From Magnetospirillum sulfuroxidans (GTDB taxonomy: Bacteria; Pseudomonadota; Alphaproteobacteria; Rhodospirillales; Magnetospirillaceae): a stretch of 64,000 bases of DNA. Positions 1 to 64,000 of the stretch are shown piece after piece. The number at the start of each line of letters is the position of its first letter. Positions within the stretch are counted from its first letter, which is position 1. The notes beneath the pieces were generated by a model. It had not been told where the DNA came from, made no database searches, and saw only the letters and a program-made list of their open reading frames with translations. The stretch lies in assembly GCF_018224925.1 (NCBI RefSeq), contig NZ_JAGTUF010000005.1, positions 62,001 through 126,000 of the forward strand, written 5' to 3'. The position numbers and the translations under genes were made by a program.

Positions 1-95
1 TAAAAAGCACTGCCTCGCTACGAACATTATGACAACCTGAGTGATACAGGTCAATATCAACAGCCGAATACCACAGTAATTTAGTCGGAGCCGTC

Positions 96-1061
96 ATGAG
101 CAAACCCCGCCTTGTCCTCACCCGCCGTCTGCCGGACCCGGTGGAGCGGGAAATGGCCTCCCATTTCGCGCTTTTATCCAACCAGGACGACCAGCTTTTG
201 TCCTCGGCCGAGATCGTCGCCCGCGCCCAGGCGCACCACGCCGACGGCCTGCAAATCACCCTGACCGATCGCCTGGATGCCGCCGCCATCGCCGCCTTGC
301 CCGACACGGTCAAGATCATTTCCACCTATTCGGTCGGCACCAATCACATTGACCTGGAGGCAGCACGGCACCGTTCCATCGCCGTCGCCTTCACCCCCTT
401 GGCGGTGACCGAGGCCACGGCCGATGTCGCCTTGTTCTTGCTGCTGGCCGCCTGCCGCCGCGCCCACGAATTCCAAATGCAATTGCGCCAAGGCCGATGG
501 GGGGCCTGGAATGCCTGGGAAAATTTGGGCTGGGATCCCGGCGGTCAGATTCTGGGACTGGTCGGCTTGGGCCGAATCGGCCAAGCCGTGGCCCGCCGCG
601 CCCGCGCCTTCGGCATGGAAATTCATTACCACCAACGCCGCCGGGCGGACCAGGCGGCCGAACTGGGCGCCGTCTATCATGCCAGCCTGGAATCGCTGTT
701 CCGGGTCAGCCGCTTCGTCTCGCTGCACACGCCAAGCACACCGCAAACCCTTGGATTCATTAATGCCAATAGCCTGTCCTGGCTGCCCCAGGGGGCTATT
801 TTCATCAATACCGCCCGGGGCGATCAGGTCAACGATTCGGATTTGATCGGCGCGTTGCAACACGGCCGGGTTGCCGCCGCCGGCCTGGATGTTTTCGCCA
901 ACGAACCTTCTTTCGACCGTCGCTATCTGGACCTGCCAAACGCTTACTTGCTGCCCCATATCGGGACTTCGACCGAACAGACCCGCGCCCGCATGGGCCG
1001 CGATTCGATCGCCAATTTGTGCGCATTTTTCGCTGGCGCCCCAATGCCTTGGCCGGCCTGA
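96..1061 (+). CDS. D-isomer-specific 2-hydroxyacid dehydrogenase (glyoxylate/hydroxypyruvate reductase-like)
   Basis: This is a 321-residue NAD(P)-dependent oxidoreductase, expected to reduce a 2-keto acid such as glyoxylate or hydroxypyruvate to the D-2-hydroxy acid in the cytoplasm. The Rossmann motif GLVGLGRIG lies at residues 154-162. The family catalytic triad is visible as Arg241 (in INTARG), Glu270 (in FANE) and His288 (in LPHIG). Length is typical for the family. The ATG is preceded by a GGAG ribosome site in the 95-base AT-rich leader. It is a single gene with a TetR regulator 135 bases downstream. The exact substrate cannot be read from the sequence. Confidence 0.88.
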   Translation: MSKPRLVLTRRLPDPVEREMASHFALLSNQDDQLLSSAEIVARAQAHHADGLQITLTDRLDAAAIAALPDTVKIISTYSVGTNHIDLEAARHRSIAVAFTPLAVTEATADVALFLLLAACRRAHEFQMQLRQGRWGAWNAWENLGWDPGGQILGLVGLGRIGQAVARRARAFGMEIHYHQRRRADQAAELGAVYHASLESLFRVSRFVSLHTPSTPQTLGFINANSLSWLPQGAIFINTARGDQVNDSDLIGALQHGRVAAAGLDVFANEPSFDRRYLDLPNAYLLPHIGTSTEQTRARMGRDSIANLCAFFAGAPMPWPA

Positions 1062-1196
1062 GCCCATCGATAAAATTATCTGAAAATTTCATTAAATCTG
1101 CCCGTATCTTCACTGGCACATTTTGTCACAATCGTGCTACCTATAACCGAAGGGGTATATCCTTATTCACATAAACGACGTTTCCGGAAGCCAACC

Positions 1197-1853
1197 GTGA
1201 TCGAGAACACAGCCCAAACCCGCCGCCGCCTGCCTCGTTCCGAGCGCGAAAAGCTGATTGTCGATGAAGCGATCCGCTTTTTCGCCGAAGTCGGCTTCGA
1301 AGGTCAAACCCGTGCCCTGGCGAACCGCCTGGGCGTGACCCAGCCCTTGCTGTATCGCTATTTCCCCGACAAGGAATCGCTGATCGACCGGGTCTATGCC
1401 GAAGTATTCGTCGGCGGCTGGGAAAACGGCTGGACCGCCTTGCTGTCAGACCGCTCGCGCCCATTGCGGGATCGTCTGATCAACCTGTATGTCAGCTATA
1501 GTCAGGCCAATTTCAGCTATGAACGGGTGCGCCTGTTCATGTTCGCCAGCCTGAAGGACCGCGAGATCGCCAATCGCTATCTCAGCTTCATCCGCGAAAC
1601 GCTGTTTGTTCCGCTCATTCACGAAATCCGGATCGAGGCTGGGCTGAACAACCAGCGCCCGGTATCCGAATTCGAAATCGAATGTGTCGCCGGCCTGCAC
1701 GGCGCCATCGGATATGTCGGCATGCGGCGCTGGATTTATAACGCCCCGGTCCCGGACGAAGTGACCAAGGTCATCACCAGTCTGATCGCCACTTTCTTGC
1801 AAGGGGCGCCCGCCGCTTTTGCCGCATTGGCCGCAGATCCCGCCACCCATTGA
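1197..1853 (+). CDS. TetR/AcrR family transcriptional regulator
   Basis: This is a predicted DNA-binding repressor of about 218 residues. The N-terminal helix-turn-helix has the usual TetR layout, with a FFAEVGFEGQTRALANRLGVTQ segment-type helix pair followed by LLYRYFPDKESL, the recognition-helix signature. The C-terminal half is an uncharacterised ligand and dimer domain. An open frame extends up to a GTG at 1134, but those 21 extra residues look unlike a TetR start, so I prefer the GTG at 1197. It is convergent with the sensor kinase gene that ends at 1862. The target is unknown; the upstream dehydrogenase is one candidate by proximity only. Confidence 0.8.
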   Translation: MIENTAQTRRRLPRSEREKLIVDEAIRFFAEVGFEGQTRALANRLGVTQPLLYRYFPDKESLIDRVYAEVFVGGWENGWTALLSDRSRPLRDRLINLYVSYSQANFSYERVRLFMFASLKDREIANRYLSFIRETLFVPLIHEIRIEAGLNNQRPVSEFEIECVAGLHGAIGYVGMRRWIYNAPVPDEVTKVITSLIATFLQGAPAAFAALAADPATH

Positions 1854-1861
1854 CCGGCGAT

Positions 1862-4800
1862 TCAGGGTGCCCCCCTTGAGCCGGGGGGGATGCGGGCGAA
1901 GACGGCGATCCGTGTCGCCTCGGCGGCATCGACCAGAACCGCCATCCGCGCTTTGCCGTCATCGCCGTGACCGCCGCGGCAAGCGTCTTCCATGGCGGCA
2001 GCGCACTCCGCCAAACGAACATAACCCAGATTAGCCGCGCTGCCTTTGATGGAATGGGCGACAGCGGCGGCTTTGCCGTGATCGCCATCGCCGAGCGCGA
2101 TTTCCACCTCATTGACCTGTTCAGACAGCGAAGCCATGAAACTGTCTTGCAGCCGCCGAAAATATTCCTCGCCCAAGGCATCGCACAATTCTTCGGCCAT
2201 CTCGGCGTCAATCAGCGGCGCCACAGGGGCCGGGGGCGTTTCGGCTTCCCCGATCGTCGTCAGCGCGCAACGGCCTTGCCAACGCGATAACACCGCCGCC
2301 AATCTTTGGCGGTCGATGGGCTTGGAAATATAATCATCCATGCCGGCGGCCAGGCAGGCATTGCGGTCTTCATCCATGGCATTGGCGGTCATGGCGATGA
2401 TGGTGATGCGCGATACCGGCCCGGCCAGGGCGCGAATCGTCCGGGCGGCAGTCAGCCCGTCCATGTTGGGCATCTGCATGTCCATCAACACCAGATCATA
2501 CTCGCCCTGCTGAACCTGGCTGACCGCTTCGGCGCCATCATGGGCGACGTCGGCGCGATGGCCGAGTTTGCTCAGCAGCCCCACCGCCACCTGCTGATTG
2601 ATGGCGTTATCCTCGGCCACCAGAATGCGCAAGGGACAGGGCGGCGTCGCCTCTGTCCCCCGTGCCGCTTCCGAGTGAAGCGGCGCCAGCGGCATCAGAC
2701 TGTCAAGCAACTGACTTTGCCGGACCGGTATATCAAGAACCGCCGACAATCCCAGCCGGCGCCGGTCATCGGCGCCGATACTGGCGGGATCGCGGCTGAG
2801 CAGGATCAATTTCAGCCCGACCAGGGCCGGATCAGCGCGCAAAATACTGGCAAGATCGCGGCCGTTCATATTGACCATTTCGGCTTCAATCAGGGCCACC
2901 GCGAAAGGCTGGTCCGATTGCAGGGCGGCACGGGCGGCAGTAAGCCCCGCCAGGGCATCGGCGGCGCATTCAACCTGCGCCCCCCACTCATTCAGGCATT
3001 GGCCCATGGTCTCGCGCATTGCGGGATCGGCCGCCACGGCCAAGATGGACAGGCCCTCCAGCGCGTTGCCCTGGGTTTCCAAAGCCATCTGGGCATCGCC
3101 CAACCGTAACGGAAACTGGAACCAAAACGTGCTGCCCTGCCCAGCCCGGCTGTCAAAGCCGATATCGCCGCCCAGGGAGTGAACGATGCGTTGGCAGATG
3201 GCCAAGCCCAGGCCGCTGCCGCCGAATTTACGAGCGGTCGACGAATCCGCCTGGGTGAAACGGCTAAACAAGCGTTGCTTGGCTTCATCGGCGATGCCGA
3301 TGCCGGTATCGGTGATGGCGAAACGCGCCGTCACCGAAACATCGTCACGGGGCGCCAATTCGACGGCGATGGCCACCGTGCCGGCTTCGGTGAACTTGAC
3401 GGCATTGCCGGCCAGATTAAGCAAAACCTGGCGCAATCGCCCGGCGTCACTGACGAAAACCCCTGACCCGCCGCGCGGCACGGCGAAGGTCAGCTCGATG
3501 CCCTTGGCCTTGGCCCGCGGCGCCAGGATATCGACCACCCCTTCCACCAACGGCGTCAACAGGAACGGCGTATCCTCGAATTCCAGCTTGCCGGCTTCCA
3601 TCTTCGAGAAATCAAGAATGTCGTTGATGATGGTCAGCAGCGATTCGGCCGAAACCCGGATGGTGTTGGTGTAATAGTTTTGTTCCGACGACAAGCTTGT
3701 ATCCAGCAACAGGCTGGTCATGCCGATGATGCCGTTCATCGGCGTGCGGATTTCATGGCTCATGGTCGCCAGGAAATCGGACTTGGCCATGTTGGCCTGT
3801 TCCGCCGCCAGCTTGGCGGCGATCAGCGCCTGTTCGGTTTCCTTGCGCGGGGTGATATCGCGGAAGGCATTCACCGACCCGGTCAATTGGCCATCTTGGA
3901 TCAGCGGCATGGAGGCAACCTCCATGGGAATGACCTTGCCGCTGCGATGACTGAAATATTCCTCGCCGCTATAGGGCTGGCTGCGGCTGACCGCTTGGAA
4001 AACCGGGCATTGGCTGATTGGCAAATGGTCGTTGACGGCATGGGAATGGAACAAGGCGTGGGCCTGATGCCCCAGCATCTCCTGTTCCTGATAGCCCAAA
4101 ACCGCGCAAGCCGCCGGATTGGCCAGCACGATCAAACCATGATTGTCCATGACGAACAAACCATCGGCCATGGTGTCGGTAATCGCCTTCAAACTGGCCC
4201 GTTCATGCTCCAGCGCGGTAGAACTGCGTTGCAAACGGCCGAACAAAACACAGGCCGCCGCCAGCATCAGCGTCGCCACCGCCAACGAGACGACGAATTC
4301 GCGAAAGATCAGGGCGGCCAGCGGCGCCGGGCTATAGGAAATCACGTAGCCCGCCTGCCGCCCGCCGACATCGGTGACCGCCACCAGGGACACGGCATAG
4401 GTCAGACCATCGCTCACCGCCTTGACGGTAAAGGTTTCGCCGTCACCCATGCGGCGGATCACCGCGGGCATGGCGGCCAGTTCGGCGTTGATGCGCTGGG
4501 CTTCCCCGGTCAGGGCCGGCGGACTGTCGGCCAGCCGCACCCCCGGATCCTCGACCAGGAAATCTGAACTTAGGGCCGAAGGCTGATACAGATTGGATTG
4601 ACTGGCGAATAAAATGCTTTCGACCACGTCGCGGCGGACGACAAAGGCATATTCGCGGGTGGCGTCCAGTTCGGCCATGGCGTTGCGGATGGCCTTGAAG
4701 GTCAGGCTGGTTTCGACGCTGCCCAGATGGCGGCCGTCGCGGGCGATGGGATGGACGAAGCGAAACCCCGAGGCGATGCGCCCGGCCTCGAACCCCTGAA

Positions 4801-5239
4801 CACTGCGATACTCGGTATTGGCGATGCGGACCGACGGCCGAACATCGAACAGCGGGTCGCCGAAACGATCGGGCTGATGGAACCGCAAGAAGCTGGTCCC
4901 ATCGGGCAAATGGAAGTGCAATTGACGCAGATTGCGCTGCTGCAATTCCCGATACAACGGATAAAGCGTTCGGTACAGCCGGCCGCGCAGCAGGGCTTTT
5001 TCCTGATCGTCGGCGCTGTTGGCGCGGTCAAGGATATCAATGACCTCGGGCTTGGCCACCAGATCGAAATAAGACAGCTCCATGGCCAGACGGTACATTT
5101 GCAAGCTGGAGCGATAAGCGGTTTCCAGCACCGCCGTGTACTGGGCGAAATGCTGCTGTTCCTTGTCCAGCCGCACCATGTTGAGGAACAGCACGACCAA
5201 GGCTTCCAGCACGACAAAGACAGCGAGAATGCGGCCCAT
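1862..5239 (-). CDS. Unorthodox hybrid sensor histidine kinase (periplasmic sensor, PAS, HisKA, HATPase, REC, REC, HPt)
   Basis: This 1125-residue membrane kinase has all phosphorelay modules in one chain. It has TM helices near residues 5-22 and 310-335 flanking a Cache-like periplasmic domain, then a PAS domain around 350-460. The HisKA box [11 protein letters not shown] has phospho-acceptor His495. HATPase boxes follow ([19 protein letters not shown]). The first receiver domain has Glu785 where Asp is expected. The second receiver is canonical with Asp920 (LMDMQMP). A C-terminal HPt has His1062 ([12 protein letters not shown]). There is no output domain, so the phosphate must pass to a response regulator encoded elsewhere. 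The gene lies 23 bases downstream of a PhnD-like binding protein on the same strand, which is probably its ligand partner (inference). Confidence 0.9.
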
Positions 5240-5262
5240 CCCCCAACATCCCCAATCTGGAC

Positions 5263-6099
5263 TTAGAAATTCCCGTTATTGGGAATGCTCGCCGTGCGGC
5301 GCAGCCGACGCAGGCCGTCATAATCGCCATCAAAGGCAGCGACGCTGCCGCGACGGATGTTGTCGCCCCAGCCCTTGGCGGTCTCGGCATCGACGGCGAC
5401 CAGGGCGTCGCGCAACTGGGCCATACGTTCCGGGGAGACCGTCTTGGCATTGGCGACCAGGGCGAAACCGGGCAACGGCCCCGATTCGGCGACCACCACC
5501 AGGCCCATATGGGCGTATTTCTTGCCGATCGCGGTTTTCAGCCCGCCCAGATCGAATTCGCCTCGGGTTACCGCCAGGGCGACTTCGTCATGCTTGTCGA
5601 GATAGCGGTACAGATTGTCTTCCAGTCGAGACCCGGCCTGACGCAACAAACCATCGGTGGACAGATAGCCGCAGGTGGAAAGGGGTTGGGTCAGGGCCAC
5701 CTTGCGGCCCTTGAGGCGGGCCAGATCGGGCTTGGCATCCGCCGGGGCGACAATGGCGCAAGTATAGGTGGCGCTGCCCGAGGCTTCCTTGAAATGGACC
5801 AGCGGCGTAGCGGCGGCGACGCGATCACGCAACGTCAGGTAAGGCAGCGGCCCCAGATAGGCCAGATCCAGCGCGCCGCTTTCGAACTTGGCCAGGATTT
5901 CAGCGTAATCCGAGGAATAATCAATCTTGATCGAGACCCCCAGCCCCTTTTCCAGGTAGTTCAGCATGGGCTTGACCTGCTTGACCACGGTTTCCGGGCT
6001 CTCCATCGGCAGGGGGGCGAAGGTCAGGGTTTCGCCATGCGCCGCGTTCAGCCCGGCAATGGCGAAAGCCAAGGAGACCGCCAATCCACGCAAAACCAT
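5263..6099 (-). CDS. PhnD-like periplasmic substrate-binding protein
   Basis: This is a 278-residue secreted protein of the phosphate/phosphite/phosphonate-binding (PhnD) superfamily, with a Sec signal peptide (MVLRGLAVSLAFAIAGLNAA). Family features include FAPLPMESPETVVKQVKPML, the DYAEI segment and the YLGPLPYL ligand loop. The ATG at 6099 has a strong GGGAGG ribosome site. The frame stays open upstream to 6204, but that extension lacks a signal peptide. No ABC permease or ATPase is adjacent; the next gene is a hybrid kinase in the same transcription unit. This suggests a sensory rather than a transport role, which is inference. Confidence 0.8.
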   Translation of the reverse strand: MVLRGLAVSLAFAIAGLNAAHGETLTFAPLPMESPETVVKQVKPMLNYLEKGLGVSIKIDYSSDYAEILAKFESGALDLAYLGPLPYLTLRDRVAAATPLVHFKEASGSATYTCAIVAPADAKPDLARLKGRKVALTQPLSTCGYLSTDGLLRQAGSRLEDNLYRYLDKHDEVALAVTRGEFDLGGLKTAIGKKYAHMGLVVVAESGPLPGFALVANAKTVSPERMAQLRDALVAVDAETAKGWGDNIRRGSVAAFDGDYDGLRRLRRTASIPNNGNF

Positions 6100-6240
6100 C
6101 ACATCCTCCCGCCATATATGGATGAGAGAGCATATATCGCCAAAGATTGAACAACGTTTGCGGGTCACATGAACCGACCATAAACGGGACCGTTCCGGCG
6201 CCAAACCGGCGGGCCGCCGCTTCCAGGCCTTGATCCCAAC

Positions 6241-6274
6241 AAAAAACCCGCCAGAGCAGCTCTGGCGGGTTTTG
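6241..6274 (-). terminator. Rho-independent terminator of bioB (bidirectional)
   Basis: A perfect 10-bp GC-rich stem (CCCGCCAGAG/CTCTGGCGGG) with a three-base loop is flanked by six A on the left and four T on the right. It lies six bases past the bioB stop and 140 bases from the PhnD-like gene. Confidence 0.85.
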
Positions 6275-6279
6275 TTGGT

Positions 6280-7254
6280 TTACAGGGGCGACAGCCCCAG
6301 CCGTCCGAACAGACTTTTATCTGTTCCCGGCGCCGCGTTCTTGGCGGTCAGCAGCTTGTGACCGCAAAAGATGGAATTGGCCCCGGCCAGGAAGCACAGC
6401 GCCTGCATTTCCTCGTTCATCCCCTCGCGCCCGGCCGACAGGCGGACAAAGGATTTCGGCATCATCACGCGGGCGGCGGCGATGGTGCGGATGAAATCGA
6501 ACGGATCGGGCTTTTCCGCGTGTTCCAGCGGCGTACCGGGAATGGCGATCAACAGATTGATCGGCACGCTATCGGGGTGACGCTCCATATTGGCCAGGGT
6601 CAGCAGCATCTTGGCGCGATCGGTATTGTTTTCCCCCAGGCCGACGATGCCGCCAGAGCAGACATGCAAGCCGACCTCGCGCACGGTATCCAAGGTGTCC
6701 AACCGGTCCTGGAAGGTCCGGGTGGTGATGACTTCCTTGTAGTGCTCGGGGCTGGTGTCGATGTTGTGGTTGTAATAATCCAGGCCGGCATCCTTAAGGC
6801 GCTGCGCCTGCCACTTGTCCAGCAGGCCGAAAGTGGCGCAGGTCTGCATGCCCAGGGCCTTGACGCCTTCGATCATGGCCACCGCCACCTCGAAATCCTC
6901 ACCCTTGGGGCCGCGCCAGGCCGCGCCCATGCAAAAGCGCGAGGCGCCTTCTTCCTTGGCCTGGCGGGCGGCTTCCACCACCTCTTCCACCGCCATCAGC
7001 TTTTCCTTTTCCAAGCCGGTGGCGTAATGGGCCGATTGCGGACAATAGGTGCAATCTTCCGGGCAGGAACCGGTCTTGATGGAAATCAGCCGCGAGACCT
7101 GGATCTTGTTGGCGTCGAAACTGGCGCGGTGCACCTGTTGCGCCTGAAACATCAAATCCATGAACGGCATGGCGAACAGGGCTTCCACCTCGTCCACCGT
7201 CCAGTCGTGACGAAGCCCGTCGTCTTGGGCCTTGATCTGCGCTGTTGCGTTCAC
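6280..7254 (-). CDS. bioB: Biotin synthase BioB
   Basis: This is a radical SAM enzyme of 324 residues that inserts sulfur into dethiobiotin, the last step of biotin synthesis. The [4Fe-4S]/SAM motif [10 protein letters not shown] is present. So are the family segments [12 protein letters not shown] and [12 protein letters not shown], and the C-terminal [16 protein letters not shown] that carries residues of the auxiliary cluster region. I chose the GTG at 7254 because AAGGAGAT lies 7-8 bases upstream; the frame extends further to 7518 without family similarity. It diverges from bioF across a 121-base control region and ends at a strong hairpin terminator. Confidence 0.97.
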
Positions 7255-7375
7255 CGTGCCAATCTCCTTAGTAACCCTGTTGGAAGCGTGGTTTTTCGCC
7301 GCTTTCCGGGTGCGCAATGTAGAACCGCGAACACCGCCTTTGCAAGATTGCCGATTAGGCGTTAGAAGGTCGGGC
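7255..7375. promoter_or_regulatory. Divergent bioB/bioF control region
   Basis: This 121-base intergenic segment must carry promoters for bioB (leftward) and for the bioF-bioA operon (rightward). I looked for the BioR-type palindrome known from other alphaproteobacteria (TTATCTATAA-like) and for a BirA-type long inverted repeat and saw neither, so the regulator is unclear. Confidence 0.4.
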
Positions 7376-8554
7376 ATGCAAAATCTTGATGCAACACTGT
7401 CCCGCGTGCTTGACGATCTGGCTGAAACCGGCCGGCGGCGTTCGTTGCGCGTGGTCGAGCACCTGCCCGGCGGGCGGGTGCGCAAGGACGGACGGGAATT
7501 GCTGAATTTCTCGTCCAACGACTATCTGGGCCTGACCCACCACCCGCTGCTGATCGAGCGCGCCCGCGAATGGGCGGCGAAATACGGCGCCGGTTCGGGG
7601 GCGTCGCGTCTGGTCACCGGTCACTCCGACGCCCTGGAAGCGGTCGAGGAAAAAATCGCCGCCGCCAAGGGGGTCGAGGCGGCGCTGGTGCTGGCCAGCG
7701 GTTGGCAATGCAACGCCTCGGTCTTGCCGGCGTTGTTGGATCGCACCGTGTGGGCGGCCGAGCCGCTGGTGTTCACCGACCGGCTGAACCACGCCAGCCT
7801 GCACATGGGGTGTCAATCGGCCGGGGTAAAGCAAAACCGCTTCCGCCACAACGACCTGACCCATCTCAAGGAATTGCTGGACCGCACCGGACGCGGCGAA
7901 GGGCCGCGCTTCATCGTCACCGAATCGGTGTTTTCCATGGATGGCGACGCCCCCGACGTTGATCAATTGGTGGCGCTGGCCGAGGAATGGGACGCCTTCC
8001 TTTATCTGGACGAAGCCCACGCCACCGGCGTATTGGGTTCAAACGGCTTTGGCCTGTCGGTGGGCACCCATGTGGATCTGGCCATGGGCACTTTTTCCAA
8101 GGCTTTGGGCGGCTTTGGCGCCTATATCGCCGGATCGCGGGCGCTCAAGGAATTCCTGGTCAACCGAGCATCGGGGCTGATCTATGCCACGGCCTTGCCG
8201 CCGGCGGTGCTCGGGGCCATGGACGCCGCCCTCGATCTGGTGCCGACGCTGACCGCCGAACGGACCCGATTGCAGGCCATGGCCGCCATGCTGCGCGAAC
8301 GCCTCAATCAGGCCGGGCTGGATACCGGCCATTCCAGCACCCAGATTGTGCCGGTGATCATCGGCGACGAGAAGCGGACGTTACAGGTGGCCGCGCGGCT
8401 GGAAGAGCAAGGCTTTCTTGGCATCGCCATCCGGCCGCCGACAGTGCCGCCGGCCACCAGCCGCATCCGTTTCGCCCTGTCCGCCGCCCATGCCGAGGAC
8501 GATATCGAGCGACTGGCCACATCGGTCATCGCCGCCGTCGAGGCGACGCCATGA
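7376..8554 (+). CDS. bioF: 8-amino-7-oxononanoate synthase BioF
   Basis: This is a PLP-dependent alpha-oxoamine synthase of 392 residues that condenses pimeloyl-ACP with L-alanine. Recognisable family features are FSSNDYLGL near the N-terminus, the Asp in [13 protein letters not shown], and the PLP lysine in [14 protein letters not shown]. The ATG at 7376 is preceded by AGAAGG and matches the usual family start; an in-frame upstream extension to 7232 is not expected. It is the first gene of the rightward operon, and its stop codon overlaps the next start (ATGA). Confidence 0.96.
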
Positions 8555-9183
8555 AAACCCTGGCCTTCATTCACGGCTGGGGCTTTGACGCCCATTTCTG
8601 GCGTCCGGTCGCCGACCGTCTGCCGGAATTCGCCCGCATCTTCATCGATCTGGGCTTCAAGGCCGAACAACTGCGTCCCGGCGCCAACAATCCCATCGTC
8701 GTCGGTCATTCCATGGGCTTCGCCTGGGCCTTGGCCGCTTTCCCCCAACCCTGGTCCGGCGCGGTGGCGGTCAACGCCTTTCCCCGCTTCACCCGCGCCC
8801 AGGATTTCGTCTCCGGCACGCCGCCGCGCAGCCTGGAGCGCATGATCGCCCGTTTCGCCGACCATCCGGTCGAGGTGACGGCGGAGTTTTTGGAACGTTG
8901 CGGCGTCGAAAAGCCCGATACCGAAACCATCCGCCCGGCACCGATGGCCGAAGCGTTGAAATGGCTGGCCGAATGCGACGAACGCGCCGCCATGGCGGCG
9001 CTGGAATGCCCCTTGCTGGCCCTGGCCGGAACCCGCGACCTGATCGTGCCCGAAACCATGAGCCGCGATTCGTTTCCGCCGCAATGCCTGACCCTGGTCG
9101 AAGGCGCCGGCCATCTGCTGCCGTGGTCTCATCCCGATTGGGTGGCCAGCCAGATTCGTCTGTTCGCGTCGGGGATCAGATGA
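8551..9183 (+). CDS. Alpha/beta hydrolase, probable pimeloyl-ACP methyl ester esterase (BioH/BioG role)
   Basis: This is a 210-residue alpha/beta hydrolase placed between bioF and bioC. The nucleophile elbow is GHSMG; Asp in GTRDLIVP and His in GAGHLLPW complete the triad. In biotin synthesis an esterase must remove the methyl group that BioC adds, once pimeloyl-ACP is made, and its position strongly suggests this job. It is shorter than Escherichia coli BioH (about 256 residues) and nearer the BioG/BioH-like short forms, so I give no symbol. Start and stop overlap both neighbours by four bases or less, implying translational coupling. Confidence 0.75.
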   Translation: MKTLAFIHGWGFDAHFWRPVADRLPEFARIFIDLGFKAEQLRPGANNPIVVGHSMGFAWALAAFPQPWSGAVAVNAFPRFTRAQDFVSGTPPRSLERMIARFADHPVEVTAEFLERCGVEKPDTETIRPAPMAEALKWLAECDERAAMAALECPLLALAGTRDLIVPETMSRDSFPPQCLTLVEGAGHLLPWSHPDWVASQIRLFASGIR

Positions 9184-9923
9184 AACGCAAGGATCAGGTG
9201 GCCGCCGCCTTTTCCGCCGCCGCCTCCACTTACGAAAGCGCCGCCCGGGCGCAAGACATCGCCGCCGCCCACCTGACCGCCATCGTCGGCGGGCTGAACC
9301 GCCCCACCACCCCCGAGGTGCTGGAAATCGGCTGCGGCACCGGCCTGCTGACCCGGCGGATGCGCCCCGTCGTCACCGGCCGCTGGCTGGTCACCGACCT
9401 TTCCGCCGCCATGATCGAAGCGGCGCGGCGCACCGCCCCCGATGCTGAATTCCAGGTGCTGGACGCCGAAAACCCCGATTTGGGCGCCCGTCGCTTCGAC
9501 CTGATCGTCTCCAATCTGGCGGCGCAATGGTTCGCCGATCTGGGCGCCACCATCGCCGGCCTTGCCGCCATGCTGAAACCTGGCGGTCATTTGGCTTTTT
9601 CCACCTTGGGGCTGCGCTCGTTCCAACAATGGCGGCAGGTGCACCAGCTTCTGGACGTGCCCTGCGGCGTTCCCGTCTTCCCCGCCGCCGAGGCCTTCGC
9701 CGCCGTGCTGCCGGCTGGCGCCCGAATCGAGGAACAGGATTTCACCTTGGATTACCCCCATGGCCGCGCTTTCGCCGCCGAGCTGAAGCTGATCGGCGCC
9801 GGCACCCCCGCCCCCGGACACCGGCCGTTGACGGTCAAGGACATGCGCCGGGTGCTGGAACGCTTGGGCCAGCCGGCCCCAATGACCTATCATGTGCTGC
9901 ACGCGGTGATCACGGCGGAGTAA
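9180..9923 (+). CDS. bioC: Malonyl-ACP O-methyltransferase BioC
   Basis: This is a SAM-dependent methyltransferase of 247 residues that caps malonyl-ACP so that it can enter fatty acid elongation for pimeloyl formation. SAM motif I is visible as VLEIGCGTGLLTR, and motif II-like LVTDLSAAM follows. The N-terminal RKDQVAAAFSAAASTYESAA resembles the BioC start, in which a Y-D-S/E pattern is common. The start codon overlaps the stop of the esterase gene (ATGA), and bioD starts four bases after its stop. Operon position strongly supports the call. Confidence 0.9.
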   Translation: MKRKDQVAAAFSAAASTYESAARAQDIAAAHLTAIVGGLNRPTTPEVLEIGCGTGLLTRRMRPVVTGRWLVTDLSAAMIEAARRTAPDAEFQVLDAENPDLGARRFDLIVSNLAAQWFADLGATIAGLAAMLKPGGHLAFSTLGLRSFQQWRQVHQLLDVPCGVPVFPAAEAFAAVLPAGARIEEQDFTLDYPHGRAFAAELKLIGAGTPAPGHRPLTVKDMRRVLERLGQPAPMTYHVLHAVITAE

Positions 9924-9927
9924 ATCC

Positions 9928-10548
9928 ATGCAAGGCGTGTTCGTCACCGGTACCGATACCGGCATCGGCAAGACCCTGGTTTCGGCCTGGCTGACCCATC
10001 ATTGGCGGGCCGAATACTGGAAACCGATCCAGACCGGGGCGCTGGACGATTCCGATTCCGACACGGTGGCCAAGCTGGCGCCGGGGGCGGTGATTCATCC
10101 GCCGGCTTACGTGTTCCAAGCGCCGCTGTCGCCGCACGAAGCGGCACGGCGCGAAGGCGCGCGCATCGAATTGTCCGGCTTGCACCCCCCCACCCCGCTT
10201 GGCCCGCTGGTGGTCGAAGGGGCCGGCGGCATCATGGTGCCGCTGAACGAAGTGGCGCTGACCGTGGATTTCATCGAAGCGCTTAATCTGCCGGCGCTGA
10301 TCGTGGCGCGGTCGGGATTGGGCACCCTCAACCACACCTTGTTGACCCTGGACGCCTTACGCCGCCGCCATATCCCCGTGCTGGGCGTGGTGCTGAACGG
10401 GCAGAAGAATCCGGCCAACCGTCAGGCCATCGAACATTTCGGCGCCGTCGAGGTTTTGGCGGAAATTCAGCCCTTGCCGGCGGTGACCGCCTCGCTGGTG
10501 GCCAGCCTGCCGGCCCCCACGTTTTCTGTCCAAAGGTTTAGGTCATGA
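9928..10548 (+). CDS. bioD: Dethiobiotin synthetase BioD
   Basis: This is an ATP-dependent carboxylase of 206 residues that closes the ureido ring of 7,8-diaminopelargonate. The P-loop GTDTGIGKTLVSAWL is at the N-terminus, followed by WKPIQTG, and VEGAGGIMVPLN matches the family's second signature. Length is slightly below the usual 220-240 residues. It lies four bases after bioC and overlaps the bioA start by four bases. Confidence 0.95.
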   Translation: MQGVFVTGTDTGIGKTLVSAWLTHHWRAEYWKPIQTGALDDSDSDTVAKLAPGAVIHPPAYVFQAPLSPHEAARREGARIELSGLHPPTPLGPLVVEGAGGIMVPLNEVALTVDFIEALNLPALIVARSGLGTLNHTLLTLDALRRRHIPVLGVVLNGQKNPANRQAIEHFGAVEVLAEIQPLPAVTASLVASLPAPTFSVQRFRS

Positions 10549-11924
10549 GCGACGACGATATCTTGGCGCTTGACGCCAAATACATCTGGCACCCGTTCAC
10601 CCAGGCGGCCACCGCCGCCCCGCCGCTGCATGCCGTGCGTGGCAGCGGCGCCATGATCCAGACCGCCGACGGCAAGGAATATGTCGATCTGGTGTCGTCG
10701 TGGTGGGTCAATCTGCACGGCCATGCCAACCCGGTGATCGCCCGCGCCGTGGCCGAACAGGCGGCGACGCTGGAACAAGCCATTTTCGCCGAATTCACCC
10801 ACGATCCGGCGGTGCGCCTGGCCGCCAAGGTATGCCAGCAATTACCCGGCGATCTGGACCGGGTCTTTTATTCCGACGACGGCTCGACGGCGGTGGAAGT
10901 GGCCATGAAAATGGCGCGGCAATATTGGAGCAATCAGGGACAGAACCGCCAAGTCTATGTCGGTTTCGACGGCGGATATCACGGCGATACCGTCGGCGCC
11001 ATGTCGGTCGGGCGGTCCTCGGGGTATTTCGGCGCCTGGGAAAACATGTTGTTCCCGGTGGAAATCGCCCCGTTCCCGACCACTTGGGATGGTGACGACA
11101 CCATCCAGGCGCGCGAAGCCGCCGCCCTGGATGCCCTGGATGCCATTCTTGACCGCAACCGCGACCGTATCGCCGCCCTGATCATCGAACCCTTGATCCA
11201 GGGCGCCGCCGGCATGCGCATGTGCCGGCCAGATTTCCTGCGCGCCGTGGCCGAGCGCGCGGCGCAGGCCGGCACCTTGCTGATTTTGGACGAGGTGATG
11301 ACCGGTTTCGGCCGCACCGGCGCCAGCTTTGCCTGCGTCAAGGCCGGCATCACCCCGGACATGATCTGCCTGTCCAAGGGCCTGACCGGCGGCTTCCTGC
11401 CCATGGCGATGACGGTGACGCGGGAATTCATCTATCAGGCCTTCCTCGCCCCCCAGGTCTCGCGGGCCTTTCTCCATGGCCATTCCTACACCGCCAATCC
11501 GCTGGGCTGCGCCGCCGGTCTCGCCTCGCTGGAATTGCTGCTGGGGGCGCAATGCCAGGCCCGCATCAAGGGCATCGAAGCCTTGCACCGCCAACGCCTG
11601 GACCATATCGCCCGCCTGGACATCGTCGCCCACCCGCGCCTGTGCGGCACCATCGCCGCCTTTGATCTGCCCGGCGACGGTTATGGCGCCGAGATTGGCC
11701 CCATGCTGAAACTGCAATTGCGCGAACGCGGGCTTTTAACCCGACCCATGGGCAATGTAATGTATGTGTTGCCACCCTATTGCATGGATGATGCTGCATT
11801 GCACCATGCATGGGATATCATCGACGATGTGATTTCCAAGATTTCAGGAGACGCCGCGTGCTGCGCATCGAGGAAATCGTCGGGGCCATGGATGACGAGT
11901 TCCGCTATGCCCTCGATGCCCTAA
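10545..11924 (+). CDS. bioA: Adenosylmethionine-8-amino-7-oxononanoate aminotransferase BioA, with C-terminal extension
   Basis: This is a class III PLP aminotransferase that makes 7,8-diaminopelargonate using SAM as amino donor. Family marks are YIWHPFTQ at the N-terminus, SWWVNLHGHANP, DEVMTGFGRTG with the PLP-contacting Asp, and the Schiff-base lysine in CLSKGLTGGFLPM. It is 459 residues, about 25-30 longer than usual. After the normal ending (HHAWDIIDDVI) the frame runs on for 67 bases inside the next gene and ends in a low-similarity tail rich in Ser, Cys and Pro. No frameshift is needed to explain this, but one close to the end cannot be excluded. Confidence 0.93.
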   Translation: MSDDDILALDAKYIWHPFTQAATAAPPLHAVRGSGAMIQTADGKEYVDLVSSWWVNLHGHANPVIARAVAEQAATLEQAIFAEFTHDPAVRLAAKVCQQLPGDLDRVFYSDDGSTAVEVAMKMARQYWSNQGQNRQVYVGFDGGYHGDTVGAMSVGRSSGYFGAWENMLFPVEIAPFPTTWDGDDTIQAREAAALDALDAILDRNRDRIAALIIEPLIQGAAGMRMCRPDFLRAVAERAAQAGTLLILDEVMTGFGRTGASFACVKAGITPDMICLSKGLTGGFLPMAMTVTREFIYQAFLAPQVSRAFLHGHSYTANPLGCAAGLASLELLLGAQCQARIKGIEALHRQRLDHIARLDIVAHPRLCGTIAAFDLPGDGYGAEIGPMLKLQLRERGLLTRPMGNVMYVLPPYCMDDAALHHAWDIIDDVISKISGDAACCASRKSSGPWMTSSAMPSMP

Positions 11925-12538
11925 GTGACGAAAAACTGGCGGCGCTGATCGCCGACAAGGCGTCGTTGCGCCGCTTGCGGCCGGTGGGGGTGTCCACCGC
12001 CGAAGCCCAGGCCATGATCGTCGCCATCCAGCAAAAGCGGGCCAAAGCCGCCGCGGCGCCGCCGGCCAAGACCGCCAGAGCGAAAAAACCGCGTGCCCCC
12101 CGCCAGCCCAAGCCGGTTCAACCGGCGGCGACCAAGGAAGAAGAAAGACCGGTTCCGGTTCCGGTACCGGCTGCGCCCCCGGTGCAGGCCCCGATACAGG
12201 TGGAACCGCCGGTCGTGATCCCGGCACTGCCCCCCTGCCCGCCGCCGCCGCAATTGCCGCCGCCAATTCCGCAAGGCCCCAGCATCCGCTTGGGGCCGCC
12301 GCCAGTCGAACGCCCCGTCATCATATTGGGTCCCCCCGTGACTCCCCCCGTGGCTCCCCCTGTGGCTCCCCCTGTGGCTCCCCCAGTGGCTCCCATTGCC
12401 GACATCGTGCCGGAAACAACGACGGCTCCCGCCCCGCCCATGCCCGCGCGGCCATCGGCACAAGGCCGAAAACACGCCATCGCCGTGGCGATCGTGCTGC
12501 TGATCTTGATTACCGCCCTGATTTTGCAAGGAAAATAG
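11858..12538 (+). CDS. Proline-rich tail-anchored protein of unknown function
   Basis: I do not recognise this 226-residue protein. From the N-terminus it shows a short acidic helical region (VLRIEEIVGAMDDEFRYAL) and a basic Ala/Lys-rich stretch around residues 60-85. A long proline-rich segment with APPV repeats follows. A single C-terminal hydrophobic helix (IAVAIVLLILITALILQ) ends five bases before the stop, so it should be tail-anchored in the membrane with its body in the cytoplasm. The GTG at 11858 has CAGGAG upstream; it overlaps the end of bioA by 67 bases. Low-complexity composition makes homology assignment unsafe. Operon membership with biotin genes may be positional only. Confidence 0.65.
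   Translation: MLRIEEIVGAMDDEFRYALDALSDEKLAALIADKASLRRLRPVGVSTAEAQAMIVAIQQKRAKAAAAPPAKTARAKKPRAPRQPKPVQPAATKEEERPVPVPVPAAPPVQAPIQVEPPVVIPALPPCPPPPQLPPPIPQGPSIRLGPPPVERPVIILGPPVTPPVAPPVAPPVAPPVAPIADIVPETTTAPAPPMPARPSAQGRKHAIAVAIVLLILITALILQGK
12329..12388 (+). repeat. 12-bp tandem repeat encoding (A/T)PPV units
   Basis: Five consecutive 12-base units of the form gctcccccNgtg, the first two diverged, encode the XPPV repeats of the proline-rich protein. The period is a multiple of three, so copy-number change would keep the reading frame. Confidence 0.8.
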
Positions 12539-12611
12539 ACATATTTTATCCGTAAAGCCCCGGATAGAACGCCAGTATGGTGTGCGTAATTACAACTTTA
12601 ACGTTAATATC

Positions 12612-12642
12612 ATTGATACGATCAATCTAAGTTTGTAGATTG
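12612..12642. promoter_or_regulatory. Inverted repeats upstream of the LecB-like gene
   Basis: Two overlapping inverted repeats lie 65-95 bases before the start at 12707: ATTGAT-ACG-ATCAAT (12612-12626) and CAATCT-8-AGATTG (12623-12642). The first resembles an FNR half-site pair, but with a three-base instead of a four-base spacer. A regulator site is plausible but unproven. Confidence 0.35.
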
Positions 12643-12706
12643 CTTTCGATGAATACGTGCATTGCGCCATTCATTTTAAATCAAAAGATACAAACAGGAG
12701 AGATCC

Positions 12707-13108
12707 ATGAGCGTTGGTCCCGTTTCCGGCAATGGCATTGCCATCACCCTGGCCCCCGGCAAAACTGTTTTCTGGACGGTTACCGCCCAGGCGGCTTACA
12801 CCCAATTCGTGCAGTTGAAAGACACCAACGGCACCGTCGTCTTCACCGCCACCGGCTCTGGCGGCACCGGCGGCACCCCCAACCAGATCGGTCAGGGCCA
12901 TTTCGTCGTTCCCAACAACGCCAATTACACCATGTATATCGGCACCAATAACGGCGCCCAGTGGAGCAGCGTGATCTGGGATGCCGATGCCCTGGTCTAT
13001 GGCGGCACCGTCTATTACCAGACCTTCAATTTCATTTCCGAAGATGGTGGCGGCACCGATTACAACGACAGCGCCGTCACCCTCAGCTATTTTAACTCGC
13101 TGGGCTGA
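12707..13108 (+). CDS. LecB/PA-IIL-like calcium-dependent lectin candidate
   Basis: This is a 133-residue protein without signal peptide, predicted to be mostly beta strand. Its C-terminus resembles the fucose/mannose lectin LecB: Glu112, then GGG, Asp118, Asn120, Asp121 and a terminal Gly133. These align by eye with LecB calcium ligands Glu95, Asp101, Asn103, Asp104 and Gly114. The position of LecB Asp99 is Gly here, and the tail after the last Asp is two residues longer. A good ribosome site (AGGAGAG) precedes the ATG, and an AT-rich leader with inverted repeats lies upstream. It is a monocistronic gene between the bio operon and an ABC exporter. An alternative is another Asp-rich calcium fold such as DUF4114. 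Confidence 0.6.
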   Translation: MSVGPVSGNGIAITLAPGKTVFWTVTAQAAYTQFVQLKDTNGTVVFTATGSGGTGGTPNQIGQGHFVVPNNANYTMYIGTNNGAQWSSVIWDADALVYGGTVYYQTFNFISEDGGGTDYNDSAVTLSYFNSLG

Positions 13109-13220
13109 TCGACACCGACGGCATGCGGCGGCCGCTTCGGTCCGCCGCATGTTGAGCGTTATATTCATGACATTGCGGATGCGCATGGCTGAACAGGCAA
13201 GCTGGTGTATTCTGCCGCGC

Positions 13221-14231
13221 ATGATCAAACGCAAGCCGACCCGTATCATCCCCCTGCTGCTGATCGCCGCCATCCTGGCCGGCGGCGCCGTCTTCGCCCT
13301 GACCCGCAATGGCGGCCGTGCGGTGGCTCTGGTATCGCTGGAACAAGGGCTGGCGGTGGAAGCCATCTATGCCACCGGCACGGTCGAGCCGGAAAACTGG
13401 GCCAAGATCGGCCCGGTCACCACCGGCCGCATCGCCGAAATGCTGGTACGCGAAGGCGATCGGGTGACTTTGGGCCAACCCCTCGCCCGCCTGGACGACC
13501 GCGAAGCCCAGGCCAAGGTCAGCGAATTGCAAGCCCGCGCCGTCTATTGGCGGGAAGAACTGAACCGGGCCAAGACCTTGGCCGATCGCGGCATCCGTGC
13601 CCGCGAATCGGCGGAAAAAGCCCGCAGCGAATATGATCAAGCGGTGGCCGCCATCAACGCCGCCCGCCAGCGTCGCAGCGATCTTGCTGTCACCGCCCCC
13701 ATGGACGGCATGGTGTTACGCCGCGACGCCGAACCGGGCGAGGTGGTCAAGCCGGAAAACACCATTTTCTGGATCGGCGAACAACGCCCGTTGCGCATCA
13801 CCGCCGATGTCGATGAGGAGGATATCGCCGTGGTGGCGGCGGGTCAGAAAGTGCTGATCAAGGCTGACGCCTTCCCCAACCAAGGACTGAGCGGAACCAT
13901 CGACCGCATCACCCCCAAGGGCGACCCCATCAACAAAACCTTTCGCGTCCGCGTGCGATTGCCCGACGACACGCCGCTGATGATCGGCATGACCACGGAA
14001 ATCAACATCATCACCGCCGAAAAGCCCGACGCCAACCTGATCCCGGCCAGCGCCGTGGCCAAGGACGCGGTCCTGGTGTACGAAGACGGCAAGGCGGCGC
14101 GCCGAGCGATCGTTGTGGGCATCAAGGGCCGCGACCGGGTGGAAGTGCTGTCCGGCCTAAAGGCCGCCGACCGCATCGTCGCCAGCCCGCCCGCCGGCCT
14201 GAAAGCCGGCGACCGCATCACGGCGCAATAG
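13221..14231 (+). CDS. Periplasmic adaptor (membrane fusion) subunit of an ABC exporter
   Basis: This is a 336-residue HlyD/MacA-type adaptor. An N-terminal membrane anchor (residues about 8-27, PLLLIAAILAGGAVFAL) is followed by a biotinyl-lipoyl-like domain (GTVEPENWAKIGPVTTGRI). A short helical hairpin spans about 95-145, with a beta-barrel domain and the conserved C-terminal GLKAADRIV. Start choice is uncertain: I use the ATG at 13221, which gives a clean anchor, though the frame is open further upstream and no strong ribosome site is seen. The gene is three bases from the permease gene. Together the three genes form a MacAB/DevBCA-like exporter; no outer-membrane partner is encoded here. 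Confidence 0.82.
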   Translation: MIKRKPTRIIPLLLIAAILAGGAVFALTRNGGRAVALVSLEQGLAVEAIYATGTVEPENWAKIGPVTTGRIAEMLVREGDRVTLGQPLARLDDREAQAKVSELQARAVYWREELNRAKTLADRGIRARESAEKARSEYDQAVAAINAARQRRSDLAVTAPMDGMVLRRDAEPGEVVKPENTIFWIGEQRPLRITADVDEEDIAVVAAGQKVLIKADAFPNQGLSGTIDRITPKGDPINKTFRVRVRLPDDTPLMIGMTTEINIITAEKPDANLIPASAVAKDAVLVYEDGKAARRAIVVGIKGRDRVEVLSGLKAADRIVASPPAGLKAGDRITAQ

Positions 14232-14234
14232 ATC

Positions 14235-15485
14235 ATGGCGTTGCCGCTGGGACTGGCCATCGCCACCCGTCATCTGCTGCACCGGCGGCGGCAAACCGTC
14301 ACCTCGCTCTTGGGAGTGGCGCTGGGGGTGGCTTTCTTCATCGCCATCGCCGCGATGATGCAAGGGTTCCAGCGTGATTTTGTCAGCCGCATCATCGACG
14401 TCGCCCCCCATATCACCATCAAGGACGAATTCCGCGCCCCACCGCGCCAGCCGGTCGAAACCGCCTATCCCGCCGCCGTCATCGGCCTGCGCGGCATCAA
14501 GCCCAAGGACGAAGTGCGCGGCCTGAGGGGGGCGCGCTCGATCATCGCCAGCTTGGAAGAAATGCCCGGTCTGAAAGTGGCGCCGACACTGTCGGGCAAC
14601 ATTTTGCTGCGCTTTGGCGCCAAGGACATTTCCGCCAACATCACCGGCATCGTCCCCGACAAGGAACGGCTGGTGACCAAGCTGGAAAAGGATTTGATTT
14701 CCGGCTCGCTCGACAGTCTGTACACCGCCGCCAACGGCATCATCATCGGCGAAGGCATTGCCCAAAAGGCCGGTATCGGCATGGACGACATGGTGTCGGT
14801 GGTCAGCCCCGAAGGCGTGGTCATGCGCATGAAGGTGGTCGGCATCTTCGTCAGCGGCATCACCCTGATGGACAATTTCGAGACTTATGCGCTGATGAAA
14901 AAGGCGCAAGTGCTGCAAAACCGCCCCAACATCATCAACCGCATCCGTATCCGGCTGGACGACGTCGAACAGGCCGCCGATCTGGCCAAGACCATCGAAG
15001 CCCGTTTCGGCTATCGCAGCGAAAGCTGGCAGGAACAATCGTCCAACGTCTTGGGCATCTTCGTCATCCAGAACGCCATCATGTATTCCACCGTCGGCGC
15101 CATCCTGATCGTCGCCTGTTTTGGCATTTTCAACGTCATTTCCACCGTGGTGTTCGAAAAAACCAAGGATATCGGCATCTTGAAATCCATCGGCTTTCGC
15201 GATGCCGATATCCGCCGCATCTTCGTCTACGAAGGTCTGATGCTGGGCGTCATCGGCGTGATCTTGGGCTGGGCTTTGGGCTATGGATTGGTGGAATTCA
15301 TGGGCACATTGGATTTCAAGATGGAAGGTTTCGTCCGCGCCCAGGGTTTCGTCTTGTATCGCACGCCCAAGCATTACGCCATCAGCGGCGCCATGGCGCT
15401 GACCGCCTCGACTTTCGCCGCCTGGCTGCCGGCGCGACGGGCCAGCCGGCTCCAGCCCGTCGATATCGTGCGCGGCGGGGCCTAG
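14235..15485 (+). CDS. ABC transporter permease, MacB/LolC-LolE (FtsX) family
   Basis: This is a 416-residue permease with the FtsX-superfamily plan. One TM helix near residues 20-42 is followed by a large periplasmic domain (about 45-280). Three TM helices come next, around 275-300, 325-350 and 370-395. The cytoplasmic coupling segment VFEKTKDIGILKSIGF and the C-terminal PARRASRLQPVDIVRGG are characteristic. It sits between the adaptor and the ATPase with gaps of two or three bases. The substrate is not evident; lipoproteins, peptides or amphipathic compounds are typical for the family. Confidence 0.86.
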   Translation: MALPLGLAIATRHLLHRRRQTVTSLLGVALGVAFFIAIAAMMQGFQRDFVSRIIDVAPHITIKDEFRAPPRQPVETAYPAAVIGLRGIKPKDEVRGLRGARSIIASLEEMPGLKVAPTLSGNILLRFGAKDISANITGIVPDKERLVTKLEKDLISGSLDSLYTAANGIIIGEGIAQKAGIGMDDMVSVVSPEGVVMRMKVVGIFVSGITLMDNFETYALMKKAQVLQNRPNIINRIRIRLDDVEQAADLAKTIEARFGYRSESWQEQSSNVLGIFVIQNAIMYSTVGAILIVACFGIFNVISTVVFEKTKDIGILKSIGFRDADIRRIFVYEGLMLGVIGVILGWALGYGLVEFMGTLDFKMEGFVRAQGFVLYRTPKHYAISGAMALTASTFAAWLPARRASRLQPVDIVRGGA

Positions 15486-15487
15486 TC

Positions 15488-16159
15488 ATGCCGGTCCTGC
15501 AAGCGCGCAAGCTGACCCGCACATTGCCCGGCCCGGTGCCCGTCACCCTGGTGCGCGAGATCGATCTGGTGGTCGAACCCGGCGAGTTCGTCGCCGTCAC
15601 CGGCCCCTCGGGGTCCGGCAAATCGTCGCTCTTGTATCTCTTGGGCTTGCTTGATAGCCCCAGCAGCGGCGAGGTTCTGGTCGATGGCGCCGCCACCGCC
15701 GGATTAAGCGACGACCAATTGGCCGATTTACGGCTGGCCCGTTTCGGCTTCGTCTTTCAGTTCCATTTCCTGCTGCCGGAATTTTCCGCCCGCGCCAATG
15801 TGGAAATCCCCATGCGTCGCCTGGGCACACTGGATGGCCGCGCCATTCGGGCGCACGCCGATTGGCTGCTCGACACCTTGGGATTGGCCGAACACGCCGG
15901 CAAGCTGCCCGAACAGATGTCCGGCGGCCAACGCCAACGCGTCGCCATCGCCCGCGCCTTGGCCAACGATCCGGCGGTGATCTTGGCCGACGAACCCACC
16001 GGCAATCTGGACACCAAATCGGCTGAACTCGTCTTCGCCTTGTTCCGGCAATTGGCCCAAACCCAACAACGGGCCGTCGTGGTGGTCACCCACGACAACG
16101 ATCTGGCCGCCACCGCCGATCGTCGCCTCCATCTGGTCGATGGACGCATTTCCCCCTGA
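15488..16159 (+). CDS. ABC transporter ATP-binding protein, MacB/LolD type
   Basis: This is the 223-residue nucleotide-binding subunit of the exporter. It shows Walker A GPSGSGKSSLL, the Q-loop in FVFQFHFLLP, the ABC signature MSGGQRQRVAIARAL, Walker B VILADEPTGNLD and the switch His in VVVTHDND. These sequences are of the MacB/LolD/FtsE clade that works with FtsX-type permeases. It is the third gene of the unit and ends 160 bases before the next coding region. Confidence 0.93.
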   Translation: MPVLQARKLTRTLPGPVPVTLVREIDLVVEPGEFVAVTGPSGSGKSSLLYLLGLLDSPSSGEVLVDGAATAGLSDDQLADLRLARFGFVFQFHFLLPEFSARANVEIPMRRLGTLDGRAIRAHADWLLDTLGLAEHAGKLPEQMSGGQRQRVAIARALANDPAVILADEPTGNLDTKSAELVFALFRQLAQTQQRAVVVVTHDNDLAATADRRLHLVDGRISP

Positions 16160-16320
16160 TCCGCAGACCCATTTTGCCGATCAACACAGACCAAAGTTGC
16201 AGGCATACCGACCTATTGATCAAGAAAAATGCCTTTGCAATCTCCCGCAAAAATATAACTATCGACATAAGGCATAAAAGCCAAAGCACAGTCGAATTCC
16301 ATCATGTCGGGAGATGAACG

Positions 16321-16776
16321 ATGATCAAAAGCTGTATCGCCACCACTATGGCGCTGGGTCTGTTCGCGACCCAAGCCGTCGCCGCCGACGGCAAGGGCAC
16401 GGCCGCCGAAGCGACGGCCATGACCAAGAAGGCGGTGACAGCGATCACCGCCGATGGCGCCGCCAAGACCTATGAAGCGATCATCGCCAAGGATCCCCGA
16501 TTCGTTGATCGCGACCTCTATGTCATCGTCTACGACCTGAACGGAAAATGTCTGGCCCATGGCGCCAACGCCAAGTTGGTCGGCAAGGATTTGATCGAAA
16601 ATCAGGATACCGACGGCAAGTTCTATGTGAAGGAACGGGTCGAACTGGCCACGAGCAAGGGCACCTTCTGGCAAGATTACAAGTTCACCAATCCGACCAC
16701 CAAAAAAATCGAACCCAAATCCACCTATTGCGAAAAGACCGGCGAAACAATCGTCTGCGTTGGAATTTATAAGTAA
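16321..16776 (+). CDS. Secreted single-Cache-domain protein
   Basis: This is a 151-residue periplasmic protein with a clear Sec signal peptide (MIKSCIATTMALGLFATQAVAA). The mature part resembles a type 2 single Cache domain, the fold that binds small molecules in chemoreceptors and kinases: FVDRDLYVIVYDLNGKCLAHG, GKDL, DGKFYVKER, FWQDYKFTNPTTKK. Three cysteines are visible, two close together near the C-terminus. The chemoreceptor gene starts 24 bases downstream on the same strand, so a role as a soluble ligand-sensing partner is plausible (inference). Confidence 0.75.
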   Translation: MIKSCIATTMALGLFATQAVAADGKGTAAEATAMTKKAVTAITADGAAKTYEAIIAKDPRFVDRDLYVIVYDLNGKCLAHGANAKLVGKDLIENQDTDGKFYVKERVELATSKGTFWQDYKFTNPTTKKIEPKSTYCEKTGETIVCVGIYK

Positions 16777-16800
16777 TTTCAATTGATTATGGTGGCAGTC

Positions 16801-18498
16801 ATGGCGATTACAATAAACACTCTCAGCATTCGGGCCAAAATTGCTCTGGCGCCGGGTTTGTTAATCGCTTTGCTGCTGCTGTTGGTCAGTTATGGTCTTT
16901 ACGTCATGACCAACAGCGCCCGGCACATGGCCTATGAACGGGAATTGGCGACCAGGACCACCCAGGCCGCCAATTTCGCCAATATGATGTTGATGGCCCA
17001 AAGCAATCTGTACCGGATGGTTTCCATCGCCTCGATGGAAGACAACCCGGACAAAATCACCAAATTGGCAACCGCCTCGGCGGCCGAGATCGATGCCTTG
17101 ACCCCCAAGCTCAAGGAATTCCAGTCCATGGCCACCGAACTGGGTCTTGAAGCCGCCAAGATCGACGCCGGCATGACCGATCTGGGACGCTTTATCAAAA
17201 GCACCAAGGTGGTGACGGACATGGTCGATTCCGATGTCGGCACCGCCTTGACGATGATGAGCCCGGTGGACCGCAACTTTGAAAAAGCCCACAAAAGCCT
17301 GGATGCCTTGGTCACGACCATCGACCGGCTCAGCACGGCGGCCAGCATGGACGCCGCCAGCGCCATCGCCACCGCCCGCTGGACCTTTCTGGTCGCCGCC
17401 ATGGTGGCGGTGGTCGCCGCCATCACCCTGACCCTGCGCCTGTCGACCCGCATCTCGACTCCGATCAAATCGCTGACCACGGCCATGCGACACCTGGAAC
17501 AACGCAATTACGACACCATCGTGAGTGGTCAGGAATTGCGGGATGAAATCGGCGAAATGGCCCGCAGCGTACAAAGCTTCAAACAAGCCCTGATCAAGGT
17601 CGATCACTTGGCGGCGGAACAAGAAGCGGAAAAGAAGATCCAAATGGATCGCGCCGACCGCATCGCCAGCCTGAGCCGGGAATTCGAGATACTGGCCCGC
17701 AACGCTTTGGACGAGGTCTCCGCTGCCTCGCAACAGATGCAATCGACGTCGCAAGCGATGTCGGCCATCGCCACCCAGACCCAGGATCAGGCCAGCGCCG
17801 TTTCGGTCGCGGCGGAACAGACATCGCTCAACGTTCAGACCGTCGCCGCCGCCACCGGGCAATTATCGGCCTCTATCGGGGAAATCTCGGTCCAGGTGCA
17901 ACAGGCCTCGACCGTGGCGCAAGGCGCCGTCGCCGAAGCGGCGCGGGTCGACGGCATCGTCAACGGCTTGAACCAGGCGGTGACCAAAATCGACCAGGTG
18001 GTCGGCCTGATCACCAACATCGCCAGCCAAACCAATCTGCTGGCGCTCAACGCCACCATCGAGGCAGCCCGAGCGGGTGAAGCCGGCAAGGGCTTCGCCG
18101 TGGTTGCCGGCGAGGTCAAGGCGCTGGCCAATCAAACCGGCCGCGCCACCACCGAAATCACCACCCAGATCGGCGCCGTGCAAGCCGCCTCGAACGAAGC
18201 GGTGCAGGCCCTGTCTGGTATTGCCCGCACCATCGAACGGATCAGCGATATTTCCGCCAACATCGCCGCCGCCGTCGAACAACAAGGCGCCGCCACCCAG
18301 GAAATAACCCGCAGTGTCCAGCAAGCGGCGGAAGGCACCGATGCGGTCACCCAAAATATCGGCGGCGTCACCCGCGCGTCGCAACAGACCGGTGCCGCCG
18401 CCAATGACGTTCTGAGCGCCGCCAATGCCCTGGCCGAACAATCCAGCCATCTTGACCAACGAGTCAGCGCCTTTCTGAGCGCGGTGCAAGCCGCCTGA
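16801..18498 (+). CDS. Methyl-accepting chemotaxis protein
   Basis: This is a 565-residue transmembrane chemoreceptor. A TM helix at about 12-32 is followed by a periplasmic helical ligand domain of about 155 residues with no Cache features. A second TM at about 190-212 leads to HAMP and a long signalling coiled coil. The highly conserved hairpin tip is present ([35 protein letters not shown]). I use the ATG at 16801; earlier in-frame TTG and ATG codons at 16783 and 16789 would add only a few residues and have no better ribosome site. It is the second gene after the Cache protein. Confidence 0.9.
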
Positions 18499-18717
18499 CA
18501 AAAGCAGGCATCAACACCGGTTGATCCTTCCCCCATCGCCAATCCTTGACGGGGGCAATTCCCCAAGCAGAAGGGAGGAAACCGCGTGAAAGCGCTGTTT
18601 CTCAGCCAATTCCGGCCCCCTTTCGGCAAGAGTGTAATCTTGCACAATGCTGCAATGCGTCAGTATGGGGTGTAAATTCGGTACGCCCATGCCATATACC
18701 GTTTCGCCGGGGACTTA

Positions 18718-18731
18718 ACCGTCCAGACGGT
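18718..18731. promoter_or_regulatory. Perfect 14-bp palindrome, probable TetR operator
   Basis: ACCGTC-CA-GACGGT is a perfect inverted repeat centred 26 bases before the TetR start at 18751. A further TACCGT half-site lies about 20 bases upstream. Position and symmetry are typical of an autoregulatory TetR operator. Confidence 0.6.
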
Positions 18732-18750
18732 ACAGTAAGGATCCTATGGC

Positions 18751-19287
18751 ATGAGCTCTCCCACCACCCGGGACAACATTATCGATGCCGCCATGGCCGT
18801 CGTGCGCGAGCAAGGGGTCGGCAAGCTGACCCTGGACGCCGCGGCCAAGGTGGCCGGTCTGTCCAAGGGCGGCGTGCTCTACCACTTCAAAAGCAAGGAC
18901 GATCTGATCCGCGGCATGATCCAGCGGATGATCGATTCCTGCGACGCCTTGCACATGGAATATTACGAACACGAAGCCGCCGGCCCCTATCGCTGGGCCC
19001 GGACGGTGGTGCGCACCGCCTTTGATCCGCGCGGGCCGGCCGGCGACCCCATCGGCGGCGCCTTGCTGGCGGCGGTGACCGTCAATCCCGATCTGCTGGC
19101 CCCCATTCACGCCAAATTCGCCGAATGGATCGACCGTGTCAAAAGCGACAGCCCAAACCCCTCCTTGGCGGCGCTGATTTGCATGGCCATGGACGGCTAT
19201 GTCTTCGAGCGCATGCTCAATCTGCCCATATCCGACCCCGATCTGTACGGTCGCATTCAACAAACCGCCCTTGATCTGCTGAAATGA
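18751..19287 (+). CDS. TetR family regulator of the adjacent RND efflux pump
   Basis: This is a 178-residue TetR repressor with the N-terminal helix-turn-helix containing LTLDAAAKVAGLSKGGVLYHF followed by KSKDDLI, a very conserved recognition segment. The remainder is a helical effector domain; many close family members carry a TetR_C-type dimer domain. It is encoded directly upstream of an RND adaptor and pump with a 19-base gap, and downstream of a perfect palindrome, so it probably represses the whole unit including itself. Confidence 0.88.
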   Translation: MSSPTTRDNIIDAAMAVVREQGVGKLTLDAAAKVAGLSKGGVLYHFKSKDDLIRGMIQRMIDSCDALHMEYYEHEAAGPYRWARTVVRTAFDPRGPAGDPIGGALLAAVTVNPDLLAPIHAKFAEWIDRVKSDSPNPSLAALICMAMDGYVFERMLNLPISDPDLYGRIQQTALDLLK

Positions 19288-19306
19288 AAGTGACGGAGCC
19301 TTCATC

Positions 19307-20413
19307 ATGAAAATCAAACGCATGGCCATCATGCTGACCGCCAGTGCCGTCATCTTCGGCGGAGTCCTGGCCTTCGTCCAGTTCAAGCAGATGATGATCA
19401 AGCAATATTTCGCCACGCTGCCCAAGCCGGTGATCGCGGTGACCACCCAGGTGGCCAAGATGGAAAAGTGGCAGGACAGCATCGCCGCCGTCGGCACCTT
19501 GGCCGCCGTCAATGGTGTCGATATCAGCGCCTCGACCTCGGGTTTGATCGTCGATATCGGCTTTCAATCCGGTCAGGCGGTGAAAAAGAACCAGCCCTTG
19601 CTGCGCCTGGATTCAGACGTTGAACGCGCCGACCTGCGCTCGGCCCAGGCCGATGCCGATCTGGCCCGCATCTCGGCCGAGCGTCAGCGCAAGCTGGTCA
19701 AATCCGACGCGGTCAGCCAATCGGCGGTGGACAAAAGCGATGCCGAACTCAAGGTCAAGGAAGCCAAGGTCGCCGGCCTGCGGGCTCAGATCGACAAAAA
19801 GCAGGTGCACGCCCCCTTTGACGGCGTGCTGGGCGTCCGCAAGGTCGATTTGGGTCAGTTCATCCAAGCCGGCGCCGCCATCGTCAATCTTCAGGATCTG
19901 TCGGTGATGCTGGCCGATTTCTCGGTGTCGCAGCGCGATCTGGAACTGGCCAGTGTCGGTCGCCCGATCCGCATGACCACCGACGCCTGGCCCGACCGGG
20001 TGTTCGAGGGCGTCATCGCCGCCGTCGAGCCCCAGGTCGACGCCAAGACCGGCATGATCTTGGCCCAGGCCCGCTTTCCCAATGCCGAGGGGGTGTTGCG
20101 GCCGGGCATGTTCGCCCGCATCCAAATCCTGCGCCCGGCCGTGGCCGAAGTGGTGACGGTGCCGGTGGAAGCGGTGTCCTATAACCTGCACGGCGATGCC
20201 GTGTTCGTGGTCAAGGACGGCGCCGACGGCCCCGAGGCTGCCCGTCTGGTGGTCGATCTGGGCGAACGCCGCGACGGCCGCGTCGTCGTCAAAAAGGGCC
20301 TGCAAGCCGGCGCCGCCGTGGTCACCACCGGCCAGTTAAAGCTGGAAAATGGATCCAAGGTTCAGGTCAGCGCCGCCGATCCGTTGAAGCAAGAAGCGGC
20401 CAAGGCCGAATAG
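19307..20413 (+). CDS. RND efflux periplasmic adaptor (MexA/AcrA-like)
   Basis: This is a 368-residue membrane fusion protein. It has an N-terminal hydrophobic anchor (residues about 5-25), a lipoyl-like half (GVDISASTSGLIVDIGFQSGQAVKKNQPLLRLD), a short helical hairpin, the second lipoyl half (VHAPFDGVLGVRKVDLGQFI) and a beta barrel. A C-terminal membrane-proximal domain completes it. There is no lipobox. It bridges the inner-membrane pump encoded nine bases downstream to an outer-membrane channel that must be encoded elsewhere. Confidence 0.92.
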   Translation: MKIKRMAIMLTASAVIFGGVLAFVQFKQMMIKQYFATLPKPVIAVTTQVAKMEKWQDSIAAVGTLAAVNGVDISASTSGLIVDIGFQSGQAVKKNQPLLRLDSDVERADLRSAQADADLARISAERQRKLVKSDAVSQSAVDKSDAELKVKEAKVAGLRAQIDKKQVHAPFDGVLGVRKVDLGQFIQAGAAIVNLQDLSVMLADFSVSQRDLELASVGRPIRMTTDAWPDRVFEGVIAAVEPQVDAKTGMILAQARFPNAEGVLRPGMFARIQILRPAVAEVVTVPVEAVSYNLHGDAVFVVKDGADGPEAARLVVDLGERRDGRVVVKKGLQAGAAVVTTGQLKLENGSKVQVSAADPLKQEAAKAE

Positions 20414-20422
20414 GAGCGGGTC

Positions 20423-23400
20423 ATGTTCGACATTTTCATCAAACGCCCGGTCCTGGCCAGCGTCATCAGTCTGTTGATTCTTTTCATCGGCCTGCGCGCG
20501 CTGATGATGCTGCCGGTGCGGCAATATCCGGAAATGAAAAACACGGTGATCACCATCACCACCACCTATCCCGGCGCCGATGCCGAACTGATCCAGGGGT
20601 TCATTACCCAACCGCTGCAAAAGGCGGTGGCGACATCGGCCGGGTTGGATTACATCACCTCGCAATCGGTGCAAAGCGCTTCGGTGATCAAGGCCTATGT
20701 GCGCCTGAACGAAGACCCCGACGCCGCCATGACCGAAGTGATGAGCAAGGTCAACGAAGTGCGCTCGGTGCTGCCGCGCGGCATCAACGACCCGGTGCTG
20801 AAAAAAGAAACCGGCCAGACCTTCGCCTCGGCCTATCTGGCGTTTTCCTCGGCCGTGCTGACCCAGGAACAGATCACCGATTACGTCAACCGGGTGATCC
20901 AGCCGAAACTGGCCTCGGTGCCTGGCGTCGCCAACCCGGAAGTGTTCGGCGGCCAGAACTTTTCGATCCGGGTCTGGCTGGACCCGGAAAAGCTGGCGCA
21001 GCTGGACCTGACCGCCGCCGACGTCAATACCGCCTTGACCGCCAATAACTTCACCGCCGCCGCCGGTTCGACCAAGGGCGCCTATGACGTGGTCACCACC
21101 CAGGCGCGCACCGATCTGAACACCATCGCCGATTTCCGCAATCTGGTGGTTCGTCACGACGGCACCCGGCTGATCCGCCTGTCCGATATCGCCGAAGTCT
21201 CGTTAGGTGCCCAAAATGACGAAATGGCGGTGTTCGCCAGCGGCAAACGGGCCATCTTCGTCGGCATCTTCACCACCCCGGAAGCCAATCCGCTGACGGT
21301 GGTCCAAGAAATCCGCGATACCGCCCTGCCCGCCATCATCGCCCAGTTGCCGCCCGGCCTGGACGCCGAAATCGCCTATGATTCGACCGTATTCATCCAA
21401 GCGGCCATCGACGAGGTGGTGAAGACCATCCTGGAAGCGGCGGTGATCGTGATGATCGTCATCTTCGCCTTCATGGGCTCGTTCCGCTCGGTCGCCATTC
21501 CGGTCATCACCGTGCCGTTGTCGTTGATCGGCGTCGGCGTGTTGCTGTTGGCATTGGGCTTTTCCATCAACCTGCTGACGCTGTTGGCCATGGTCCTGGC
21601 CATCGGTTTGGTCGTCGATGACGCCATCGTCGTCGTCGAGAACGTCCATCGCCACATCGAGGAAGGGCTTTCGCCATTCCAGGCCGCCATTGTCGGTACC
21701 CGCGAAATTGCCGGACCGGTGATTTCCATGACCATCACCCTGGCCGCCGTCTATGCCCCCATCGCTTTCATGGGTGGCCTGACCGGATCTTTGTTCAAGG
21801 AATTCGCCCTGGCCCTGGCCGGATCGGTGATCGTGTCGGGGCTGATCGCCCTGACCCTGTCGCCGATGATGTGTTCGCTGATCCTGAAACACGACGAAGA
21901 CAAAAAAGGCCTGCCGGCCCGTATCGACGCCATCTTCGACGGCCTGCAAGGACGCTATCGCCGCGCTCTGGCGGCATCCTTGACGGATCGTTCCACCACC
22001 TTGGTCTTCGCCGCCATCGTCGTGGTGGTGCTGCCCTTTTTGTTCCTGGCGGTGCCGACCGAACTGGCCCCGGAAGAAGATCAAGGCGTGGTCTTCACCG
22101 CTTTCACCGGCCCGGCTTCGGCCAACACCGAATACATGGAAGTGTTCGCCCACCAGATCGACGATGCGCTGAAGGAATTTCCCGAGGTGCGCGACCGCTT
22201 CCTGATCGCCGGCATCGGCTCGATCAATCAGGGATTTGGCGGCGCGGTGACCAAGCCATGGGGAGAGCGCAAACTGTCAACCAAGGAGCTGACGCCGCTA
22301 TTCCAGAAAAGGCTGGACGCGATTTCCGGCGTCCGCGCCTCGGTGTTCTCGCCGTCGCCGTTGCCCGGCTCGGATGGTCTGCCGGTGGAGTTCGTCATCA
22401 CCTCGACTTCGGATTACAAGGCGCTCAACGACTTGCAGGCCGAGATGATGCGCCGCGCCACCGCTTCCGGCCAGTTCGCCTTCATCGACAGCGATTTGAA
22501 GTTCGAAAGCCCGCAAACGGTGGTCGATATCGACCGCGACAAAGCCGGGTCTTACGGCGTCACCATGCAACAGATCGGCGAAGCCCTGGCCACCATGACC
22601 GGCGGCAACTACGTCAACCTTGTCAACCTGCAAGGCCGCTCGTATCAGGTCATCCCGCAGGTTCCGCGTGATTTCCGCCTTAATCCGCGTCAATTGGGCC
22701 GTTTCCACGTCCGTACCGGCGATGGCGGATCGGTGCCGCTGTCGTCTCTGGTCACCTTGAAGCAAGCGATCAAGCCGGTATCGCTCAATCAGTTCAACCA
22801 GCTGAACAGCTTCACCATCACCGCTTTCCCCATGCCCGGCATCACCTTGGGGCAAGCCTTGTCGACCTTGGACGGCATCGCCGCCGAAGTGTTGCCGCAG
22901 GGCACCACCTTTGATTACGGCGGCCAGTCGCGTCAGTACATGCAAGAAGGCAATTCCCTGGCGATCACCTTCGTCTTCGCCCTGCTGATCATCTTCCTGG
23001 TGCTGGCGGCGCAGTTTGAAAGCTTCCGCGATCCGCTGGTCATCTTGGTGTCGGTGCCGTTGTCGTTGTGCGGGGCGCTGATCCCGCTGGCGCTGGGCGT
23101 CGCCACCATGAACATCTACACCCAGGTTGGCCTGATCACCCTGGTCGGCCTGATCACCAAGCACGGCATCTTGATCTGCGAGGTGGCGCGCGAACGCCAG
23201 GAACAAGAAGGTCTCAGCCGCATGGAAGCGGTGCAAGTGGCGGCCAGCCTGCGTCTGCGCCCGATCTTGATGACCACCGCCGCCATGGTCGCCGGCCTGA
23301 TCCCGCTGCTGATGGCCAGCGGCGCCGGCGCCGCCAGCCGCTTTTCCATCGCCGTGGTCATCGTCGCCGGCATGAGCATCGGCACCTTGTTCACCTTGTT

Positions 23401-23497
23401 CGTGCTGCCGGTGATCTACACTTTCCTGGCCACCGATCGCGGCCGCAAGGTCGAGCCGGAAACGCTCCACCACACCGCCACAGAAGGGGCGGAATAA
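20423..23497 (+). CDS. RND multidrug efflux transporter, HAE1 family
   Basis: This is a 1024-residue proton-driven inner-membrane pump with the two-fold RND plan: TM1 at residues 10-30, a large periplasmic loop to about 335, six TM helices, a second loop and six more. The proton-relay pair is visible in TM4 as GLVVDDAIVVVEN. The start MFDIFIKRPVLASVISLLILF and PVRQYPEM are typical of the AcrB/MexB/MdtB group. Substrates cannot be read from the sequence. It ends at a strong bidirectional terminator. Confidence 0.95.
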   Translation: MFDIFIKRPVLASVISLLILFIGLRALMMLPVRQYPEMKNTVITITTTYPGADAELIQGFITQPLQKAVATSAGLDYITSQSVQSASVIKAYVRLNEDPDAAMTEVMSKVNEVRSVLPRGINDPVLKKETGQTFASAYLAFSSAVLTQEQITDYVNRVIQPKLASVPGVANPEVFGGQNFSIRVWLDPEKLAQLDLTAADVNTALTANNFTAAAGSTKGAYDVVTTQARTDLNTIADFRNLVVRHDGTRLIRLSDIAEVSLGAQNDEMAVFASGKRAIFVGIFTTPEANPLTVVQEIRDTALPAIIAQLPPGLDAEIAYDSTVFIQAAIDEVVKTILEAAVIVMIVIFAFMGSFRSVAIPVITVPLSLIGVGVLLLALGFSINLLTLLAMVLAIGLVVDDAIVVVENVHRHIEEGLSPFQAAIVGTREIAGPVISMTITLAAVYAPIAFMGGLTGSLFKEFALALAGSVIVSGLIALTLSPMMCSLILKHDEDKKGLPARIDAIFDGLQGRYRRALAASLTDRSTTLVFAAIVVVVLPFLFLAVPTELAPEEDQGVVFTAFTGPASANTEYMEVFAHQIDDALKEFPEVRDRFLIAGIGSINQGFGGAVTKPWGERKLSTKELTPLFQKRLDAISGVRASVFSPSPLPGSDGLPVEFVITSTSDYKALNDLQAEMMRRATASGQFAFIDSDLKFESPQTVVDIDRDKAGSYGVTMQQIGEALATMTGGNYVNLVNLQGRSYQVIPQVPRDFRLNPRQLGRFHVRTGDGGSVPLSSLVTLKQAIKPVSLNQFNQLNSFTITAFPMPGITLGQALSTLDGIAAEVLPQGTTFDYGGQSRQYMQEGNSLAITFVFALLIIFLVLAAQFESFRDPLVILVSVPLSLCGALIPLALGVATMNIYTQVGLITLVGLITKHGILICEVARERQEQEGLSRMEAVQVAASLRLRPILMTTAAMVAGLIPLLMASGAGAASRFSIAVVIVAGMSIGTLFTLFVLPVIYTFLATDRGRKVEPETLHHTATEGAE

Positions 23498-23531
23498 AAA
23501 AACGGCGGGACCTGCGGGTTCCGCCGTTTTT
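23496..23531. terminator. Bidirectional Rho-independent terminator
   Basis: AAAAACGGCGG and CCGCCGTTTTT (23498-23508 and 23521-23531) form an 11-bp stem around a 12-base loop between the convergent RND pump and nirN. A and T runs on both sides suit termination of both strands. Confidence 0.85.
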
Positions 23532-23563
23532 CTTTGTGCTTACGCTGTCGATACCAAGCAGGG

Positions 23564-25105
23564 CTAATGCGATGTCCCATTGGAATAGGTGATCTTGTTC
23601 CAGACATTATACTTGCCGATGGGGGCATTCATCGGCAGACGCTTTTCCTCGGCGAAGCTTTTGGCGTCGATGACGATAACCGCGCCATCCTTTTCCGACA
23701 CCGACAACAACAGCTTGGTTCCGTCGCGATTGAATTCCACATGGCGGGTCAGGCGGCCTTTGGCCGGACGCACGGTCTTGACGATCTCCAGCGTGCGGGT
23801 GTCGATGATCTGCATGGCGTCGCGCTCCTTGCCCATGGAGACATCGACCCAGGCATAGGGGCTGTTTTCATGACCGCGCATGAAAAAGCCCGGCCCCAAG
23901 GTGGGGATGCGCTTGACCGTTTCCCAGGTCCGCATGTCGATAACGCTGACCATCGCCTCTTTCAGGTGCGGCGTCGCCATCAGCAAGCGTTCGCCTTGCC
24001 TGAAGACGATCCCCGACCCCAGATGCGGCATGCCGCCAAGATCCAGGTCGGCGATTTTGCGTTTCAGATCAAGGTCAATCACCATGCCCTTCTTGCCGTC
24101 GCGCGAAGCCCCCATGACTTTTTCATAGCCTGGGTCAAAAAAGAAATCGTCCAGATAATCGGGGGTACGGATACGCAACGCCTGGAAACGTCCGTCGGTG
24201 CCGACGCCCTCTTCCAGCCCCTTTTCGCGCGAATGGGCCAAACCGTTGATCACCGGGGCGGCATCGTCGGCATAGGGGATTTCCCAAATTTCCTCCAGAT
24301 CGCGCAAGGCGACGACAAAGGAATGCCGCGGCGGCGCCGTATAGACCGCCGACACCCGGCTGGTCTTGCCGTCGCCTTCCACCGGGATCACCTGCAACAA
24401 CGACAGATCGTTTGCATCCAGCGCGACGAGCGTATGGGGCAACACGTTGCCGACCATGAGGAAGCGACCATCGTCAGAGACAGCGACGTTGCGGGTATTG
24501 ATCCCGGCGCGGATTTCCGCCATCAGCTTGCCGGTCCACATATCGACCTTGGAAATCCAGCCATCCCGAGAGGCGAAATAAACGAAGCGGCCGTCGGGGG
24601 AATATTTGGCGCCGCCATGCAAGGCAAAGCGGCTTTGAAACCGATAAAGCGGCTTCATATGATCGCCATCGACGATGCTGACATGATGGTCGCCGCCCTC
24701 GACCACGGTGAACAGGTTCATCGGATCGGCCTTGAACGGCGGTTTGACCGGCAGATCGGCGGTTCGGGTCACCACCAGATGCGACGCCGTAATCTCTTCT
24801 GCCCGCCATAGCGGCAAGGCCGGCACCGGGGAATAGACCAGTTTGACCAGCGCCTTGATCTGTTCGCCGCTCAACTGGTCCTTGAAGGCGGGCATTTGCG
24901 TCGCCGCGCGCCCCTCGGCCACCACCTTTTCCGCCTCGGCCGGTTTCAGCCGCCCCAGATTTTCCGGCAACAAGGCCGGACCGATGGCCCCCAGCCGGTC
25001 GGCGCCATGACAGGCGGCACAGGTTTCGGTGTAAAGCCGGTTGACGTCATCGGCCAAGGCCGGAACCGCCAGCAGAACCAAGGCCAGGGGAAGCAGGCGT
25101 TTCAT
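23564..25105 (-). CDS. nirN: NirN, c-type cytochrome with d1-haem-binding propeller
   Basis: This is a 513-residue periplasmic NirS paralogue that handles the late haem d1 precursor during cd1 nitrite reductase maturation. A Sec signal peptide (MKRLLPLALVLLAVPALA) and a class I cytochrome c domain with CAACH precede an eight-bladed-type d1 domain (HGGAKYSPDGRFVYFASRDGW). In Pseudomonas aeruginosa NirN acts with NirS and NirF. The start at 25105 overlaps the nirJ stop by four bases; the longer open frame upstream is nirJ in another frame. It is the last gene of the leftward nir operon. Confidence 0.9.
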   Translation of the reverse strand: MKRLLPLALVLLAVPALADDVNRLYTETCAACHGADRLGAIGPALLPENLGRLKPAEAEKVVAEGRAATQMPAFKDQLSGEQIKALVKLVYSPVPALPLWRAEEITASHLVVTRTADLPVKPPFKADPMNLFTVVEGGDHHVSIVDGDHMKPLYRFQSRFALHGGAKYSPDGRFVYFASRDGWISKVDMWTGKLMAEIRAGINTRNVAVSDDGRFLMVGNVLPHTLVALDANDLSLLQVIPVEGDGKTSRVSAVYTAPPRHSFVVALRDLEEIWEIPYADDAAPVINGLAHSREKGLEEGVGTDGRFQALRIRTPDYLDDFFFDPGYEKVMGASRDGKKGMVIDLDLKRKIADLDLGGMPHLGSGIVFRQGERLLMATPHLKEAMVSVIDMRTWETVKRIPTLGPGFFMRGHENSPYAWVDVSMGKERDAMQIIDTRTLEIVKTVRPAKGRLTRHVEFNRDGTKLLLSVSEKDGAVIVIDAKSFAEEKRLPMNAPIGKYNVWNKITYSNGTSH

Positions 25106-26229
25106 GCGATTTCCTTGTCGGTCAGATAGCAGCCGGGATCTTCGCCCCAGCGATCGCCGCCGGCGCGATCGGCCCGGACGCGGCTGTTGCCGTTGCAGAT
25201 GGACAGGTGACGGCAACCGCCGCAACGGCCGCCGACCCGGCGCGGATGCGGCCGCAACCCCGTCAATACCGGGTTGTCAGGATCGGACCACAAAGCCGAA
25301 AACGGGGTTTTGCGCACATTTCCCAACCGTTCGTGCCACCACATGGTGTCGGGATGGACCCAGCCCAGATTGTCGATATTGGCGACGTTGACGCCGGCAG
25401 CGTTGCCGCCCCATTGCCGCAGCTTGGCCGCCAGATGGTCGGCCGCAGCAGGCCAGCGGGAAGCAGCCCAAGCCAGAAAGAACGGTCCATCGGCATCGTT
25501 ATTGCCGGTGACGCATTCGACCAAAGGGTGAGCCAAAGCAAAATCAAATAATGTTTCCATGGCCTTGCGCGTCATTGTGAAACCAGCGTCATCCGCCCGG
25601 TTGACATTGCCGCGCCCGGCGTAATTGAGATGGGAGAAATAGAACTTCCCCACCCCCTCATCCGCCGTCAACCTAAGGATGTCAGCGAAGTGATGGGCAT
25701 TTTCAGCGGTCATGGTAAAGCGCAACCCGACCTTGACGCCGCGCTCGCGGCACAGACGCAAGCCATGCAAGGCACTGGCGAAGGCGCCGTCACGGCCGCG
25801 AAAGGCGTCGTTGACGCCGCCAATGCCGTCAAGCGAAACCCCGACATAATCAAAGCCGGTATCGGCGATGCGGTCGGCCAACGCCTCGGTGATCAAGGTG
25901 CCGTTGGACGACAACGACAACGAGGGAAAGCACAAATTCTTGGCCTCGGCGGCGATGGAAAAGATATCGGGGCGCAACAGCGGTTCGCCACCGGACAAGA
26001 TCAGCGCCGGCACCTTGAAGGCGCGTAAATCGGTCATCACCGCGATGATTTCATCAAGATCCAGCTCGCCGGCGAAATCCTTGTCGGCCGAGGTCGAATA
26101 GCAATGTCGGCACAACAGATTGCACCGCCTGATCAGATTCCAAATCACCACTGGACCGGGTGGATTGCGCCGAGGGCCGACCGGGCTGGGATTATGGATT
26201 TCGCGTAGAAACTGGCTCAGGCGGAACAT
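25102..26229 (-). CDS. nirJ: NirJ, radical SAM haem d1 biosynthesis protein
   Basis: This is a 375-residue radical SAM enzyme that removes propionate side chains of the siroheme-derived precursor to create haem d1 keto groups. The SAM/[4Fe-4S] motif CNLLCRHC lies near residue 36. A C-terminal SPASM-like cysteine set (CGGCRHLSICNGNSRVRA, then DPGCY) indicates an auxiliary cluster. A strong ribosome site (GGGGAGGG) precedes the ATG. It lies between nirH and nirN in the order seen in other denitrifiers. Confidence 0.95.
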   Translation of the reverse strand: MFRLSQFLREIHNPSPVGPRRNPPGPVVIWNLIRRCNLLCRHCYSTSADKDFAGELDLDEIIAVMTDLRAFKVPALILSGGEPLLRPDIFSIAAEAKNLCFPSLSLSSNGTLITEALADRIADTGFDYVGVSLDGIGGVNDAFRGRDGAFASALHGLRLCRERGVKVGLRFTMTAENAHHFADILRLTADEGVGKFYFSHLNYAGRGNVNRADDAGFTMTRKAMETLFDFALAHPLVECVTGNNDADGPFFLAWAASRWPAAADHLAAKLRQWGGNAAGVNVANIDNLGWVHPDTMWWHERLGNVRKTPFSALWSDPDNPVLTGLRPHPRRVGGRCGGCRHLSICNGNSRVRADRAGGDRWGEDPGCYLTDKEIA

Positions 26230-26242
26230 GGTTCCCTCCCCT

Positions 26243-26725
26243 TCAGGTGGTCAGCCGCAGGCCGGTCTTTTTCAAGATGCGGGTGGAATACAAAACCCGG
26301 TGGCCGCGATTCATCGGCCCCAGGGCTTGGGCGATACGCCGGACCAAAAGCTCGGCATCGTCCTGATTGCGGGCGTGAACCATGGCGAACAGGGAATAGG
26401 GCCAGTGCGGCAACAGCCGCGGCCGCTGATAGCAATGGCTGACAAACCCCAAAGCGGTCATCGCCGCGCCGGCGGCGGCCACGTCGCCATCGGCCACGTC
26501 CCAGACGCTCATACCGTTCCAGCGATAACCCAGGGCGTAATGATTAGGCACCGCGCCGATGCGACGGATGACGCCGGCTTCGATCATCGCCACCATCCGC
26601 GCCGTCACCTCGGCTGCCGCGATTCCCACCTGTTCGGCCACCGCGTCATAGGGACGCGGCACCAGCGGCAAGCCATCTTGGGTGGCGACAATGATGGCGC
26701 GGTCGATGGAATCCAGTTGGGTCAT
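26243..26725 (-). CDS. nirH: NirH, Lrp/AsnC-like siroheme decarboxylase subunit
   Basis: This is one of four consecutive Lrp/AsnC-like proteins (160 residues). Together they decarboxylate siroheme to didecarboxysiroheme on the haem d1 path. The N-terminal winged helix is followed by the family core (HYALGYRWNGMSVWDV, HCYQRPRLLPHWPYSLFAMVHA). Assignment to H rather than L rests on gene order D-L-G-H, reading from nirF. The start at 26725 forms an ATGA overlap with nirG. Confidence 0.82.
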   Translation of the reverse strand: MTQLDSIDRAIIVATQDGLPLVPRPYDAVAEQVGIAAAEVTARMVAMIEAGVIRRIGAVPNHYALGYRWNGMSVWDVADGDVAAAGAAMTALGFVSHCYQRPRLLPHWPYSLFAMVHARNQDDAELLVRRIAQALGPMNRGHRVLYSTRILKKTGLRLTT

Positions 26726-27165
26726 GCCTCGAACTTCAAGCCGATATGGAATTCGGTAAGCTTGGGCATATCGTGCGCCGGCAATCCGGTGCCGGCCTCG
26801 ACTTCGGTCAAGACCGCCGCCACCTTTTCCCGGCTGTCGGCGGCGATGACGAACCACATGTTGAAGTGATGGTCGCGCTGGTAATTATGCGCGACCTCGG
26901 CGAAGGAATTGACGATTTCGGTCACCGCGTCGAAACGGTCGGACGGCACCGCCATGGCCACCAGGGTATTGTGCCCCCCAAAACGGTCGGCGTTATACAG
27001 CGGGCCGAAGCGCGACAACACCCCGGACCGACGCAAGGCGGCGATGCGGTCGATCAGTTCAGCCTCGGTCAAGCCCAGCGGCGCGGCGGCATCGGCGAAA
27101 GGGGTCGGCGAAAGCGGAAAACCGCCTTGCAAGGCGTTGATGATGGCGCGGTCAATCTCGTCCAT
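26722..27165 (-). CDS. nirG: NirG, Lrp/AsnC-like siroheme decarboxylase subunit
   Basis: This is a 147-residue Lrp/AsnC-like protein. The sequence MDEIDRAIINALQGGFPLS, a helix-turn-helix with LSRFGPLYNADRFGG, and VAHNYQRDHHFNMWFVIAA show the siroheme decarboxylase family. It is closest in look to the nirD product (both have HNYQR-D/E-H and a NMWFV/NLWFV strand). The nirL and nirH products share the other variant (YRRP/YQRP-R-LP-WPY), so the four genes form two subtypes. The DNA frame extends past the true start into nirL; the ATG at 27165 is chosen by homology to its paralogues. Confidence 0.85.
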   Translation of the reverse strand: MDEIDRAIINALQGGFPLSPTPFADAAAPLGLTEAELIDRIAALRRSGVLSRFGPLYNADRFGGHNTLVAMAVPSDRFDAVTEIVNSFAEVAHNYQRDHHFNMWFVIAADSREKVAAVLTEVEAGTGLPAHDMPKLTEFHIGLKFEA

Positions 27166-27169
27166 CCGC

Positions 27170-27667
27170 TTATTCCGCCGCCGCCAGCCGGCGACCGTAA
27201 CGGGCGCCGCATTGCTTGAAACGGCGCAGCGAAAACAGCGGCTGATGCGGATGCTGGGCCACGCCTTCACGCTCGGCGATGGCGGCGATGGCCGTTTCCA
27301 CCGTCTGGCGGTCCTTGCCATGCACCATGGTGAACAGATTATAGGGCCAGTCGGGCAGCCGGCGCGGCCGACGATAGCACAAGGTGACTTCCGGGCATTG
27401 CCCCAGCCGCCGGCCGATCTCGGCGACCTCGGAATCGGGGATATCCCACACCACCATGGCGTTGGCGCGATAGCCCAATTCATGATGGCGGACAATGATT
27501 CCCAAGCGACGGACGATGCCGCGCCGGCGTAACTCGGTCAGTCTTTCGATCACCTCGACCTCGTCCATGCCCACCGCCAAGCCCAATTGGGCATAAGGGG
27601 CGTCACACAGGTCCAGGCCGCTGGCCAGGGCGTTGATCAGGTCAAGCTCGCGCGCGGTTACGTCCAT
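27170..27667 (-). CDS. nirL: NirL, Lrp/AsnC-like siroheme decarboxylase subunit
   Basis: This is a 165-residue Lrp/AsnC-like protein of the siroheme decarboxylase family. The core motifs are HHELGYRANAMVVWDIPD and LCYRRPRRLPDWPYNLFTMVHG. The C-terminus is extended by an Arg-rich segment of about 20 residues (LFSLRRFKQCGARYGRRL). Its start overlaps the nirD coding end by 10 bases, and nirG begins four bases after its stop, so all four small subunits should be translated in a coupled way. Confidence 0.85.
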   Translation of the reverse strand: MDVTARELDLINALASGLDLCDAPYAQLGLAVGMDEVEVIERLTELRRRGIVRRLGIIVRHHELGYRANAMVVWDIPDSEVAEIGRRLGQCPEVTLCYRRPRRLPDWPYNLFTMVHGKDRQTVETAIAAIAEREGVAQHPHQPLFSLRRFKQCGARYGRRLAAAE

Positions 27668-28107
27668 TGCAATCCGAACCCCAGATTGATGTGGAAATCT
27701 TCCAGCATGGGCAGATCAAGCACCTCGATCCCGCTGCGCCGGCGAATGTCGGCCAGAACCCTGTCGACATCCTCGCGGCTGGCGGCGGTGACCACGAACC
27801 ACAGATTCAGGCGATGCTCGCGCTGGTAATTGTGATTGACCTCGGGATATTCAGACACCAACGCCGCCACTTGTTCCAGCCTGTCGCCGGGAACCGCCAT
27901 GGCCGCCAGCGTCGAAGCGCCGGCACACCCCGGCTTGATCACCGCGCCGACCCGGCTGACGCAGCCAGCACGGCACAGCCGATCAAGACGGGTGATGACC
28001 TCGGCCGCGCCAATCCCCAATTCCCGGCCGATGGCGGCATAGGGATCGGGCACCAGCGGCAGGTCATGTTGGAATTCGTCAAGCAGGCGGCGGTCGATGG
28101 CGTCCAT
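27658..28107 (-). CDS. nirD: NirD, Lrp/AsnC-like siroheme decarboxylase subunit
   Basis: This is a 149-residue Lrp/AsnC-like protein, first of the D-L-G-H series. Family motifs are CVSRVGAVIKPGCAGASTLAAM and NHNYQREHRLNLWFVVTA. In several alphaproteobacteria nirD and nirL are fused; here they are separate but overlap by 10 bases. It starts three bases after the nirF stop. Confidence 0.85.
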   Translation of the reverse strand: MDAIDRRLLDEFQHDLPLVPDPYAAIGRELGIGAAEVITRLDRLCRAGCVSRVGAVIKPGCAGASTLAAMAVPGDRLEQVAALVSEYPEVNHNYQREHRLNLWFVVTAASREDVDRVLADIRRRSGIEVLDLPMLEDFHINLGFGLQWT

Positions 28108-28110
28108 GGC

Positions 28111-29274
28111 CTAAAGCCCGATCCGGTGGGCGCGGGCGGTGAAAAAGATGCCCGACGGCTTGGACGCCGGAAGCGCCGCGACCTGGGTGATGGTTTCGGT
28201 ATCCCAGACGGTGACCTGGTCGGAATCGCGGGCCGACAGCCACACCCGTTCGCCTCGCGGCGTGAATTCCAGGTGCAAGACGGCGAGCCCCGGCTCGATG
28301 GTCTTGAGCACGCTTAAGGAAGGCACGTCGATCACCTGCACCTTGCCGTTATCGGGGATGGCGAAATTGACCCATAGCCGCCGCCCGCCCGGTTGCAACA
28401 TGGCGAAAACCGGCTGACCGGCAACGGCGATGCGCCCGACCTCACGCCAGCTGGTCATGTCCACCACCAGCACTTCATGGCGGCCGATGGCCGGCAGAAA
28501 GGCCAGATTTCCCGACGCCGCCCAGCCTTCCAGATGCGGCATCTTGTAGACCGGCAATGCCTCTTGCCCACGGCCGTAATGGTCAAGAATCCGGCGCACG
28601 CCCAAATCCGGGTTCCACAAATCCAGCATGGCGATGCCGTCCTCGCCGAACAGACCGGCCATGTAATAGCGGCCATCCTCGGTGATCAGCGCGTCATAGG
28701 GCTGGTTGCCGATATGGGGAAATTTGCGGACTTTCGGGCTGGAACGGTCCTTTAGGTCCAGCAGCCAGATTTCACCGGCATCATAAAGGGAAAAGGCAAA
28801 GATATTGCCCGGCGCGTCTTCCAGCCCGACCACCTTGGACGATTTCCCATCGGCGCCAATGGCGGCGATATCGGCGACCAGTTCCAAGCTGTCGCTGTCG
28901 AACACCTTGACGCCGCCCGGCGTGTAATTGGCCACCGCCACCAACGAACCGTCCTGCGAGATGGCGCCGCCGATGGAATTGCCCGATTGCATCACCCGAC
29001 CGACGATACGCGCTTGCAGCATGTCGATCTTGGTCAGGCCGCCATCGCGGCCAAAGACGAAAGCGAAACGTTCATCACGGGAATACACCACCGAGGCGTG
29101 AGACAGATCCCCCAGCCCGGAAATCTCGGCCAGCGTGGTCGAATGGGTGTTTTCCACCATTTTCAGGCGGCCATCGGCGCGTTCCACCACCAAGCCCAGA
29201 TCGCCGGTGGCGCGCAAGGTGGGGGCGCAAGCTCCCAACAACAGCAGCAAAGCGGCGGACAGGATCGTCTTCAT
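28111..29274 (-). CDS. nirF: NirF, haem d1 biosynthesis lipoprotein
   Basis: This is a 387-residue NirS-like propeller without a cytochrome domain, needed for a late haem d1 step in the periplasm. An N-terminal lipobox is clear (LLLLLGAC, Cys16), so the protein should be membrane-anchored. Propeller signatures include SVVYSRDERFAFVFGRDGGLTKID and VVDMTSWREVGRI. The open frame runs further upstream, but the ATG at 29274 gives the signal peptide and overlaps the nirC stop (ATGA). Confidence 0.92.
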   Translation of the reverse strand: MKTILSAALLLLLGACAPTLRATGDLGLVVERADGRLKMVENTHSTTLAEISGLGDLSHASVVYSRDERFAFVFGRDGGLTKIDMLQARIVGRVMQSGNSIGGAISQDGSLVAVANYTPGGVKVFDSDSLELVADIAAIGADGKSSKVVGLEDAPGNIFAFSLYDAGEIWLLDLKDRSSPKVRKFPHIGNQPYDALITEDGRYYMAGLFGEDGIAMLDLWNPDLGVRRILDHYGRGQEALPVYKMPHLEGWAASGNLAFLPAIGRHEVLVVDMTSWREVGRIAVAGQPVFAMLQPGGRRLWVNFAIPDNGKVQVIDVPSLSVLKTIEPGLAVLHLEFTPRGERVWLSARDSDQVTVWDTETITQVAALPASKPSGIFFTARAHRIGL

Positions 29275-29582
29275 GGCGTTTCCCCTTTTAGCCGCCGCAC
29301 CAGCCAGCGGGCATCGGCTTCGCTCAGCATCAATTTCCACGGAGGCATCGGCGTGCCGGGGCGACCGTCAAGAATGGTGGCGACCAGGGCCTCGTCGCCC
29401 AGTTCACGCATGGCCTCCATGGTCAAGGGCGAGCCCAGGCCGCCCTTGCGGGTCATGCCGTGACACGACCCGCAATCTTGATCCAGCAAGGCGCTTAATT
29501 GTTGTTGCCGCTGGGCGCTGGGCTCGGACGCCCAAGCCGGAAAGGCCAGCGGCAACAAGGTCGAAAGCAAAAGCCGCTTCAT
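29271..29582 (-). CDS. nirC: NirC, small periplasmic cytochrome c
   Basis: This is a 103-residue monohaem cytochrome c (c55x type) with a Sec signal peptide (MKRLLLSTLLPLAFPAWAS), one CGSCH haem site and a PPWKLMLSE segment with the likely distal Met. In other denitrifiers NirC can pass electrons to NirS and supports its maturation. Both ends overlap neighbours by four bases (nirE, nirF). Confidence 0.88.
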   Translation of the reverse strand: MKRLLLSTLLPLAFPAWASEPSAQRQQQLSALLDQDCGSCHGMTRKGGLGSPLTMEAMRELGDEALVATILDGRPGTPMPPWKLMLSEADARWLVRRLKGETP

Positions 29583-30340
29583 TGCGCCGCCTCGCGGCCC
29601 ACATGATCCATATGCGGGGTCAAGGCGTGGTTGACCACGGCGCCGATGATCAGCAAGGACGGCGGCTTGGGCTGCCAGCGGACCATGTCGGCGGCAAGAT
29701 CGGCCAGGGACGAAAACAGCGTGCGCTGATCCGGGGTGGTGCCGCGTTCAATGATGGCCACGGGCGTCTCGCCGGAAAGCCCCGCGCCCCGGAGACCTCC
29801 GGCGAGACGCTCCGCGCTTGCCACCCCCATATACACCACCAGGGTGCAAGTGGGGTCGGCCAGCCGGTGCCAATCGAAATCCAGCTCACCGTCATCCTGA
29901 CGATGACCGGTCAACAAGCGTAATCCTTGCGCCACGCCGCGATGGGTCAGCGGAATGCCGGCGGCGGCGGCGCAACCGGCGGCGGCGGTAATGCCGGGGA
30001 CGATCTCAAAGGCGACGCCGGCGGCGGCCAGCACCTCGGCTTCTTCGCCGCCACGGCCGAAAATGAAGGGATCGCCGCCCTTCAAGCGCACCACCCGATG
30101 GCCGGCCAAACCCAGATTGACCAAGATGGCGTTGATTTCATCTTGGGGCACGCAATGACGGCCGGTTTCCTTGCCCACATCAATGCGCAAACACGCCGGC
30201 GGCAGCAGATCAAGCACGGCATCGGCAACCAGCCGGTCGAATACCGCCACCTCGGCCGCCGCGATCAGGCGGGCGGCCTTGAGCGTCAGCAATTCCGGGT
30301 CGCCCGGCCCGGCCCCCACCAGATAGATTTTGCCTGTCAT
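29579..30340 (-). CDS. nirE: NirE, uroporphyrinogen-III C-methyltransferase
   Basis: This is a 253-residue SAM-dependent methyltransferase that makes precorrin-2, the entry step to haem d1. Family signatures are VYLVGAGPGDPELLTLKA-like at the N-terminus (here IYLVGAGPGDPELLTLKA), RLKGGDPFIFGRGGEE, the PGITAAAGCAAAAGIPLTHR motif and VVYMGVASA. It could equally be called CobA by sequence; nirE is used because it sits at the head of the haem d1 genes. It follows a 68-base gap after the diheme cytochrome gene that contains a weak inverted repeat (CGTCAC...GTGACG). Confidence 0.92.
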   Translation of the reverse strand: MTGKIYLVGAGPGDPELLTLKAARLIAAAEVAVFDRLVADAVLDLLPPACLRIDVGKETGRHCVPQDEINAILVNLGLAGHRVVRLKGGDPFIFGRGGEEAEVLAAAGVAFEIVPGITAAAGCAAAAGIPLTHRGVAQGLRLLTGHRQDDGELDFDWHRLADPTCTLVVYMGVASAERLAGGLRGAGLSGETPVAIIERGTTPDQRTLFSSLADLAADMVRWQPKPPSLLIIGAVVNHALTPHMDHVGREAAQ

Positions 30341-30408
30341 GGTCAGCTCCCCCTGCCAAAAACCGCCGTCACCCCCGCCAATGCGAGAGTGACGACAGGA
30401 ACGGAGTT

Positions 30409-31452
30409 TTACTGCTTGACCGCCTTGATCTCGCCTTCGGCCCCCAGCCCCAGGCGCATGTCGACGGACACATGGTGGAAGCGGCCGGCGGCGTGATCGT
30501 CATGGACGGCGAACCCGACCGTATAGGCCTTGCCGTCTTCCAGGGCGACATCGCCGGGCAGGCCGGATTTCAGCTTGCGCGTCATCGTCACCACCCACTG
30601 ATCGCCGTCTTTCTTGCCGGTGAAGATGGCGCCGGCATTTTCCTTCAATACGCGTTCGGCCAGGATGTAACCATCTTCCGACACCCCGCCCTTGCCGCTT
30701 TTAAAGCGGGCCAGGTCCAAGAAAGTGCCGTCCTTGAGCAGCGCATCCAGTTCAGCCTGGGGCTTGACCTTGTCCCAGCCGCCGCGCGGTTCTTCCTTGA
30801 CCGAAATGGCGGTGCGGCTTTCCGGCAGATACTTGGTGACATAGCCATGCGAGGTGTCGATCCCCTTGGCGGCGGCCAACGCCTCTTTTTTCGGCGCCGA
30901 CGGCATGTCGCGGGCGTCGTTATGGCAACTGGCCCAGCAGCCCGATTGCGCCGCCTTATCGACCTTGCCGCCATCGAACATCATGGCCAGCTTGATTTCA
31001 TTGTCGGCATCCATCATGCCGCCAGCGGCGAACGGCACGGCATTGTGCGGCCCGACGGGAAAGGAAAAACGCATGTACAAGGTATCGGCGTCATAGGCCG
31101 CCTTGATCGACAGCGGCACCGAGGCGCGCTTGCCGGGAATGGGGGTGGTCTCGGCCTTTTGCCCGCTCACCATCTTCTTGCCCATGTCGGCGGTTTCTTC
31201 CGAATGGCAGCCGGCGCAATTGTCGCCCTTTTTCAGGAACGAACGGGCGCCGCCGTGATCGGTGCCGGTCTGAATCCATTCATAAGAGGTCTGGCCGGGA
31301 TAGAACAAAACCGTCTTGGCCTCGGGAACCTTGGCCCAATCAATGGTCTTGCCGGCGGCCAGCGCCGATCCTGCCCCCCAGATCCCCCCGCCAAAGACAA
31401 GGGCACAGGCGGCCACACTCAGGGTTTTCAGCGCGCTCCGATAGATCATCAT
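30409..31452 (-). CDS. Diheme c-type cytochrome with ethylbenzene-dehydrogenase-gamma-like domain
   Basis: This is a 347-residue periplasmic protein encoded between nirT and nirE. After a signal peptide ending near AALAAG it has a canonical haem site CAGCH and a second, unusual CX3CH site (QSGCWASCH). The mid and C-terminal parts (LYMRFSFPVG, YTVGFAVHDDHAAGRFHHVSVDM) resemble the haem-binding domain family of ethylbenzene dehydrogenase gamma and related cytochromes. It is not the short cytochrome called NirB in Pseudomonas stutzeri, although its position after nirT is similar. The ATG at 31452 has AAGGAG five bases upstream; a GTG lies six bases earlier. Confidence 0.78.
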   Translation of the reverse strand: MMIYRSALKTLSVAACALVFGGGIWGAGSALAAGKTIDWAKVPEAKTVLFYPGQTSYEWIQTGTDHGGARSFLKKGDNCAGCHSEETADMGKKMVSGQKAETTPIPGKRASVPLSIKAAYDADTLYMRFSFPVGPHNAVPFAAGGMMDADNEIKLAMMFDGGKVDKAAQSGCWASCHNDARDMPSAPKKEALAAAKGIDTSHGYVTKYLPESRTAISVKEEPRGGWDKVKPQAELDALLKDGTFLDLARFKSGKGGVSEDGYILAERVLKENAGAIFTGKKDGDQWVVTMTRKLKSGLPGDVALEDGKAYTVGFAVHDDHAAGRFHHVSVDMRLGLGAEGEIKAVKQ

Positions 31453-31454
31453 TC

Positions 31455-32048
31455 TCACTCCTTGGCGTCTTCTTCGTCTTCCAAATCCTGATGCACCGGC
31501 TTATGGGCGATGCCCTTGTGGCAATCGATGCAGGTCTGCCCCTCTTCCTGGGCATTTTCGTGCTGCTTGCGCGCCCGCTGCTTTTGCTTATCCGGATTCA
31601 TCTGATCAAAGGCGTGGCAGTTGCGGCATTCGCGTGAATCGCTGGCCTTCATGCGCGCCCATTCGCGCTTGGCCATTTCCAAGCGGTTGGCGTCGAATTT
31701 CTCGGGTGTCGACACCGTGCCCATGAACTTGTGGTACAGCTCGTTCGAGGCCTGGATCTTACGCGCCACCTTGTGCACCCAATCCTTGGGGACATGGCAA
31801 TCCGGGCATGCGGCGCGAACGCCGGAACGGTTGGTGTAGTGAACCGTCTTTACATACTCTTGATATACGTTGTCCTTCATTTCATGACATGAAATGCAGA
31901 ACTCCAAGGTATTGGTGGCTTCCATGGCGGTATTGAACGCGCCCCAGAAGACAATGCCGCCGACGAAAATAACCGCCGCCCCCAACAGGGACGCCCCCAG
32001 TATCTTCATCTTTGACACTCGGCTGAACAGTGACTGATTGGAAGCCAT
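31455..32048 (-). CDS. nirT: NirT, membrane tetrahaem cytochrome c (NapC/NirT family)
   Basis: This is a 197-residue quinol-oxidising cytochrome. One N-terminal TM anchor ([20 protein letters not shown]) is followed by four haem sites CISCH, CPDCH, CRNCH and CIDCH, with family segments such as CHVPKDW and ELYHKFMGT. NapC/NirT proteins pass electrons from the quinol pool to periplasmic reductases; here the likely recipients are NirS and the neighbouring diheme protein. The C-terminal 15 residues are strongly charged ([13 protein letters not shown]). It is the first gene of the leftward nir operon and diverges from nirS. Confidence 0.94.
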
Positions 32049-32121
32049 GGCTTTACCCCGAGGGTCTCCTTTTGCTCCGGTATTTTATGGCGCTTGTATC
32101 ACGCCCCCCCTGGACCGGAAC

Positions 32122-32135
32122 TTGACGTTGGGCAA
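32122..32135. promoter_or_regulatory. FNR/DNR-like box, probable nirT operon promoter site
   Basis: TTGAC-GTTG-GGCAA fits the FNR/DNR-type TTGAC-N4-GTCAA pattern with one mismatch. It lies 74-87 bases upstream of the nirT start, a usual distance for activation. It shares the core TGACnTTGG with the three related sites at 32197, 32271 and 60008. Confidence 0.55.
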
Positions 32136-32196
32136 ACCACCCGAAACCAGTACCGGCCAGTGAGCTGACCCTATCCCGAGCTGGCCGGGCGGCTTT

Positions 32197-32210
32197 GTGA
32201 CATTGGTCAA
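32197..32210. promoter_or_regulatory. FNR/DNR-like box in the nirT-nirS intergenic region
   Basis: GTGAC-ATTG-GTCAA differs from TTGAC-N4-GTCAA at one base. It lies near the middle of the 335-base divergent region, 149-162 bases from nirT and 173-186 bases from nirS, so it could serve either promoter. Confidence 0.5.
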
Positions 32211-32270
32211 TTTGGTGTTAGTCACAACACATGCTGATATTCGGCCGCCATCGACTTTTCGCCGCTCTAT

Positions 32271-32284
32271 TTGACTTTGGTTAA
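32271..32284. promoter_or_regulatory. FNR/DNR-like box, probable nirS promoter site
   Basis: TTGAC-TTTG-GTTAA is a near-palindrome of the FNR/DNR type centred about 106 bases before the nirS ATG, leaving room for a -10 element and a leader. The remainder of the intergenic region shows no other convincing element. Confidence 0.55.
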
Positions 32285-32332
32285 AGTCTCTATCCCCCCA
32301 GACGCCCAATGTGGCCCCACTCGATACGCTGA

Positions 32333-34006
<1,674 letters not shown>

Positions 34007-34027
34007 GTCGCGATAGCTGGCCCTTCC

Positions 34028-34059
34028 CCCCCGGAGAGCGCGTCTCTCCGGGGGTTTTT
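34028..34059 (+). terminator. Rho-independent terminator of nirS
   Basis: An 11-bp stem CCCCCGGAGAG/CTCTCCGGGGG with a five-base loop is followed by TTTTT, 22 bases after the nirS stop. Confidence 0.92.
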
Positions 34060-34144
34060 ATTGCCTAACCAAAGTCAAGGGCGCGGAACCGGCGCGGGTC
34101 CAGTGTGCAACCAGCGGGGATACGGGTTACGGGGGGTGACTGAC

Positions 34145-34858
34145 GTGCTGACCGACGCTCTTGCCATCTTACGGCGCCATCCGGTCTTCGGCACCCTGCC
34201 GGAAGATGATTTACCCGCCTTGCTGGACCAGCCGCCGTGGCGATCGTTCGCCGCGGGGGAATGCCTGTTTTGCCAAAACGATCCCGCCACCCGGCTTTAT
34301 GTGGTGATTGATGGTCAAGTGGAACTGGCGGTGCGGCGTCCCGATTGTGCCCCCGAAGTCCTGTCGCATCTGTCGTCGGGGGCGGCGCTCGGGGTTGATG
34401 CGCTCATTCCCGGCACCCAGCACATCGCCACCGCCCAGGCGGCGACCCAATGCCGCGCCGCGATCGTCGATGGGGCCAAACTGGTGGCCTATCTGGATGG
34501 GCATTTTGACCTGACCTTGGCGATGATCGCCGAAATGGCCGGCAGCCTGCACGGTCTGGTCAAGGAAATCACCGAACTGAAACTGCAATCGACCACCGAA
34601 CGGCTGGCCAGTTATCTGGCCGGACTGGCGGCGGGTCACAGCGCCGATAACCGCGTGGAAGTGCGCTTGCCGTTCGAAAAACGCCTGCTGGCCGAGCGTC
34701 TGGGGATGGAGCCGGCGACGTTGTCGCGAGCTTTTGCCAAATTGCGCGAAATCGGGGTCGAGAGCGGACGGGGCGACCGCGTCGCCATTGCCGATCTGGC
34801 CGAATTGCGGCGGCTGGGCGAAGCGCTGGAGATGCTTGCGGACGGAGAAATGTCATGA
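34145..34858 (+). CDS. Crp/Fnr family regulator (Dnr/Nnr-like)
   Basis: This is a regulator of about 237 residues: a cyclic-nucleotide-binding-like beta barrel (residues about 10-120), a dimer helix and a C-terminal winged helix (FEKRLLAERLGMEPATLSRAFAKLREIG). It lacks a cysteine set for an Fe-S cluster. At the DNA-contact site the FNR-type E-x-x-S-R reads A-x-x-S-R by eye. The frame opens at 34061 inside the nirS terminator, so I prefer the GTG at 34145, with GGGGGG eight bases upstream; a GTG at 34136 is an alternative. It is next to nirS, so NO or nitrite-responsive control of denitrification is likely. Confidence 0.82.
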   Translation: MLTDALAILRRHPVFGTLPEDDLPALLDQPPWRSFAAGECLFCQNDPATRLYVVIDGQVELAVRRPDCAPEVLSHLSSGAALGVDALIPGTQHIATAQAATQCRAAIVDGAKLVAYLDGHFDLTLAMIAEMAGSLHGLVKEITELKLQSTTERLASYLAGLAAGHSADNRVEVRLPFEKRLLAERLGMEPATLSRAFAKLREIGVESGRGDRVAIADLAELRRLGEALEMLADGEMS

Positions 34859-35619
34859 CCTGTCCCTGTCGCGCGTTATGTCTGGTGCCCAAGCCGGACT
34901 GCACCAAGGTCCGCGGCCAGTTGCCGCGCCATCGCGCCACCGGCCCCCATTTGGCCAAGCAGGTCATGGCGCTGCCGCTGTTCGACGGCCTGGAACATGA
35001 CATCTTGGAACGGCTGATGGCCGATTCCACCGCCCTGAGCCTGGAGCGGCGATCCTTGCTGTTTTCCGCCGGGGCCGTGGCCGATTGCTTTTACATCGTG
35101 TTGGATGGTCAGGTGAAACTGTCGGCGCTGACCCCGGACGGGCGCGAAAGCATCGTCGAGGTCTTCACCCCGGTTTCCTCTTTCGGCGAAGCTGCCATGC
35201 TGTCCATGGGAATGTTCCCCCTGCATGCGGAAGTGATCGAGGACGCCACCGTCATCCGTGTCGGCCGCCGCGCCTTTGTCGCCACCTTGCGCTCTGACCC
35301 GGTGGTCGGATATCGCATGCTGGCCGGCATGTGCCGCTGGCATCAGCGGCTCAGCTCGGAAATCCGTCACCTCAAGGAAATTCCGCCGTGGCAGCGCGTC
35401 GCCGAGTTCCTGCTGGCGCTGACCGACGCCCGCCACGGTCAAGCCATCGTCGCCCTGCCCTTCAACAAGGAAATCCTGGCCAGCCGCGTCGGTATCCGCC
35501 GCGAAAGCCTGTCGCGCGTGCTGGCGCGCCTGCGTGACATGGGCGTGCGCACCGAAGGCAATGCCGTCCGCATCGACGACGTCGCCAGCCTGCGCCAGCG
35601 TTGCGACGCGGCTCAATAA
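34855..35619 (+). CDS. Crp/Fnr family regulator with N-terminal cysteine cluster
   Basis: This is a 254-residue Crp/Fnr protein whose first 16 residues hold four cysteines (Cys3, Cys5, Cys9, Cys16). A sensor barrel (LLFSAGAVADCFYIVLDGQVKL) and a helix-turn-helix (FNKEILASRVGIRRESLSRVLARL) follow. The DNA-contact positions read E-x-x-S-R as in FNR. The N-terminal cysteines could hold an Fe-S cluster or other redox or metal sensor, though spacing differs from the E. coli FNR pattern. It is coupled to the preceding regulator by an ATGA overlap and overlaps the convergent CuA gene by seven bases. Confidence 0.85.
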   Translation: MTCPCRALCLVPKPDCTKVRGQLPRHRATGPHLAKQVMALPLFDGLEHDILERLMADSTALSLERRSLLFSAGAVADCFYIVLDGQVKLSALTPDGRESIVEVFTPVSSFGEAAMLSMGMFPLHAEVIEDATVIRVGRRAFVATLRSDPVVGYRMLAGMCRWHQRLSSEIRHLKEIPPWQRVAEFLLALTDARHGQAIVALPFNKEILASRVGIRRESLSRVLARLRDMGVRTEGNAVRIDDVASLRQRCDAAQ

Positions 35620-36041
35620 ATCTTCAACCGCATGCGGTTGTGGCCCAGGCCACAATATTCGTTGCAGCGCAATTCCACCGTATCGCCGGCCTGTGGCGTC
35701 ACCGTCAGTTCCTGCACCCGGCCGGGCGCCAGCAGCATTTCATGCCCCGCCACCACCACCGAATGAACCGCATCCTCGGCCATCAGCCGCAAACGATAGG
35801 TTTGCCCCGCCTGCAAATGTACGGCCGGCCAGAACTCGAAGCGGCGAGCCAGCATGGGCACATCCCCCGGTGGCGGCTCGACCACGCCGTCTTGGTCATG
35901 GGCGGCGGCGAATTGGCGGACCTGGTCGATAAAAACAGCAGGATCCACCGCTTGGCCCGACCCGGCTTCGGGCATCCGCCAGCCCGGCCACAGCCCGGCC
36001 AGCACAGCGAACAAAGCCACCGCGATCAGACCCTTAATCAT
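35613..36041 (-). CDS. CuA-domain subunit (cytochrome oxidase subunit II-like)
   Basis: This is a 142-residue protein with one N-terminal TM helix (IKGLIAVALFAVLAGLW) and a cupredoxin domain. The CuA site is complete: His in AEDAVHSV, then C-N-E-Y-C-G-L-G-H-N-R-M. It is shorter than usual subunit II and has only one membrane helix, as in B-family oxidases. It is encoded right after a subunit I-like gene with an 8-base overlap, so both should form an electron-accepting membrane complex. Confidence 0.85.
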   Translation of the reverse strand: MIKGLIAVALFAVLAGLWPGWRMPEAGSGQAVDPAVFIDQVRQFAAAHDQDGVVEPPPGDVPMLARRFEFWPAVHLQAGQTYRLRLMAEDAVHSVVVAGHEMLLAPGRVQELTVTPQAGDTVELRCNEYCGLGHNRMRLKIY

Positions 36042-37311
36042 GGCGCACCAACCGCGTGAGGACATGGCCGACGAACAACACCCCGCCCAGCACGGCGATG
36101 GCGCCGCCAATGCCGACCAAGCCCATGGAAACCAGTTTGAAAACGCTGTCCAGCCCCTGCTCGGCCCCGGCCGTCTTGCGCGCCACCCCGGCCAGTCCAG
36201 CCAGATAAAAACCAAGCGCATGTAAAATCTGCCCGCCGCCATAAAGGCCGATCTGCCAGCGCACCAGCCGAACCGACCGCACCACCCGCCCCAGGCGCGG
36301 CAACAGCACGACATGAACGAGGCCCATCAACGCCACATTCACGCCGCCGATCATGGCGTGATAATGCGATGGCGTGCGGGTATCGCCGGCCCCCAGGGCA
36401 AAGCCGGCGCCGCCGCCCAGGGCAAACACCAGCCACGATGCCAGCAAGGCCAAGCCGGCGAGCGAACGCCAATCCAAGGATCGCCGCAAGCGCCACAGCA
36501 ATGGACCGGCCAGCAGCATCGGCGGCACCGGCAGCAGATACCACAGCATCTGGGTATAGGCCTGCCGCCACGCCAGACCTTGGGGATCAAGGCGGGCCTC
36601 GATCACCAAGGCCGCCAGCGCTCCCACCGCCAACAAGGCAAAGGCCAGGGCAGACAGCCGGGTCTGCGCCTGCCCGCTCAAACGTTGCCACGCCCACATG
36701 ACCAGACCGGTATTGACGAATTGCAGCACATGGCCGCCGCCCCAGAACAGCCGTTCGTGCCGGAAAGCCGGTTCCAAATCACTGGGCAGGCGAAAAGCGG
36801 CCAAGGCGAAACAAAGCAGCGCCACCGCATAGGCTGACGCCACCAGCCCCAGGCCGGTGCGCGGACGAAACAATGCGCCGCCAATACCACCGGCACACAA
36901 GGCCAGGCCGACGAAATACAAGGGATGGTCAAGGATGGGGACGTAATTGTTCAAGGAGGCTTCGCCCCAACCGGCCAAGGTCACCAGCAGCAAGGCCAGA
37001 CAGCCGCAAATGGTCAGGGCGAAGCCGACAAAGCCGGGCCAACGCGGCGCCGCCGGCTGGACCGAAGCCGCCGCCAGCATGGCCAACAGCCAAATCTGAA
37101 ACGAAAACACCACATGGGTGACCAGAGCCTTGTGAAAAAACGCCGGCCCCGACGGCAACCAATCTTGCACCCCCGGCGTCCGCGCCAAGGCCAGCCCCAG
37201 GGCCAAGGCCCCGGCCACGGCCAATGCCGCCACCGCCATAAACAGCCAAAGCCGCAATTCCAGGGCGGCTAAATCACATCTTTCGTGTTGCGGACACTTG
37301 GCTTTCAACAC
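36034..37311 (-). CDS. Divergent haem-copper oxidase/NO reductase-like catalytic subunit
   Basis: This polytopic protein (about 425 residues, roughly 12 TM helices) belongs to the haem-copper oxidase superfamily. With the GTG start at 37311, His66 (helix II), His316 and His318 (SHYHAMIGG, helix X-type HxH) fit the haem ligands, and His194 (GGGHVLQF) fits the first CuB ligand. The Tyr of oxygen reductases is Phe198. The usual His-His pair of helix VII seems missing, with Glu238 (VIEARLD) near that place. These positions come from alignment by eye. This pattern suggests NO rather than O2 chemistry. GGGGAG precedes the GTG; an in-frame ATG is at 37329. Confidence 0.72.
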   Translation of the reverse strand: MLKAKCPQHERCDLAALELRLWLFMAVAALAVAGALALGLALARTPGVQDWLPSGPAFFHKALVTHVVFSFQIWLLAMLAAASVQPAAPRWPGFVGFALTICGCLALLLVTLAGWGEASLNNYVPILDHPLYFVGLALCAGGIGGALFRPRTGLGLVASAYAVALLCFALAAFRLPSDLEPAFRHERLFWGGGHVLQFVNTGLVMWAWQRLSGQAQTRLSALAFALLAVGALAALVIEARLDPQGLAWRQAYTQMLWYLLPVPPMLLAGPLLWRLRRSLDWRSLAGLALLASWLVFALGGGAGFALGAGDTRTPSHYHAMIGGVNVALMGLVHVVLLPRLGRVVRSVRLVRWQIGLYGGGQILHALGFYLAGLAGVARKTAGAEQGLDSVFKLVSMGLVGIGGAIAVLGGVLFVGHVLTRLVRHD

Positions 37312-37682
37312 GGCGCTCCCCAAATCCATCAATCATGTGGCGATTATCAAGTGAGATTTCCAGGCCAATGACTTAAATTCATTCACACAACACAAGCATA
37401 ACACTAGGCCATGTAATTATACTTGCCGCGACAGCATTCAAAACTCAATTTTTATTGAAAGTTTGCCAAATGTAACCAATTGTACAGCTTCATTACTGAT
37501 TTTATCGGAAAAAATATCCCGGTTTTTGCCACGTCGTGTTTGACAAGCGCCCAGAGGCATGCCCTTAATATCGGCAAAAGTGGATGGGTGCCTTGCGAAA
37601 ACCGCATGGCCCATCAGGAACCCCGCTCCCTCACCGCCGAATCTCGGCCGAGGTTAAGGCGGGTAACCCTCGGGAGGCATGC
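37312..37682. other. Intergenic region between the divergent oxidase-like and liv operons
   Basis: These 371 bases are AT-rich in the middle (37370-37510) and should hold two divergent promoters. The region contains short open frames with no plausible product. I see no convincing regulator palindrome; an isolated ATCAA half-site lies near 37350. Confidence 0.5.
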
Positions 37683-38447
37683 ATGGGTGACGATTTCATC
37701 GTCGAGACAAAGAATCTGACGAAGGAATTCAAAGGGTTCGTTGCGGTTTCCGACGTCAACCTCAAGGTTCGGCGTCATACCATTCACGCCCTGATCGGAC
37801 CGAACGGGGCGGGCAAGACCACCTGTTTCAATCTGATCACCAAGTTCCTGCCGCCATCGCGCGGCACGATCTTGCTGAATGGTCGCGACATCACCAATAC
37901 CGCGCCGGCCGACATCGCCCGTCTGGGCATGGTTCGCAGCTTTCAGATTTCCGCCGTCTTCGGTCACCTGACCGCCCTTGAAAACGTGCGCGTCGCCCTG
38001 CAACGCAAATTGGGCACCTCGTTCCATTTCTGGAAATCAGACAGCTCGTTGGCGGCGCTGAACGAACAGGCCGAACAATTGCTGGAAGATGTCGGCGTGC
38101 AGGAATATCGCGATATCCCCGCCGGCGAATTGTCTTATGGCCGCAAGCGCGCCCTGGAAATCGCCACCACCTTGGCGCTGGAACCGGAAATGCTGCTGCT
38201 GGACGAACCCATGGCCGGCATGGGCACCGAAGACGTCGCCCGCACCGCCGAACTGATCCGCCGGGTCTCCAAGGACCGCACCATCTTGATGGTCGAGCAC
38301 AATCTGTCGGTGGTCGCCGATCTGTCCGACACCATCACCGTGCTGAAACTGGGCAAGGTTCTGGCCGAAGGGCCGTACAGCGCAATCTCGCAAAACCCGG
38401 AAGTGATCGAGGCTTACATGGGACACGGAGTGGGCAGCCATGCGTAA
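37683..38447 (+). CDS. livG: Branched-chain amino acid type ABC transporter ATPase LivG
   Basis: This is a 254-residue nucleotide-binding subunit of the hydrophobic amino acid uptake family. It shows Walker A IGPNGAGKTTCFNLI, the family-specific RLGMVRSFQISAVF Q-loop, the signature LSYGRKRALEIA, Walker B MLLLDEPMAGMG and the switch His in MVEHNL. The ATG at 37683 has GGGAGG five bases upstream. It overlaps livF by 8 bases and opens the five-gene transporter unit, an order (ATPases before binding protein and permeases) common in alphaproteobacteria. Confidence 0.9.
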   Translation: MGDDFIVETKNLTKEFKGFVAVSDVNLKVRRHTIHALIGPNGAGKTTCFNLITKFLPPSRGTILLNGRDITNTAPADIARLGMVRSFQISAVFGHLTALENVRVALQRKLGTSFHFWKSDSSLAALNEQAEQLLEDVGVQEYRDIPAGELSYGRKRALEIATTLALEPEMLLLDEPMAGMGTEDVARTAELIRRVSKDRTILMVEHNLSVVADLSDTITVLKLGKVLAEGPYSAISQNPEVIEAYMGHGVGSHA

Positions 38448-39153
38448 CGACAACGGCGCTTTGCTCAAGGTCGAGGGGCTGGAAGCCTGGTACGGCGAAT
38501 CCCACATCCTGCACGGCATGAAATTCGAGGTGCATGACGGCGAAGTGGTCACCCTGCTGGGCCGCAACGGCGCCGGCAAATCCACCACCATGCGCTCGAT
38601 CATGGGCATGGTGGCCAAGCGCAAGGGTTCGATCGCTTACGAAGGCACCGAAACCATCGCCATGGCGTCGAACAAGATCGCCCGCCTGGGTCTGGCCCTG
38701 TGCCCGGAAGAACGCGGCATTTTCGCCTCGCTCAACGTCCGCGAGAACATGGTGCTGCCGCCGGTGATCAAGCCGGGCGGGCTGCCCCTGTCCGAGGTCT
38801 ATGACTTGTTCCCCCGGCTGGCCGAACGCGCCAACAGCCAGGGCACCAAGCTGTCCGGCGGCGAACAGCAGATGCTGGCCATCGCCCGCATCTTGCGCAC
38901 CGGCGCCAAGTTCTTGCTGCTGGACGAACCGACCGAAGGCTTGGCCCCGGTCATCGTCCAGCATATCGGTGAAATCATCCGCCAGCTTAAGCAACGCGGC
39001 TTCACCATCTTGCTGGTGGAACAGAATTTCCACTTCGCCGCCACCGTCGCCGACCGCCATTACGTGGTCGAACACGGCCACGTCATCGACATGATTCCCA
39101 ATGCCGAATTGCAAGCCAACATGGGCAAGCTCAAGGGCTATCTGGGGGTTTAA
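38440..39153 (+). CDS. livF: Branched-chain amino acid type ABC transporter ATPase LivF
   Basis: This is the 237-residue second nucleotide-binding subunit. It shows Walker A LLGRNGAGKSTTMRSIMGM, LCPEERGIFASLNVRENM, the signature LSGGEQQMLAIARIL, Walker B FLLLDEPTEGLAP and the switch region LLVEQNFHFA. It pairs with LivG on the LivHM permeases. It is 33 bases upstream of the binding-protein gene. Confidence 0.92.
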   Translation: MRNDNGALLKVEGLEAWYGESHILHGMKFEVHDGEVVTLLGRNGAGKSTTMRSIMGMVAKRKGSIAYEGTETIAMASNKIARLGLALCPEERGIFASLNVRENMVLPPVIKPGGLPLSEVYDLFPRLAERANSQGTKLSGGEQQMLAIARILRTGAKFLLLDEPTEGLAPVIVQHIGEIIRQLKQRGFTILLVEQNFHFAATVADRHYVVEHGHVIDMIPNAELQANMGKLKGYLGV

Positions 39154-39186
39154 CACCCTAAAATAAATCAACGGGAGGACATTCAT

Positions 39187-40404
39187 ATGTTGAAGAAAGC
39201 TTTGATCGGCGCCGTCGCCCTGACCGCGCTCAGCGCGGCCCAGGCCCAAGCCCAGTACAGCGACAACAAGATCAAGATCGGCGTGTTGACCGATCTGTCG
39301 GGCACCTATTCCGATCTGGCCGGCAAGGGCACCATCATCGCCGCCCAGATGGCGGTCGAGGATTTCGGCGGCAAGGTCAACGGCGTGCCGGTGGAAATCA
39401 TCTCCGCCGATCACCAGAACAAGGCCGATATCGCCTCTTCCATCGCCCGCAAGTGGTATGACGCCGAAGGCGTCGACGCCGTCGCCGAACTGGTGACCAC
39501 CGCCGCCGCCGTCGCCGTGCGCGAAGTGTCGAAGGAACGCGGCAAGATCGATCTGATCTCGGGCGCCGCCTCGACCGCGCTGACCAACGCCAAGTGCTCG
39601 GCCACCGGCTTCCACTGGACCTATGACACCGCCGCCCTGGCCAATGGCACCGCCAACGCCGTGGTCAAGAACGGTGGCAAGACCTGGTACTTCCTGACCG
39701 CCGATTACGCTTTCGGCCATGACCTCCAGGCTCAGACCGAGCGGGTGGTCAAGGCCAATGGCGGCGAAATCAAGGGCGCCGTCCGTCACCCCTTCCCCAA
39801 CTCGGATTTCTCGTCCTTCCTGTTGCAGGCGCAGGCTTCCGGCGCTCAGATCATCGGTCTGGCCAATGCCGGCGCCGACACCATCAACGCCATCAAGCAG
39901 GCCAAGGAATTCGGCATCACCCAGGGCGGCCAGTCGCTGGCCGGTCTGCTGGTGTTCATCACCGACATCAACTCGCTGGGCCTGGAAACCGCCCAGGGCA
40001 TGATGATGACCACCGGTTACTACTGGAACCGCGACGACGAAACCCGCGCCTGGTCCAAGCGCTGGTCGGCCAAGATGGATGGCAAGATGCCCTCCATGGT
40101 CCATGCCGGCACCTATTCCTCGGTCATCCACTACCTGAAGGCCTTGGCCGCCGCCAAGACCGATGACGGTATGAAGGTCGCCGAACAGATGCGCGCCATT
40201 CCGATCAAGGATGCCTCGGGCTTCGCCATCAACGGCAAGATCCGCGCCGATGGCCGTATGGTCCATGACATGTACCTGGCCCAGGTGAAGAAGCCGGCCG
40301 ATTCCAAGGCTCCTTGGGATTATTACAACATCCTGCGCACCATTCCCGGCGACGACGCTTATCAGCCGCTGTCGGAAAGCAAGTGCGATCTGGTCAAGAA
40401 GTAA
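39187..40404 (+). CDS. Periplasmic binding protein, Leu/Ile/Val or amide family
   Basis: This is a 405-residue secreted type I periplasmic binding protein with a Sec signal peptide (MLKKALIGAVALTALSAAQAQA). The N-terminal lobe begins KIGVLTDLSGTYSDLAGKG, followed by SADHQNKADIASSIARKW and WTYDTAALANGTA. These binding proteins serve branched-chain amino acids, amides, urea or aromatic acids; the ligand is not decidable from the sequence. It lies between livF and livH, with a good ribosome site (GGGAGG) nine bases before the ATG. Confidence 0.88.
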   Translation: MLKKALIGAVALTALSAAQAQAQYSDNKIKIGVLTDLSGTYSDLAGKGTIIAAQMAVEDFGGKVNGVPVEIISADHQNKADIASSIARKWYDAEGVDAVAELVTTAAAVAVREVSKERGKIDLISGAASTALTNAKCSATGFHWTYDTAALANGTANAVVKNGGKTWYFLTADYAFGHDLQAQTERVVKANGGEIKGAVRHPFPNSDFSSFLLQAQASGAQIIGLANAGADTINAIKQAKEFGITQGGQSLAGLLVFITDINSLGLETAQGMMMTTGYYWNRDDETRAWSKRWSAKMDGKMPSMVHAGTYSSVIHYLKALAAAKTDDGMKVAEQMRAIPIKDASGFAINGKIRADGRMVHDMYLAQVKKPADSKAPWDYYNILRTIPGDDAYQPLSESKCDLVKK

Positions 40405-40483
40405 GACCTTTCCGTCCTGAACGGGGCGTCGCCAAGGCGGCGCCCCAATCGGTCGGCTGACAGCGAAGAGAGACCAAGCCACC

Positions 40484-41371
40484 ATGATGACCCTGTTCGG
40501 CATCCCCGCCGGCGCATTGTTCGGCCAGCTTTTGCTGGGCCTGATCAACGGCGCCTTCTATGCCATGCTCAGCCTGGGGCTGGCGCTGATCTTCGGCCTC
40601 TTGAACATCATCAATTTCTCCCATGGGGCCCAGTACATGATGGGCGCTTTCGTCGCCTGGCTGGGGCTGACCTATTTGGGAACCAATTACTGGGTCGCGC
40701 TGGCCCTGGCCCCGCTGATCGTCGCCGCCTTCGGCATCCTTTTGGAACGGACCATGCTGTCGCGGCTGTACAAGCTCGACCATCTGTACGGGCTGCTGCT
40801 GACCTTTGGTCTGGCGCTGATCATCGAGGGCTTTTTCCGGCAGCTTTACGGCATTTCCGGCATGCCCTACGCGGTGCCCAAGGAATTGGCCGGCGGCTGG
40901 AATCTGGGCTTCATGTATCTGCCCATCTATCGCGCCTGGGTGGTGATCGCCTCGCTGATCCTGTGCCTGGGCACCTGGGTGCTGATCGAAAAGACCAAGC
41001 TGGGCGCCTATTTGCGCGCCGCCACTGAAAATCCGGCGCTGGTGCAGGCTTTCGGCATCAACGTGCCGGTGATGATCACCTTGACCTATGGTTTCGGCGT
41101 GGCGCTGGCCGCCTTTGCCGGTGTTCTGGCCGCCCCCATCTATTCGGTCAACCCGCTGATGGGCTCCAATCTGATCATCGTGGTGTTCGCGGTGGTGGTC
41201 ATCGGCGGCATGGGCTCGATCATGGGTTCGATCGTGACCGGCTTCATGCTTGGTCTGCTGGAAGGCCTGACCAAGGTTGTCTACCCGGAAGCGGCCGGAA
41301 CCGTGATCTTCATGGTCATGGTCATCGTGCTGCTGATCAAGCCCGCCGGCCTGTTCGGCAAGGGAGCCTGA
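40484..41371 (+). CDS. livH: Branched-chain amino acid type ABC transporter permease LivH
   Basis: This is a 295-residue inner-membrane permease with about eight TM helices. Typical family sequences are LLLGLINGAFYAMLSLGLALIFG, NIINFSHGAQYM, the EAA-like LGAYLRAATENPALVQAFGIN, and VVIGGMGSIMGSIVTGFMLG. It forms the channel with LivM, whose gene starts four bases after its stop. Confidence 0.92.
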   Translation: MMTLFGIPAGALFGQLLLGLINGAFYAMLSLGLALIFGLLNIINFSHGAQYMMGAFVAWLGLTYLGTNYWVALALAPLIVAAFGILLERTMLSRLYKLDHLYGLLLTFGLALIIEGFFRQLYGISGMPYAVPKELAGGWNLGFMYLPIYRAWVVIASLILCLGTWVLIEKTKLGAYLRAATENPALVQAFGINVPVMITLTYGFGVALAAFAGVLAAPIYSVNPLMGSNLIIVVFAVVVIGGMGSIMGSIVTGFMLGLLEGLTKVVYPEAAGTVIFMVMVIVLLIKPAGLFGKGA

Positions 41372-41375
41372 GACA

Positions 41376-42347
41376 ATGACCTCGCAATCCGTTACCACCA
41401 CCGCCCCATCGTCGGGACCGTCGCGTCAGACCATCTTCGTCGGCATCTTGCTGGTGCTGGCCCTGGCCGCCCCGTTCGCCGTCTATCCGGTGTTCTTGAT
41501 GAAGGGGCTGTGTTTCGCCCTGTTCGCCGCCGCCTTCAACCTGTTGCTGGGCTATGTCGGACTGCTGTCCTTTGGCCATGCCATGTTCTTCGGCTGGTCG
41601 GCCTATATCACCGCCCATGCGGCCAAGGAATGGGGATTGACGCCTGAACTGGCCATCTTGCTGGGCACCGCCGCCGCCGCCGCCCTGGGCGCGGTGGTCG
41701 GCTGGCTGGCCATTCGCCGCCAGGGCATCTATTTCGCCATGATCACCTTGGCCTTGGCTCAATTGATGTACTTCGTCGCCCTGCAAGCCCCCTTCACCCA
41801 TGGTGAAGACGGCATCCAAGGCGTGCCGCGCGGTCATCTGTTCGGGCTGATCGACCTGTCCGACACCATGAACATGTATTACTTCGTCCTCGCCGTTTTC
41901 GTTCTGGCGGTGCTGTTCTTGTACCGGGTGCTGCATTCGCCCTTTGGTCAGGTGCTCAAGGCCATCCGCGACAACGAACCGCGCGCCATCTCGCTCGGCT
42001 ATCAGGTTCATCGTTACAAGCTGATCGCCTTCGTCATCTCGGCCGGCCTGTCGGGCATGGCCGGCTCGGTGAAAAGCCTGGTGTTTCAGTTGGCGTCGCT
42101 GGCCGATGTCCATTGGCATACCTCGGGCGAGGTGGTTCTGATGACCCTGCTGGGCGGCGTCGGCACCATCTTTGGCCCCACCGCCGGCGCCTATCTGGTG
42201 GTGACCATCCAGAATTATTTCGCCTCGGCCGGATCGTGGGTGACCATCATCCAGGGCTTCATCTTCGTCATCTGCGTCCTGGCCTTCCGGGCCGGCATCG
42301 TCGGCGTGTTCGCGCCGCTGCTGAAAAAGCGCGGCATCGAGGCCTAA
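41376..42347 (+). CDS. livM: Branched-chain amino acid type ABC transporter permease LivM
   Basis: This is a 323-residue inner-membrane permease partner of LivH. It has about eight to ten TM helices with FNLLLGYVGLLSFGHAMFFGWSAY, AIRRQGIYFAMITLALAQ, the EAA-like GQVLKAIRDNEPRAISLGYQV and LMTLLGGVGTIFGPTAGAY. It is followed ten bases later by a universal stress protein gene that seems part of the same unit. Confidence 0.92.
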   Translation: MTSQSVTTTAPSSGPSRQTIFVGILLVLALAAPFAVYPVFLMKGLCFALFAAAFNLLLGYVGLLSFGHAMFFGWSAYITAHAAKEWGLTPELAILLGTAAAAALGAVVGWLAIRRQGIYFAMITLALAQLMYFVALQAPFTHGEDGIQGVPRGHLFGLIDLSDTMNMYYFVLAVFVLAVLFLYRVLHSPFGQVLKAIRDNEPRAISLGYQVHRYKLIAFVISAGLSGMAGSVKSLVFQLASLADVHWHTSGEVVLMTLLGGVGTIFGPTAGAYLVVTIQNYFASAGSWVTIIQGFIFVICVLAFRAGIVGVFAPLLKKRGIEA

Positions 42348-42357
42348 GGAGAACAAA

Positions 42358-43164
42358 ATGTACAAGGATATCCTCGTTCACCTGGATGGCGGCCATCGCG
42401 ATCCGCTGCGCATCGAGGCCGCCGCCATCCTGGCCAAGCGCTTCGGCGGCCGCCTGACCGGCCTGTTCGCCCGGGCCGAGAACCAGCGCGTGGCGGTGAT
42501 CGCCCGCCGCGGTTCCGAAGCCTTCGAGGCGGCGGCGCTGATCTCTGAGCGGCAATTCGCCGAAACCACCGCCGCGGCCGGCATTCCCACCCGCTGGTGG
42601 CGGCTGGAACATGGCGAGCAAAGCCATGTGCTGGCGGAAACCGCCATCGCCGCCCGTTTCCATGATCTGGTCATCGTCGGCCAGCATCATGAGGGCAAGG
42701 ACGCCCCCGAGGATCTGATCGAGCAATTGGTGCTGCAATCGGGCCGGCCGGTGCTGATCTTGCCGTCGGTCGACACTTATCCGACCATCGGCAGCAATAT
42801 CATGGTCGCCTGGAACGGCGGCCGCGAGGCCAGCCGCGCCCTGCACGATTCCATGCCGTTGCTGGAAGGCGCCGAAGCGGTGGAAATCATCTCGGTCCGG
42901 GCACAGCAACGCTCCCCCGACGCCAAGCTGCCGCCGTTGAGCATCATCGAGCACATGACCCAGCACGGCGCCAAGGTGACGCGCGAGGTTCTGGCCGGCG
43001 AGGATATCGGCGTCATGGACCTGTTGTTGTCACGCGCCTTTGACCAAGGCTGCGACCTGCTGGTCATGGGGGGCCACGGCGGCTATCACCTGCCCTTCTT
43101 CAAGGGTGCCGGCACCCGCCATATCTTGAAGCACATGACCCTGCCGGTGCTGATGAGCCACTGA
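42358..43164 (+). CDS. Universal stress protein (tandem UspA domains)
   Basis: This is a 268-residue cytoplasmic protein with two Usp folds. The first begins MYKDILVHLDGG; the second (from about residue 145) contains IMVAWNGGREASRALHDSMPLL and ends with a nucleotide-binding-like loop, VMGGHGGYHLPFFKGAGTRHILKHMTLPVL. A strong hairpin terminator follows, so it closes the transporter operon. Its linkage with LivM hints at a regulatory role in uptake, which is inference. Confidence 0.85.
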   Translation: MYKDILVHLDGGHRDPLRIEAAAILAKRFGGRLTGLFARAENQRVAVIARRGSEAFEAAALISERQFAETTAAAGIPTRWWRLEHGEQSHVLAETAIAARFHDLVIVGQHHEGKDAPEDLIEQLVLQSGRPVLILPSVDTYPTIGSNIMVAWNGGREASRALHDSMPLLEGAEAVEIISVRAQQRSPDAKLPPLSIIEHMTQHGAKVTREVLAGEDIGVMDLLLSRAFDQGCDLLVMGGHGGYHLPFFKGAGTRHILKHMTLPVLMSH

Positions 43165-43205
43165 TTTTCACCGGGGCATGCGATCGCCCGCCAGCCCGCG
43201 TTTCA

Positions 43206-43237
43206 ATCCCCCGCGCAGCCCCTGCGCGGGGGATTTT
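43206..43237. terminator. Bidirectional terminator between usp and MaoC genes
   Basis: A perfect 12-bp stem (ATCCCCCGCGCA/TGCGCGGGGGAT) with a five-base loop is followed by TTTT on the plus strand. It separates the convergent usp and dehydratase genes. Confidence 0.88.
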
Positions 43238-43239
43238 CC

Positions 43240-43686
43240 TTATCCGCGCCCTTGCACCACCAGCGGGGTGGTGAAGACCTGCACCGCTTCACCAGCCTCG
43301 TCCAAGGTGGTGGTCCGCATACGACAGATGCCATAGCCGGGCTTCGATCGCATGGGCCGGATTTCCAATACTTCCGCTTCGACCCGCAAGACATCGCCGG
43401 GACGGACCGGGCGGAACCATTTCAAATCCTCGATGCCGGCGCCGATGACGCCATTGACCGGCTGGAAATCGCCGGTCACCAGCAATCGCATGGTGATGCA
43501 GGCTGTTTGCCAGCCACTGGCCGCCAAACCTTGGAAAAAACTATCCGCCGCCCCGGCCTCATCCAAATGAAAGACTTGCGGGTCCCACTGGCCGGCGAAG
43601 TCCTTGATCGATTGCGCGGTCACCGTGAATGTGCCCGTGCCGAATTTTTGCCCCACGGCAATATCTTCCAGGTATAGCGCTGTCAT
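43240..43686 (-). CDS. MaoC-like dehydratase (hot-dog fold)
   Basis: This is a 148-residue protein of the MaoC/(R)-specific enoyl-CoA hydratase family. MTALYLEDIAVGQKFGTGTFTVTAQSIKDFAGQWDPQVFHLDEAGA contains the hydratase-type Asp and His pair in the segment D-P-Q-V-F-H. A G-I-E-D-L-K-W-F-R-P-V stretch matches the second half of the fold. The role may be in beta-oxidation, PHA precursor supply or a related acyl-CoA path. It stands alone, convergent with usp. Confidence 0.85.
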   Translation of the reverse strand: MTALYLEDIAVGQKFGTGTFTVTAQSIKDFAGQWDPQVFHLDEAGAADSFFQGLAASGWQTACITMRLLVTGDFQPVNGVIGAGIEDLKWFRPVRPGDVLRVEAEVLEIRPMRSKPGYGICRMRTTTLDEAGEAVQVFTTPLVVQGRG

Positions 43687-43852
43687 TTCTTTGCCTCAAT
43701 TTTTTCCCATGATGGATGTAAGGCCTGTGTGAACAACCGTCAACAAGGCTGACCTAGAACTGGTTCTTTGGTTGGAGTATAGAATTCTGCATGGATGTGC
43801 ACAGCGTATGCGAGTACCATACCTACATATCGGATATTCAGCGGGGGGGCTG

Positions 43853-44602
43853 ATGCGTCGGCTGTTTCCAGTATTTTTGATTGTTGCCAGCACTTCCGCG
43901 GCTTTCGCCCAAGGGTCGTTGATGGACCTTGGCAAAAGCGCGCTCCGGCAGCAAATGAATGGCGGCGGCACGTCTGCTTCCGGCGCGCTGGGGCAGTCGC
44001 TGTCGGTCGGCGACATCGCCAGCGGCCTCAAGGAGGCATTGAAAACCGGAACCGGGAAAGTCACCAGCCAGCTGGGGGCCCAGGATGGTTTCAACGCCGA
44101 TCCAAGCATCCACATCCCGCTGCCCGCGACCTTGCAAAAGGTTCAGTCGGGCTTGAAGATGGTGGGGATGTCGGGATTGGCCGACGATCTGGAATTGCGC
44201 CTGAATCGCGCCGCCGAGGCCGCGACCCCCGAAGCCAAGCGCATTTTTTGGAGCGCGCTGGAAAAAATGACCGTGGACGACGCCCGCGCCATTCTCAATG
44301 GCCCCCAAGACGCCGCCACCCAGTATTTCAAACGGACCATGAGCCCCGATCTGAAAACCGCCATGCGCCCGGTGGTCGATAAAAACGTCGCCGCGGCGGG
44401 GGCGGTCAAAAGTCTGAATTCCATGACCAGCGCCGCCAAGGGCTTGGCGCCGGGAATGGACGGCCAGAGCCTGTTGACCGATCACGTGCTCGATTATGCG
44501 CTGTCGGGGATGTTCGCCTATTTGGCCAAGGAAGAAACCGCCATTCGCCAGGATCCCGCCAAACGCACCACCGATATTCTGCGTAAGGTTTTCTCCAACT
44601 GA
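43853..44602 (+). CDS. DUF4197 family secreted protein
   Basis: This is a 249-residue protein with a Sec signal peptide (MRRLFPVFLIVASTSAAFA). The mature part is helical and looks like the DUF4197 family: LGQSLSVGDIASGLKEALKTG, IPLPATLQKVQSGLKMVGM, FKRTMSPDLKTAMRPVVD and the C-terminal DHVLDYALSGMFAYLAKEE. Function is unknown. The start at 43853 is chosen for its signal peptide and a GGGGGG ribosome site; upstream in-frame sequence to 43772 does not resemble the family. It lies 14 bases upstream of the AsmA gene. Confidence 0.85.
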   Translation: MRRLFPVFLIVASTSAAFAQGSLMDLGKSALRQQMNGGGTSASGALGQSLSVGDIASGLKEALKTGTGKVTSQLGAQDGFNADPSIHIPLPATLQKVQSGLKMVGMSGLADDLELRLNRAAEAATPEAKRIFWSALEKMTVDDARAILNGPQDAATQYFKRTMSPDLKTAMRPVVDKNVAAAGAVKSLNSMTSAAKGLAPGMDGQSLLTDHVLDYALSGMFAYLAKEETAIRQDPAKRTTDILRKVFSN

Positions 44603-44616
44603 ACTTGGGGCCAGGA

Positions 44617-46650
44617 ATGAAAAAGATTCTCGCCATTGTCGGCGTCATCGTCGTTCTGCTGATTGCCGCGCTTGTCGCGCTGCCATCGCTGGTCCCGGCT
44701 GACAAGATCAAGGGAGAAGTGGTGGCCCAGGTCAAGGCCGCCACCGGCCGCGACCTGTCGATCCAAGGCAAGGTTTCGGTTTCCGCCTTCCCCTCCCTGG
44801 GGGTCGAGGTCAACAATGTCGCCCTGGCCAACCCGGCCGGTTTTTCCACCAAGGATCTGATCCGTCTGGGGGCGCTGGACGTCAAGCTGAAGCTGTTGCC
44901 GATCCTGTCGGGTCGAGTCGAGGTGGATTCCTTCGTTCTGGTCGATCCGGTCATCACCTTGGAAGTGGACCGCAAGGGCAAGGCCAATTGGGTCTTCGAT
45001 ACCCCCGCCACCGCCGCCAAGGGCAAACCGGCCCCGGCCGAAAAAACCCCTTCCCCGGCCACTTCGGCCTCGGGCTCGGGCTCGGCTTCCGGTCTTGACG
45101 ACATCGTCTTGGGTGACGTGCGCATCCAAAACGGCAAACTGACCTATATCGACGGTCCGGCCGGCACCAAGGAAGACGTCGACGGCATCAATCTGGCCGT
45201 TTCCTTGAAAAGCCTGGATGCCCCGCTGGCGGTCAAGGGCGGCCTGAACTGGCACGCCAAGGCCATTGATTTGGGCTTGAATGTGGCCAAGCCACGGGCC
45301 TTGCTGGACGGCAAAAGCACCGATGCCGACCTTTCGATCAATTCCGAGACGGTCAAGCTGTCGTTCAAGGGCCAAGCCAATGGCGGCCCCCATGCCGGCG
45401 CCACCGGAGCGTTGGATCTGTCGGTGCCGTCCATCCGCGCCTTGGCGCAATGGGCCACCGGCAAGCCCCTGGCCATGGCCGGCAGCGGCCTGGGTCCGTT
45501 GGCGTTGAACGGTCAATTGGCCGCCGCCGGCACCAAGATATCGCTGACCCAAACCAACATCGCCATCGACGCCATCAAGGCCAAGGGCGACTTCAACGTC
45601 GATACCGGCGGCGCCCGACCGGCGCTCAAGGGTAAATTGGACGTGGAAGCCCTGGACCTTAACCCCTATTTGCCCGCCGACAAGCCGGCGGCGTCTTCGG
45701 CTGGCGGCTCCGCCGCTCCGGCCGCGACCGCGGGCGGCAAGGCGGCCAAATCAGGCTGGAGCGATGATCCCATCGATGCCTCGGGCCTGAAAGCCGCCGA
45801 TGTCGATTTCGCCCTGTCGGTCGGCTCGATCACCGTCAATAAAATCAAGGTCGGCAAAAGCGCCTTGAAGCTTGTGCTGAACAACGGCCGGCTTAATGCC
45901 GATTTGACCGAACTGGCCCTGTATCAAGGCAGCGGCAAGGGCAAGATCGGACTGGACGGCAGCCAGCCGGGCATTGGCCTTGACGCCTCTTTCGTCCTCA
46001 AGGGCTTGCAGGCCGAGCCGTTCCTCACCGATGCCGCCGATTTCAACCGACTGGAAGGCACCGGTAATTTCGATGTCCAAGTCAGCGGTCGGGGCCGCAC
46101 CGAACGCCAGCTGGTTTCCGCCCTCAACGGCAAGGGCGCGGTCTCGTTCCTTGACGGCGCCATCAAGGGAATCAATCTGGCCGAAATGGTCCGCAACGTC
46201 ACCACCGCCTTTGGCGGCGGCGGCAGCGCGCAAAAGACCGATTTCGCCGAATTGGGCGGCACCTTCACCATTACCGACGGCATCGTCAGGAACCAGGATC
46301 TGGCGCTGAAATCGCCGCTGCTGCGCGTCGAAGGCAAGGGCAGTGTCGAATTGCCGCCGCGCACGGTGCATTACCGGGTCGAGCCCAAGGCCGTGGCCAG
46401 CCTGGAAGGCCAAGGCGGCAAAGCCGATGTCGGCGGCATTCAGGTGCCGGTCATCATCGAAGGCCCCTGGGAAAATCTTTCTTATCGCCCCGACCTGGAA
46501 GCCATGCTGAAAGGTCAGGCCGGCAAGGCCATTCAAGATGCCATCGGCGGCAAAGCCGGCGGTTTGGGGGGGCTTGTCGGGGGCGGTTCTGGAAACGAAC
46601 AAAAGGCTGGCCCCCTCCCGATCAATCCGGGAAGCCTGTTCGGTCGTTAA
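44617..46650 (+). CDS. AsmA family protein
   Basis: This is a 677-residue envelope protein with an N-terminal TM anchor (ILAIVGVIVVLLIAALVALP). The AsmA-type beta-rich body follows (KAATGRDLSIQGKVSVSAFPSLGVEVNNVALANP at residues about 40-75) and a C-terminal AsmA_2-like region (GTFTITDGIVRNQDLALKSPLLRVEGKGSV). A low-complexity Ala/Pro/Ser linker lies near 135-155 and another near 350-375. Family members act as inner-membrane anchored bridges linked to lipid or outer-membrane homeostasis. The preceding gene is 14 bases away. Confidence 0.88.
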   Translation: MKKILAIVGVIVVLLIAALVALPSLVPADKIKGEVVAQVKAATGRDLSIQGKVSVSAFPSLGVEVNNVALANPAGFSTKDLIRLGALDVKLKLLPILSGRVEVDSFVLVDPVITLEVDRKGKANWVFDTPATAAKGKPAPAEKTPSPATSASGSGSASGLDDIVLGDVRIQNGKLTYIDGPAGTKEDVDGINLAVSLKSLDAPLAVKGGLNWHAKAIDLGLNVAKPRALLDGKSTDADLSINSETVKLSFKGQANGGPHAGATGALDLSVPSIRALAQWATGKPLAMAGSGLGPLALNGQLAAAGTKISLTQTNIAIDAIKAKGDFNVDTGGARPALKGKLDVEALDLNPYLPADKPAASSAGGSAAPAATAGGKAAKSGWSDDPIDASGLKAADVDFALSVGSITVNKIKVGKSALKLVLNNGRLNADLTELALYQGSGKGKIGLDGSQPGIGLDASFVLKGLQAEPFLTDAADFNRLEGTGNFDVQVSGRGRTERQLVSALNGKGAVSFLDGAIKGINLAEMVRNVTTAFGGGGSAQKTDFAELGGTFTITDGIVRNQDLALKSPLLRVEGKGSVELPPRTVHYRVEPKAVASLEGQGGKADVGGIQVPVIIEGPWENLSYRPDLEAMLKGQAGKAIQDAIGGKAGGLGGLVGGGSGNEQKAGPLPINPGSLFGR

Positions 46651-46686
46651 GTAGTTCGCGTTCACTTTCACTAGGAGACTGTATCA

Positions 46687-47532
46687 ATGAATAAATTTCT
46701 GACCCGCGCCATCGCCGGCGCCGCTTTGCTGAGCTTGGGCGCCTGCGCCTCGCATTGGGATATCGACGGCGTCGCCGCCACCCCCAATGCGGGCGATGCC
46801 TTCACCAAGGCGTTGCAGACCCGCTACCTGGAGCGCGCCCGCTTCGAAAAGGGCGAATCCGACTGGTACGACGTCGATTACTTCACCAAGAAGGCGCGTC
46901 AGGCTTCCACCGGTATCGCCCCGGCGCCGCAGCATCCGTCCGAACGCGGCCTTGCCGGCAATGCCGAAGTCAAGGCTTCGCACGAAAAGCTGGTCGCCGC
47001 CCTGGCCGTTCCCAACGCCACCAAGGACGCCCCGGACGCCTGCGCCCTGGCCCAGACCTGGCATGACCATTGGCTGGAACAGCTGGAAGAAGGCTTCCAG
47101 GCCGACCATATCGCCGAAGCCAAGGACGGCTACAACAAGGCCATCCCGTTGTGCGTGCCCAAGCCGGTTGTCGTCGCCGCCCCGCCCTCGCCCAAGGTTA
47201 TCAAGCAATATGTCGTCTATTTCGACCTGGGCAAGTCGGTCCTGACCCCCACCGCCAAGAAGACCTTGGTTGATGTGGTCAAGGACGAATCCTCGATGAA
47301 GCCGACCAGCGTCTATCTGGCCGGTCACACCGACACTTCGGGCAGCGCCAAGACCAACGAAGCTCTGTCGATCAAGCGGACCGAAACCGTGGCCAAGGAA
47401 TTGGCCAAGATGGGCGTGCCCACCAAGGTTCTGGACCTGAAGTCGCTGGGTGAAACCAAGCTGGCCGTGCCGACCAAGGACGGCGTGGTCGAAGCCAAGA
47501 ACCGTCGCGTCGAAGTCTATTTCGAAAAGTAA
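46687..47532 (+). CDS. OmpA-family lipoprotein
   Basis: This is a 281-residue outer-membrane lipoprotein: signal peptide with lipobox LSLGAC (Cys19), an unassigned helical N-domain (residues about 30-165), and a C-terminal OmpA peptidoglycan-binding domain. That domain shows YVVYFDLGKSVLTPTAKKTL, VYLAGHTDTSGSAKTNEALSIKRTETVAKEL and NRRVEVYF. The peptidoglycan-contacting Asp and Arg positions (HTD...S; R of SIKRTETV) are present. It follows the AsmA gene by 36 bases and ends at a hairpin terminator that overlaps the convergent transporter gene. Confidence 0.9.
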   Translation: MNKFLTRAIAGAALLSLGACASHWDIDGVAATPNAGDAFTKALQTRYLERARFEKGESDWYDVDYFTKKARQASTGIAPAPQHPSERGLAGNAEVKASHEKLVAALAVPNATKDAPDACALAQTWHDHWLEQLEEGFQADHIAEAKDGYNKAIPLCVPKPVVVAAPPSPKVIKQYVVYFDLGKSVLTPTAKKTLVDVVKDESSMKPTSVYLAGHTDTSGSAKTNEALSIKRTETVAKELAKMGVPTKVLDLKSLGETKLAVPTKDGVVEAKNRRVEVYFEK

Positions 47533-47585
47533 GACATGATCCCCAATCCCGATAAGACCAACGCGTCGGGATAAGGAAAAAGTCT

Positions 47586-48467
47586 TTATTCGGGAAAGGC
47601 GGGGGAAACCCCGCCTTTTTCTTTTCTGCCGATCCTGACCCAGGCGATGATCGCCAAGGCGGTGACATTCATCACCAAGGCGTAGACGATGCTGGGCACC
47701 ATCATTGCCGGCGAGGCCAGCAACGTGGCGGCGATGAAGATCCCCAAGGCGCCGTTTTGCAAACCGGCCTCAAGGATAACGGCCAGCCTTTCCCGCCGTT
47801 CCAGCCGCCCCAGCCGGCCGATGCCCCAGGCCACGGCCAAAGCCCCGGCATTGACGGCCAAAGCCGGCGGCAGCACGTCGGCGGCATGTTCCCACATCAC
47901 CCGCCATTGACTGACAAAGGCCCCGGCGACAATCAGCGCGAACAAGGCCGTGGCCACCGGCCGCGCCAGCTTTTCCAGCCGGGCCGCCCCCTGTGGCGCC
48001 TTGGCATTGACGATCATGGCGACGATCAGCGGCAAGGTGGCGATGGCGAACACCCCGATGGTCATGCGTGCCACCGGCAAATCCGTCGTGCCGCCCTGCC
48101 CGCCCACCTGCACCAGCGCCAAATTGACCAAAAATGGCACGCTGACGGCGCCGGCGACGCTGGTGATGGCGGTCAAGGACACCGCCAAGGCGGTGGCGCC
48201 GCCAGCCAGATGCGTCAGCAAATTCGAGGTGATCCCGCCAGGACAAGCCGCCAGGATCAGCAGACCAACGGCGAAATCAGGCGGCAGGCGGAACAGCCAA
48301 ATCACCGCCACCGCCACCGCCGGCAAGCCGACCATCTGCGCCAGCAGCCCCAACGCCATGGCTTTGGGGCGGGTGAAGACCAAGGCGAAATCGCCGGGCC
48401 GCAAGGTCAGGCCCATGGCGAACATGATGAACGCCAATGCCAGCGGCAACAATATTTCGGTGATCAC
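47586..48467 (-). CDS. Bile acid:sodium symporter (BASS) family transporter
   Basis: This is a 293-residue polytopic membrane protein with nine or ten TM helices. Family marks are LALAFIMFAMGLTLRPGDFALVF, the core GLLILAACPGGITSNLLTHLAGG and the second crossover region EAGLQNGALGIFIAATLL. BASS proteins carry organic anions with sodium. It overlaps the menA-like gene by four bases (ATGA), so it appears to be the last gene of the nos-men unit. A link to quinone precursors or another organic acid is only inference. Confidence 0.85.
   Translation of the reverse strand: MITEILLPLALAFIMFAMGLTLRPGDFALVFTRPKAMALGLLAQMVGLPAVAVAVIWLFRLPPDFAVGLLILAACPGGITSNLLTHLAGGATALAVSLTAITSVAGAVSVPFLVNLALVQVGGQGGTTDLPVARMTIGVFAIATLPLIVAMIVNAKAPQGAARLEKLARPVATALFALIVAGAFVSQWRVMWEHAADVLPPALAVNAGALAVAWGIGRLGRLERRERLAVILEAGLQNGALGIFIAATLLASPAMMVPSIVYALVMNVTALAIIAWVRIGRKEKGGVSPAFPE
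47595..47620 (+). terminator. Rho-independent terminator of the OmpA gene
   Basis: A 10-bp stem AAAGGCGGGG/CCCCGCCTTT with a GAAA-like loop is followed by TTTTT. It lies within the last codons of the convergent BASS transporter gene, so the same bases serve as coding sequence and terminator. Confidence 0.85.
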
Positions 48468-49414
48468 CAGACAATCCCAAGCGCCAGCAAAACCGCCAGC
48501 AGCACTTGAAAGCGGGCGGTGCCGGCCAAGATGGCATTAAAGGCGGGACCGCGCGGTGTGACGGCAAAGGCCAGCAACAGCCGCACCGCCATGGGGGCCG
48601 CCAACAGGCAAAGCCAAGCCCCCACCGGCATCATCGGCGACAGCAACAGCGGAAACGGCAGCAGGACAAGGGCGGCATAAGCCATTTTTGATCCCGCCCC
48701 GCCCAACCGGATCGCCAAAGTCCGTCGCCCGACCATGCGGTCATGCTCCAGGTCGCGGAAATTGTTGGCCATCAGCACCGCCGCCGCCGGCAAACCGATG
48801 GCCAATCCCAGCAACACGGTGCGGGCTGAGATAGCCTCGGCTTGCAGCCAAACCGTGCCGGCGACAGCGCCGATACCGAAAAAGGCGATCACGAACACCT
48901 CGCCCACCGCCGTGTAAGCGATGGGACGCGGTCCACCGGAATAAGCCCAGCCGGCGACCAGCGACGCCGCCCCCAAGGCCAGGATCGGCCAGCCGCCAAC
49001 CCAGCCCAGATAAAGCCCGGCCAAGGCGGCGGCGGCAAAGCACAATTGCGCCGCCCGCCGGACCCGCTCGGGGCTGGCCCAGCCCAAGGCGGTGACCCGA
49101 GGCGGGCCTTGGCGCAACGGCTGATCGCCGCCCCGCAAGGCATCGCCCAGATCGTTCCACAGATTGGTGCCGGCCTGGATCAACACCGCCGCCAGCAGGG
49201 CAACCAGCAAGGGGATGGGACGAAAGGCGTGAAACTCGGTCCAGGCCCAGCCGGCGCCGGCGATGACCGGGGCAACGGCGATGGTCAGCGTGCGGGGCCG
49301 CATGGCCGCCAGCCACAACCGCCAGCCGGTCGGCGGTTCGTCGGCCCGACTGGATGGCGGCGGTTCTTCCACCCGGGGGGCGCTGCCCTTGGGCGGTCCG
49401 GACTCGACATTCAT
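48464..49414 (-). CDS. menA: MenA-type 1,4-dihydroxy-2-naphthoate prenyltransferase (UbiA superfamily)
   Basis: This is a 316-residue membrane prenyltransferase. The N-terminus carries a proline-rich tail of about 30 residues, then MRPRTLTIAVAPVIAG, which is the MenA-type rather than UbiA-type opening. The two Asp-rich substrate motifs are NLWND-LGD (Asp88, Asp91) and NNFRDLEHDRMVGRRT. The enzyme attaches the polyprenyl chain to the naphthoate ring in menaquinone synthesis. The start overlaps the methyltransferase stop (ATGA). If not MenA, a ubiquinone-like UbiA homologue is the alternative, but the sequence looks more MenA-like. Confidence 0.82.
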   Translation of the reverse strand: MNVESGPPKGSAPRVEEPPPSSRADEPPTGWRLWLAAMRPRTLTIAVAPVIAGAGWAWTEFHAFRPIPLLVALLAAVLIQAGTNLWNDLGDALRGGDQPLRQGPPRVTALGWASPERVRRAAQLCFAAAALAGLYLGWVGGWPILALGAASLVAGWAYSGGPRPIAYTAVGEVFVIAFFGIGAVAGTVWLQAEAISARTVLLGLAIGLPAAAVLMANNFRDLEHDRMVGRRTLAIRLGGAGSKMAYAALVLLPFPLLLSPMMPVGAWLCLLAAPMAVRLLLAFAVTPRGPAFNAILAGTARFQVLLAVLLALGIVW

Positions 49415-50133
49415 GCCTTGGTTCCCCGATGCAGGCAGGCGATACCGCCAGAGTAGTTCCGCCAGCCCACCTCGGTAAACCCGCCATCGCGCATGGCTTG
49501 TGCCAATTCTCGCTGATCGGGGAATCGGCGGATGGATTCGATCAGATATTCATAGGCCGCCGGCTCGCCCGCCACCCACGCCCCCAGGCGCGGAATCACC
49601 CAGCGCGACCACGCATCATAAGAAGGCCGGATCAACGCCCAGGGGCGCGAGAATTCCAGACACAAAAAGCGGCCGCCGGGTTTAAGCACCCGATGGATTT
49701 CCGCCAACGCCGCCCCCAGGCTGGTGACATTGCGCAAGCCGAAGGAAATGGTCAGGCAATCGACCGAATCGGTGGCGAACGGCATGGCCTCGGCCGTGCC
49801 GTCGACAAAGTCGATCCCATCAGGGCAGCGCCCGCGCCCCACCGCCATCATCGCCGGACTGGGGTCGCACACCACCACCTGGCGGTCAGGCGCGGCCAGC
49901 AGACGGGCGACATCGCCGGTCCCGCCGGCCAGGTCGACGATGAATTCCCCCGGCCGGGGTGCCGCCCGCGCCGCCAGGGATCGTTTCCATAGCCGGTGAA
50001 TGCCCATGGACATGATGTCGTTCATCAGGTCGTAGCGCCCCGCCACCGCCTGGAAAACCGAGCGAATGCGCCGTTCCCGTTCCGCCGCACTGACCGTATC
50101 GCGGCCAAAGCTGCCCGACAGCGGGTCTGTCAC
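49411..50133 (-). CDS. menG: UbiE/MenG-type demethylmenaquinone methyltransferase
   Basis: This is a 240-residue SAM methyltransferase that adds the ring methyl group of menaquinone (and, in UbiE, of ubiquinone precursors). The UbiE signature is clear: VFQAVAGRYDLMNDIMSMGIHRLWKR, VDLAGGTGDVARLL, LTISFGLRNVTSLGAALAEIHRVLKPGGRFLCLEFS and AYEYLIESIRRFPDQRELAQAM. The GTG at 50133 overlaps the nosY stop (GTGA), and its stop overlaps the menA start. The choice of MenG over UbiE rests on this context. Confidence 0.85.
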   Translation of the reverse strand: MTDPLSGSFGRDTVSAAERERRIRSVFQAVAGRYDLMNDIMSMGIHRLWKRSLAARAAPRPGEFIVDLAGGTGDVARLLAAPDRQVVVCDPSPAMMAVGRGRCPDGIDFVDGTAEAMPFATDSVDCLTISFGLRNVTSLGAALAEIHRVLKPGGRFLCLEFSRPWALIRPSYDAWSRWVIPRLGAWVAGEPAAYEYLIESIRRFPDQRELAQAMRDGGFTEVGWRNYSGGIACLHRGTKA

Positions 50134-50957
50134 GGCAAATCGCCCCGGCGGAAAAGATGATAGCCCAGCCCCGCCGCCGCCGTTCCCAACGCCACCGGCC
50201 ACACCAAGGCAAAAGCCAGATACCCGGTCCGCCCCAGATCATCAAGAATGACATAGGCCGCCGGCCCCAGAACCACCAATTGCGGATCGAACAACAAGAT
50301 GGCGGCGGTGCGGAAAGATTGCAGCGGATTGGCCAAGGCGATAGCCACCACCGCTTCCAGCGGCAATTGCTCCCGCACCATGACCCCCAGCAGGATCAGG
50401 TCCAGGAACAGCAGCAACACCAGCCACAGCAAGAAGGCCCCGGTCTGGGCGACGTCGGACGAACGGGCGGCGGCGGAAATCAGCATGCCGAAGCCCAGAA
50501 ACGACCACGTCAACGAAATCAGCAAGCCGGTATAGACGGCGAACAGATCCCAAGGGACGCCAATTTCGCTGAATTCAGACCAAATTCCGGCGCCGGCCAT
50601 GGCCAGGAACACCGGCAGGAAAACCACGGTGAAGCGGCCGACCATCTTGCCCCAATACCACGCCGCCAGCCCCACCGGCAGCGACAGCATGTATTCGAAC
50701 ACCCCGGCCTCGCGATCGCCGGCGACCGAGCGTACGGTGGTGATCAGCACGAAAATGGGCAGAATGGCCACGCATAATTGAATGTAAGTGACCAAAAGAC
50801 GCGACAGACCGGTAAAGCCCAAAATACGCGATTCGGTCAGCCCGAACACGAACAGCAGCACGACGATGCCGCCGAACACCAGCGCGTAAAAGGCAAACCA
50901 GCGCGCCCGCAGCGATTCGAAAATATCCAGGCGGGCGGCGCGGAAAAAGGCGTGCAT
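50130..50957 (-). CDS. nosY: NosY, ABC permease of the nos accessory system
   Basis: This is a 275-residue inner-membrane permease with six TM helices. It pairs with NosF (ATPase) and NosD (periplasmic) for maturation of the copper centre CuZ of N2O reductase. The sequence VRSVAGDREAGVFEYMLSLPVGLAAWYWGKMVGRF is characteristic of NosY and related ABC-2 permeases. It begins one base after the nosL stop and overlaps the menG start. Confidence 0.9.
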   Translation of the reverse strand: MHAFFRAARLDIFESLRARWFAFYALVFGGIVVLLFVFGLTESRILGFTGLSRLLVTYIQLCVAILPIFVLITTVRSVAGDREAGVFEYMLSLPVGLAAWYWGKMVGRFTVVFLPVFLAMAGAGIWSEFSEIGVPWDLFAVYTGLLISLTWSFLGFGMLISAAARSSDVAQTGAFLLWLVLLLFLDLILLGVMVREQLPLEAVVAIALANPLQSFRTAAILLFDPQLVVLGPAAYVILDDLGRTGYLAFALVWPVALGTAAAGLGYHLFRRGDLP

Positions 50958-50958
50958 G

Positions 50959-51450
50959 TCAGGAACTCCCCTCGGCCGGGGTAGCGCATTGTGTCGGCGA
51001 ACCGCGGGCGATGATGGTCTTTCTCAGTTCGGCGAAATCAATGCTGCCGTCGCGCTGGTCGGACACGGCGCCGAAATTGTGGGCCATGGGCGATTTGCGC
51101 CCCGACAGATACCACGCCTTGCGGCCGTCAAGCCAGCCGCCGGCCTTACCGGGGGTGGCGCCGGCATCGGAATCGCCGACCCAGAACTCGGTGGCCGGAT
51201 CATCGCTGAAGCTTTGCTTGGCCATCCACAAAATGGCGTCGCCAAGATCATCGAACTTGTAGACCTTGCCCTTGGGGCCGCCACGCACTTGGGCGGCAAA
51301 GCGCGGATCATCGACGATCATGCCGCAATAGGCGCAGTTTTCCTTGCCCCAGCGCACCGGAGCCGGCCCGGTGCCGCTGTCGGCGCAAGCGCCCAACGAC
51401 GCGGCGGCAAGGGCGGCGGGAAGCAAAGCCAGAGCCTGGCGGCGGTTCAT
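50959..51450 (-). CDS. nosL: NosL, copper-binding lipoprotein
   Basis: This is a 163-residue outer-membrane lipoprotein that delivers Cu(I) for N2O reductase maturation. It has a signal peptide with lipobox ASLGAC and the copper site NCAYCGMIVDDPRFAAQV. Other family features are KFDDLGDAILWM and FWVGDSDAG. The ATG at 51450 overlaps the nosF stop (ATGA). Confidence 0.93.
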   Translation of the reverse strand: MNRRQALALLPAALAAASLGACADSGTGPAPVRWGKENCAYCGMIVDDPRFAAQVRGGPKGKVYKFDDLGDAILWMAKQSFSDDPATEFWVGDSDAGATPGKAGGWLDGRKAWYLSGRKSPMAHNFGAVSDQRDGSIDFAELRKTIIARGSPTQCATPAEGSS

Positions 51451-52307
51451 GCCACACATTTTTCGCTCTCCTTCAATTCCAGGCCGGCGATAATTCCGGT
51501 GTAACGCGACAGCATGCCAAGAAAACGCAAACGATCCGGCCCGTTGATCATGCCGGTCCATTGCGTGCCGGCACCGATAAAGCCCCATTCGCTGAGCGCG
51601 CGGGCAAACGCGGCATCGGCGCGGCTCATGTTCAAGACACAGGCTAAGCGGCTGGTCATATCCACGGAATCGGCCACCCGATCATCCAGGGCCACCGTGC
51701 CCATATCCATCTCGATCACCCGATTGACCAGGGCGGCGACCTCGTCCAGGCGATGGCTGGTGATCAGCATGACGCCGTCATCCTGGCGCGCCGCCAACAG
51801 GCGAAAGAAGATGTGCCGGGCCTCAGGGTCCAGATTGGCCGCCGGCTCATCCATGATCAAGATGTCGCTGGGCCGCCCCAAGGCGATGCCGATCAGGGTC
51901 TTTTGCTTCATGCCGCCCGACAGCTTGACGAAGGGAAGCTTGCGGATGCGGTCGAAATCCAACCCCAATTCGCCGATCACCCGCACCATCTCCTTGGGAT
52001 TGGACTTGCACACCGCGGCGGCGAAACCGATCAATTCCCCCACCGGCATCTTCAAGGGCGGCGGAATTTGCGGCACGAAGCCCATGCGGGCCAGCACGGC
52101 GCCACGATTGGCACGCGGGCTCAGACCATCGACCAGCACGTGGCCATCATGGGTGTATTCGCCCAGCAAGCAGCGGATCAAAGTGGTCTTGCCGGCACCG
52201 TTCGAGCCGACCAAGGCGATGCGATCCCCCTTGGCCATCTCCAGGCTGACCCCGCCCAGCACGCGCGACCGTTTGAAGGTCTTGACCACATTGACGAAAG
52301 AAATCAT
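51447..52307 (-). CDS. nosF: NosF, ABC ATPase of the nos accessory system
   Basis: This is a 286-residue nucleotide-binding subunit paired with NosY. It shows Walker A VGSNGAGKTTLIRCLLG, Q-loop GFVPQIPPPL, the signature KLSGGMKQKTLIGIAL, Walker B ILIMDEPAANLDP and the switch His LITSHRL. The NosF-type FVPQIPPPLKMPVGEL is distinctive. It lies 16 bases after nosH. Confidence 0.93.
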   Translation of the reverse strand: MISFVNVVKTFKRSRVLGGVSLEMAKGDRIALVGSNGAGKTTLIRCLLGEYTHDGHVLVDGLSPRANRGAVLARMGFVPQIPPPLKMPVGELIGFAAAVCKSNPKEMVRVIGELGLDFDRIRKLPFVKLSGGMKQKTLIGIALGRPSDILIMDEPAANLDPEARHIFFRLLAARQDDGVMLITSHRLDEVAALVNRVIEMDMGTVALDDRVADSVDMTSRLACVLNMSRADAAFARALSEWGFIGAGTQWTGMINGPDRLRFLGMLSRYTGIIAGLELKESEKCVA

Positions 52308-52323
52308 GGGCGGGCGCCCTCCC

Positions 52324-53298
52324 TTACAGCAACTTGTCGAGGCCCTTGACCTCGAATTTCAGCGATCCGGTGGGACAGACGTCCACGCATAATCCGCACC
52401 GGGTGCAGTCGGCGCCGATGCCCGAATGCATCTGCGTCGCGAACCCTTTCTTGGTTACGTCCAGCACATGCGGCACCAGACAGACCTTGCGGCACTCGCC
52501 TTCGTGATGACAGTTGACCGGGCGGAAAACCACCCGCACCGGACTGATGGCGCCGACCACCGCATAGGTAATGCCGATCGGACACATATAGCGGCACCAC
52601 ATCCGCCGAGAATAGAACACTTCCAAGAGCAAGAGGAACACGACGATGGTCAAGGCCCAGGTCGGTCCGTAAATCATGGCCCGCGACAAGATGCCGGTGG
52701 GCGAAATGGTTTCGAACACCGTGTAGCCCGAAGCCAGGGCCGCAACGGCGAAAATCACGTACAGCACCACGCGGGTACGGCGGTGCAATTGGTGATCCTT
52801 GATCAGCTTTTTCGCCGCCAGCTTCACATGCAGCGCTTCCGCCCATTCGGCCAGCAGATGATAGGGACAGACCCAGGAACAGAAACTGCGGCCGCCCAGC
52901 AGCCACCACAGCAGCAGCACCGTGGTGGTGCCGATGACCAGATTGATCAAGATGGTCTTGAAGGCCAAGGTGACCTGCAAGGCCGAATTCAAATCGGCGA
53001 AGTGGAAACCGATGACGCGGGACGCGGTCAACGCCCCTTCGATCAATTGGACATCGAAGTGATACGACAGCACGAACAACAAATTGACGACCAACAGCGT
53101 CAGCCACCGCCGATTGCGCCAGGTATGAACCTTGTGGGCATCGTGGGTCTGCCGGTTGATCTCGGCCCGCTGTTCCGGCGTCAGTTTGCTGGCGCGCTTG
53201 GCCTCGTGCAGGGCTTGGGCCTCGGGGCTGTATTCCTCGGGCCGCGGCTTGGTCGGCTCGCGTCCCAGCATGATGGCCAGGGATTGGATCAGGCTCAT
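52324..53298 (-). CDS. nosH: NosH, NapH-like membrane ferredoxin
   Basis: This is a 324-residue membrane protein with four to five TM helices and Fe-S motifs. The membrane-side CSWVCPY and CRYMCPIG pairs are of the NapH/NosR type, and two clusters lie at the C-terminus (CHHEGECRKVCLV and CTRCGLCVDVCPTGSL). With NosG it is thought to form a quinol dehydrogenase that feeds electrons to clade II N2O reductases. The ATG at 53298 has GGAGG upstream and overlaps the nosG stop. Confidence 0.88.
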   Translation of the reverse strand: MSLIQSLAIMLGREPTKPRPEEYSPEAQALHEAKRASKLTPEQRAEINRQTHDAHKVHTWRNRRWLTLLVVNLLFVLSYHFDVQLIEGALTASRVIGFHFADLNSALQVTLAFKTILINLVIGTTTVLLLWWLLGGRSFCSWVCPYHLLAEWAEALHVKLAAKKLIKDHQLHRRTRVVLYVIFAVAALASGYTVFETISPTGILSRAMIYGPTWALTIVVFLLLLEVFYSRRMWCRYMCPIGITYAVVGAISPVRVVFRPVNCHHEGECRKVCLVPHVLDVTKKGFATQMHSGIGADCTRCGLCVDVCPTGSLKFEVKGLDKLL

Positions 53299-54053
53299 GC
53301 CGGCCTCCATTGCGCGCGGGAATCGATTACGATCGCCGCCGGTTCGGTCGGGCAGATCATTTCGCACATGCCGCAGCCCACACAACTTTGCCGAATTTCC
53401 GGAATCCGGCGCTTGTCGGCGGCATCACTGCTAAGGGGGACCAAGGCGATGGCCCCTTCGATCGGACATTCGCGCACGCACAGATCGCACAATTCCAAGT
53501 CATAGGGATGGTCGGCGATGGGAATGGGTTTCCAGCGATCAACCGCCTCGTAGCGATGCAGGCCGGCGTAATCGGCGCCACGCGCCTGGCCCTTGAACCC
53601 CAAGCCTTGGTGCGCCAGACAGATCTCCGGCTTGTCCAGCCGGGCAACGCCCATGCGCACTTCTTCCTTTTTCGACAAATCGTGCGTCAACGCCCCTGTC
53701 GGACAGGCCAAGATGCATTGCACCGCGTCGCAGGAAAAATCGCAGGCTTGGTCACGGGCGGCGATATGGGGAACGCCCACGCCAAATCCGTCAGTGATAT
53801 CGCTGAGAACGATGGCTTCCACCGGGCAGACCTGCACGCATTGACCGCATTTGATGCAGGCGGCCAGAAAGTCATCCTCGCCGATGGCGCCCGGCGGACG
53901 AAGGCGATGGGCCTGGGCGCCAAGAACCGGCAACCAGCCGGCCATGGCCGCCCCCACCGCGGCCCCCCCCAGCAGCAGCGAACGCAAAAAGCGGCGCCGC
54001 GCCTCTTGTTGCACATGGGCGGGCGGCGGCGGACGTTTGGGAATCTGGCTCAT
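53295..54053 (-). CDS. nosG: NosG, NapG-like polyferredoxin with Tat signal
   Basis: This is a 252-residue periplasmic iron-sulfur protein. A twin-arginine signal is visible (ARRRFLRSLLLGGAAVG). Four [4Fe-4S] motifs follow: CIKCGQCVQVCP, CDAVQCILACP, CDLCVRECP and CVGCGMCEMICP. It is the NapG-type partner of NosH, and NosG/NosH are marker genes of the clade II nos systems. It overlaps both neighbouring genes by four bases. Confidence 0.9.
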   Translation of the reverse strand: MSQIPKRPPPPAHVQQEARRRFLRSLLLGGAAVGAAMAGWLPVLGAQAHRLRPPGAIGEDDFLAACIKCGQCVQVCPVEAIVLSDITDGFGVGVPHIAARDQACDFSCDAVQCILACPTGALTHDLSKKEEVRMGVARLDKPEICLAHQGLGFKGQARGADYAGLHRYEAVDRWKPIPIADHPYDLELCDLCVRECPIEGAIALVPLSSDAADKRRIPEIRQSCVGCGMCEMICPTEPAAIVIDSRAQWRPA

Positions 54054-55348
54054 GGCTTGGTCTCCATTTTTGCCGCCATCCGGGGATGCTCGTCTTCCAA
54101 CATCAGTTCCGGCTCGCTGAACGGGGCCAGGCGATCAAGGAAATCCAGAACCTCCAATACCGGCGCGCCCTTGAAGAAACGCGTATTGGGAACGTCCATC
54201 CACACCCGCCCGGCATAATTCATCACCCGATGCGGGGTATCGCCGATGCCGTCGCCGTCACGGTCAAAGCCTTCGTAACTGTCCCAGCTATTGCCGTCCC
54301 AGGTATTGCGCTTGGCCGAACCGCCGCCGAACACCGCCACCTCGGTCATGTTGGCGGTCAGCGTGTTGCGGCGGAATTCGTTGTCATGCCAGTCGTTCAG
54401 GAACGAGATGGCGATGTCGTTAAAGGCGATGCGGTTGCCGGTGATGATGTTGACGGTATCGGGCTGAAACGGCGAGACATCAAGAAAGATGCCGTTGGCG
54501 CAATAGATGATCTCGTTGTTCTCGATGGTGACGGCGCTGGCTTCCTTCATGGAAATACAGGTGCCGGTCGCGCCGACCGAATGCGAGATGACATTGCCGC
54601 GAATGATATCCCCACTATCGTACATGGCGGAAATACCAACGGAATTATTGGTGAAGGTGTTGTTTTCGATCAGATTGTCGGCGGCGAACATGAAATGCAT
54701 GCCATAGCGCCCGCCACTGGCGTAATTGCCTTTGACGTGGTTGCGCTTGGAATACCACAAAACGAAATCGCGGCTGTCCTTGACCACGTTTTCTTCCACC
54801 ACATTGTCGTCCGAATACCACAGACGGATGGAATCGCCGCGCAACCCCAGTTCCAGCGGTTTCGAGGTGATGTGGTTGCGGCGGATGACGTTGAAATAAG
54901 ATTGCTGCAAATCGATGCCGAACAACGCGTCGTCGATCAGATTGTCCTTGATGACGTTGTTGTTGCCCCGAATCTGGATGCCCGAATCCTCGGAATTGTG
55001 ATCCGAGCCGGTGCCGGTCAGGTGAAAGCCCTTGATGGTGGCGTTGTTGGCCTTGACCACCAAGACCGTCCCGACGCCGCCGGCGTCAAGGATGACCTTG
55101 CCGCCGCCATCCAGGGTGATGGATTTCTCCACCAGCAATTTACCCAGGTAATGGCCGGGTGGCACGGCGATCACCGCCCCATCGTCGGCCGCGTCGATCC
55201 GTGCTTGGATTTCGGCCATGGGGATGCGGCTGGGGGCTGGGCCGGCCGCCACCGCGCCCCACCCCCACAGGGCCATCGGCACGGCAGCGGCGGCGAGGAT
55301 GCGGCAGCGCCACGAGGAAAAAAGTGCGCCGTCCCTGCTCGCATTCAT
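54050..55348 (-). CDS. nosD: NosD, periplasmic right-handed beta-helix protein
   Basis: This is a 432-residue secreted protein built of parallel beta-helix repeats (many N-x-I/V strands such as NVIRRNHITSKPLELGLRGDSIRLWYSDDNVVEENVV). It acts with NosFY in CuZ assembly. The C-terminus contains the family pattern WDGNSWDSYEGFDRDGDGIGD. The start at 55348 has GGAGCAGGAT upstream. Confidence 0.93.
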   Translation of the reverse strand: MNASRDGALFSSWRCRILAAAAVPMALWGWGAVAAGPAPSRIPMAEIQARIDAADDGAVIAVPPGHYLGKLLVEKSITLDGGGKVILDAGGVGTVLVVKANNATIKGFHLTGTGSDHNSEDSGIQIRGNNNVIKDNLIDDALFGIDLQQSYFNVIRRNHITSKPLELGLRGDSIRLWYSDDNVVEENVVKDSRDFVLWYSKRNHVKGNYASGGRYGMHFMFAADNLIENNTFTNNSVGISAMYDSGDIIRGNVISHSVGATGTCISMKEASAVTIENNEIIYCANGIFLDVSPFQPDTVNIITGNRIAFNDIAISFLNDWHDNEFRRNTLTANMTEVAVFGGGSAKRNTWDGNSWDSYEGFDRDGDGIGDTPHRVMNYAGRVWMDVPNTRFFKGAPVLEVLDFLDRLAPFSEPELMLEDEHPRMAAKMETKP

Positions 55349-55357
55349 ATCCTGCTC

Positions 55358-56005
55358 CTAACGCAGGGATTTCCGCCGCAACAAAGCGGCCAGAACCAGG
55401 CAGGCGGCAGCGGCCAGCAACAGGCCGTAACCGTAATGGGGATAGGAATAGGTATAGAACTGCGCCACCTTGCCTTGACCGAACACGGTCGGCATGAACG
55501 GCTTGACGGTGAAAGCTCCCCACGGGCGCAAGCTATGGCCGAACCACCACAGCCAAGCCGAATAATCGACGACAAAGGCCACCGGAATGACCACGCCCGA
55601 CAACGGCAAGACCCACCAAAACGGCCCGGTATAGAACAAGAAGGCCACCAACATCACACCGACCAACGAAAACAGATAGGGCGCGGCGGCAATTTCCAGC
55701 GTCGCCCCCTTCTCGATCGGTTCCATGCCGATGAAGTGGTTGATGACGTTCATTTCGTGCACGCAATCCAGGGCTTCTTCCTCGTAGACGTCGGCGTCTT
55801 CCGATCGCATCTGGCAGCCATTGAACACGCCGTTGACGTGGAAATGAATGCGCACGCCATCGGGGAAGGTCTGTTCCGGGTAATTCGGCGCCTTGAGCGA
55901 CACCCACCAGATGGGCGAGTAATACGCCCCGACAATCAGCAATCCGGCGATCAGCGTCAACGCCCGGAAAGCCAGGATAAGCTTGTTCTTGTCGTGGGTC
56001 TGCAT
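55358..56005 (-). CDS. nosB: NosB-like membrane protein of clade II nos clusters
   Basis: This is a 215-residue membrane protein with about five TM helices, a periplasmic Cys-containing loop (FNGCQMRSEDADVYEEEALDCVHEMN) and a His/Trp-rich end (FTVKPFMPTVFGQGKVAQFYTY). It occupies the place of nosB in epsilonproteobacterial-type nos clusters, between nosZ-linked cytochromes and nosD. Its role is unclear. The ATG at 56005 has AGAGGT upstream; a longer frame to 56044 is unlikely. Confidence 0.75.
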   Translation of the reverse strand: MQTHDKNKLILAFRALTLIAGLLIVGAYYSPIWWVSLKAPNYPEQTFPDGVRIHFHVNGVFNGCQMRSEDADVYEEEALDCVHEMNVINHFIGMEPIEKGATLEIAAAPYLFSLVGVMLVAFLFYTGPFWWVLPLSGVVIPVAFVVDYSAWLWWFGHSLRPWGAFTVKPFMPTVFGQGKVAQFYTYSYPHYGYGLLLAAAACLVLAALLRRKSLR

Positions 56006-56085
56006 GGCAACCTCTTGGTTTTGTCCCCCCGCCGTCATTCCCACATCGGCGGGAGTTCAAGCACAGAGCACTCAGACGAGAAAAG

Positions 56086-56125
56086 CTCCGTGGCCATCTT
56101 TACCTGCGCGAAGATGGCCACGGAG
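56086..56125 (-). terminator. Hairpin terminator between the second cytochrome c and nosB
   Basis: A perfect 15-bp stem (CTCCGTGGCCATCTT and its complement) with a 10-base loop. On the minus strand it is followed by CTTTTCTC. It lies 11 bases after the cytochrome stop, inside the nos cluster. Confidence 0.8.
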
Positions 56126-56135
56126 GCGATGAAAT

Positions 56136-56888
56136 TTATTCGAAATCCGGGTTCTGCCAACCCTTGACCCCGATCTTGTCCGCCGGCGGCTTGATGCGCG
56201 AGACATAATCCAGCACGGCCTTGGTATCCCGTTCGGTAAAGGTCTGGATCTGCTTGATCATATCCGGATTAGCATTGCGGCGCTTACCTTCCTTGATCCA
56301 CTGATACTGACGCATCAGATAGTTGTAATGCTGACCTTCCAAACGCGGATAATACTTGTCGTTGTCGCCTTCGCCGTGTTCGCCATGGCAGCGGACACAG
56401 TTTTCCTTATACAGCTTTTTGCCGTGTTCCAAATCTTTACCATCACCGAGGCCCGGTTCCGGGTTCATCTTCAGCTTTTGGATATAGGCGGCAACGTCGG
56501 CGATGGATTGCGGACCGCCGATCTGGTCGGGCAGCGCGAAGGGATACATGGTCGGGTTGTCGCGGTTAAGGGCGCGAATGTCGGCCAATTGCTTGATGAT
56601 CACCTTGGGGTGCTGACCGGCCAATTGCGGGAAGGTCCCATCGGTCTGGCCCCAGCCTTCCGGCAGATGGCAAGCGGCACAGACTTCATAGACGTCGCGG
56701 CCATTCTTGACGTCGGGCTTGAGATGCTCGGCCTCGTCTTTTTCGCCGCCATTGGCGTTCCAATGGTAATCCTTGTCGCCCAGCAACTTGCCCTGGGTCG
56801 GCTTCTCGCCGGGGCCGGCCCAAGCGGCGGTGCCGATGGCGGCCGTGGCGACGAGCGTTAGGGCCATGGCCTTGAAAAGGGTCTTCAT
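56136..56888 (-). CDS. Diheme cytochrome c (nos-linked, NosC2-like)
   Basis: This is a 250-residue periplasmic cytochrome with a Sec signal peptide (MKTLFKAMALTLVATAAIGTAAWA) and two haem sites, CAACH and CVRCH. Each is followed by a c4-type fold sequence (FPQLAGQHPKVIIKQL and YPRLEGQHYNYLMRQ). It is the second of two diheme proteins after nosZ and probably relays electrons between the NosGH complex and NosZ. The ATG at 56888 has GGAGAG upstream. Confidence 0.85.
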   Translation of the reverse strand: MKTLFKAMALTLVATAAIGTAAWAGPGEKPTQGKLLGDKDYHWNANGGEKDEAEHLKPDVKNGRDVYEVCAACHLPEGWGQTDGTFPQLAGQHPKVIIKQLADIRALNRDNPTMYPFALPDQIGGPQSIADVAAYIQKLKMNPEPGLGDGKDLEHGKKLYKENCVRCHGEHGEGDNDKYYPRLEGQHYNYLMRQYQWIKEGKRRNANPDMIKQIQTFTERDTKAVLDYVSRIKPPADKIGVKGWQNPDFE

Positions 56889-56945
56889 ATCGCGCTCTCC
56901 AATGTTCAATTCTTTAGACAAAGCTTATACCCCCCGGTACGGCTC

Positions 56946-57545
56946 TTACTTGACGTTGGCTAAGAAATCCGAGATGGCGGTCAACTCTTCGTCGCTCACC
57001 AGATGCATCACCGGTTGCATGGTGTTGGTGCCGCCATTCTTGCGCACACTGTTCTTGATGTCGTTGGCCTGACGGATCAGGTAATCCTTGTCCTGGCCAG
57101 CCAGGAACGGATAGGTCTTCATGATCGGCTTGGCGCCGTCCTTGCCGTGACAGGCGATGCAGGTCTTGGTCATGTACAGCTTCTTGCCCGGCAGGGCGCT
57201 GTCGCCCTTGCCGGTGATCGGACCAAGCGAGGCCAGATAATCGGCCAAAGCCCGCATCTCGTCCTCGCTGACGTCGTCCAAAATCGGCTTCATGGTGTCC
57301 ACCGACAGACCATTGGCGCGGGCGCCGGCCTTGATGTCCTTCATCTGGTTGAACATGTAATCGGCATTCTGGCCGGCCAGATGCGGGTATCCCGGTTCCA
57401 GCGGCGTCTTGGCGTCTTCGCCATGACAGGCATTGCAGCCCTTGTCGGTGAACAGCGCCTTGCCATCGGCGGCCACGGCCGGCGATGCGGCCAGCGCGGC
57501 CAGAACCGTCAAGACCGCCAGGGATCTGGTTTTTGTGACAATCAT
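56946..57545 (-). CDS. Diheme cytochrome c (nos-linked, c4 type)
   Basis: This is a 199-residue periplasmic cytochrome with signal peptide (IVTKTRSLAVLTVLAALAASPAVAA) and two c4-type haem domains (CNACH and CIACH), each with the PHLAGQNADYM/PFLAGQDKDYL repeat and a distal Met (TMKPI and TMQPVM). It is the first cytochrome after nosZ and corresponds in position to NosC1 in the clade II arrangement. The ATG at 57545 has GGAGAG upstream. Confidence 0.85.
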   Translation of the reverse strand: MIVTKTRSLAVLTVLAALAASPAVAADGKALFTDKGCNACHGEDAKTPLEPGYPHLAGQNADYMFNQMKDIKAGARANGLSVDTMKPILDDVSEDEMRALADYLASLGPITGKGDSALPGKKLYMTKTCIACHGKDGAKPIMKTYPFLAGQDKDYLIRQANDIKNSVRKNGGTNTMQPVMHLVSDEELTAISDFLANVK

Positions 57546-57572
57546 CAATCTCTCCTTTGCCGCTTAGTCAAA

Positions 57573-57594
57573 GGGGGCGGATTTCTCCGCCCCC
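57573..57594 (-). terminator. Hairpin between nosZ and the first cytochrome c
   Basis: GGGGGCGGA and TCCGCCCCC pair over nine bases with a four-base loop, 33 bases after nosZ. On the minus strand it is followed only by CTTTG, so it may be a leaky terminator or an mRNA end-stabiliser for abundant nosZ transcript. Confidence 0.6.
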
Positions 57595-57627
57595 CAGACT
57601 GTACGAAAACGTGGATCAGTCTTGAGC

Positions 57628-59922
57628 TTACTTGACCTTTTTGGCCCCGCCCTGCTCAAGGAAGGTCTTGGCCCGCAAACCGATATCGGCGGTCTTGACC
57701 TGGTACTGGAACCACTGCTCGGCCCACAGGAAGGCGTTGTGGAAGTCGCCCTTGGCGGCATAATCTTCCGACTTGGCCTTGGCGCCGGCGGCAAAGTTCA
57801 ACTGGTCGGTGGCGTCTTCGACCAGGGCAACCACGGGAGCGAAGTCCTTGTAGTTGACGCTGGTGATGTAGCCGACGACGCTGTCGATAACCTTTTGGGT
57901 TTCGACGTTGGTCTTGACGCGAGCGTCATAATCCGCCTTGCCGTAGGTCACGCCTTCCTTGGCCTTGACGTCGGTCGCCTTGTAACCGGCCGGCTGCACG
58001 ATCAGATAACCCTGCATTTCCAAGTGCAGAGCCGAGCAGAACTCGGTGCAGTAGTACGGATAGACGCCGGCCTTGTTGGCCTTGAAGCTGGCCGAAGCGG
58101 TCTTGCCCGGTTCCAGCGACAGGTTGACGTTGTGCTTGGAGATGGCGAAACCATGGGTTTCGTCCTCGGCACGTTCCAGGTTGGTCAGATGCACGGTGAC
58201 TTCATCGCCCTCGGTCACTTCCATGATTTCAGGCGTGATGTGCGAGCGGATGACCGAACCGAACACTTCCACCTTACCGGGGGTGCGTTCGATGCGTTCC
58301 TTACCGGCACGAACGGAGGCGGGATGCTTTTCCTCGGTGCGCGAGTCGGTGCCGTGCGGATAACGCACATGCGGCTTCAGCTTGTCGGCGGCGATGGCCA
58401 CGGCGTAGTGGGGTTCGCCCAAGGGCAGCGGCATGTCATACAAAAGCTGCATCTTGTCGTTGGACGCGTCGATCAGCTGATGGTTTTGCGGATGCAGCGG
58501 GCCGACCGGGTTGAAGCGGTCGATGGCCAGCTTGTTCAGCGCCACCACGTACTTGCCGGCCGGATGGGCGGTATCGCCTTCCATCGCCATCAAGTGACCG
58601 ATGTTGTAGTGGATCGAGATCTTGTCGATGACCTTGCCTTCGCAGAAATCCCACTTGGCCAGCATCGAATCGACGTACAGCGAGGTGTAAGCCACGCAGG
58701 GCTTGGCGTCATACTGGGTATGAAGCGGGCCGAGGCCCAGTTCCACCTGCTTGTGGATGACGTCCTTCATGTCGATGATCGGCACGCCGTATTCGTCCTT
58801 GCCCGAGAACTTGCCGGCCTTGATGGCCGCCTGGATTTTCTCGAACGAATAGACGGTGACGTGGCTATCCAACTTGCCCGACACGGTCAGCAGCTTGCCA
58901 TCCGGGGTGACGTCGACGCCGTGCGGCGACTTCGGTTCCGGGATCAGGAACAGCATGCCTTCCTTGATGGCGGTGGCCATCTCGATGACCGCATGACCAT
59001 TGATCTGCTTGGTCTTGCCGGCCTTGAACAGTTCCTCGCCCTTCTTCCAGTTCACGACGTGCAGGAAGTCGGTATCCTTGGCCGAGCAACCGGCTTCGAA
59101 CGGCGGACGACCGCTTTCGATACCGCCGACATAGCGTTCGGAACAGAAGGAATTGGTGAACGACCAGCCATCCGACGGGCCTTTGCCGAAATCGGACAGA
59201 TCCTGGCTATAGGGCGGCAATTCCAGCGAGAACGAATTCTCCGGCTCGATCCGACCCTTTTCGCGGTTGAACTTCCAATAGGTCACCGCGCCGCGATACT
59301 TCTCGTTGAACTGCTCCAACGGAACGAATCCACCGCCCAAGGGGGCGGCATATTGCGAGGCTTCGATGATGTAATCGGTATTGGGCGAAACGAAGGCGCC
59401 GCCGTGTTCCGACATCATGATCGGGTTCTTGACGATCTGCTTGGTCTCGAAATCCTTGAGATCGATGACCGCCAGACGGGGGAAGTTCTTGTCATTGATG
59501 AACAAGTACTGGCCGTCATAATCGCCGTTGGTTTCCGACAGAGCCGGATGGTGGGTATCGCCGAACTTGACCTGACGGCCATCAATGTTCGAGCCTTCAT
59601 CCAAGATCTTCTTGGATTCGTCGTCATAGCCATAGCCCTGCCAAGGCTCGGGGGTAAAGACGCCGATATACTTCAAGATACGCATGGACGGGATGCCGTA
59701 CACGATCACCTGACCGCTTTGACCGCCGGAGGAGAAGACGAGGAATTCGTCGCGCTTGCCGGTGGGCGTATAGGTCTTGGCGGCGGCGAGAACGTCTTTT
59801 TCGTTCAGACCGCGACGCTTCATCACGTCCTGCAGGGATTCAGCGCCCATGGCCTGGCTGGCAGTCAGCACGCCAAAGGACACCGTGGCGAGCAGGCTCG
59901 CCAACTTCATGCTACGATTCAT
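57628..59922 (-). CDS. nosZ: Nitrous oxide reductase NosZ, clade II (Sec-exported)
   Basis: This is a 764-residue copper enzyme that reduces N2O to N2. The signal peptide (MKLASLLATVSFGVLTASQAMG) has no twin-arginine motif, the mark of clade II. Histidine-rich propeller regions for CuZ include FGDTHHPALSETNG, MSEHGGAF and LGPLHTQYD. The CuA site is Cys625, Cys629, His633 and Met636 in a C-TEF-C-SAL-H-LE-M pattern. After it the chain runs on for about 115 residues as a helical tail without CXXCH. The ATG at 59922 is preceded by GGTGGGG; a GTG at 59931 is in frame. Confidence 0.97.
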   Translation of the reverse strand: MNRSMKLASLLATVSFGVLTASQAMGAESLQDVMKRRGLNEKDVLAAAKTYTPTGKRDEFLVFSSGGQSGQVIVYGIPSMRILKYIGVFTPEPWQGYGYDDESKKILDEGSNIDGRQVKFGDTHHPALSETNGDYDGQYLFINDKNFPRLAVIDLKDFETKQIVKNPIMMSEHGGAFVSPNTDYIIEASQYAAPLGGGFVPLEQFNEKYRGAVTYWKFNREKGRIEPENSFSLELPPYSQDLSDFGKGPSDGWSFTNSFCSERYVGGIESGRPPFEAGCSAKDTDFLHVVNWKKGEELFKAGKTKQINGHAVIEMATAIKEGMLFLIPEPKSPHGVDVTPDGKLLTVSGKLDSHVTVYSFEKIQAAIKAGKFSGKDEYGVPIIDMKDVIHKQVELGLGPLHTQYDAKPCVAYTSLYVDSMLAKWDFCEGKVIDKISIHYNIGHLMAMEGDTAHPAGKYVVALNKLAIDRFNPVGPLHPQNHQLIDASNDKMQLLYDMPLPLGEPHYAVAIAADKLKPHVRYPHGTDSRTEEKHPASVRAGKERIERTPGKVEVFGSVIRSHITPEIMEVTEGDEVTVHLTNLERAEDETHGFAISKHNVNLSLEPGKTASASFKANKAGVYPYYCTEFCSALHLEMQGYLIVQPAGYKATDVKAKEGVTYGKADYDARVKTNVETQKVIDSVVGYITSVNYKDFAPVVALVEDATDQLNFAAGAKAKSEDYAAKGDFHNAFLWAEQWFQYQVKTADIGLRAKTFLEQGGAKKVK

Positions 59923-60007
59923 TTTCCCCACCTTATTTCTGTTAAAAGGGGACAGAGATACCCAAACACTTCGCCGACAAAGATGCGCGCTTGCTCATGA
60001 TGAAGCC

Positions 60008-60021
60008 GTGACCTTGGTCAA
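60008..60021. promoter_or_regulatory. FNR/DNR-like box upstream of nosZ and sco
   Basis: GTGAC-CTTG-GTCAA matches TTGAC-N4-GTCAA with one mismatch and shares TGACnTTGG with the three nirT/nirS boxes. It lies 86-99 bases from the nosZ ATG and 63-76 bases from the sco start. A weaker site (TTGAC-TGTG-GACAA) lies at 60044-60057. Confidence 0.55.
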
Positions 60022-60083
60022 GTCCTGACGTCCCGATATCTGTTTGACTGTGGACAACACAGATCCAATGCGGAGTGAAGGTG

Positions 60084-60671
60084 ATGATGCTGCGTTCCAT
60101 GATGCTGGCCGTCGCGATCGGATTTGGCGCCCTGCCGGCGCTGCCGTTCGGCCCCACGCCCGCCCTGGCCTCGGAATTCACCGGCCGTTTCCTGCTGGAA
60201 ACCCATGACGGCAAGCGGGTCAACGACGAAAGCTTCGCCGGCAGGATCCGGCTGATGGCGTTCGGCTACACCTATTGCCCCGACGTCTGTCCAACGGCGC
60301 TGTCGACCATGGCTTCGGCCCTCGATCTGCTGGGGACCAAGGCCAATCAGGTGGTGCCGCTGTTCGTCACCGTCGACCCCAAGCGCGATACCCCGGCCCA
60401 GCTCAAGGATTATATGGCGGCCTTTGGTCCCCGCTTCATCGGCCTGACCGGGACCGTGCAGATGACCGACGCGGCCGCCAAGGCGTTTCGCGTCCGCTAT
60501 GAAATCCACCCGCCCGAGGATGGCGATCCCAACCATTATGTCGTCGATCATTCCGCCGGGATCTTCATCATGAACCGCGATGGCAGCTTTGCCGCCAAGC
60601 TGGGCTATATGGCCGACGCCAACGAAGTGGCCGAAAGGTTGCGCCAGGTCATGGATGGGGAAAAGAAATAA
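60084..60671 (+). CDS. SCO1/SenC family copper chaperone
   Basis: This is a 195-residue exported thioredoxin-fold protein. An N-terminal hydrophobic segment (LAVAIGFGALPALPFG) is followed by the copper site C-P-D-V-C (Cys65, Cys69) and a His in VVDHSAGIF that completes the SCO ligand set. SCO proteins insert copper into CuA sites; here the adjacent divergent nosZ and the CuA subunit at 35.6 kb are both possible clients. GTG at 60075 and ATG at 60087 are alternative starts. It overlaps the next gene by one base. Confidence 0.9.
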   Translation: MMLRSMMLAVAIGFGALPALPFGPTPALASEFTGRFLLETHDGKRVNDESFAGRIRLMAFGYTYCPDVCPTALSTMASALDLLGTKANQVVPLFVTVDPKRDTPAQLKDYMAAFGPRFIGLTGTVQMTDAAAKAFRVRYEIHPPEDGDPNHYVVDHSAGIFIMNRDGSFAAKLGYMADANEVAERLRQVMDGEKK

Positions 60672-61252
60672 TGCTCGATCGCCGCAGCTTCATCGCCGCC
60701 GCCCTGGCCAGCGCCCTGCCGTGGCCGGCCGTGGCCGGCAAGGTGGCGCAAGGCCTGTTCATCGCCGAGACGCCCAAGCCGCTGACAAACGTCGATATCC
60801 GCGACAATCAAGGCCAACCGGCCGGTATCGAAAGCTGGCGCGGCAAGCCGGCCCTGGTTAATCTGTGGGCCAGTTGGTGCCTGCCCTGCGTCGCCGAATT
60901 GCCGGCGCTGGACCGGCTGAAGCCGATCATCGAAGCAGAAGGACTGCGGGTGATCGCCTTGTGCCTGGATCGCAGCGGCGCCGTCGGCGCCGTTAATTCC
61001 TATGCCCGTCTGGGCATCAGAAATCTAGCCGTGCATGTGGATCACCAGCGCCAAGCCGGCGAAGCCTTCGGCGTCGCCGTCCTGCCCACCACCTTGCTGC
61101 TGAACGAAAAAGCCGAGGAAGTGGCGCGCTTTGTCGGCGGCGCCGCCTGGGACGGGCCGGAATCGCTGACATTGCTGCGCGCCCTGATCGCCGGCAAAAA
61201 GCTGGAAACGGCGATGAGCCCGCCCTTGGTCAGGCCCACCGCCAATCCATGA
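60671..61252 (+). CDS. TlpA/ResA-like periplasmic thiol-disulfide reductase
   Basis: This is a 193-residue thioredoxin-fold protein with the active site Cys70-Leu-Pro-Cys73 (ASWCLPC), a TlpA-type PxxxPxLxxL segment and a cis-Pro (VLPTTLLLN). The N-terminus has a twin-arginine-like signal (DRRSFIAAALASALPW). Coupled to the SCO gene (one-base overlap), it probably keeps SCO or CuA cysteines reduced in the periplasm. Confidence 0.88.
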   Translation: MLDRRSFIAAALASALPWPAVAGKVAQGLFIAETPKPLTNVDIRDNQGQPAGIESWRGKPALVNLWASWCLPCVAELPALDRLKPIIEAEGLRVIALCLDRSGAVGAVNSYARLGIRNLAVHVDHQRQAGEAFGVAVLPTTLLLNEKAEEVARFVGGAAWDGPESLTLLRALIAGKKLETAMSPPLVRPTANP

Positions 61253-61282
61253 TCGCTATTGCATGCTTCGCGTGAAAATGCG

Positions 61283-62404
61283 CTAGGCTGTGCCGACCAA
61301 ATAGGCCGACACGTAACCATTGACACCGGCGATCAGCTCGACGGAAATACCGCTGTCGATGCTGGCCGGATCGAAGGAAGCCGGGCCGGTGGCAAGCGAT
61401 ACCTGATCGGTGCCGCCGTCGGGAACCTGGCCATTGCTCTTGCAATTCCCACCTTCGATCAGCGCCAATTGGCCATTGGTGCCGACGAAAATCTGTGTCG
61501 GCGTCACAGCCACATTGGCAACCCGCCCCGCCGATTTGTAGAACTCATAGGTCCATTTCACCGGCTGCCGCAACGACATATCCAGACAGGCGCCGCAGCC
61601 AGACAATCCCACATACAACAAACCGGAGGCCAGATCGCAAGCCAACCGGGTATCGCCCGCCCCCAGACTGGCTTGCAACGATTGGGTCATGGCCGTCACC
61701 TGGGGCTTGGCCAGCGACAGGTCAAAGGAATAAATCCACCCGTTGCAGCCGGCGAACAACCAAGGCAGAATCCTGCCGCTACCGGGGGAGGACTGGTTCA
61801 GAAAACTCAACAACGACACCGTGTTGCTGGCACTGCTGCCCCAATCCCATCCCGGCAACGTCACCTTCCACAATTCGGTCATCTTATCCGCCGACAGTGC
61901 CCACATCTGGCCGTTGGTGCCGACGAACAACGTTTTCTGGTCAGGCGACAATGCCAGCCGCACTTCGTTGTTACCGGTGCCGGTCAACGGGTTGGAATAG
62001 AGGACCTGGCCTTCAGTATTGACTTTGTAGACATAACCATTGGCCCCGGCATAGACATACCCCTGACTGGAAGCCACCACCGAGGTCACGGTGTTGAGGG
62101 CGTTGGGCAGGGTGATCGGGGTGCTCCACAGACACGTGGTGAAATTACTGATGTTAACGGCTTGAATGTGGCCGTTGCAGCCGAAATAGGCGACCATACG
62201 GCCGCTATCATAGGCAATCCGCACCTCGCCCTTGCCGACACCGGTCAGATCGTTTCGGATCGGATCATTCGCCATACCGAAATCGTAAAAGAACGCATAG
62301 CCGTTGCAGGTGGCGATCACTTTCGATCCCACGCTCAAGGTGTTGGTGATGCCGTTACCGGCACCGGACATGCTATCGGTCCACACAGGAGCTAAAGTAG
62401 CCAT
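61283..62404 (-). CDS. Repeat protein, predicted beta-propeller (possible lectin)
   Basis: I do not recognise this 373-residue protein. It has no signal peptide and consists of about seven or eight repeats of 42-57 residues, each with a turn like G-(C/T/A/V)-N-G-(Y/Q/H/W). The NG positions are near residues 34, 77, 122, 164, 221, 310 and 362, with a degenerate one near 268. Alternating strands such as GYVYAGANGYVYKV and TLFVGTNGQMWAL suggest a PQQ-like or lectin-type propeller. It is single, with a good GGAGGGG site before the ATG. The short gene for a LecB-like protein at 12.7 kb has a similar no-signal architecture. Confidence 0.6.
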   Translation of the reverse strand: MATLAPVWTDSMSGAGNGITNTLSVGSKVIATCNGYAFFYDFGMANDPIRNDLTGVGKGEVRIAYDSGRMVAYFGCNGHIQAVNISNFTTCLWSTPITLPNALNTVTSVVASSQGYVYAGANGYVYKVNTEGQVLYSNPLTGTGNNEVRLALSPDQKTLFVGTNGQMWALSADKMTELWKVTLPGWDWGSSASNTVSLLSFLNQSSPGSGRILPWLFAGCNGWIYSFDLSLAKPQVTAMTQSLQASLGAGDTRLACDLASGLLYVGLSGCGACLDMSLRQPVKWTYEFYKSAGRVANVAVTPTQIFVGTNGQLALIEGGNCKSNGQVPDGGTDQVSLATGPASFDPASIDSGISVELIAGVNGYVSAYLVGTA

Positions 62405-62506
62405 AAATCCCCTCCAAAAATCCCGCTTAGGTAGATAGGGATAATCAGGCTATGACCAAAAACACTCAATGCGCGAATTGTGACAACCTTAAGGTTGCGG
62501 TGATCA

Positions 62507-62544
62507 GCGGCCCGCCACCACACAATCTCGTGCTGGCGGGCCGC
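62507..62544 (-). terminator. Hairpin downstream of the PCuAC gene
   Basis: GCGGCCCGCCA and TGGCGGGCCGC form a perfect 11-bp stem with a 16-base loop; an outer TGATC/GATCA pair can extend it. It begins nine bases after the PCuAC stop. There is no T-run, so a Rho-independent role is only likely. Confidence 0.55.
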
Positions 62545-62552
62545 AGGGTCGA

Positions 62553-63023
62553 TCAGTGCTTCATGTGCTGGGAGTGATCCATCGGCGCCATCGGCGCGGT
62601 CATCGCCCCGACACTGGCCACCGGCATCTCGACCTTGACGTCGCCAGCCTTTTCAAACGTTAAGGTCAACGTAACCTTATCGCCTTCCTTCAGCGGCGCA
62701 GTCAGGTCGATGAACATGACGTGATCGCCGCCAGGCTTGAGTTCCGCCTTGCCGCCGGCCGGAACAGCGATGGAATCGACCTTGCGCATGCGCATGATCT
62801 CGCCATCCTTGATGTGGGTGTGCAGTTCGACGGCCTTTGACACGCTGGCCGAGGCGGCGATCAGTTTATCATCCTGCTTGCCCGAATTGGTGATGGTCAG
62901 AAAGCCGGCGCCATTGGCGGCCTTGGGCGGAGCGCGGAGAAAGGCGCCGCTGACTTCCAGATCCGCCGCCAGGGCGGGAAAGGCGAACGCCAGGGCAGCA
63001 GCGGTCAACAGGAACTTCTTCAT
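62553..63023 (-). CDS. PCuAC family periplasmic copper chaperone
   Basis: This is a 156-residue secreted protein with Sec signal peptide (MKKFLLTAAALAFAFPALAA). It carries the PCuAC copper set: His68 or His70, Met77 or Met79, then His101-x-Met103, followed by a Met/His-rich tail (AMTAPMAPMDHSQHMKH). These proteins hand Cu(I) to SCO or directly to CuA sites. The frame runs upstream to 63068, but the ATG at 63023 gives the signal peptide and an AAGGAT site. It is in the copper-handling block next to nos. Confidence 0.92.
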   Translation of the reverse strand: MKKFLLTAAALAFAFPALAADLEVSGAFLRAPPKAANGAGFLTITNSGKQDDKLIAASASVSKAVELHTHIKDGEIMRMRKVDSIAVPAGGKAELKPGGDHVMFIDLTAPLKEGDKVTLTLTFEKAGDVKVEMPVASVGAMTAPMAPMDHSQHMKH

Positions 63024-63061
63024 GGGAGAATCCTTTATGCGGACAATGACACACCAGCCCA

Positions 63062-63076
63062 GTGACAACAGGTCAC
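63062..63076. promoter_or_regulatory. Inverted repeat upstream of the PCuAC gene
   Basis: GTGAC-AACAG-GTCAC is a perfect five-base inverted repeat with a five-base spacer, 39-53 bases upstream of the PCuAC ATG. It could be an operator; the spacer differs from the FNR-like boxes. Confidence 0.3.
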
Positions 63077-63123
63077 AGGGGTAAAGCGAAGGTTTGGATC
63101 AGGTGGGAAAAGAAATTGGGAAT

Positions 63124-63540
63124 TCAGGCCGCAGGCGGGGCGCGGGCCTGGGCCGTGCGGAACGTTCCATCGGGGACAAACGATCGGGCGTCAATGGGCG
63201 AGCGAACCCGGACCGCGCTCTCGGTGGGGAGAGTGAAGTGTTGGGGCAGTACCGCGCCGTTGGCCAATTGCGCCGACTGACAGATCAGGCAGCAACCGTC
63301 GTCTTGATAAGGAACATCCTCGCCGGGGGGAATGGCGATGCCGATTCCACCCCTGACATGGCAGACATAAACGCCCAGCGGACCGGCAACGCCGAATCCT
63401 GGGCCAGACCCCGATACCAGGGCCAGACCGGGCGTGGTGGCGGTGAACAAAAAGCCCAGCAAAGCCAGCAGCGCGCCCAGGTCGCGGAGCGGGCCGCGTC
63501 CTCTGAACAGGCTTAGAAACTGGTTACGCCAAGGCTTCAC
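63124..63540 (-). CDS. DUF2946-like membrane protein, probably copper-related
   Basis: This is a 138-residue protein with one or two N-terminal hydrophobic segments (LGALLALLGFLFTATTPGLALV) and a Cys pair in DDGCCLICQSAQLANG, as in DUF2946 proteins that are often encoded with copper chaperones. Function is not known. The GTG at 63540 has GGAGG eight bases upstream; the frame also opens at 63585. It lies between PCuAC and a cytochrome c gene on the same strand. Confidence 0.62.
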   Translation of the reverse strand: MKPWRNQFLSLFRGRGPLRDLGALLALLGFLFTATTPGLALVSGSGPGFGVAGPLGVYVCHVRGGIGIAIPPGEDVPYQDDGCCLICQSAQLANGAVLPQHFTLPTESAVRVRSPIDARSFVPDGTFRTAQARAPPAA

Positions 63541-63630
63541 GTCACACTCCTCCTGCATGATGAGAATAAGGGGAAGCAGGATCAATGGCTTTGACCATGA
63601 TCAAGACATTGGCTGCTTCCCCGTCCGCCG

Positions 63631-64000
63631 TCAATGCCCAGCATGCCCCCCATGTCCGCCATGATCGGTCATTCCCGGCATCGCCGGCATGGCCGGCATG
63701 GTGGTCGCCGGCATCGAACCGATGCCGTTGGCCGCCTGCATGGCGCGGATATAGGCCAATACGTCCTTTTCCTGGCCCGGTTTGACTCCCTCCGGCTTGG
63801 GCATGTCGCCGAACTTCCACATATGACCGGCGGTGCCGTTGCCGATCACGCTCAGGACTTGATTATCGTCGTGTCCGGCGCCGGCGGCGTACCACGGATG
63901 CAGCAGCGGCGGCCCCTGATCGCTGCCGCGCAGGGATGGCCCGTGACAGGTGGCGCAGACGGTTTGGAACAAACCCTGCCCGGCGCTGGCCTGGGCGTCG
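63631..64000 (-). CDS. Class I cytochrome c with Met/His-rich C-terminus (5' end beyond window)
   Basis: Only the C-terminal 122 residues or so are in the window; the frame is open to base 64000 without a start. It has one haem site CATCH (in LFQTVCATCHGPSLRG) and a GDMPKPEG segment with the probable distal Met. The tail is rich in Met and His (ATTMPAMPAMPGMTDHGGHGGHAGH) and may bind copper. It is in the same orientation as the DUF2946-like and PCuAC genes, which suggests one copper-related unit. Confidence 0.8.
   Translation of the reverse strand, partial: DAQASAGQGLFQTVCATCHGPSLRGSDQGPPLLHPWYAAGAGHDDNQVLSVIGNGTAGHMWKFGDMPKPEGVKPGQEKDVLAYIRAMQAANGIGSMPATTMPAMPAMPGMTDHGGHGGHAGH

What the first reader, a model, noticed from the sequence alone, without database searches (positions are those of the whole stretch)
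35613..37329. CuA plus haem-copper oxidase-like pair with an altered CuB site beside nirS
The large subunit keeps His ligands fitting the two haems (HYH pair, helix II His) and one CuB-like His (GGGHVLQF). By eye it lacks the helix VII His-His pair, with a Glu in its place, and lacks the active-site Tyr (Phe). The small subunit has a complete CuA site. Ligand changes of this kind are known from divergent NO reductases in the superfamily (eNOR, sNOR, gNOR and relatives, recalled from memory). Next to nirS and two Crp/Fnr genes, a CuA-dependent NO reductase is a good hypothesis.
Basis: partly seen in the sequence, partly recalled or inferred. Interest (0 to 1): 0.75.

Follow-up and report, generated by a model that had tools for sequence, protein, structure and literature searches.

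The report
Oxidase look-alike without its copper site
Beside a nitrite reductase gene lies a relative of the respiratory oxygen enzyme that has lost most of the copper site needed for catalysis; its relatives tend to travel with the genes that make haem A and build true oxidases, so it looks more like a helper of oxidase assembly than a nitric oxide reductase.

Summary
The pair at 37329-35613 (-) is a haem-copper-oxidase-like large subunit and a CuA subunit with all six ligands. The large subunit keeps the haem histidines (H72, H322, H324) and one CuB histidine (H200). The helix VII His-His pair is missing in all 110 aligned rows, and the active-site Tyr is Phe.

The NO-reductase reading is not supported. 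The proteins form one clade ("COX1L" here), sister to eNOR-like proteins among the families I could include, but lack eNOR's helix VII histidines and active-site Gln and, mostly, its probable proton-channel residues. In 61 related genomes COX1L does not track nirS-like genes (p = 0.75; 0.11 counting weak hits) but tracks haem A synthase closely (48 both, 10 neither, 3 discordant; co-absent in 8 genera). Its genes often sit with CtaB, CtaA, SCO, DUF420/CtaM and true aa3-type or eNOR-like genes. SURF1 was not found in 59 of the 61; in the other two it lies directly after COX1L-CtaB.

Best reading: a CuB-less oxidase paralogue serving haem-A-oxidase biogenesis (inferred, about 0.45); rival: an enzyme of its own.

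The parts
36034..37329 (-). CuB-less haem-copper-oxidase-like large subunit (called COX1L here), 431 aa, multi-helix membrane protein
   Evidence: PF00115 E 1.1e-5, below cut-off; AF2 pLDDT 93; fold; profile alignments
35613..36041 (-). CuA subunit, 142 aa, hydrophobic N-terminus, gene overlaps the end of the large-subunit gene
   Evidence: CoxB E 3.7e-8, COX2 E 0.002, both below the curated cut-offs; ligand numbering; in 24 aligned rows, own included, of 30 loci tried, the ligands are 24/24 except E128 23/24 (six loci gave no clear CuA match)
37114..37116 (-). H72, helix II, low-spin haem ligand
   Evidence: 106 of 106 covered rows
36730..36732 (-). H200, helix VI, the only CuB-type histidine left; followed by invariant Q203 and by F204 at the Tyr place
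   Evidence: 110 of 110
36598..36603 (-). I243-E244, the place of the missing helix VII His-His pair
   Evidence: Tyr in 81, Glu in 12 of 110 at 244
36358..36366 (-). H322-Y323-H324, helix X, high-spin and low-spin haem ligands
   Evidence: 110 of 110
35631..35666 (-). CuA loop C126-x-E-x-C130-x3-H134-x2-M137
34855..35619 (+). Crp/Fnr regulator gene, convergent with the CuA gene (7-base overlap); context only
34061..34858 (+). second Crp/Fnr regulator gene; context only
32381..34006 (+). nirS, cytochrome cd1 nitrite reductase; context only
   Evidence: PF02239 E 3.5e-149

Best explanation
SHOWN: the large subunit belongs to a conserved, selected family (COX1L) of the haem-copper superfamily, sister to eNOR-like subunits I among the families I could include. 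It keeps the ligands of two haems and the propionate Arg-Lys pair but has lost two of three CuB ligands, the active-site Tyr/Gln and, in most members, candidate proton-channel residues. In the window's order its presence follows haem A synthase, and its genes often lie among haem O/A synthesis, SCO and CtaM-type genes and real aa3-type or eNOR-like genes. INFERRED: COX1L is not a terminal reductase. It is an oxidase-derived, haem-binding helper in the biogenesis of haem-A oxidases: it binds haem A/O (and in this lineage is wired to cytochrome c through CuA), holds, checks or redox-poises the haem, and hands it to, or dimerises with, nascent oxidase subunit I. In lineages without SURF1 it may do the job of that haem-A chaperone. 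In the window's genome the client would be the aa3 oxidase; the position beside nirS would be a secondary relocation.
For: Ligand loss in 110 of 110 rows. Against eNOR-like proteins: Q236 is Phe/Leu/Val/Ile; H281 and H282 gone; Y247 mostly Gln/Leu; S309 Pro in 74 (Ser in 9); H312 Met/Phe/Val/Ala; E83 Leu in 71 (Glu in 10); yet W, H, Q, N of helix VI, the haem ligands and Arg384 are held. COX1L x CtaA in 61 genomes: 48 both, 1 COX1L only, 2 CtaA only, 10 neither, Fisher p 8e-9, both absent in 8 genera. COX1L x nirS-like p 0.75. Neighbours in 80 loci: CtaB 47, CtaA 19, SCO 18, DUF420 14, COX3 7, a second COX1 27. At least 18 of 49 order members lie within 5 kb of an A1, A2-like or eNOR-like gene (the hit list was capped). 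Recurrent DUF420-COX1L-CtaB block beside aa3-type operons. SURF1 in 2 of 61, both directly after COX1L-CtaB, with other genomes showing CtaB-M32 without SURF1. In a class sample of CtaA+ genomes COX1L is in 3 of 17 without SURF1 and 2 of 173 with it (p 0.005; 0.037 without the broken match of G193; not corrected for kinship).
Against: About half of the loci pair COX1L with a complete CuA motif (38 of 80 within 1.2 kb downstream, plus two fusions), which suggests steady electron transfer that a chaperone need not have. Two CtaA+ genomes lack COX1L (G039, G043), and 14 of 17 CtaA+ SURF1-minus genomes of the class sample lack it too. G140 and G191 have both SURF1 and COX1L. G056 has an aa3-type gene but neither CtaA nor COX1L was found (87% complete). 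In the window's genome COX1L lies on another contig than ctaA and the aa3 gene. Co-occurrence with haem A also fits an enzyme that simply uses haem A. CtaA was not searched in the 22 carriers outside Alphaproteobacteria. There is no biochemical evidence; the SURF1 pattern is largely one clade.
Confidence: 0.45

Rival explanations
1. An enzyme of its own: cytochrome c -> CuA -> low-spin haem -> copper-free high-spin haem, reducing a small oxidant (H2O2, O2 or NO at low rate) at a haem with distal H200/Q203. Its gene keeps company with ctaA/ctaB/sco only because it needs haem A and CuA itself.
For: All haem ligands, Arg-Lys and (in the CuA group) the CuA ligands kept; Q203 and W196 invariant around the remaining His; fused COX1L-CuA frames L088, L097; Deltaproteobacterial operons COX1L-CtaB-cytochrome c without CuA.
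Against: Loss of candidate proton-channel residues in most members; presence in 48 of 50 CtaA+ genomes of the order is higher than expected for an optional extra enzyme; many members lack an adjacent electron-entry subunit; 16 intact and 1 split eNOR-like genes in 22 non-alphaproteobacterial carriers suggest a partner.
Confidence: 0.3
2. A non-catalytic structural or regulatory partner: COX1L forms a heterodimer or supercomplex with the haem-A oxidase or eNOR, or senses O2/NO/redox state through its haems.
For: Same-strand neighbours CuA-eNOR-like-COX1L in L081, L104, L106 (with CtaB-SCO behind) and L111, and oxidase-COX1L pairs; in G069, G070, G074, G075 and G080 the only PF00115 hits over 60 bits are one eNOR-like gene and one that I read as COX1L; two Crp/Fnr genes beside the window pair.
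Against: Partner type varies (A1, A2, eNOR-like), which makes one conserved docking less likely; no output domain; Crp/Fnr-cluster genes occur in only 7 of 80 loci.
Confidence: 0.13
3. CuA-dependent NO reductase of denitrification with a rebuilt metal site.
For: Sister to eNOR-like proteins (hhalign E 1.7e-44); next to nirS in the window and in 5 of 80 loci.
Against: Only one CuB/FeB histidine; Glu not conserved; cNOR motifs H-X-Arom-X-E and H-H-X-Arom-Arom absent (motifs read); no significant association with nirS-like genes; the window genome has its own cNOR; no FNR-type box with two or fewer mismatches in 37330-37583 upstream of the pair.
Confidence: 0.07
4. A decaying pseudogene or relic.
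For: Loss of catalytic residues; weak Pfam score; the match in G193 is broken over frames.
Against: dN/dS 0.20-0.36, invariant residues across phyla, no stop inside any of the matches listed.
Confidence: 0.02

Closest known systems
eNOR (NO reductase family with Gln at the active-site Tyr place)
   Same: Sister clade in the tree made here (SH-aLRT 99 for the joint group); same helix VI frame W-G-x-G-H-x-x-Q-x-x-N; haem ligands and Arg384 shared. eNOR-like genes share loci or genomes with many COX1L genes.
   Different: COX1L lacks both helix VII histidines and the active-site Gln, and mostly lacks Y247, S309, H312 and E83 of the eNOR-like proteins; window protein 431 aa against about 500-560; many members have no CuA gene beside them. 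The label eNOR rests on the Gln rule read in PMC8756737 (table passage); no named eNOR sequence was compared.
Thermus ba3 oxidase (B-type)
   Same: Best Foldseek match among solved structures (E 2.8e-7, TM on the query 0.72-0.75; VIA Z about 29, rmsd 3.1-3.3 over about 390-405 residues, tied with many oxidases); best PDB sequence match of the profile (E 2.3e-20).
   Different: ba3 has three CuB histidines and the cross-linked Tyr (recalled; HH seen); COX1L has one histidine and Phe or an aliphatic residue.
cNOR/qNOR
   Same: Superfamily fold (3o0r, 4xyd).
   Different: FeB site of three His plus Glu absent.
SURF1 (haem A chaperone)
   Same: Same genomic place (after ctaB in L135/L136) and same company; possible functional equivalent.
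   Different: Unrelated protein; analogy only, and only inferred.
CtaM/DUF420
   Same: Frequent neighbour directly before COX1L; CtaM is required for aa3-type oxidases in Staphylococcus and Bacillus (passages of PMC9145763 and PMC8239418).
   Different: Small protein with four or five TM and without the oxidase fold.

Membership tests
Haem-copper oxidoreductase superfamily (subunit I) | Oxidase subunit I fold | tested here: met
   AF2 pLDDT 93, Foldseek and VIA matches
Haem-copper oxidoreductase superfamily (subunit I) | Three haem-ligating histidines (helix II, two in helix X) | tested here: met
   H72, H322, H324
Haem-copper oxidoreductase superfamily (subunit I) | Three CuB/FeB histidines (six invariant His in all) | tested here: not met
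   Only H200; 0 of 110 rows with His-His. The classifier PMC3084760 discarded sequences lacking the six His (passage)
Oxygen reductase (A/B types) | Active-site Tyr in helix VI | tested here: not met
   F204; family Phe 78, Leu 15, Val 9, Ile 7, Ala 1 of 110
eNOR | Gln in place of the active-site Tyr | tested here: not met
   eNOR-like Q236 aligns with F204; Q203 is one residue earlier and aligns with Q235
eNOR | Phylogenetic position inside the eNOR clade | tested here: not met
   COX1L 31 of 31 rows in one clade outside the 9 eNOR-like rows, SH-aLRT 99 (quick tree; A1, A2, cbb3, cNOR and eNOR-like only)
cNOR/qNOR | H-X-Arom-X-E and H-H-X-Arom-Arom-X17-E motifs | tested here: not met
   HVLQF; no HH
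sNOR/bNOR (CuANOR) | Asn at the Tyr place with CuB His kept | tested here: not met
   Phe at the Tyr place, one His
gNOR | Asp at the active-site place; one CuB His replaced by Asp in certain NOR types | tested here: not met
   No Asp at 200, 203, 204, 243 or 244 of the window protein, nor among the commonest residues of the family there; rules read
nNOR | Active-site ligands as defined by Murali et al. 2024 | not testable with these tools
   Paper not held; passages elsewhere give no ligands
CuA subunit (COX2) | H, C-x-E-x-C-x3-H-x2-M | tested here: met
   H93, C126, E128, C130, H134, M137
Haem-A-oxidase biogenesis factor | Needed for haem A or CuB/CuA insertion in an oxidase | not testable with these tools
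   Only genomic association

The most novel reading that the evidence does not exclude
A whole clade of the haem-copper superfamily gave up its copper site and became a haem-handling 'pseudo-oxidase': it loads or quality-checks haem A (with CuA as redox wiring in some lineages) for aa3-type oxidases and eNOR, and took over from SURF1 in Rhodospirillales-type Alphaproteobacteria, where SURF1 was then lost from its old place after ctaB.
Probability: 0.28. Interest if true: 0.82.

Novelty: new variant of a known kind. Interest (0 to 1): 0.62.

Why it matters
The superfamily classifier I could read accepted only sequences with six conserved histidines, so a conserved clade without most CuB ligands would be missed by such surveys. 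If it serves haem A insertion, it would help to explain how organisms with aa3 oxidases manage without SURF1, and would give a testable bacterial model of haem A handling. If it is an enzyme, it would be a copper-free active site in this fold. Either way it warns against calling such pairs NO reductases because they lie beside nirS.

Tried and rejected
NO reductase coupled to nirS: tested by co-occurrence and not supported. PF02239 also hits NirF/NirN-like proteins, so 'nirS-like' is generous. I counted genomes with E below 1e-70 as positive (38 of 61) and those with only weak hits (E 1e-3 to 5e-8) as negative; counting weak hits too gives 48 of 61 and p 0.11.

Glu244 as a replacement metal ligand: rejected, 12 of 110. 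FNR control of the pair: no site with two or fewer mismatches to TTGAT-N4-ATCAA in 37330-37583; the window as a whole has more matches than its shuffles (40 against 18.4), which I did not pursue.

Strict pairing with eNOR: in the order only 17 of 49 carriers have the eNOR-like gene, and the window genome has none. Outside Alphaproteobacteria I did not find it in G062, G066, G076, G078 and G082; for G078 and G082 no candidate was fetched, and two candidates (L133, L134) were HPAVY types. Strict pairing with CuA: 38 of 80 by a motif rule, plus two fusions; some of the 80 have cut flanks. A plasmid search found nothing. A first alignment script read one strand only and gave nonsense; replaced.

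In the class sample 18 of 240 genomes matched the family profile. I counted the 5 above 200 bits as COX1L (G000, G140, G191, G193, G291). The match in G193 is broken over frames and no WGGGH was found, so it is doubtful; without it the SURF1 test gives p 0.037. The other 13 (12 with 143-166 bits and 565-597-aa frames, and fragments in G168) I read as eNOR-like or other B-type, unchecked by motif. The SURF1 and CtaA sets were typed and their sizes agree with the tallies (180, 190). Sequences were chosen by peptide patterns and are biased at WGGGH and HYHA; those are not.

The eNOR-like alignment has 29 rows, of which a few genes are in twice (27 different). hhalign against A1 and A2 rows was weaker (E 1e-6 and 4e-4) and put other residues opposite His-His, so the register rests on eNOR-like proteins and ba3. 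The tree is a quick one without ba3, sNOR, gNOR or nNOR references. Gene calls in loci come from a simple script of mine that missed some genes, the window's own CuA gene among them.

Literature: searches listed no paper whose title or shown abstract describes a CuB-less COX1 family tied to haem A genes. I read passages found by term in 13 papers and none as a whole. The library lacks most subscription papers; Murali et al. (PNAS 2024) is recalled only.

Full report
What is there. On the minus strand, 37329-36034 encodes a 431-residue membrane protein and 36041-35613 an overlapping 142-residue protein. Pfam sees COX1 below its cut-off in the first (E 1.1e-5); NCBIfam sees CoxB (E 3.7e-8) and Pfam COX2 (E 0.002) in the second, both below their cut-offs. 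A search of the PDB with the single large sequence found nothing relevant. The AlphaFold2 model of the large subunit (77 relatives in the alignment) has mean pLDDT 93.0. Its best Foldseek matches in the PDB are Thermus ba3 oxidases and 7deg (E about 3e-7, TM on the query 0.72-0.75), with cbb3, aa3 and cNOR behind; VIA-align gives Z about 29 for many oxidases alike. A profile of the family finds ba3 first among PDB sequences (E 2.3e-20).

Site by site (431-aa numbering). H72, H322 and H324 are the haem ligands and R384-K385 the propionate pair; H200 is the first CuB ligand (roles from knowledge of the superfamily). In 110 aligned rows H200, Q203, W196, H322, Y323, H324, R384 and K385 do not vary, and H72 is 106 of 106 where covered. 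The helix VII pair is gone: profile alignment with 29 eNOR-like rows puts their two histidines at 243 (Ile 46, Leu 26, Phe 20, Val 12) and 244 (Tyr 81, Glu 12, Phe 9), the alignment with ba3 agrees, and no row has His-His there. The Tyr place is Phe 78, Leu 15, Val 9, Ile 7, Ala 1. Relative to eNOR-like proteins most members have also lost Y247, S309, H312 and E83. The first three lie where, from memory, ba3 has its K-channel residues. The small subunit has all six CuA ligands. dN/dS of the large-subunit gene is 0.20-0.36.

Family. A search of 61 genomes (own, genus, family, order) found the protein in 49, a few as fragments. A scan of one genome per species found 135 stretches that encode a relative and kept 80: mostly Rhodospirillales-type Alphaproteobacteria, then Deltaproteobacteria (filed under Myxococcota or Thermodesulfobacteriota), Nitrospinota, Nitrospirota and Hyphomicrobium MAGs. 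In a class-wide sample it is rare: 5 of 240 genomes, one of them doubtful. In a tree with A1, A2, eNOR-like, cbb3 and NorB proteins all 31 members sampled form one clade next to the eNOR-like clade (SH-aLRT 99, quick search). I call the family COX1L.

Neighbourhoods. In the 80 loci: haem O synthase CtaB in 47, a clustered CuA subunit in 35 (plus the window), haem A synthase CtaA in 19, SCO in 18, DUF420 (CtaM family) in 14, COX3 in 7 and a second COX1 gene in 27. Of these 27, 14 are eNOR-like, 5 carry HPEVY or HPEAY, 7 carry HPAVY and 1 is partial. A CuA motif lies within 1.2 kb downstream in 38 of 80, plus two fusions; in many of the others the next gene is CtaB, and in several Deltaproteobacteria CtaB then a cytochrome c. 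nirS is a neighbour in 5 of 80, four of them in records named Magnetospirillum and one in a Rhodospirillaceae MAG. In the window COX1L-CuA runs convergent to the two Crp/Fnr genes, so they do not form one transcription unit.

Co-occurrence in the same 61 genomes. With nirS-like PF02239: 31 both, 18 COX1L only, 7 nirS-like only, 5 neither (p 0.75); with weak hits counted 41, 8, 7, 5 (p 0.11). With CtaA: 48 both, 1 COX1L only (G017, 88% complete, fragment), 2 CtaA only (G039, G043), 10 neither (p 8e-9); the 10 fall in 8 genera, three of them genomes under 90% complete and one a 0.9-Mb genome. With eNOR-like: 17 both, 32 COX1L only, 1 eNOR only, 11 neither. G016, whose best PF00115 hit is a 658-aa frame that I read as a bo3-type quinol oxidase, has neither CtaA nor COX1L, which fits haem A rather than haem O as the link. 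At least 18 of 49 COX1L genes lie within 5 kb of an A1, A2-like or eNOR-like gene (the list behind it is capped). P values ignore kinship; the repeated co-absences are the better argument.

SURF1. This haem A chaperone is found in 2 of the 61, while in the class sample it is in 180 of 240 and CtaA in 190. In both exceptions SURF1 follows COX1L-CtaB directly: SCO-CuA-COX1-DUF420-COX1L-CtaB-SURF1-M32 peptidase-threonine synthase in L135. L142 and L147 show CtaB-M32-threonine synthase, and L149 CtaB-M32, without SURF1. Among CtaA+ genomes of the class sample COX1L is in 3 of 17 without SURF1 and 2 of 173 with it (p 0.005; 0.037 without G193). Against a simple replacement: 14 of the 17 have neither, and two genomes have both.

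Outside Alphaproteobacteria. Of 22 carrier genomes examined, 21 have at least one PF00115 match besides COX1L (G078 has only one match, beside a CtaB match, which I read as COX1L), and all 22 have a CtaB-family match, 20 over the cut-off. In 16 I found an intact eNOR-like gene and in one a split one. CtaA was not searched in these.

Reading. The evidence shows a selected oxidase paralogue without an intact CuB site, tied to haem A and oxidase assembly genes rather than to nitrite reduction. A helper in haem-A-oxidase biogenesis explains the lost catalytic residues, the ctaB/ctaA/ctaM/SCO/SURF1 company and the co-absence with CtaA. It does not by itself explain why many members keep a perfect CuA site; a haem-only enzyme or redox partner explains that better. 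I put 0.45 on the helper, 0.30 on an enzyme of its own, 0.13 on a partner or sensor and 0.07 on an NO reductase.

Known or new. NOR families differ at the Tyr place (E, N, Q, D) and in certain types one CuB/FeB histidine becomes Asp (passages of PMC8756737 and PMC3475470). None described in those passages has a single CuB histidine. The superfamily classifier PMC3084760 discarded sequences lacking the six histidines (passage), which may be why such a family is easily missed. PMC6431628 speaks of degenerate B-family oxidases lacking the Tyr (passage), a different case. I could not read Murali et al. 2024, so identity with nNOR or another family there is open; hence new variant of a known kind, not categorically new.

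Noticed in passing
window 23564-25225 (-), 28111-29340 (-), 32381-34006 (+): Three PF02239 (cytochrome d1) matches in the window's own nir region (coordinates): NirS plus two that I take for NirN- and NirF-like by length and position.
   Followed up: no
window 30409-32048 (-): A 197-aa protein with several CxxCH motifs (NapC/NirT-like by eye) whose gene overlaps that of a 349-aa protein, between nirS and the d1-type genes; not checked against any library.
   Followed up: no
L081, L104, L106, L111 and L115-L131: eNOR-like subunits I (GH[PSA]SQQ with HHL) are frequent in Deltaproteobacteria, Nitrospinota and Nitrospirota genomes that carry COX1L.
   Followed up: partly
L081, L087, L090, L093, L099, L101, L102, L104-L106, L110, L114: A short protein of about 140 aa matching the first third of COX1 (PF00115 E 5.5e-8 in L101), often next to NifU, Mrp and a hybrid-cluster-associated protein: an oxidase-fold fragment family of unknown role.
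   Followed up: no
L041, L048, L052, L060, L061, L064, L065, L069, L070, L079, L083, L089: DUF2189 membrane proteins lie near COX1L or CtaA in 12 of 80 loci; role unknown.
   Followed up: no
L042, L045, L046, L050, L054, L056, L059, L063, L071: A cytochrome b-ferredoxin-FlpD fusion (about 524 aa) sits between the eNOR-like genes and COX1L in Magnetospirillum-type relatives.
   Followed up: no
window, whole: FNR-like TTGAT-N4-ATCAA matches with two or fewer mismatches are twice the shuffled expectation (40 against 18.4).
   Followed up: no
genomes G000-G060: SURF1 was not found in 59 of these 61 genomes although 50 have haem A synthase.
   Followed up: partly
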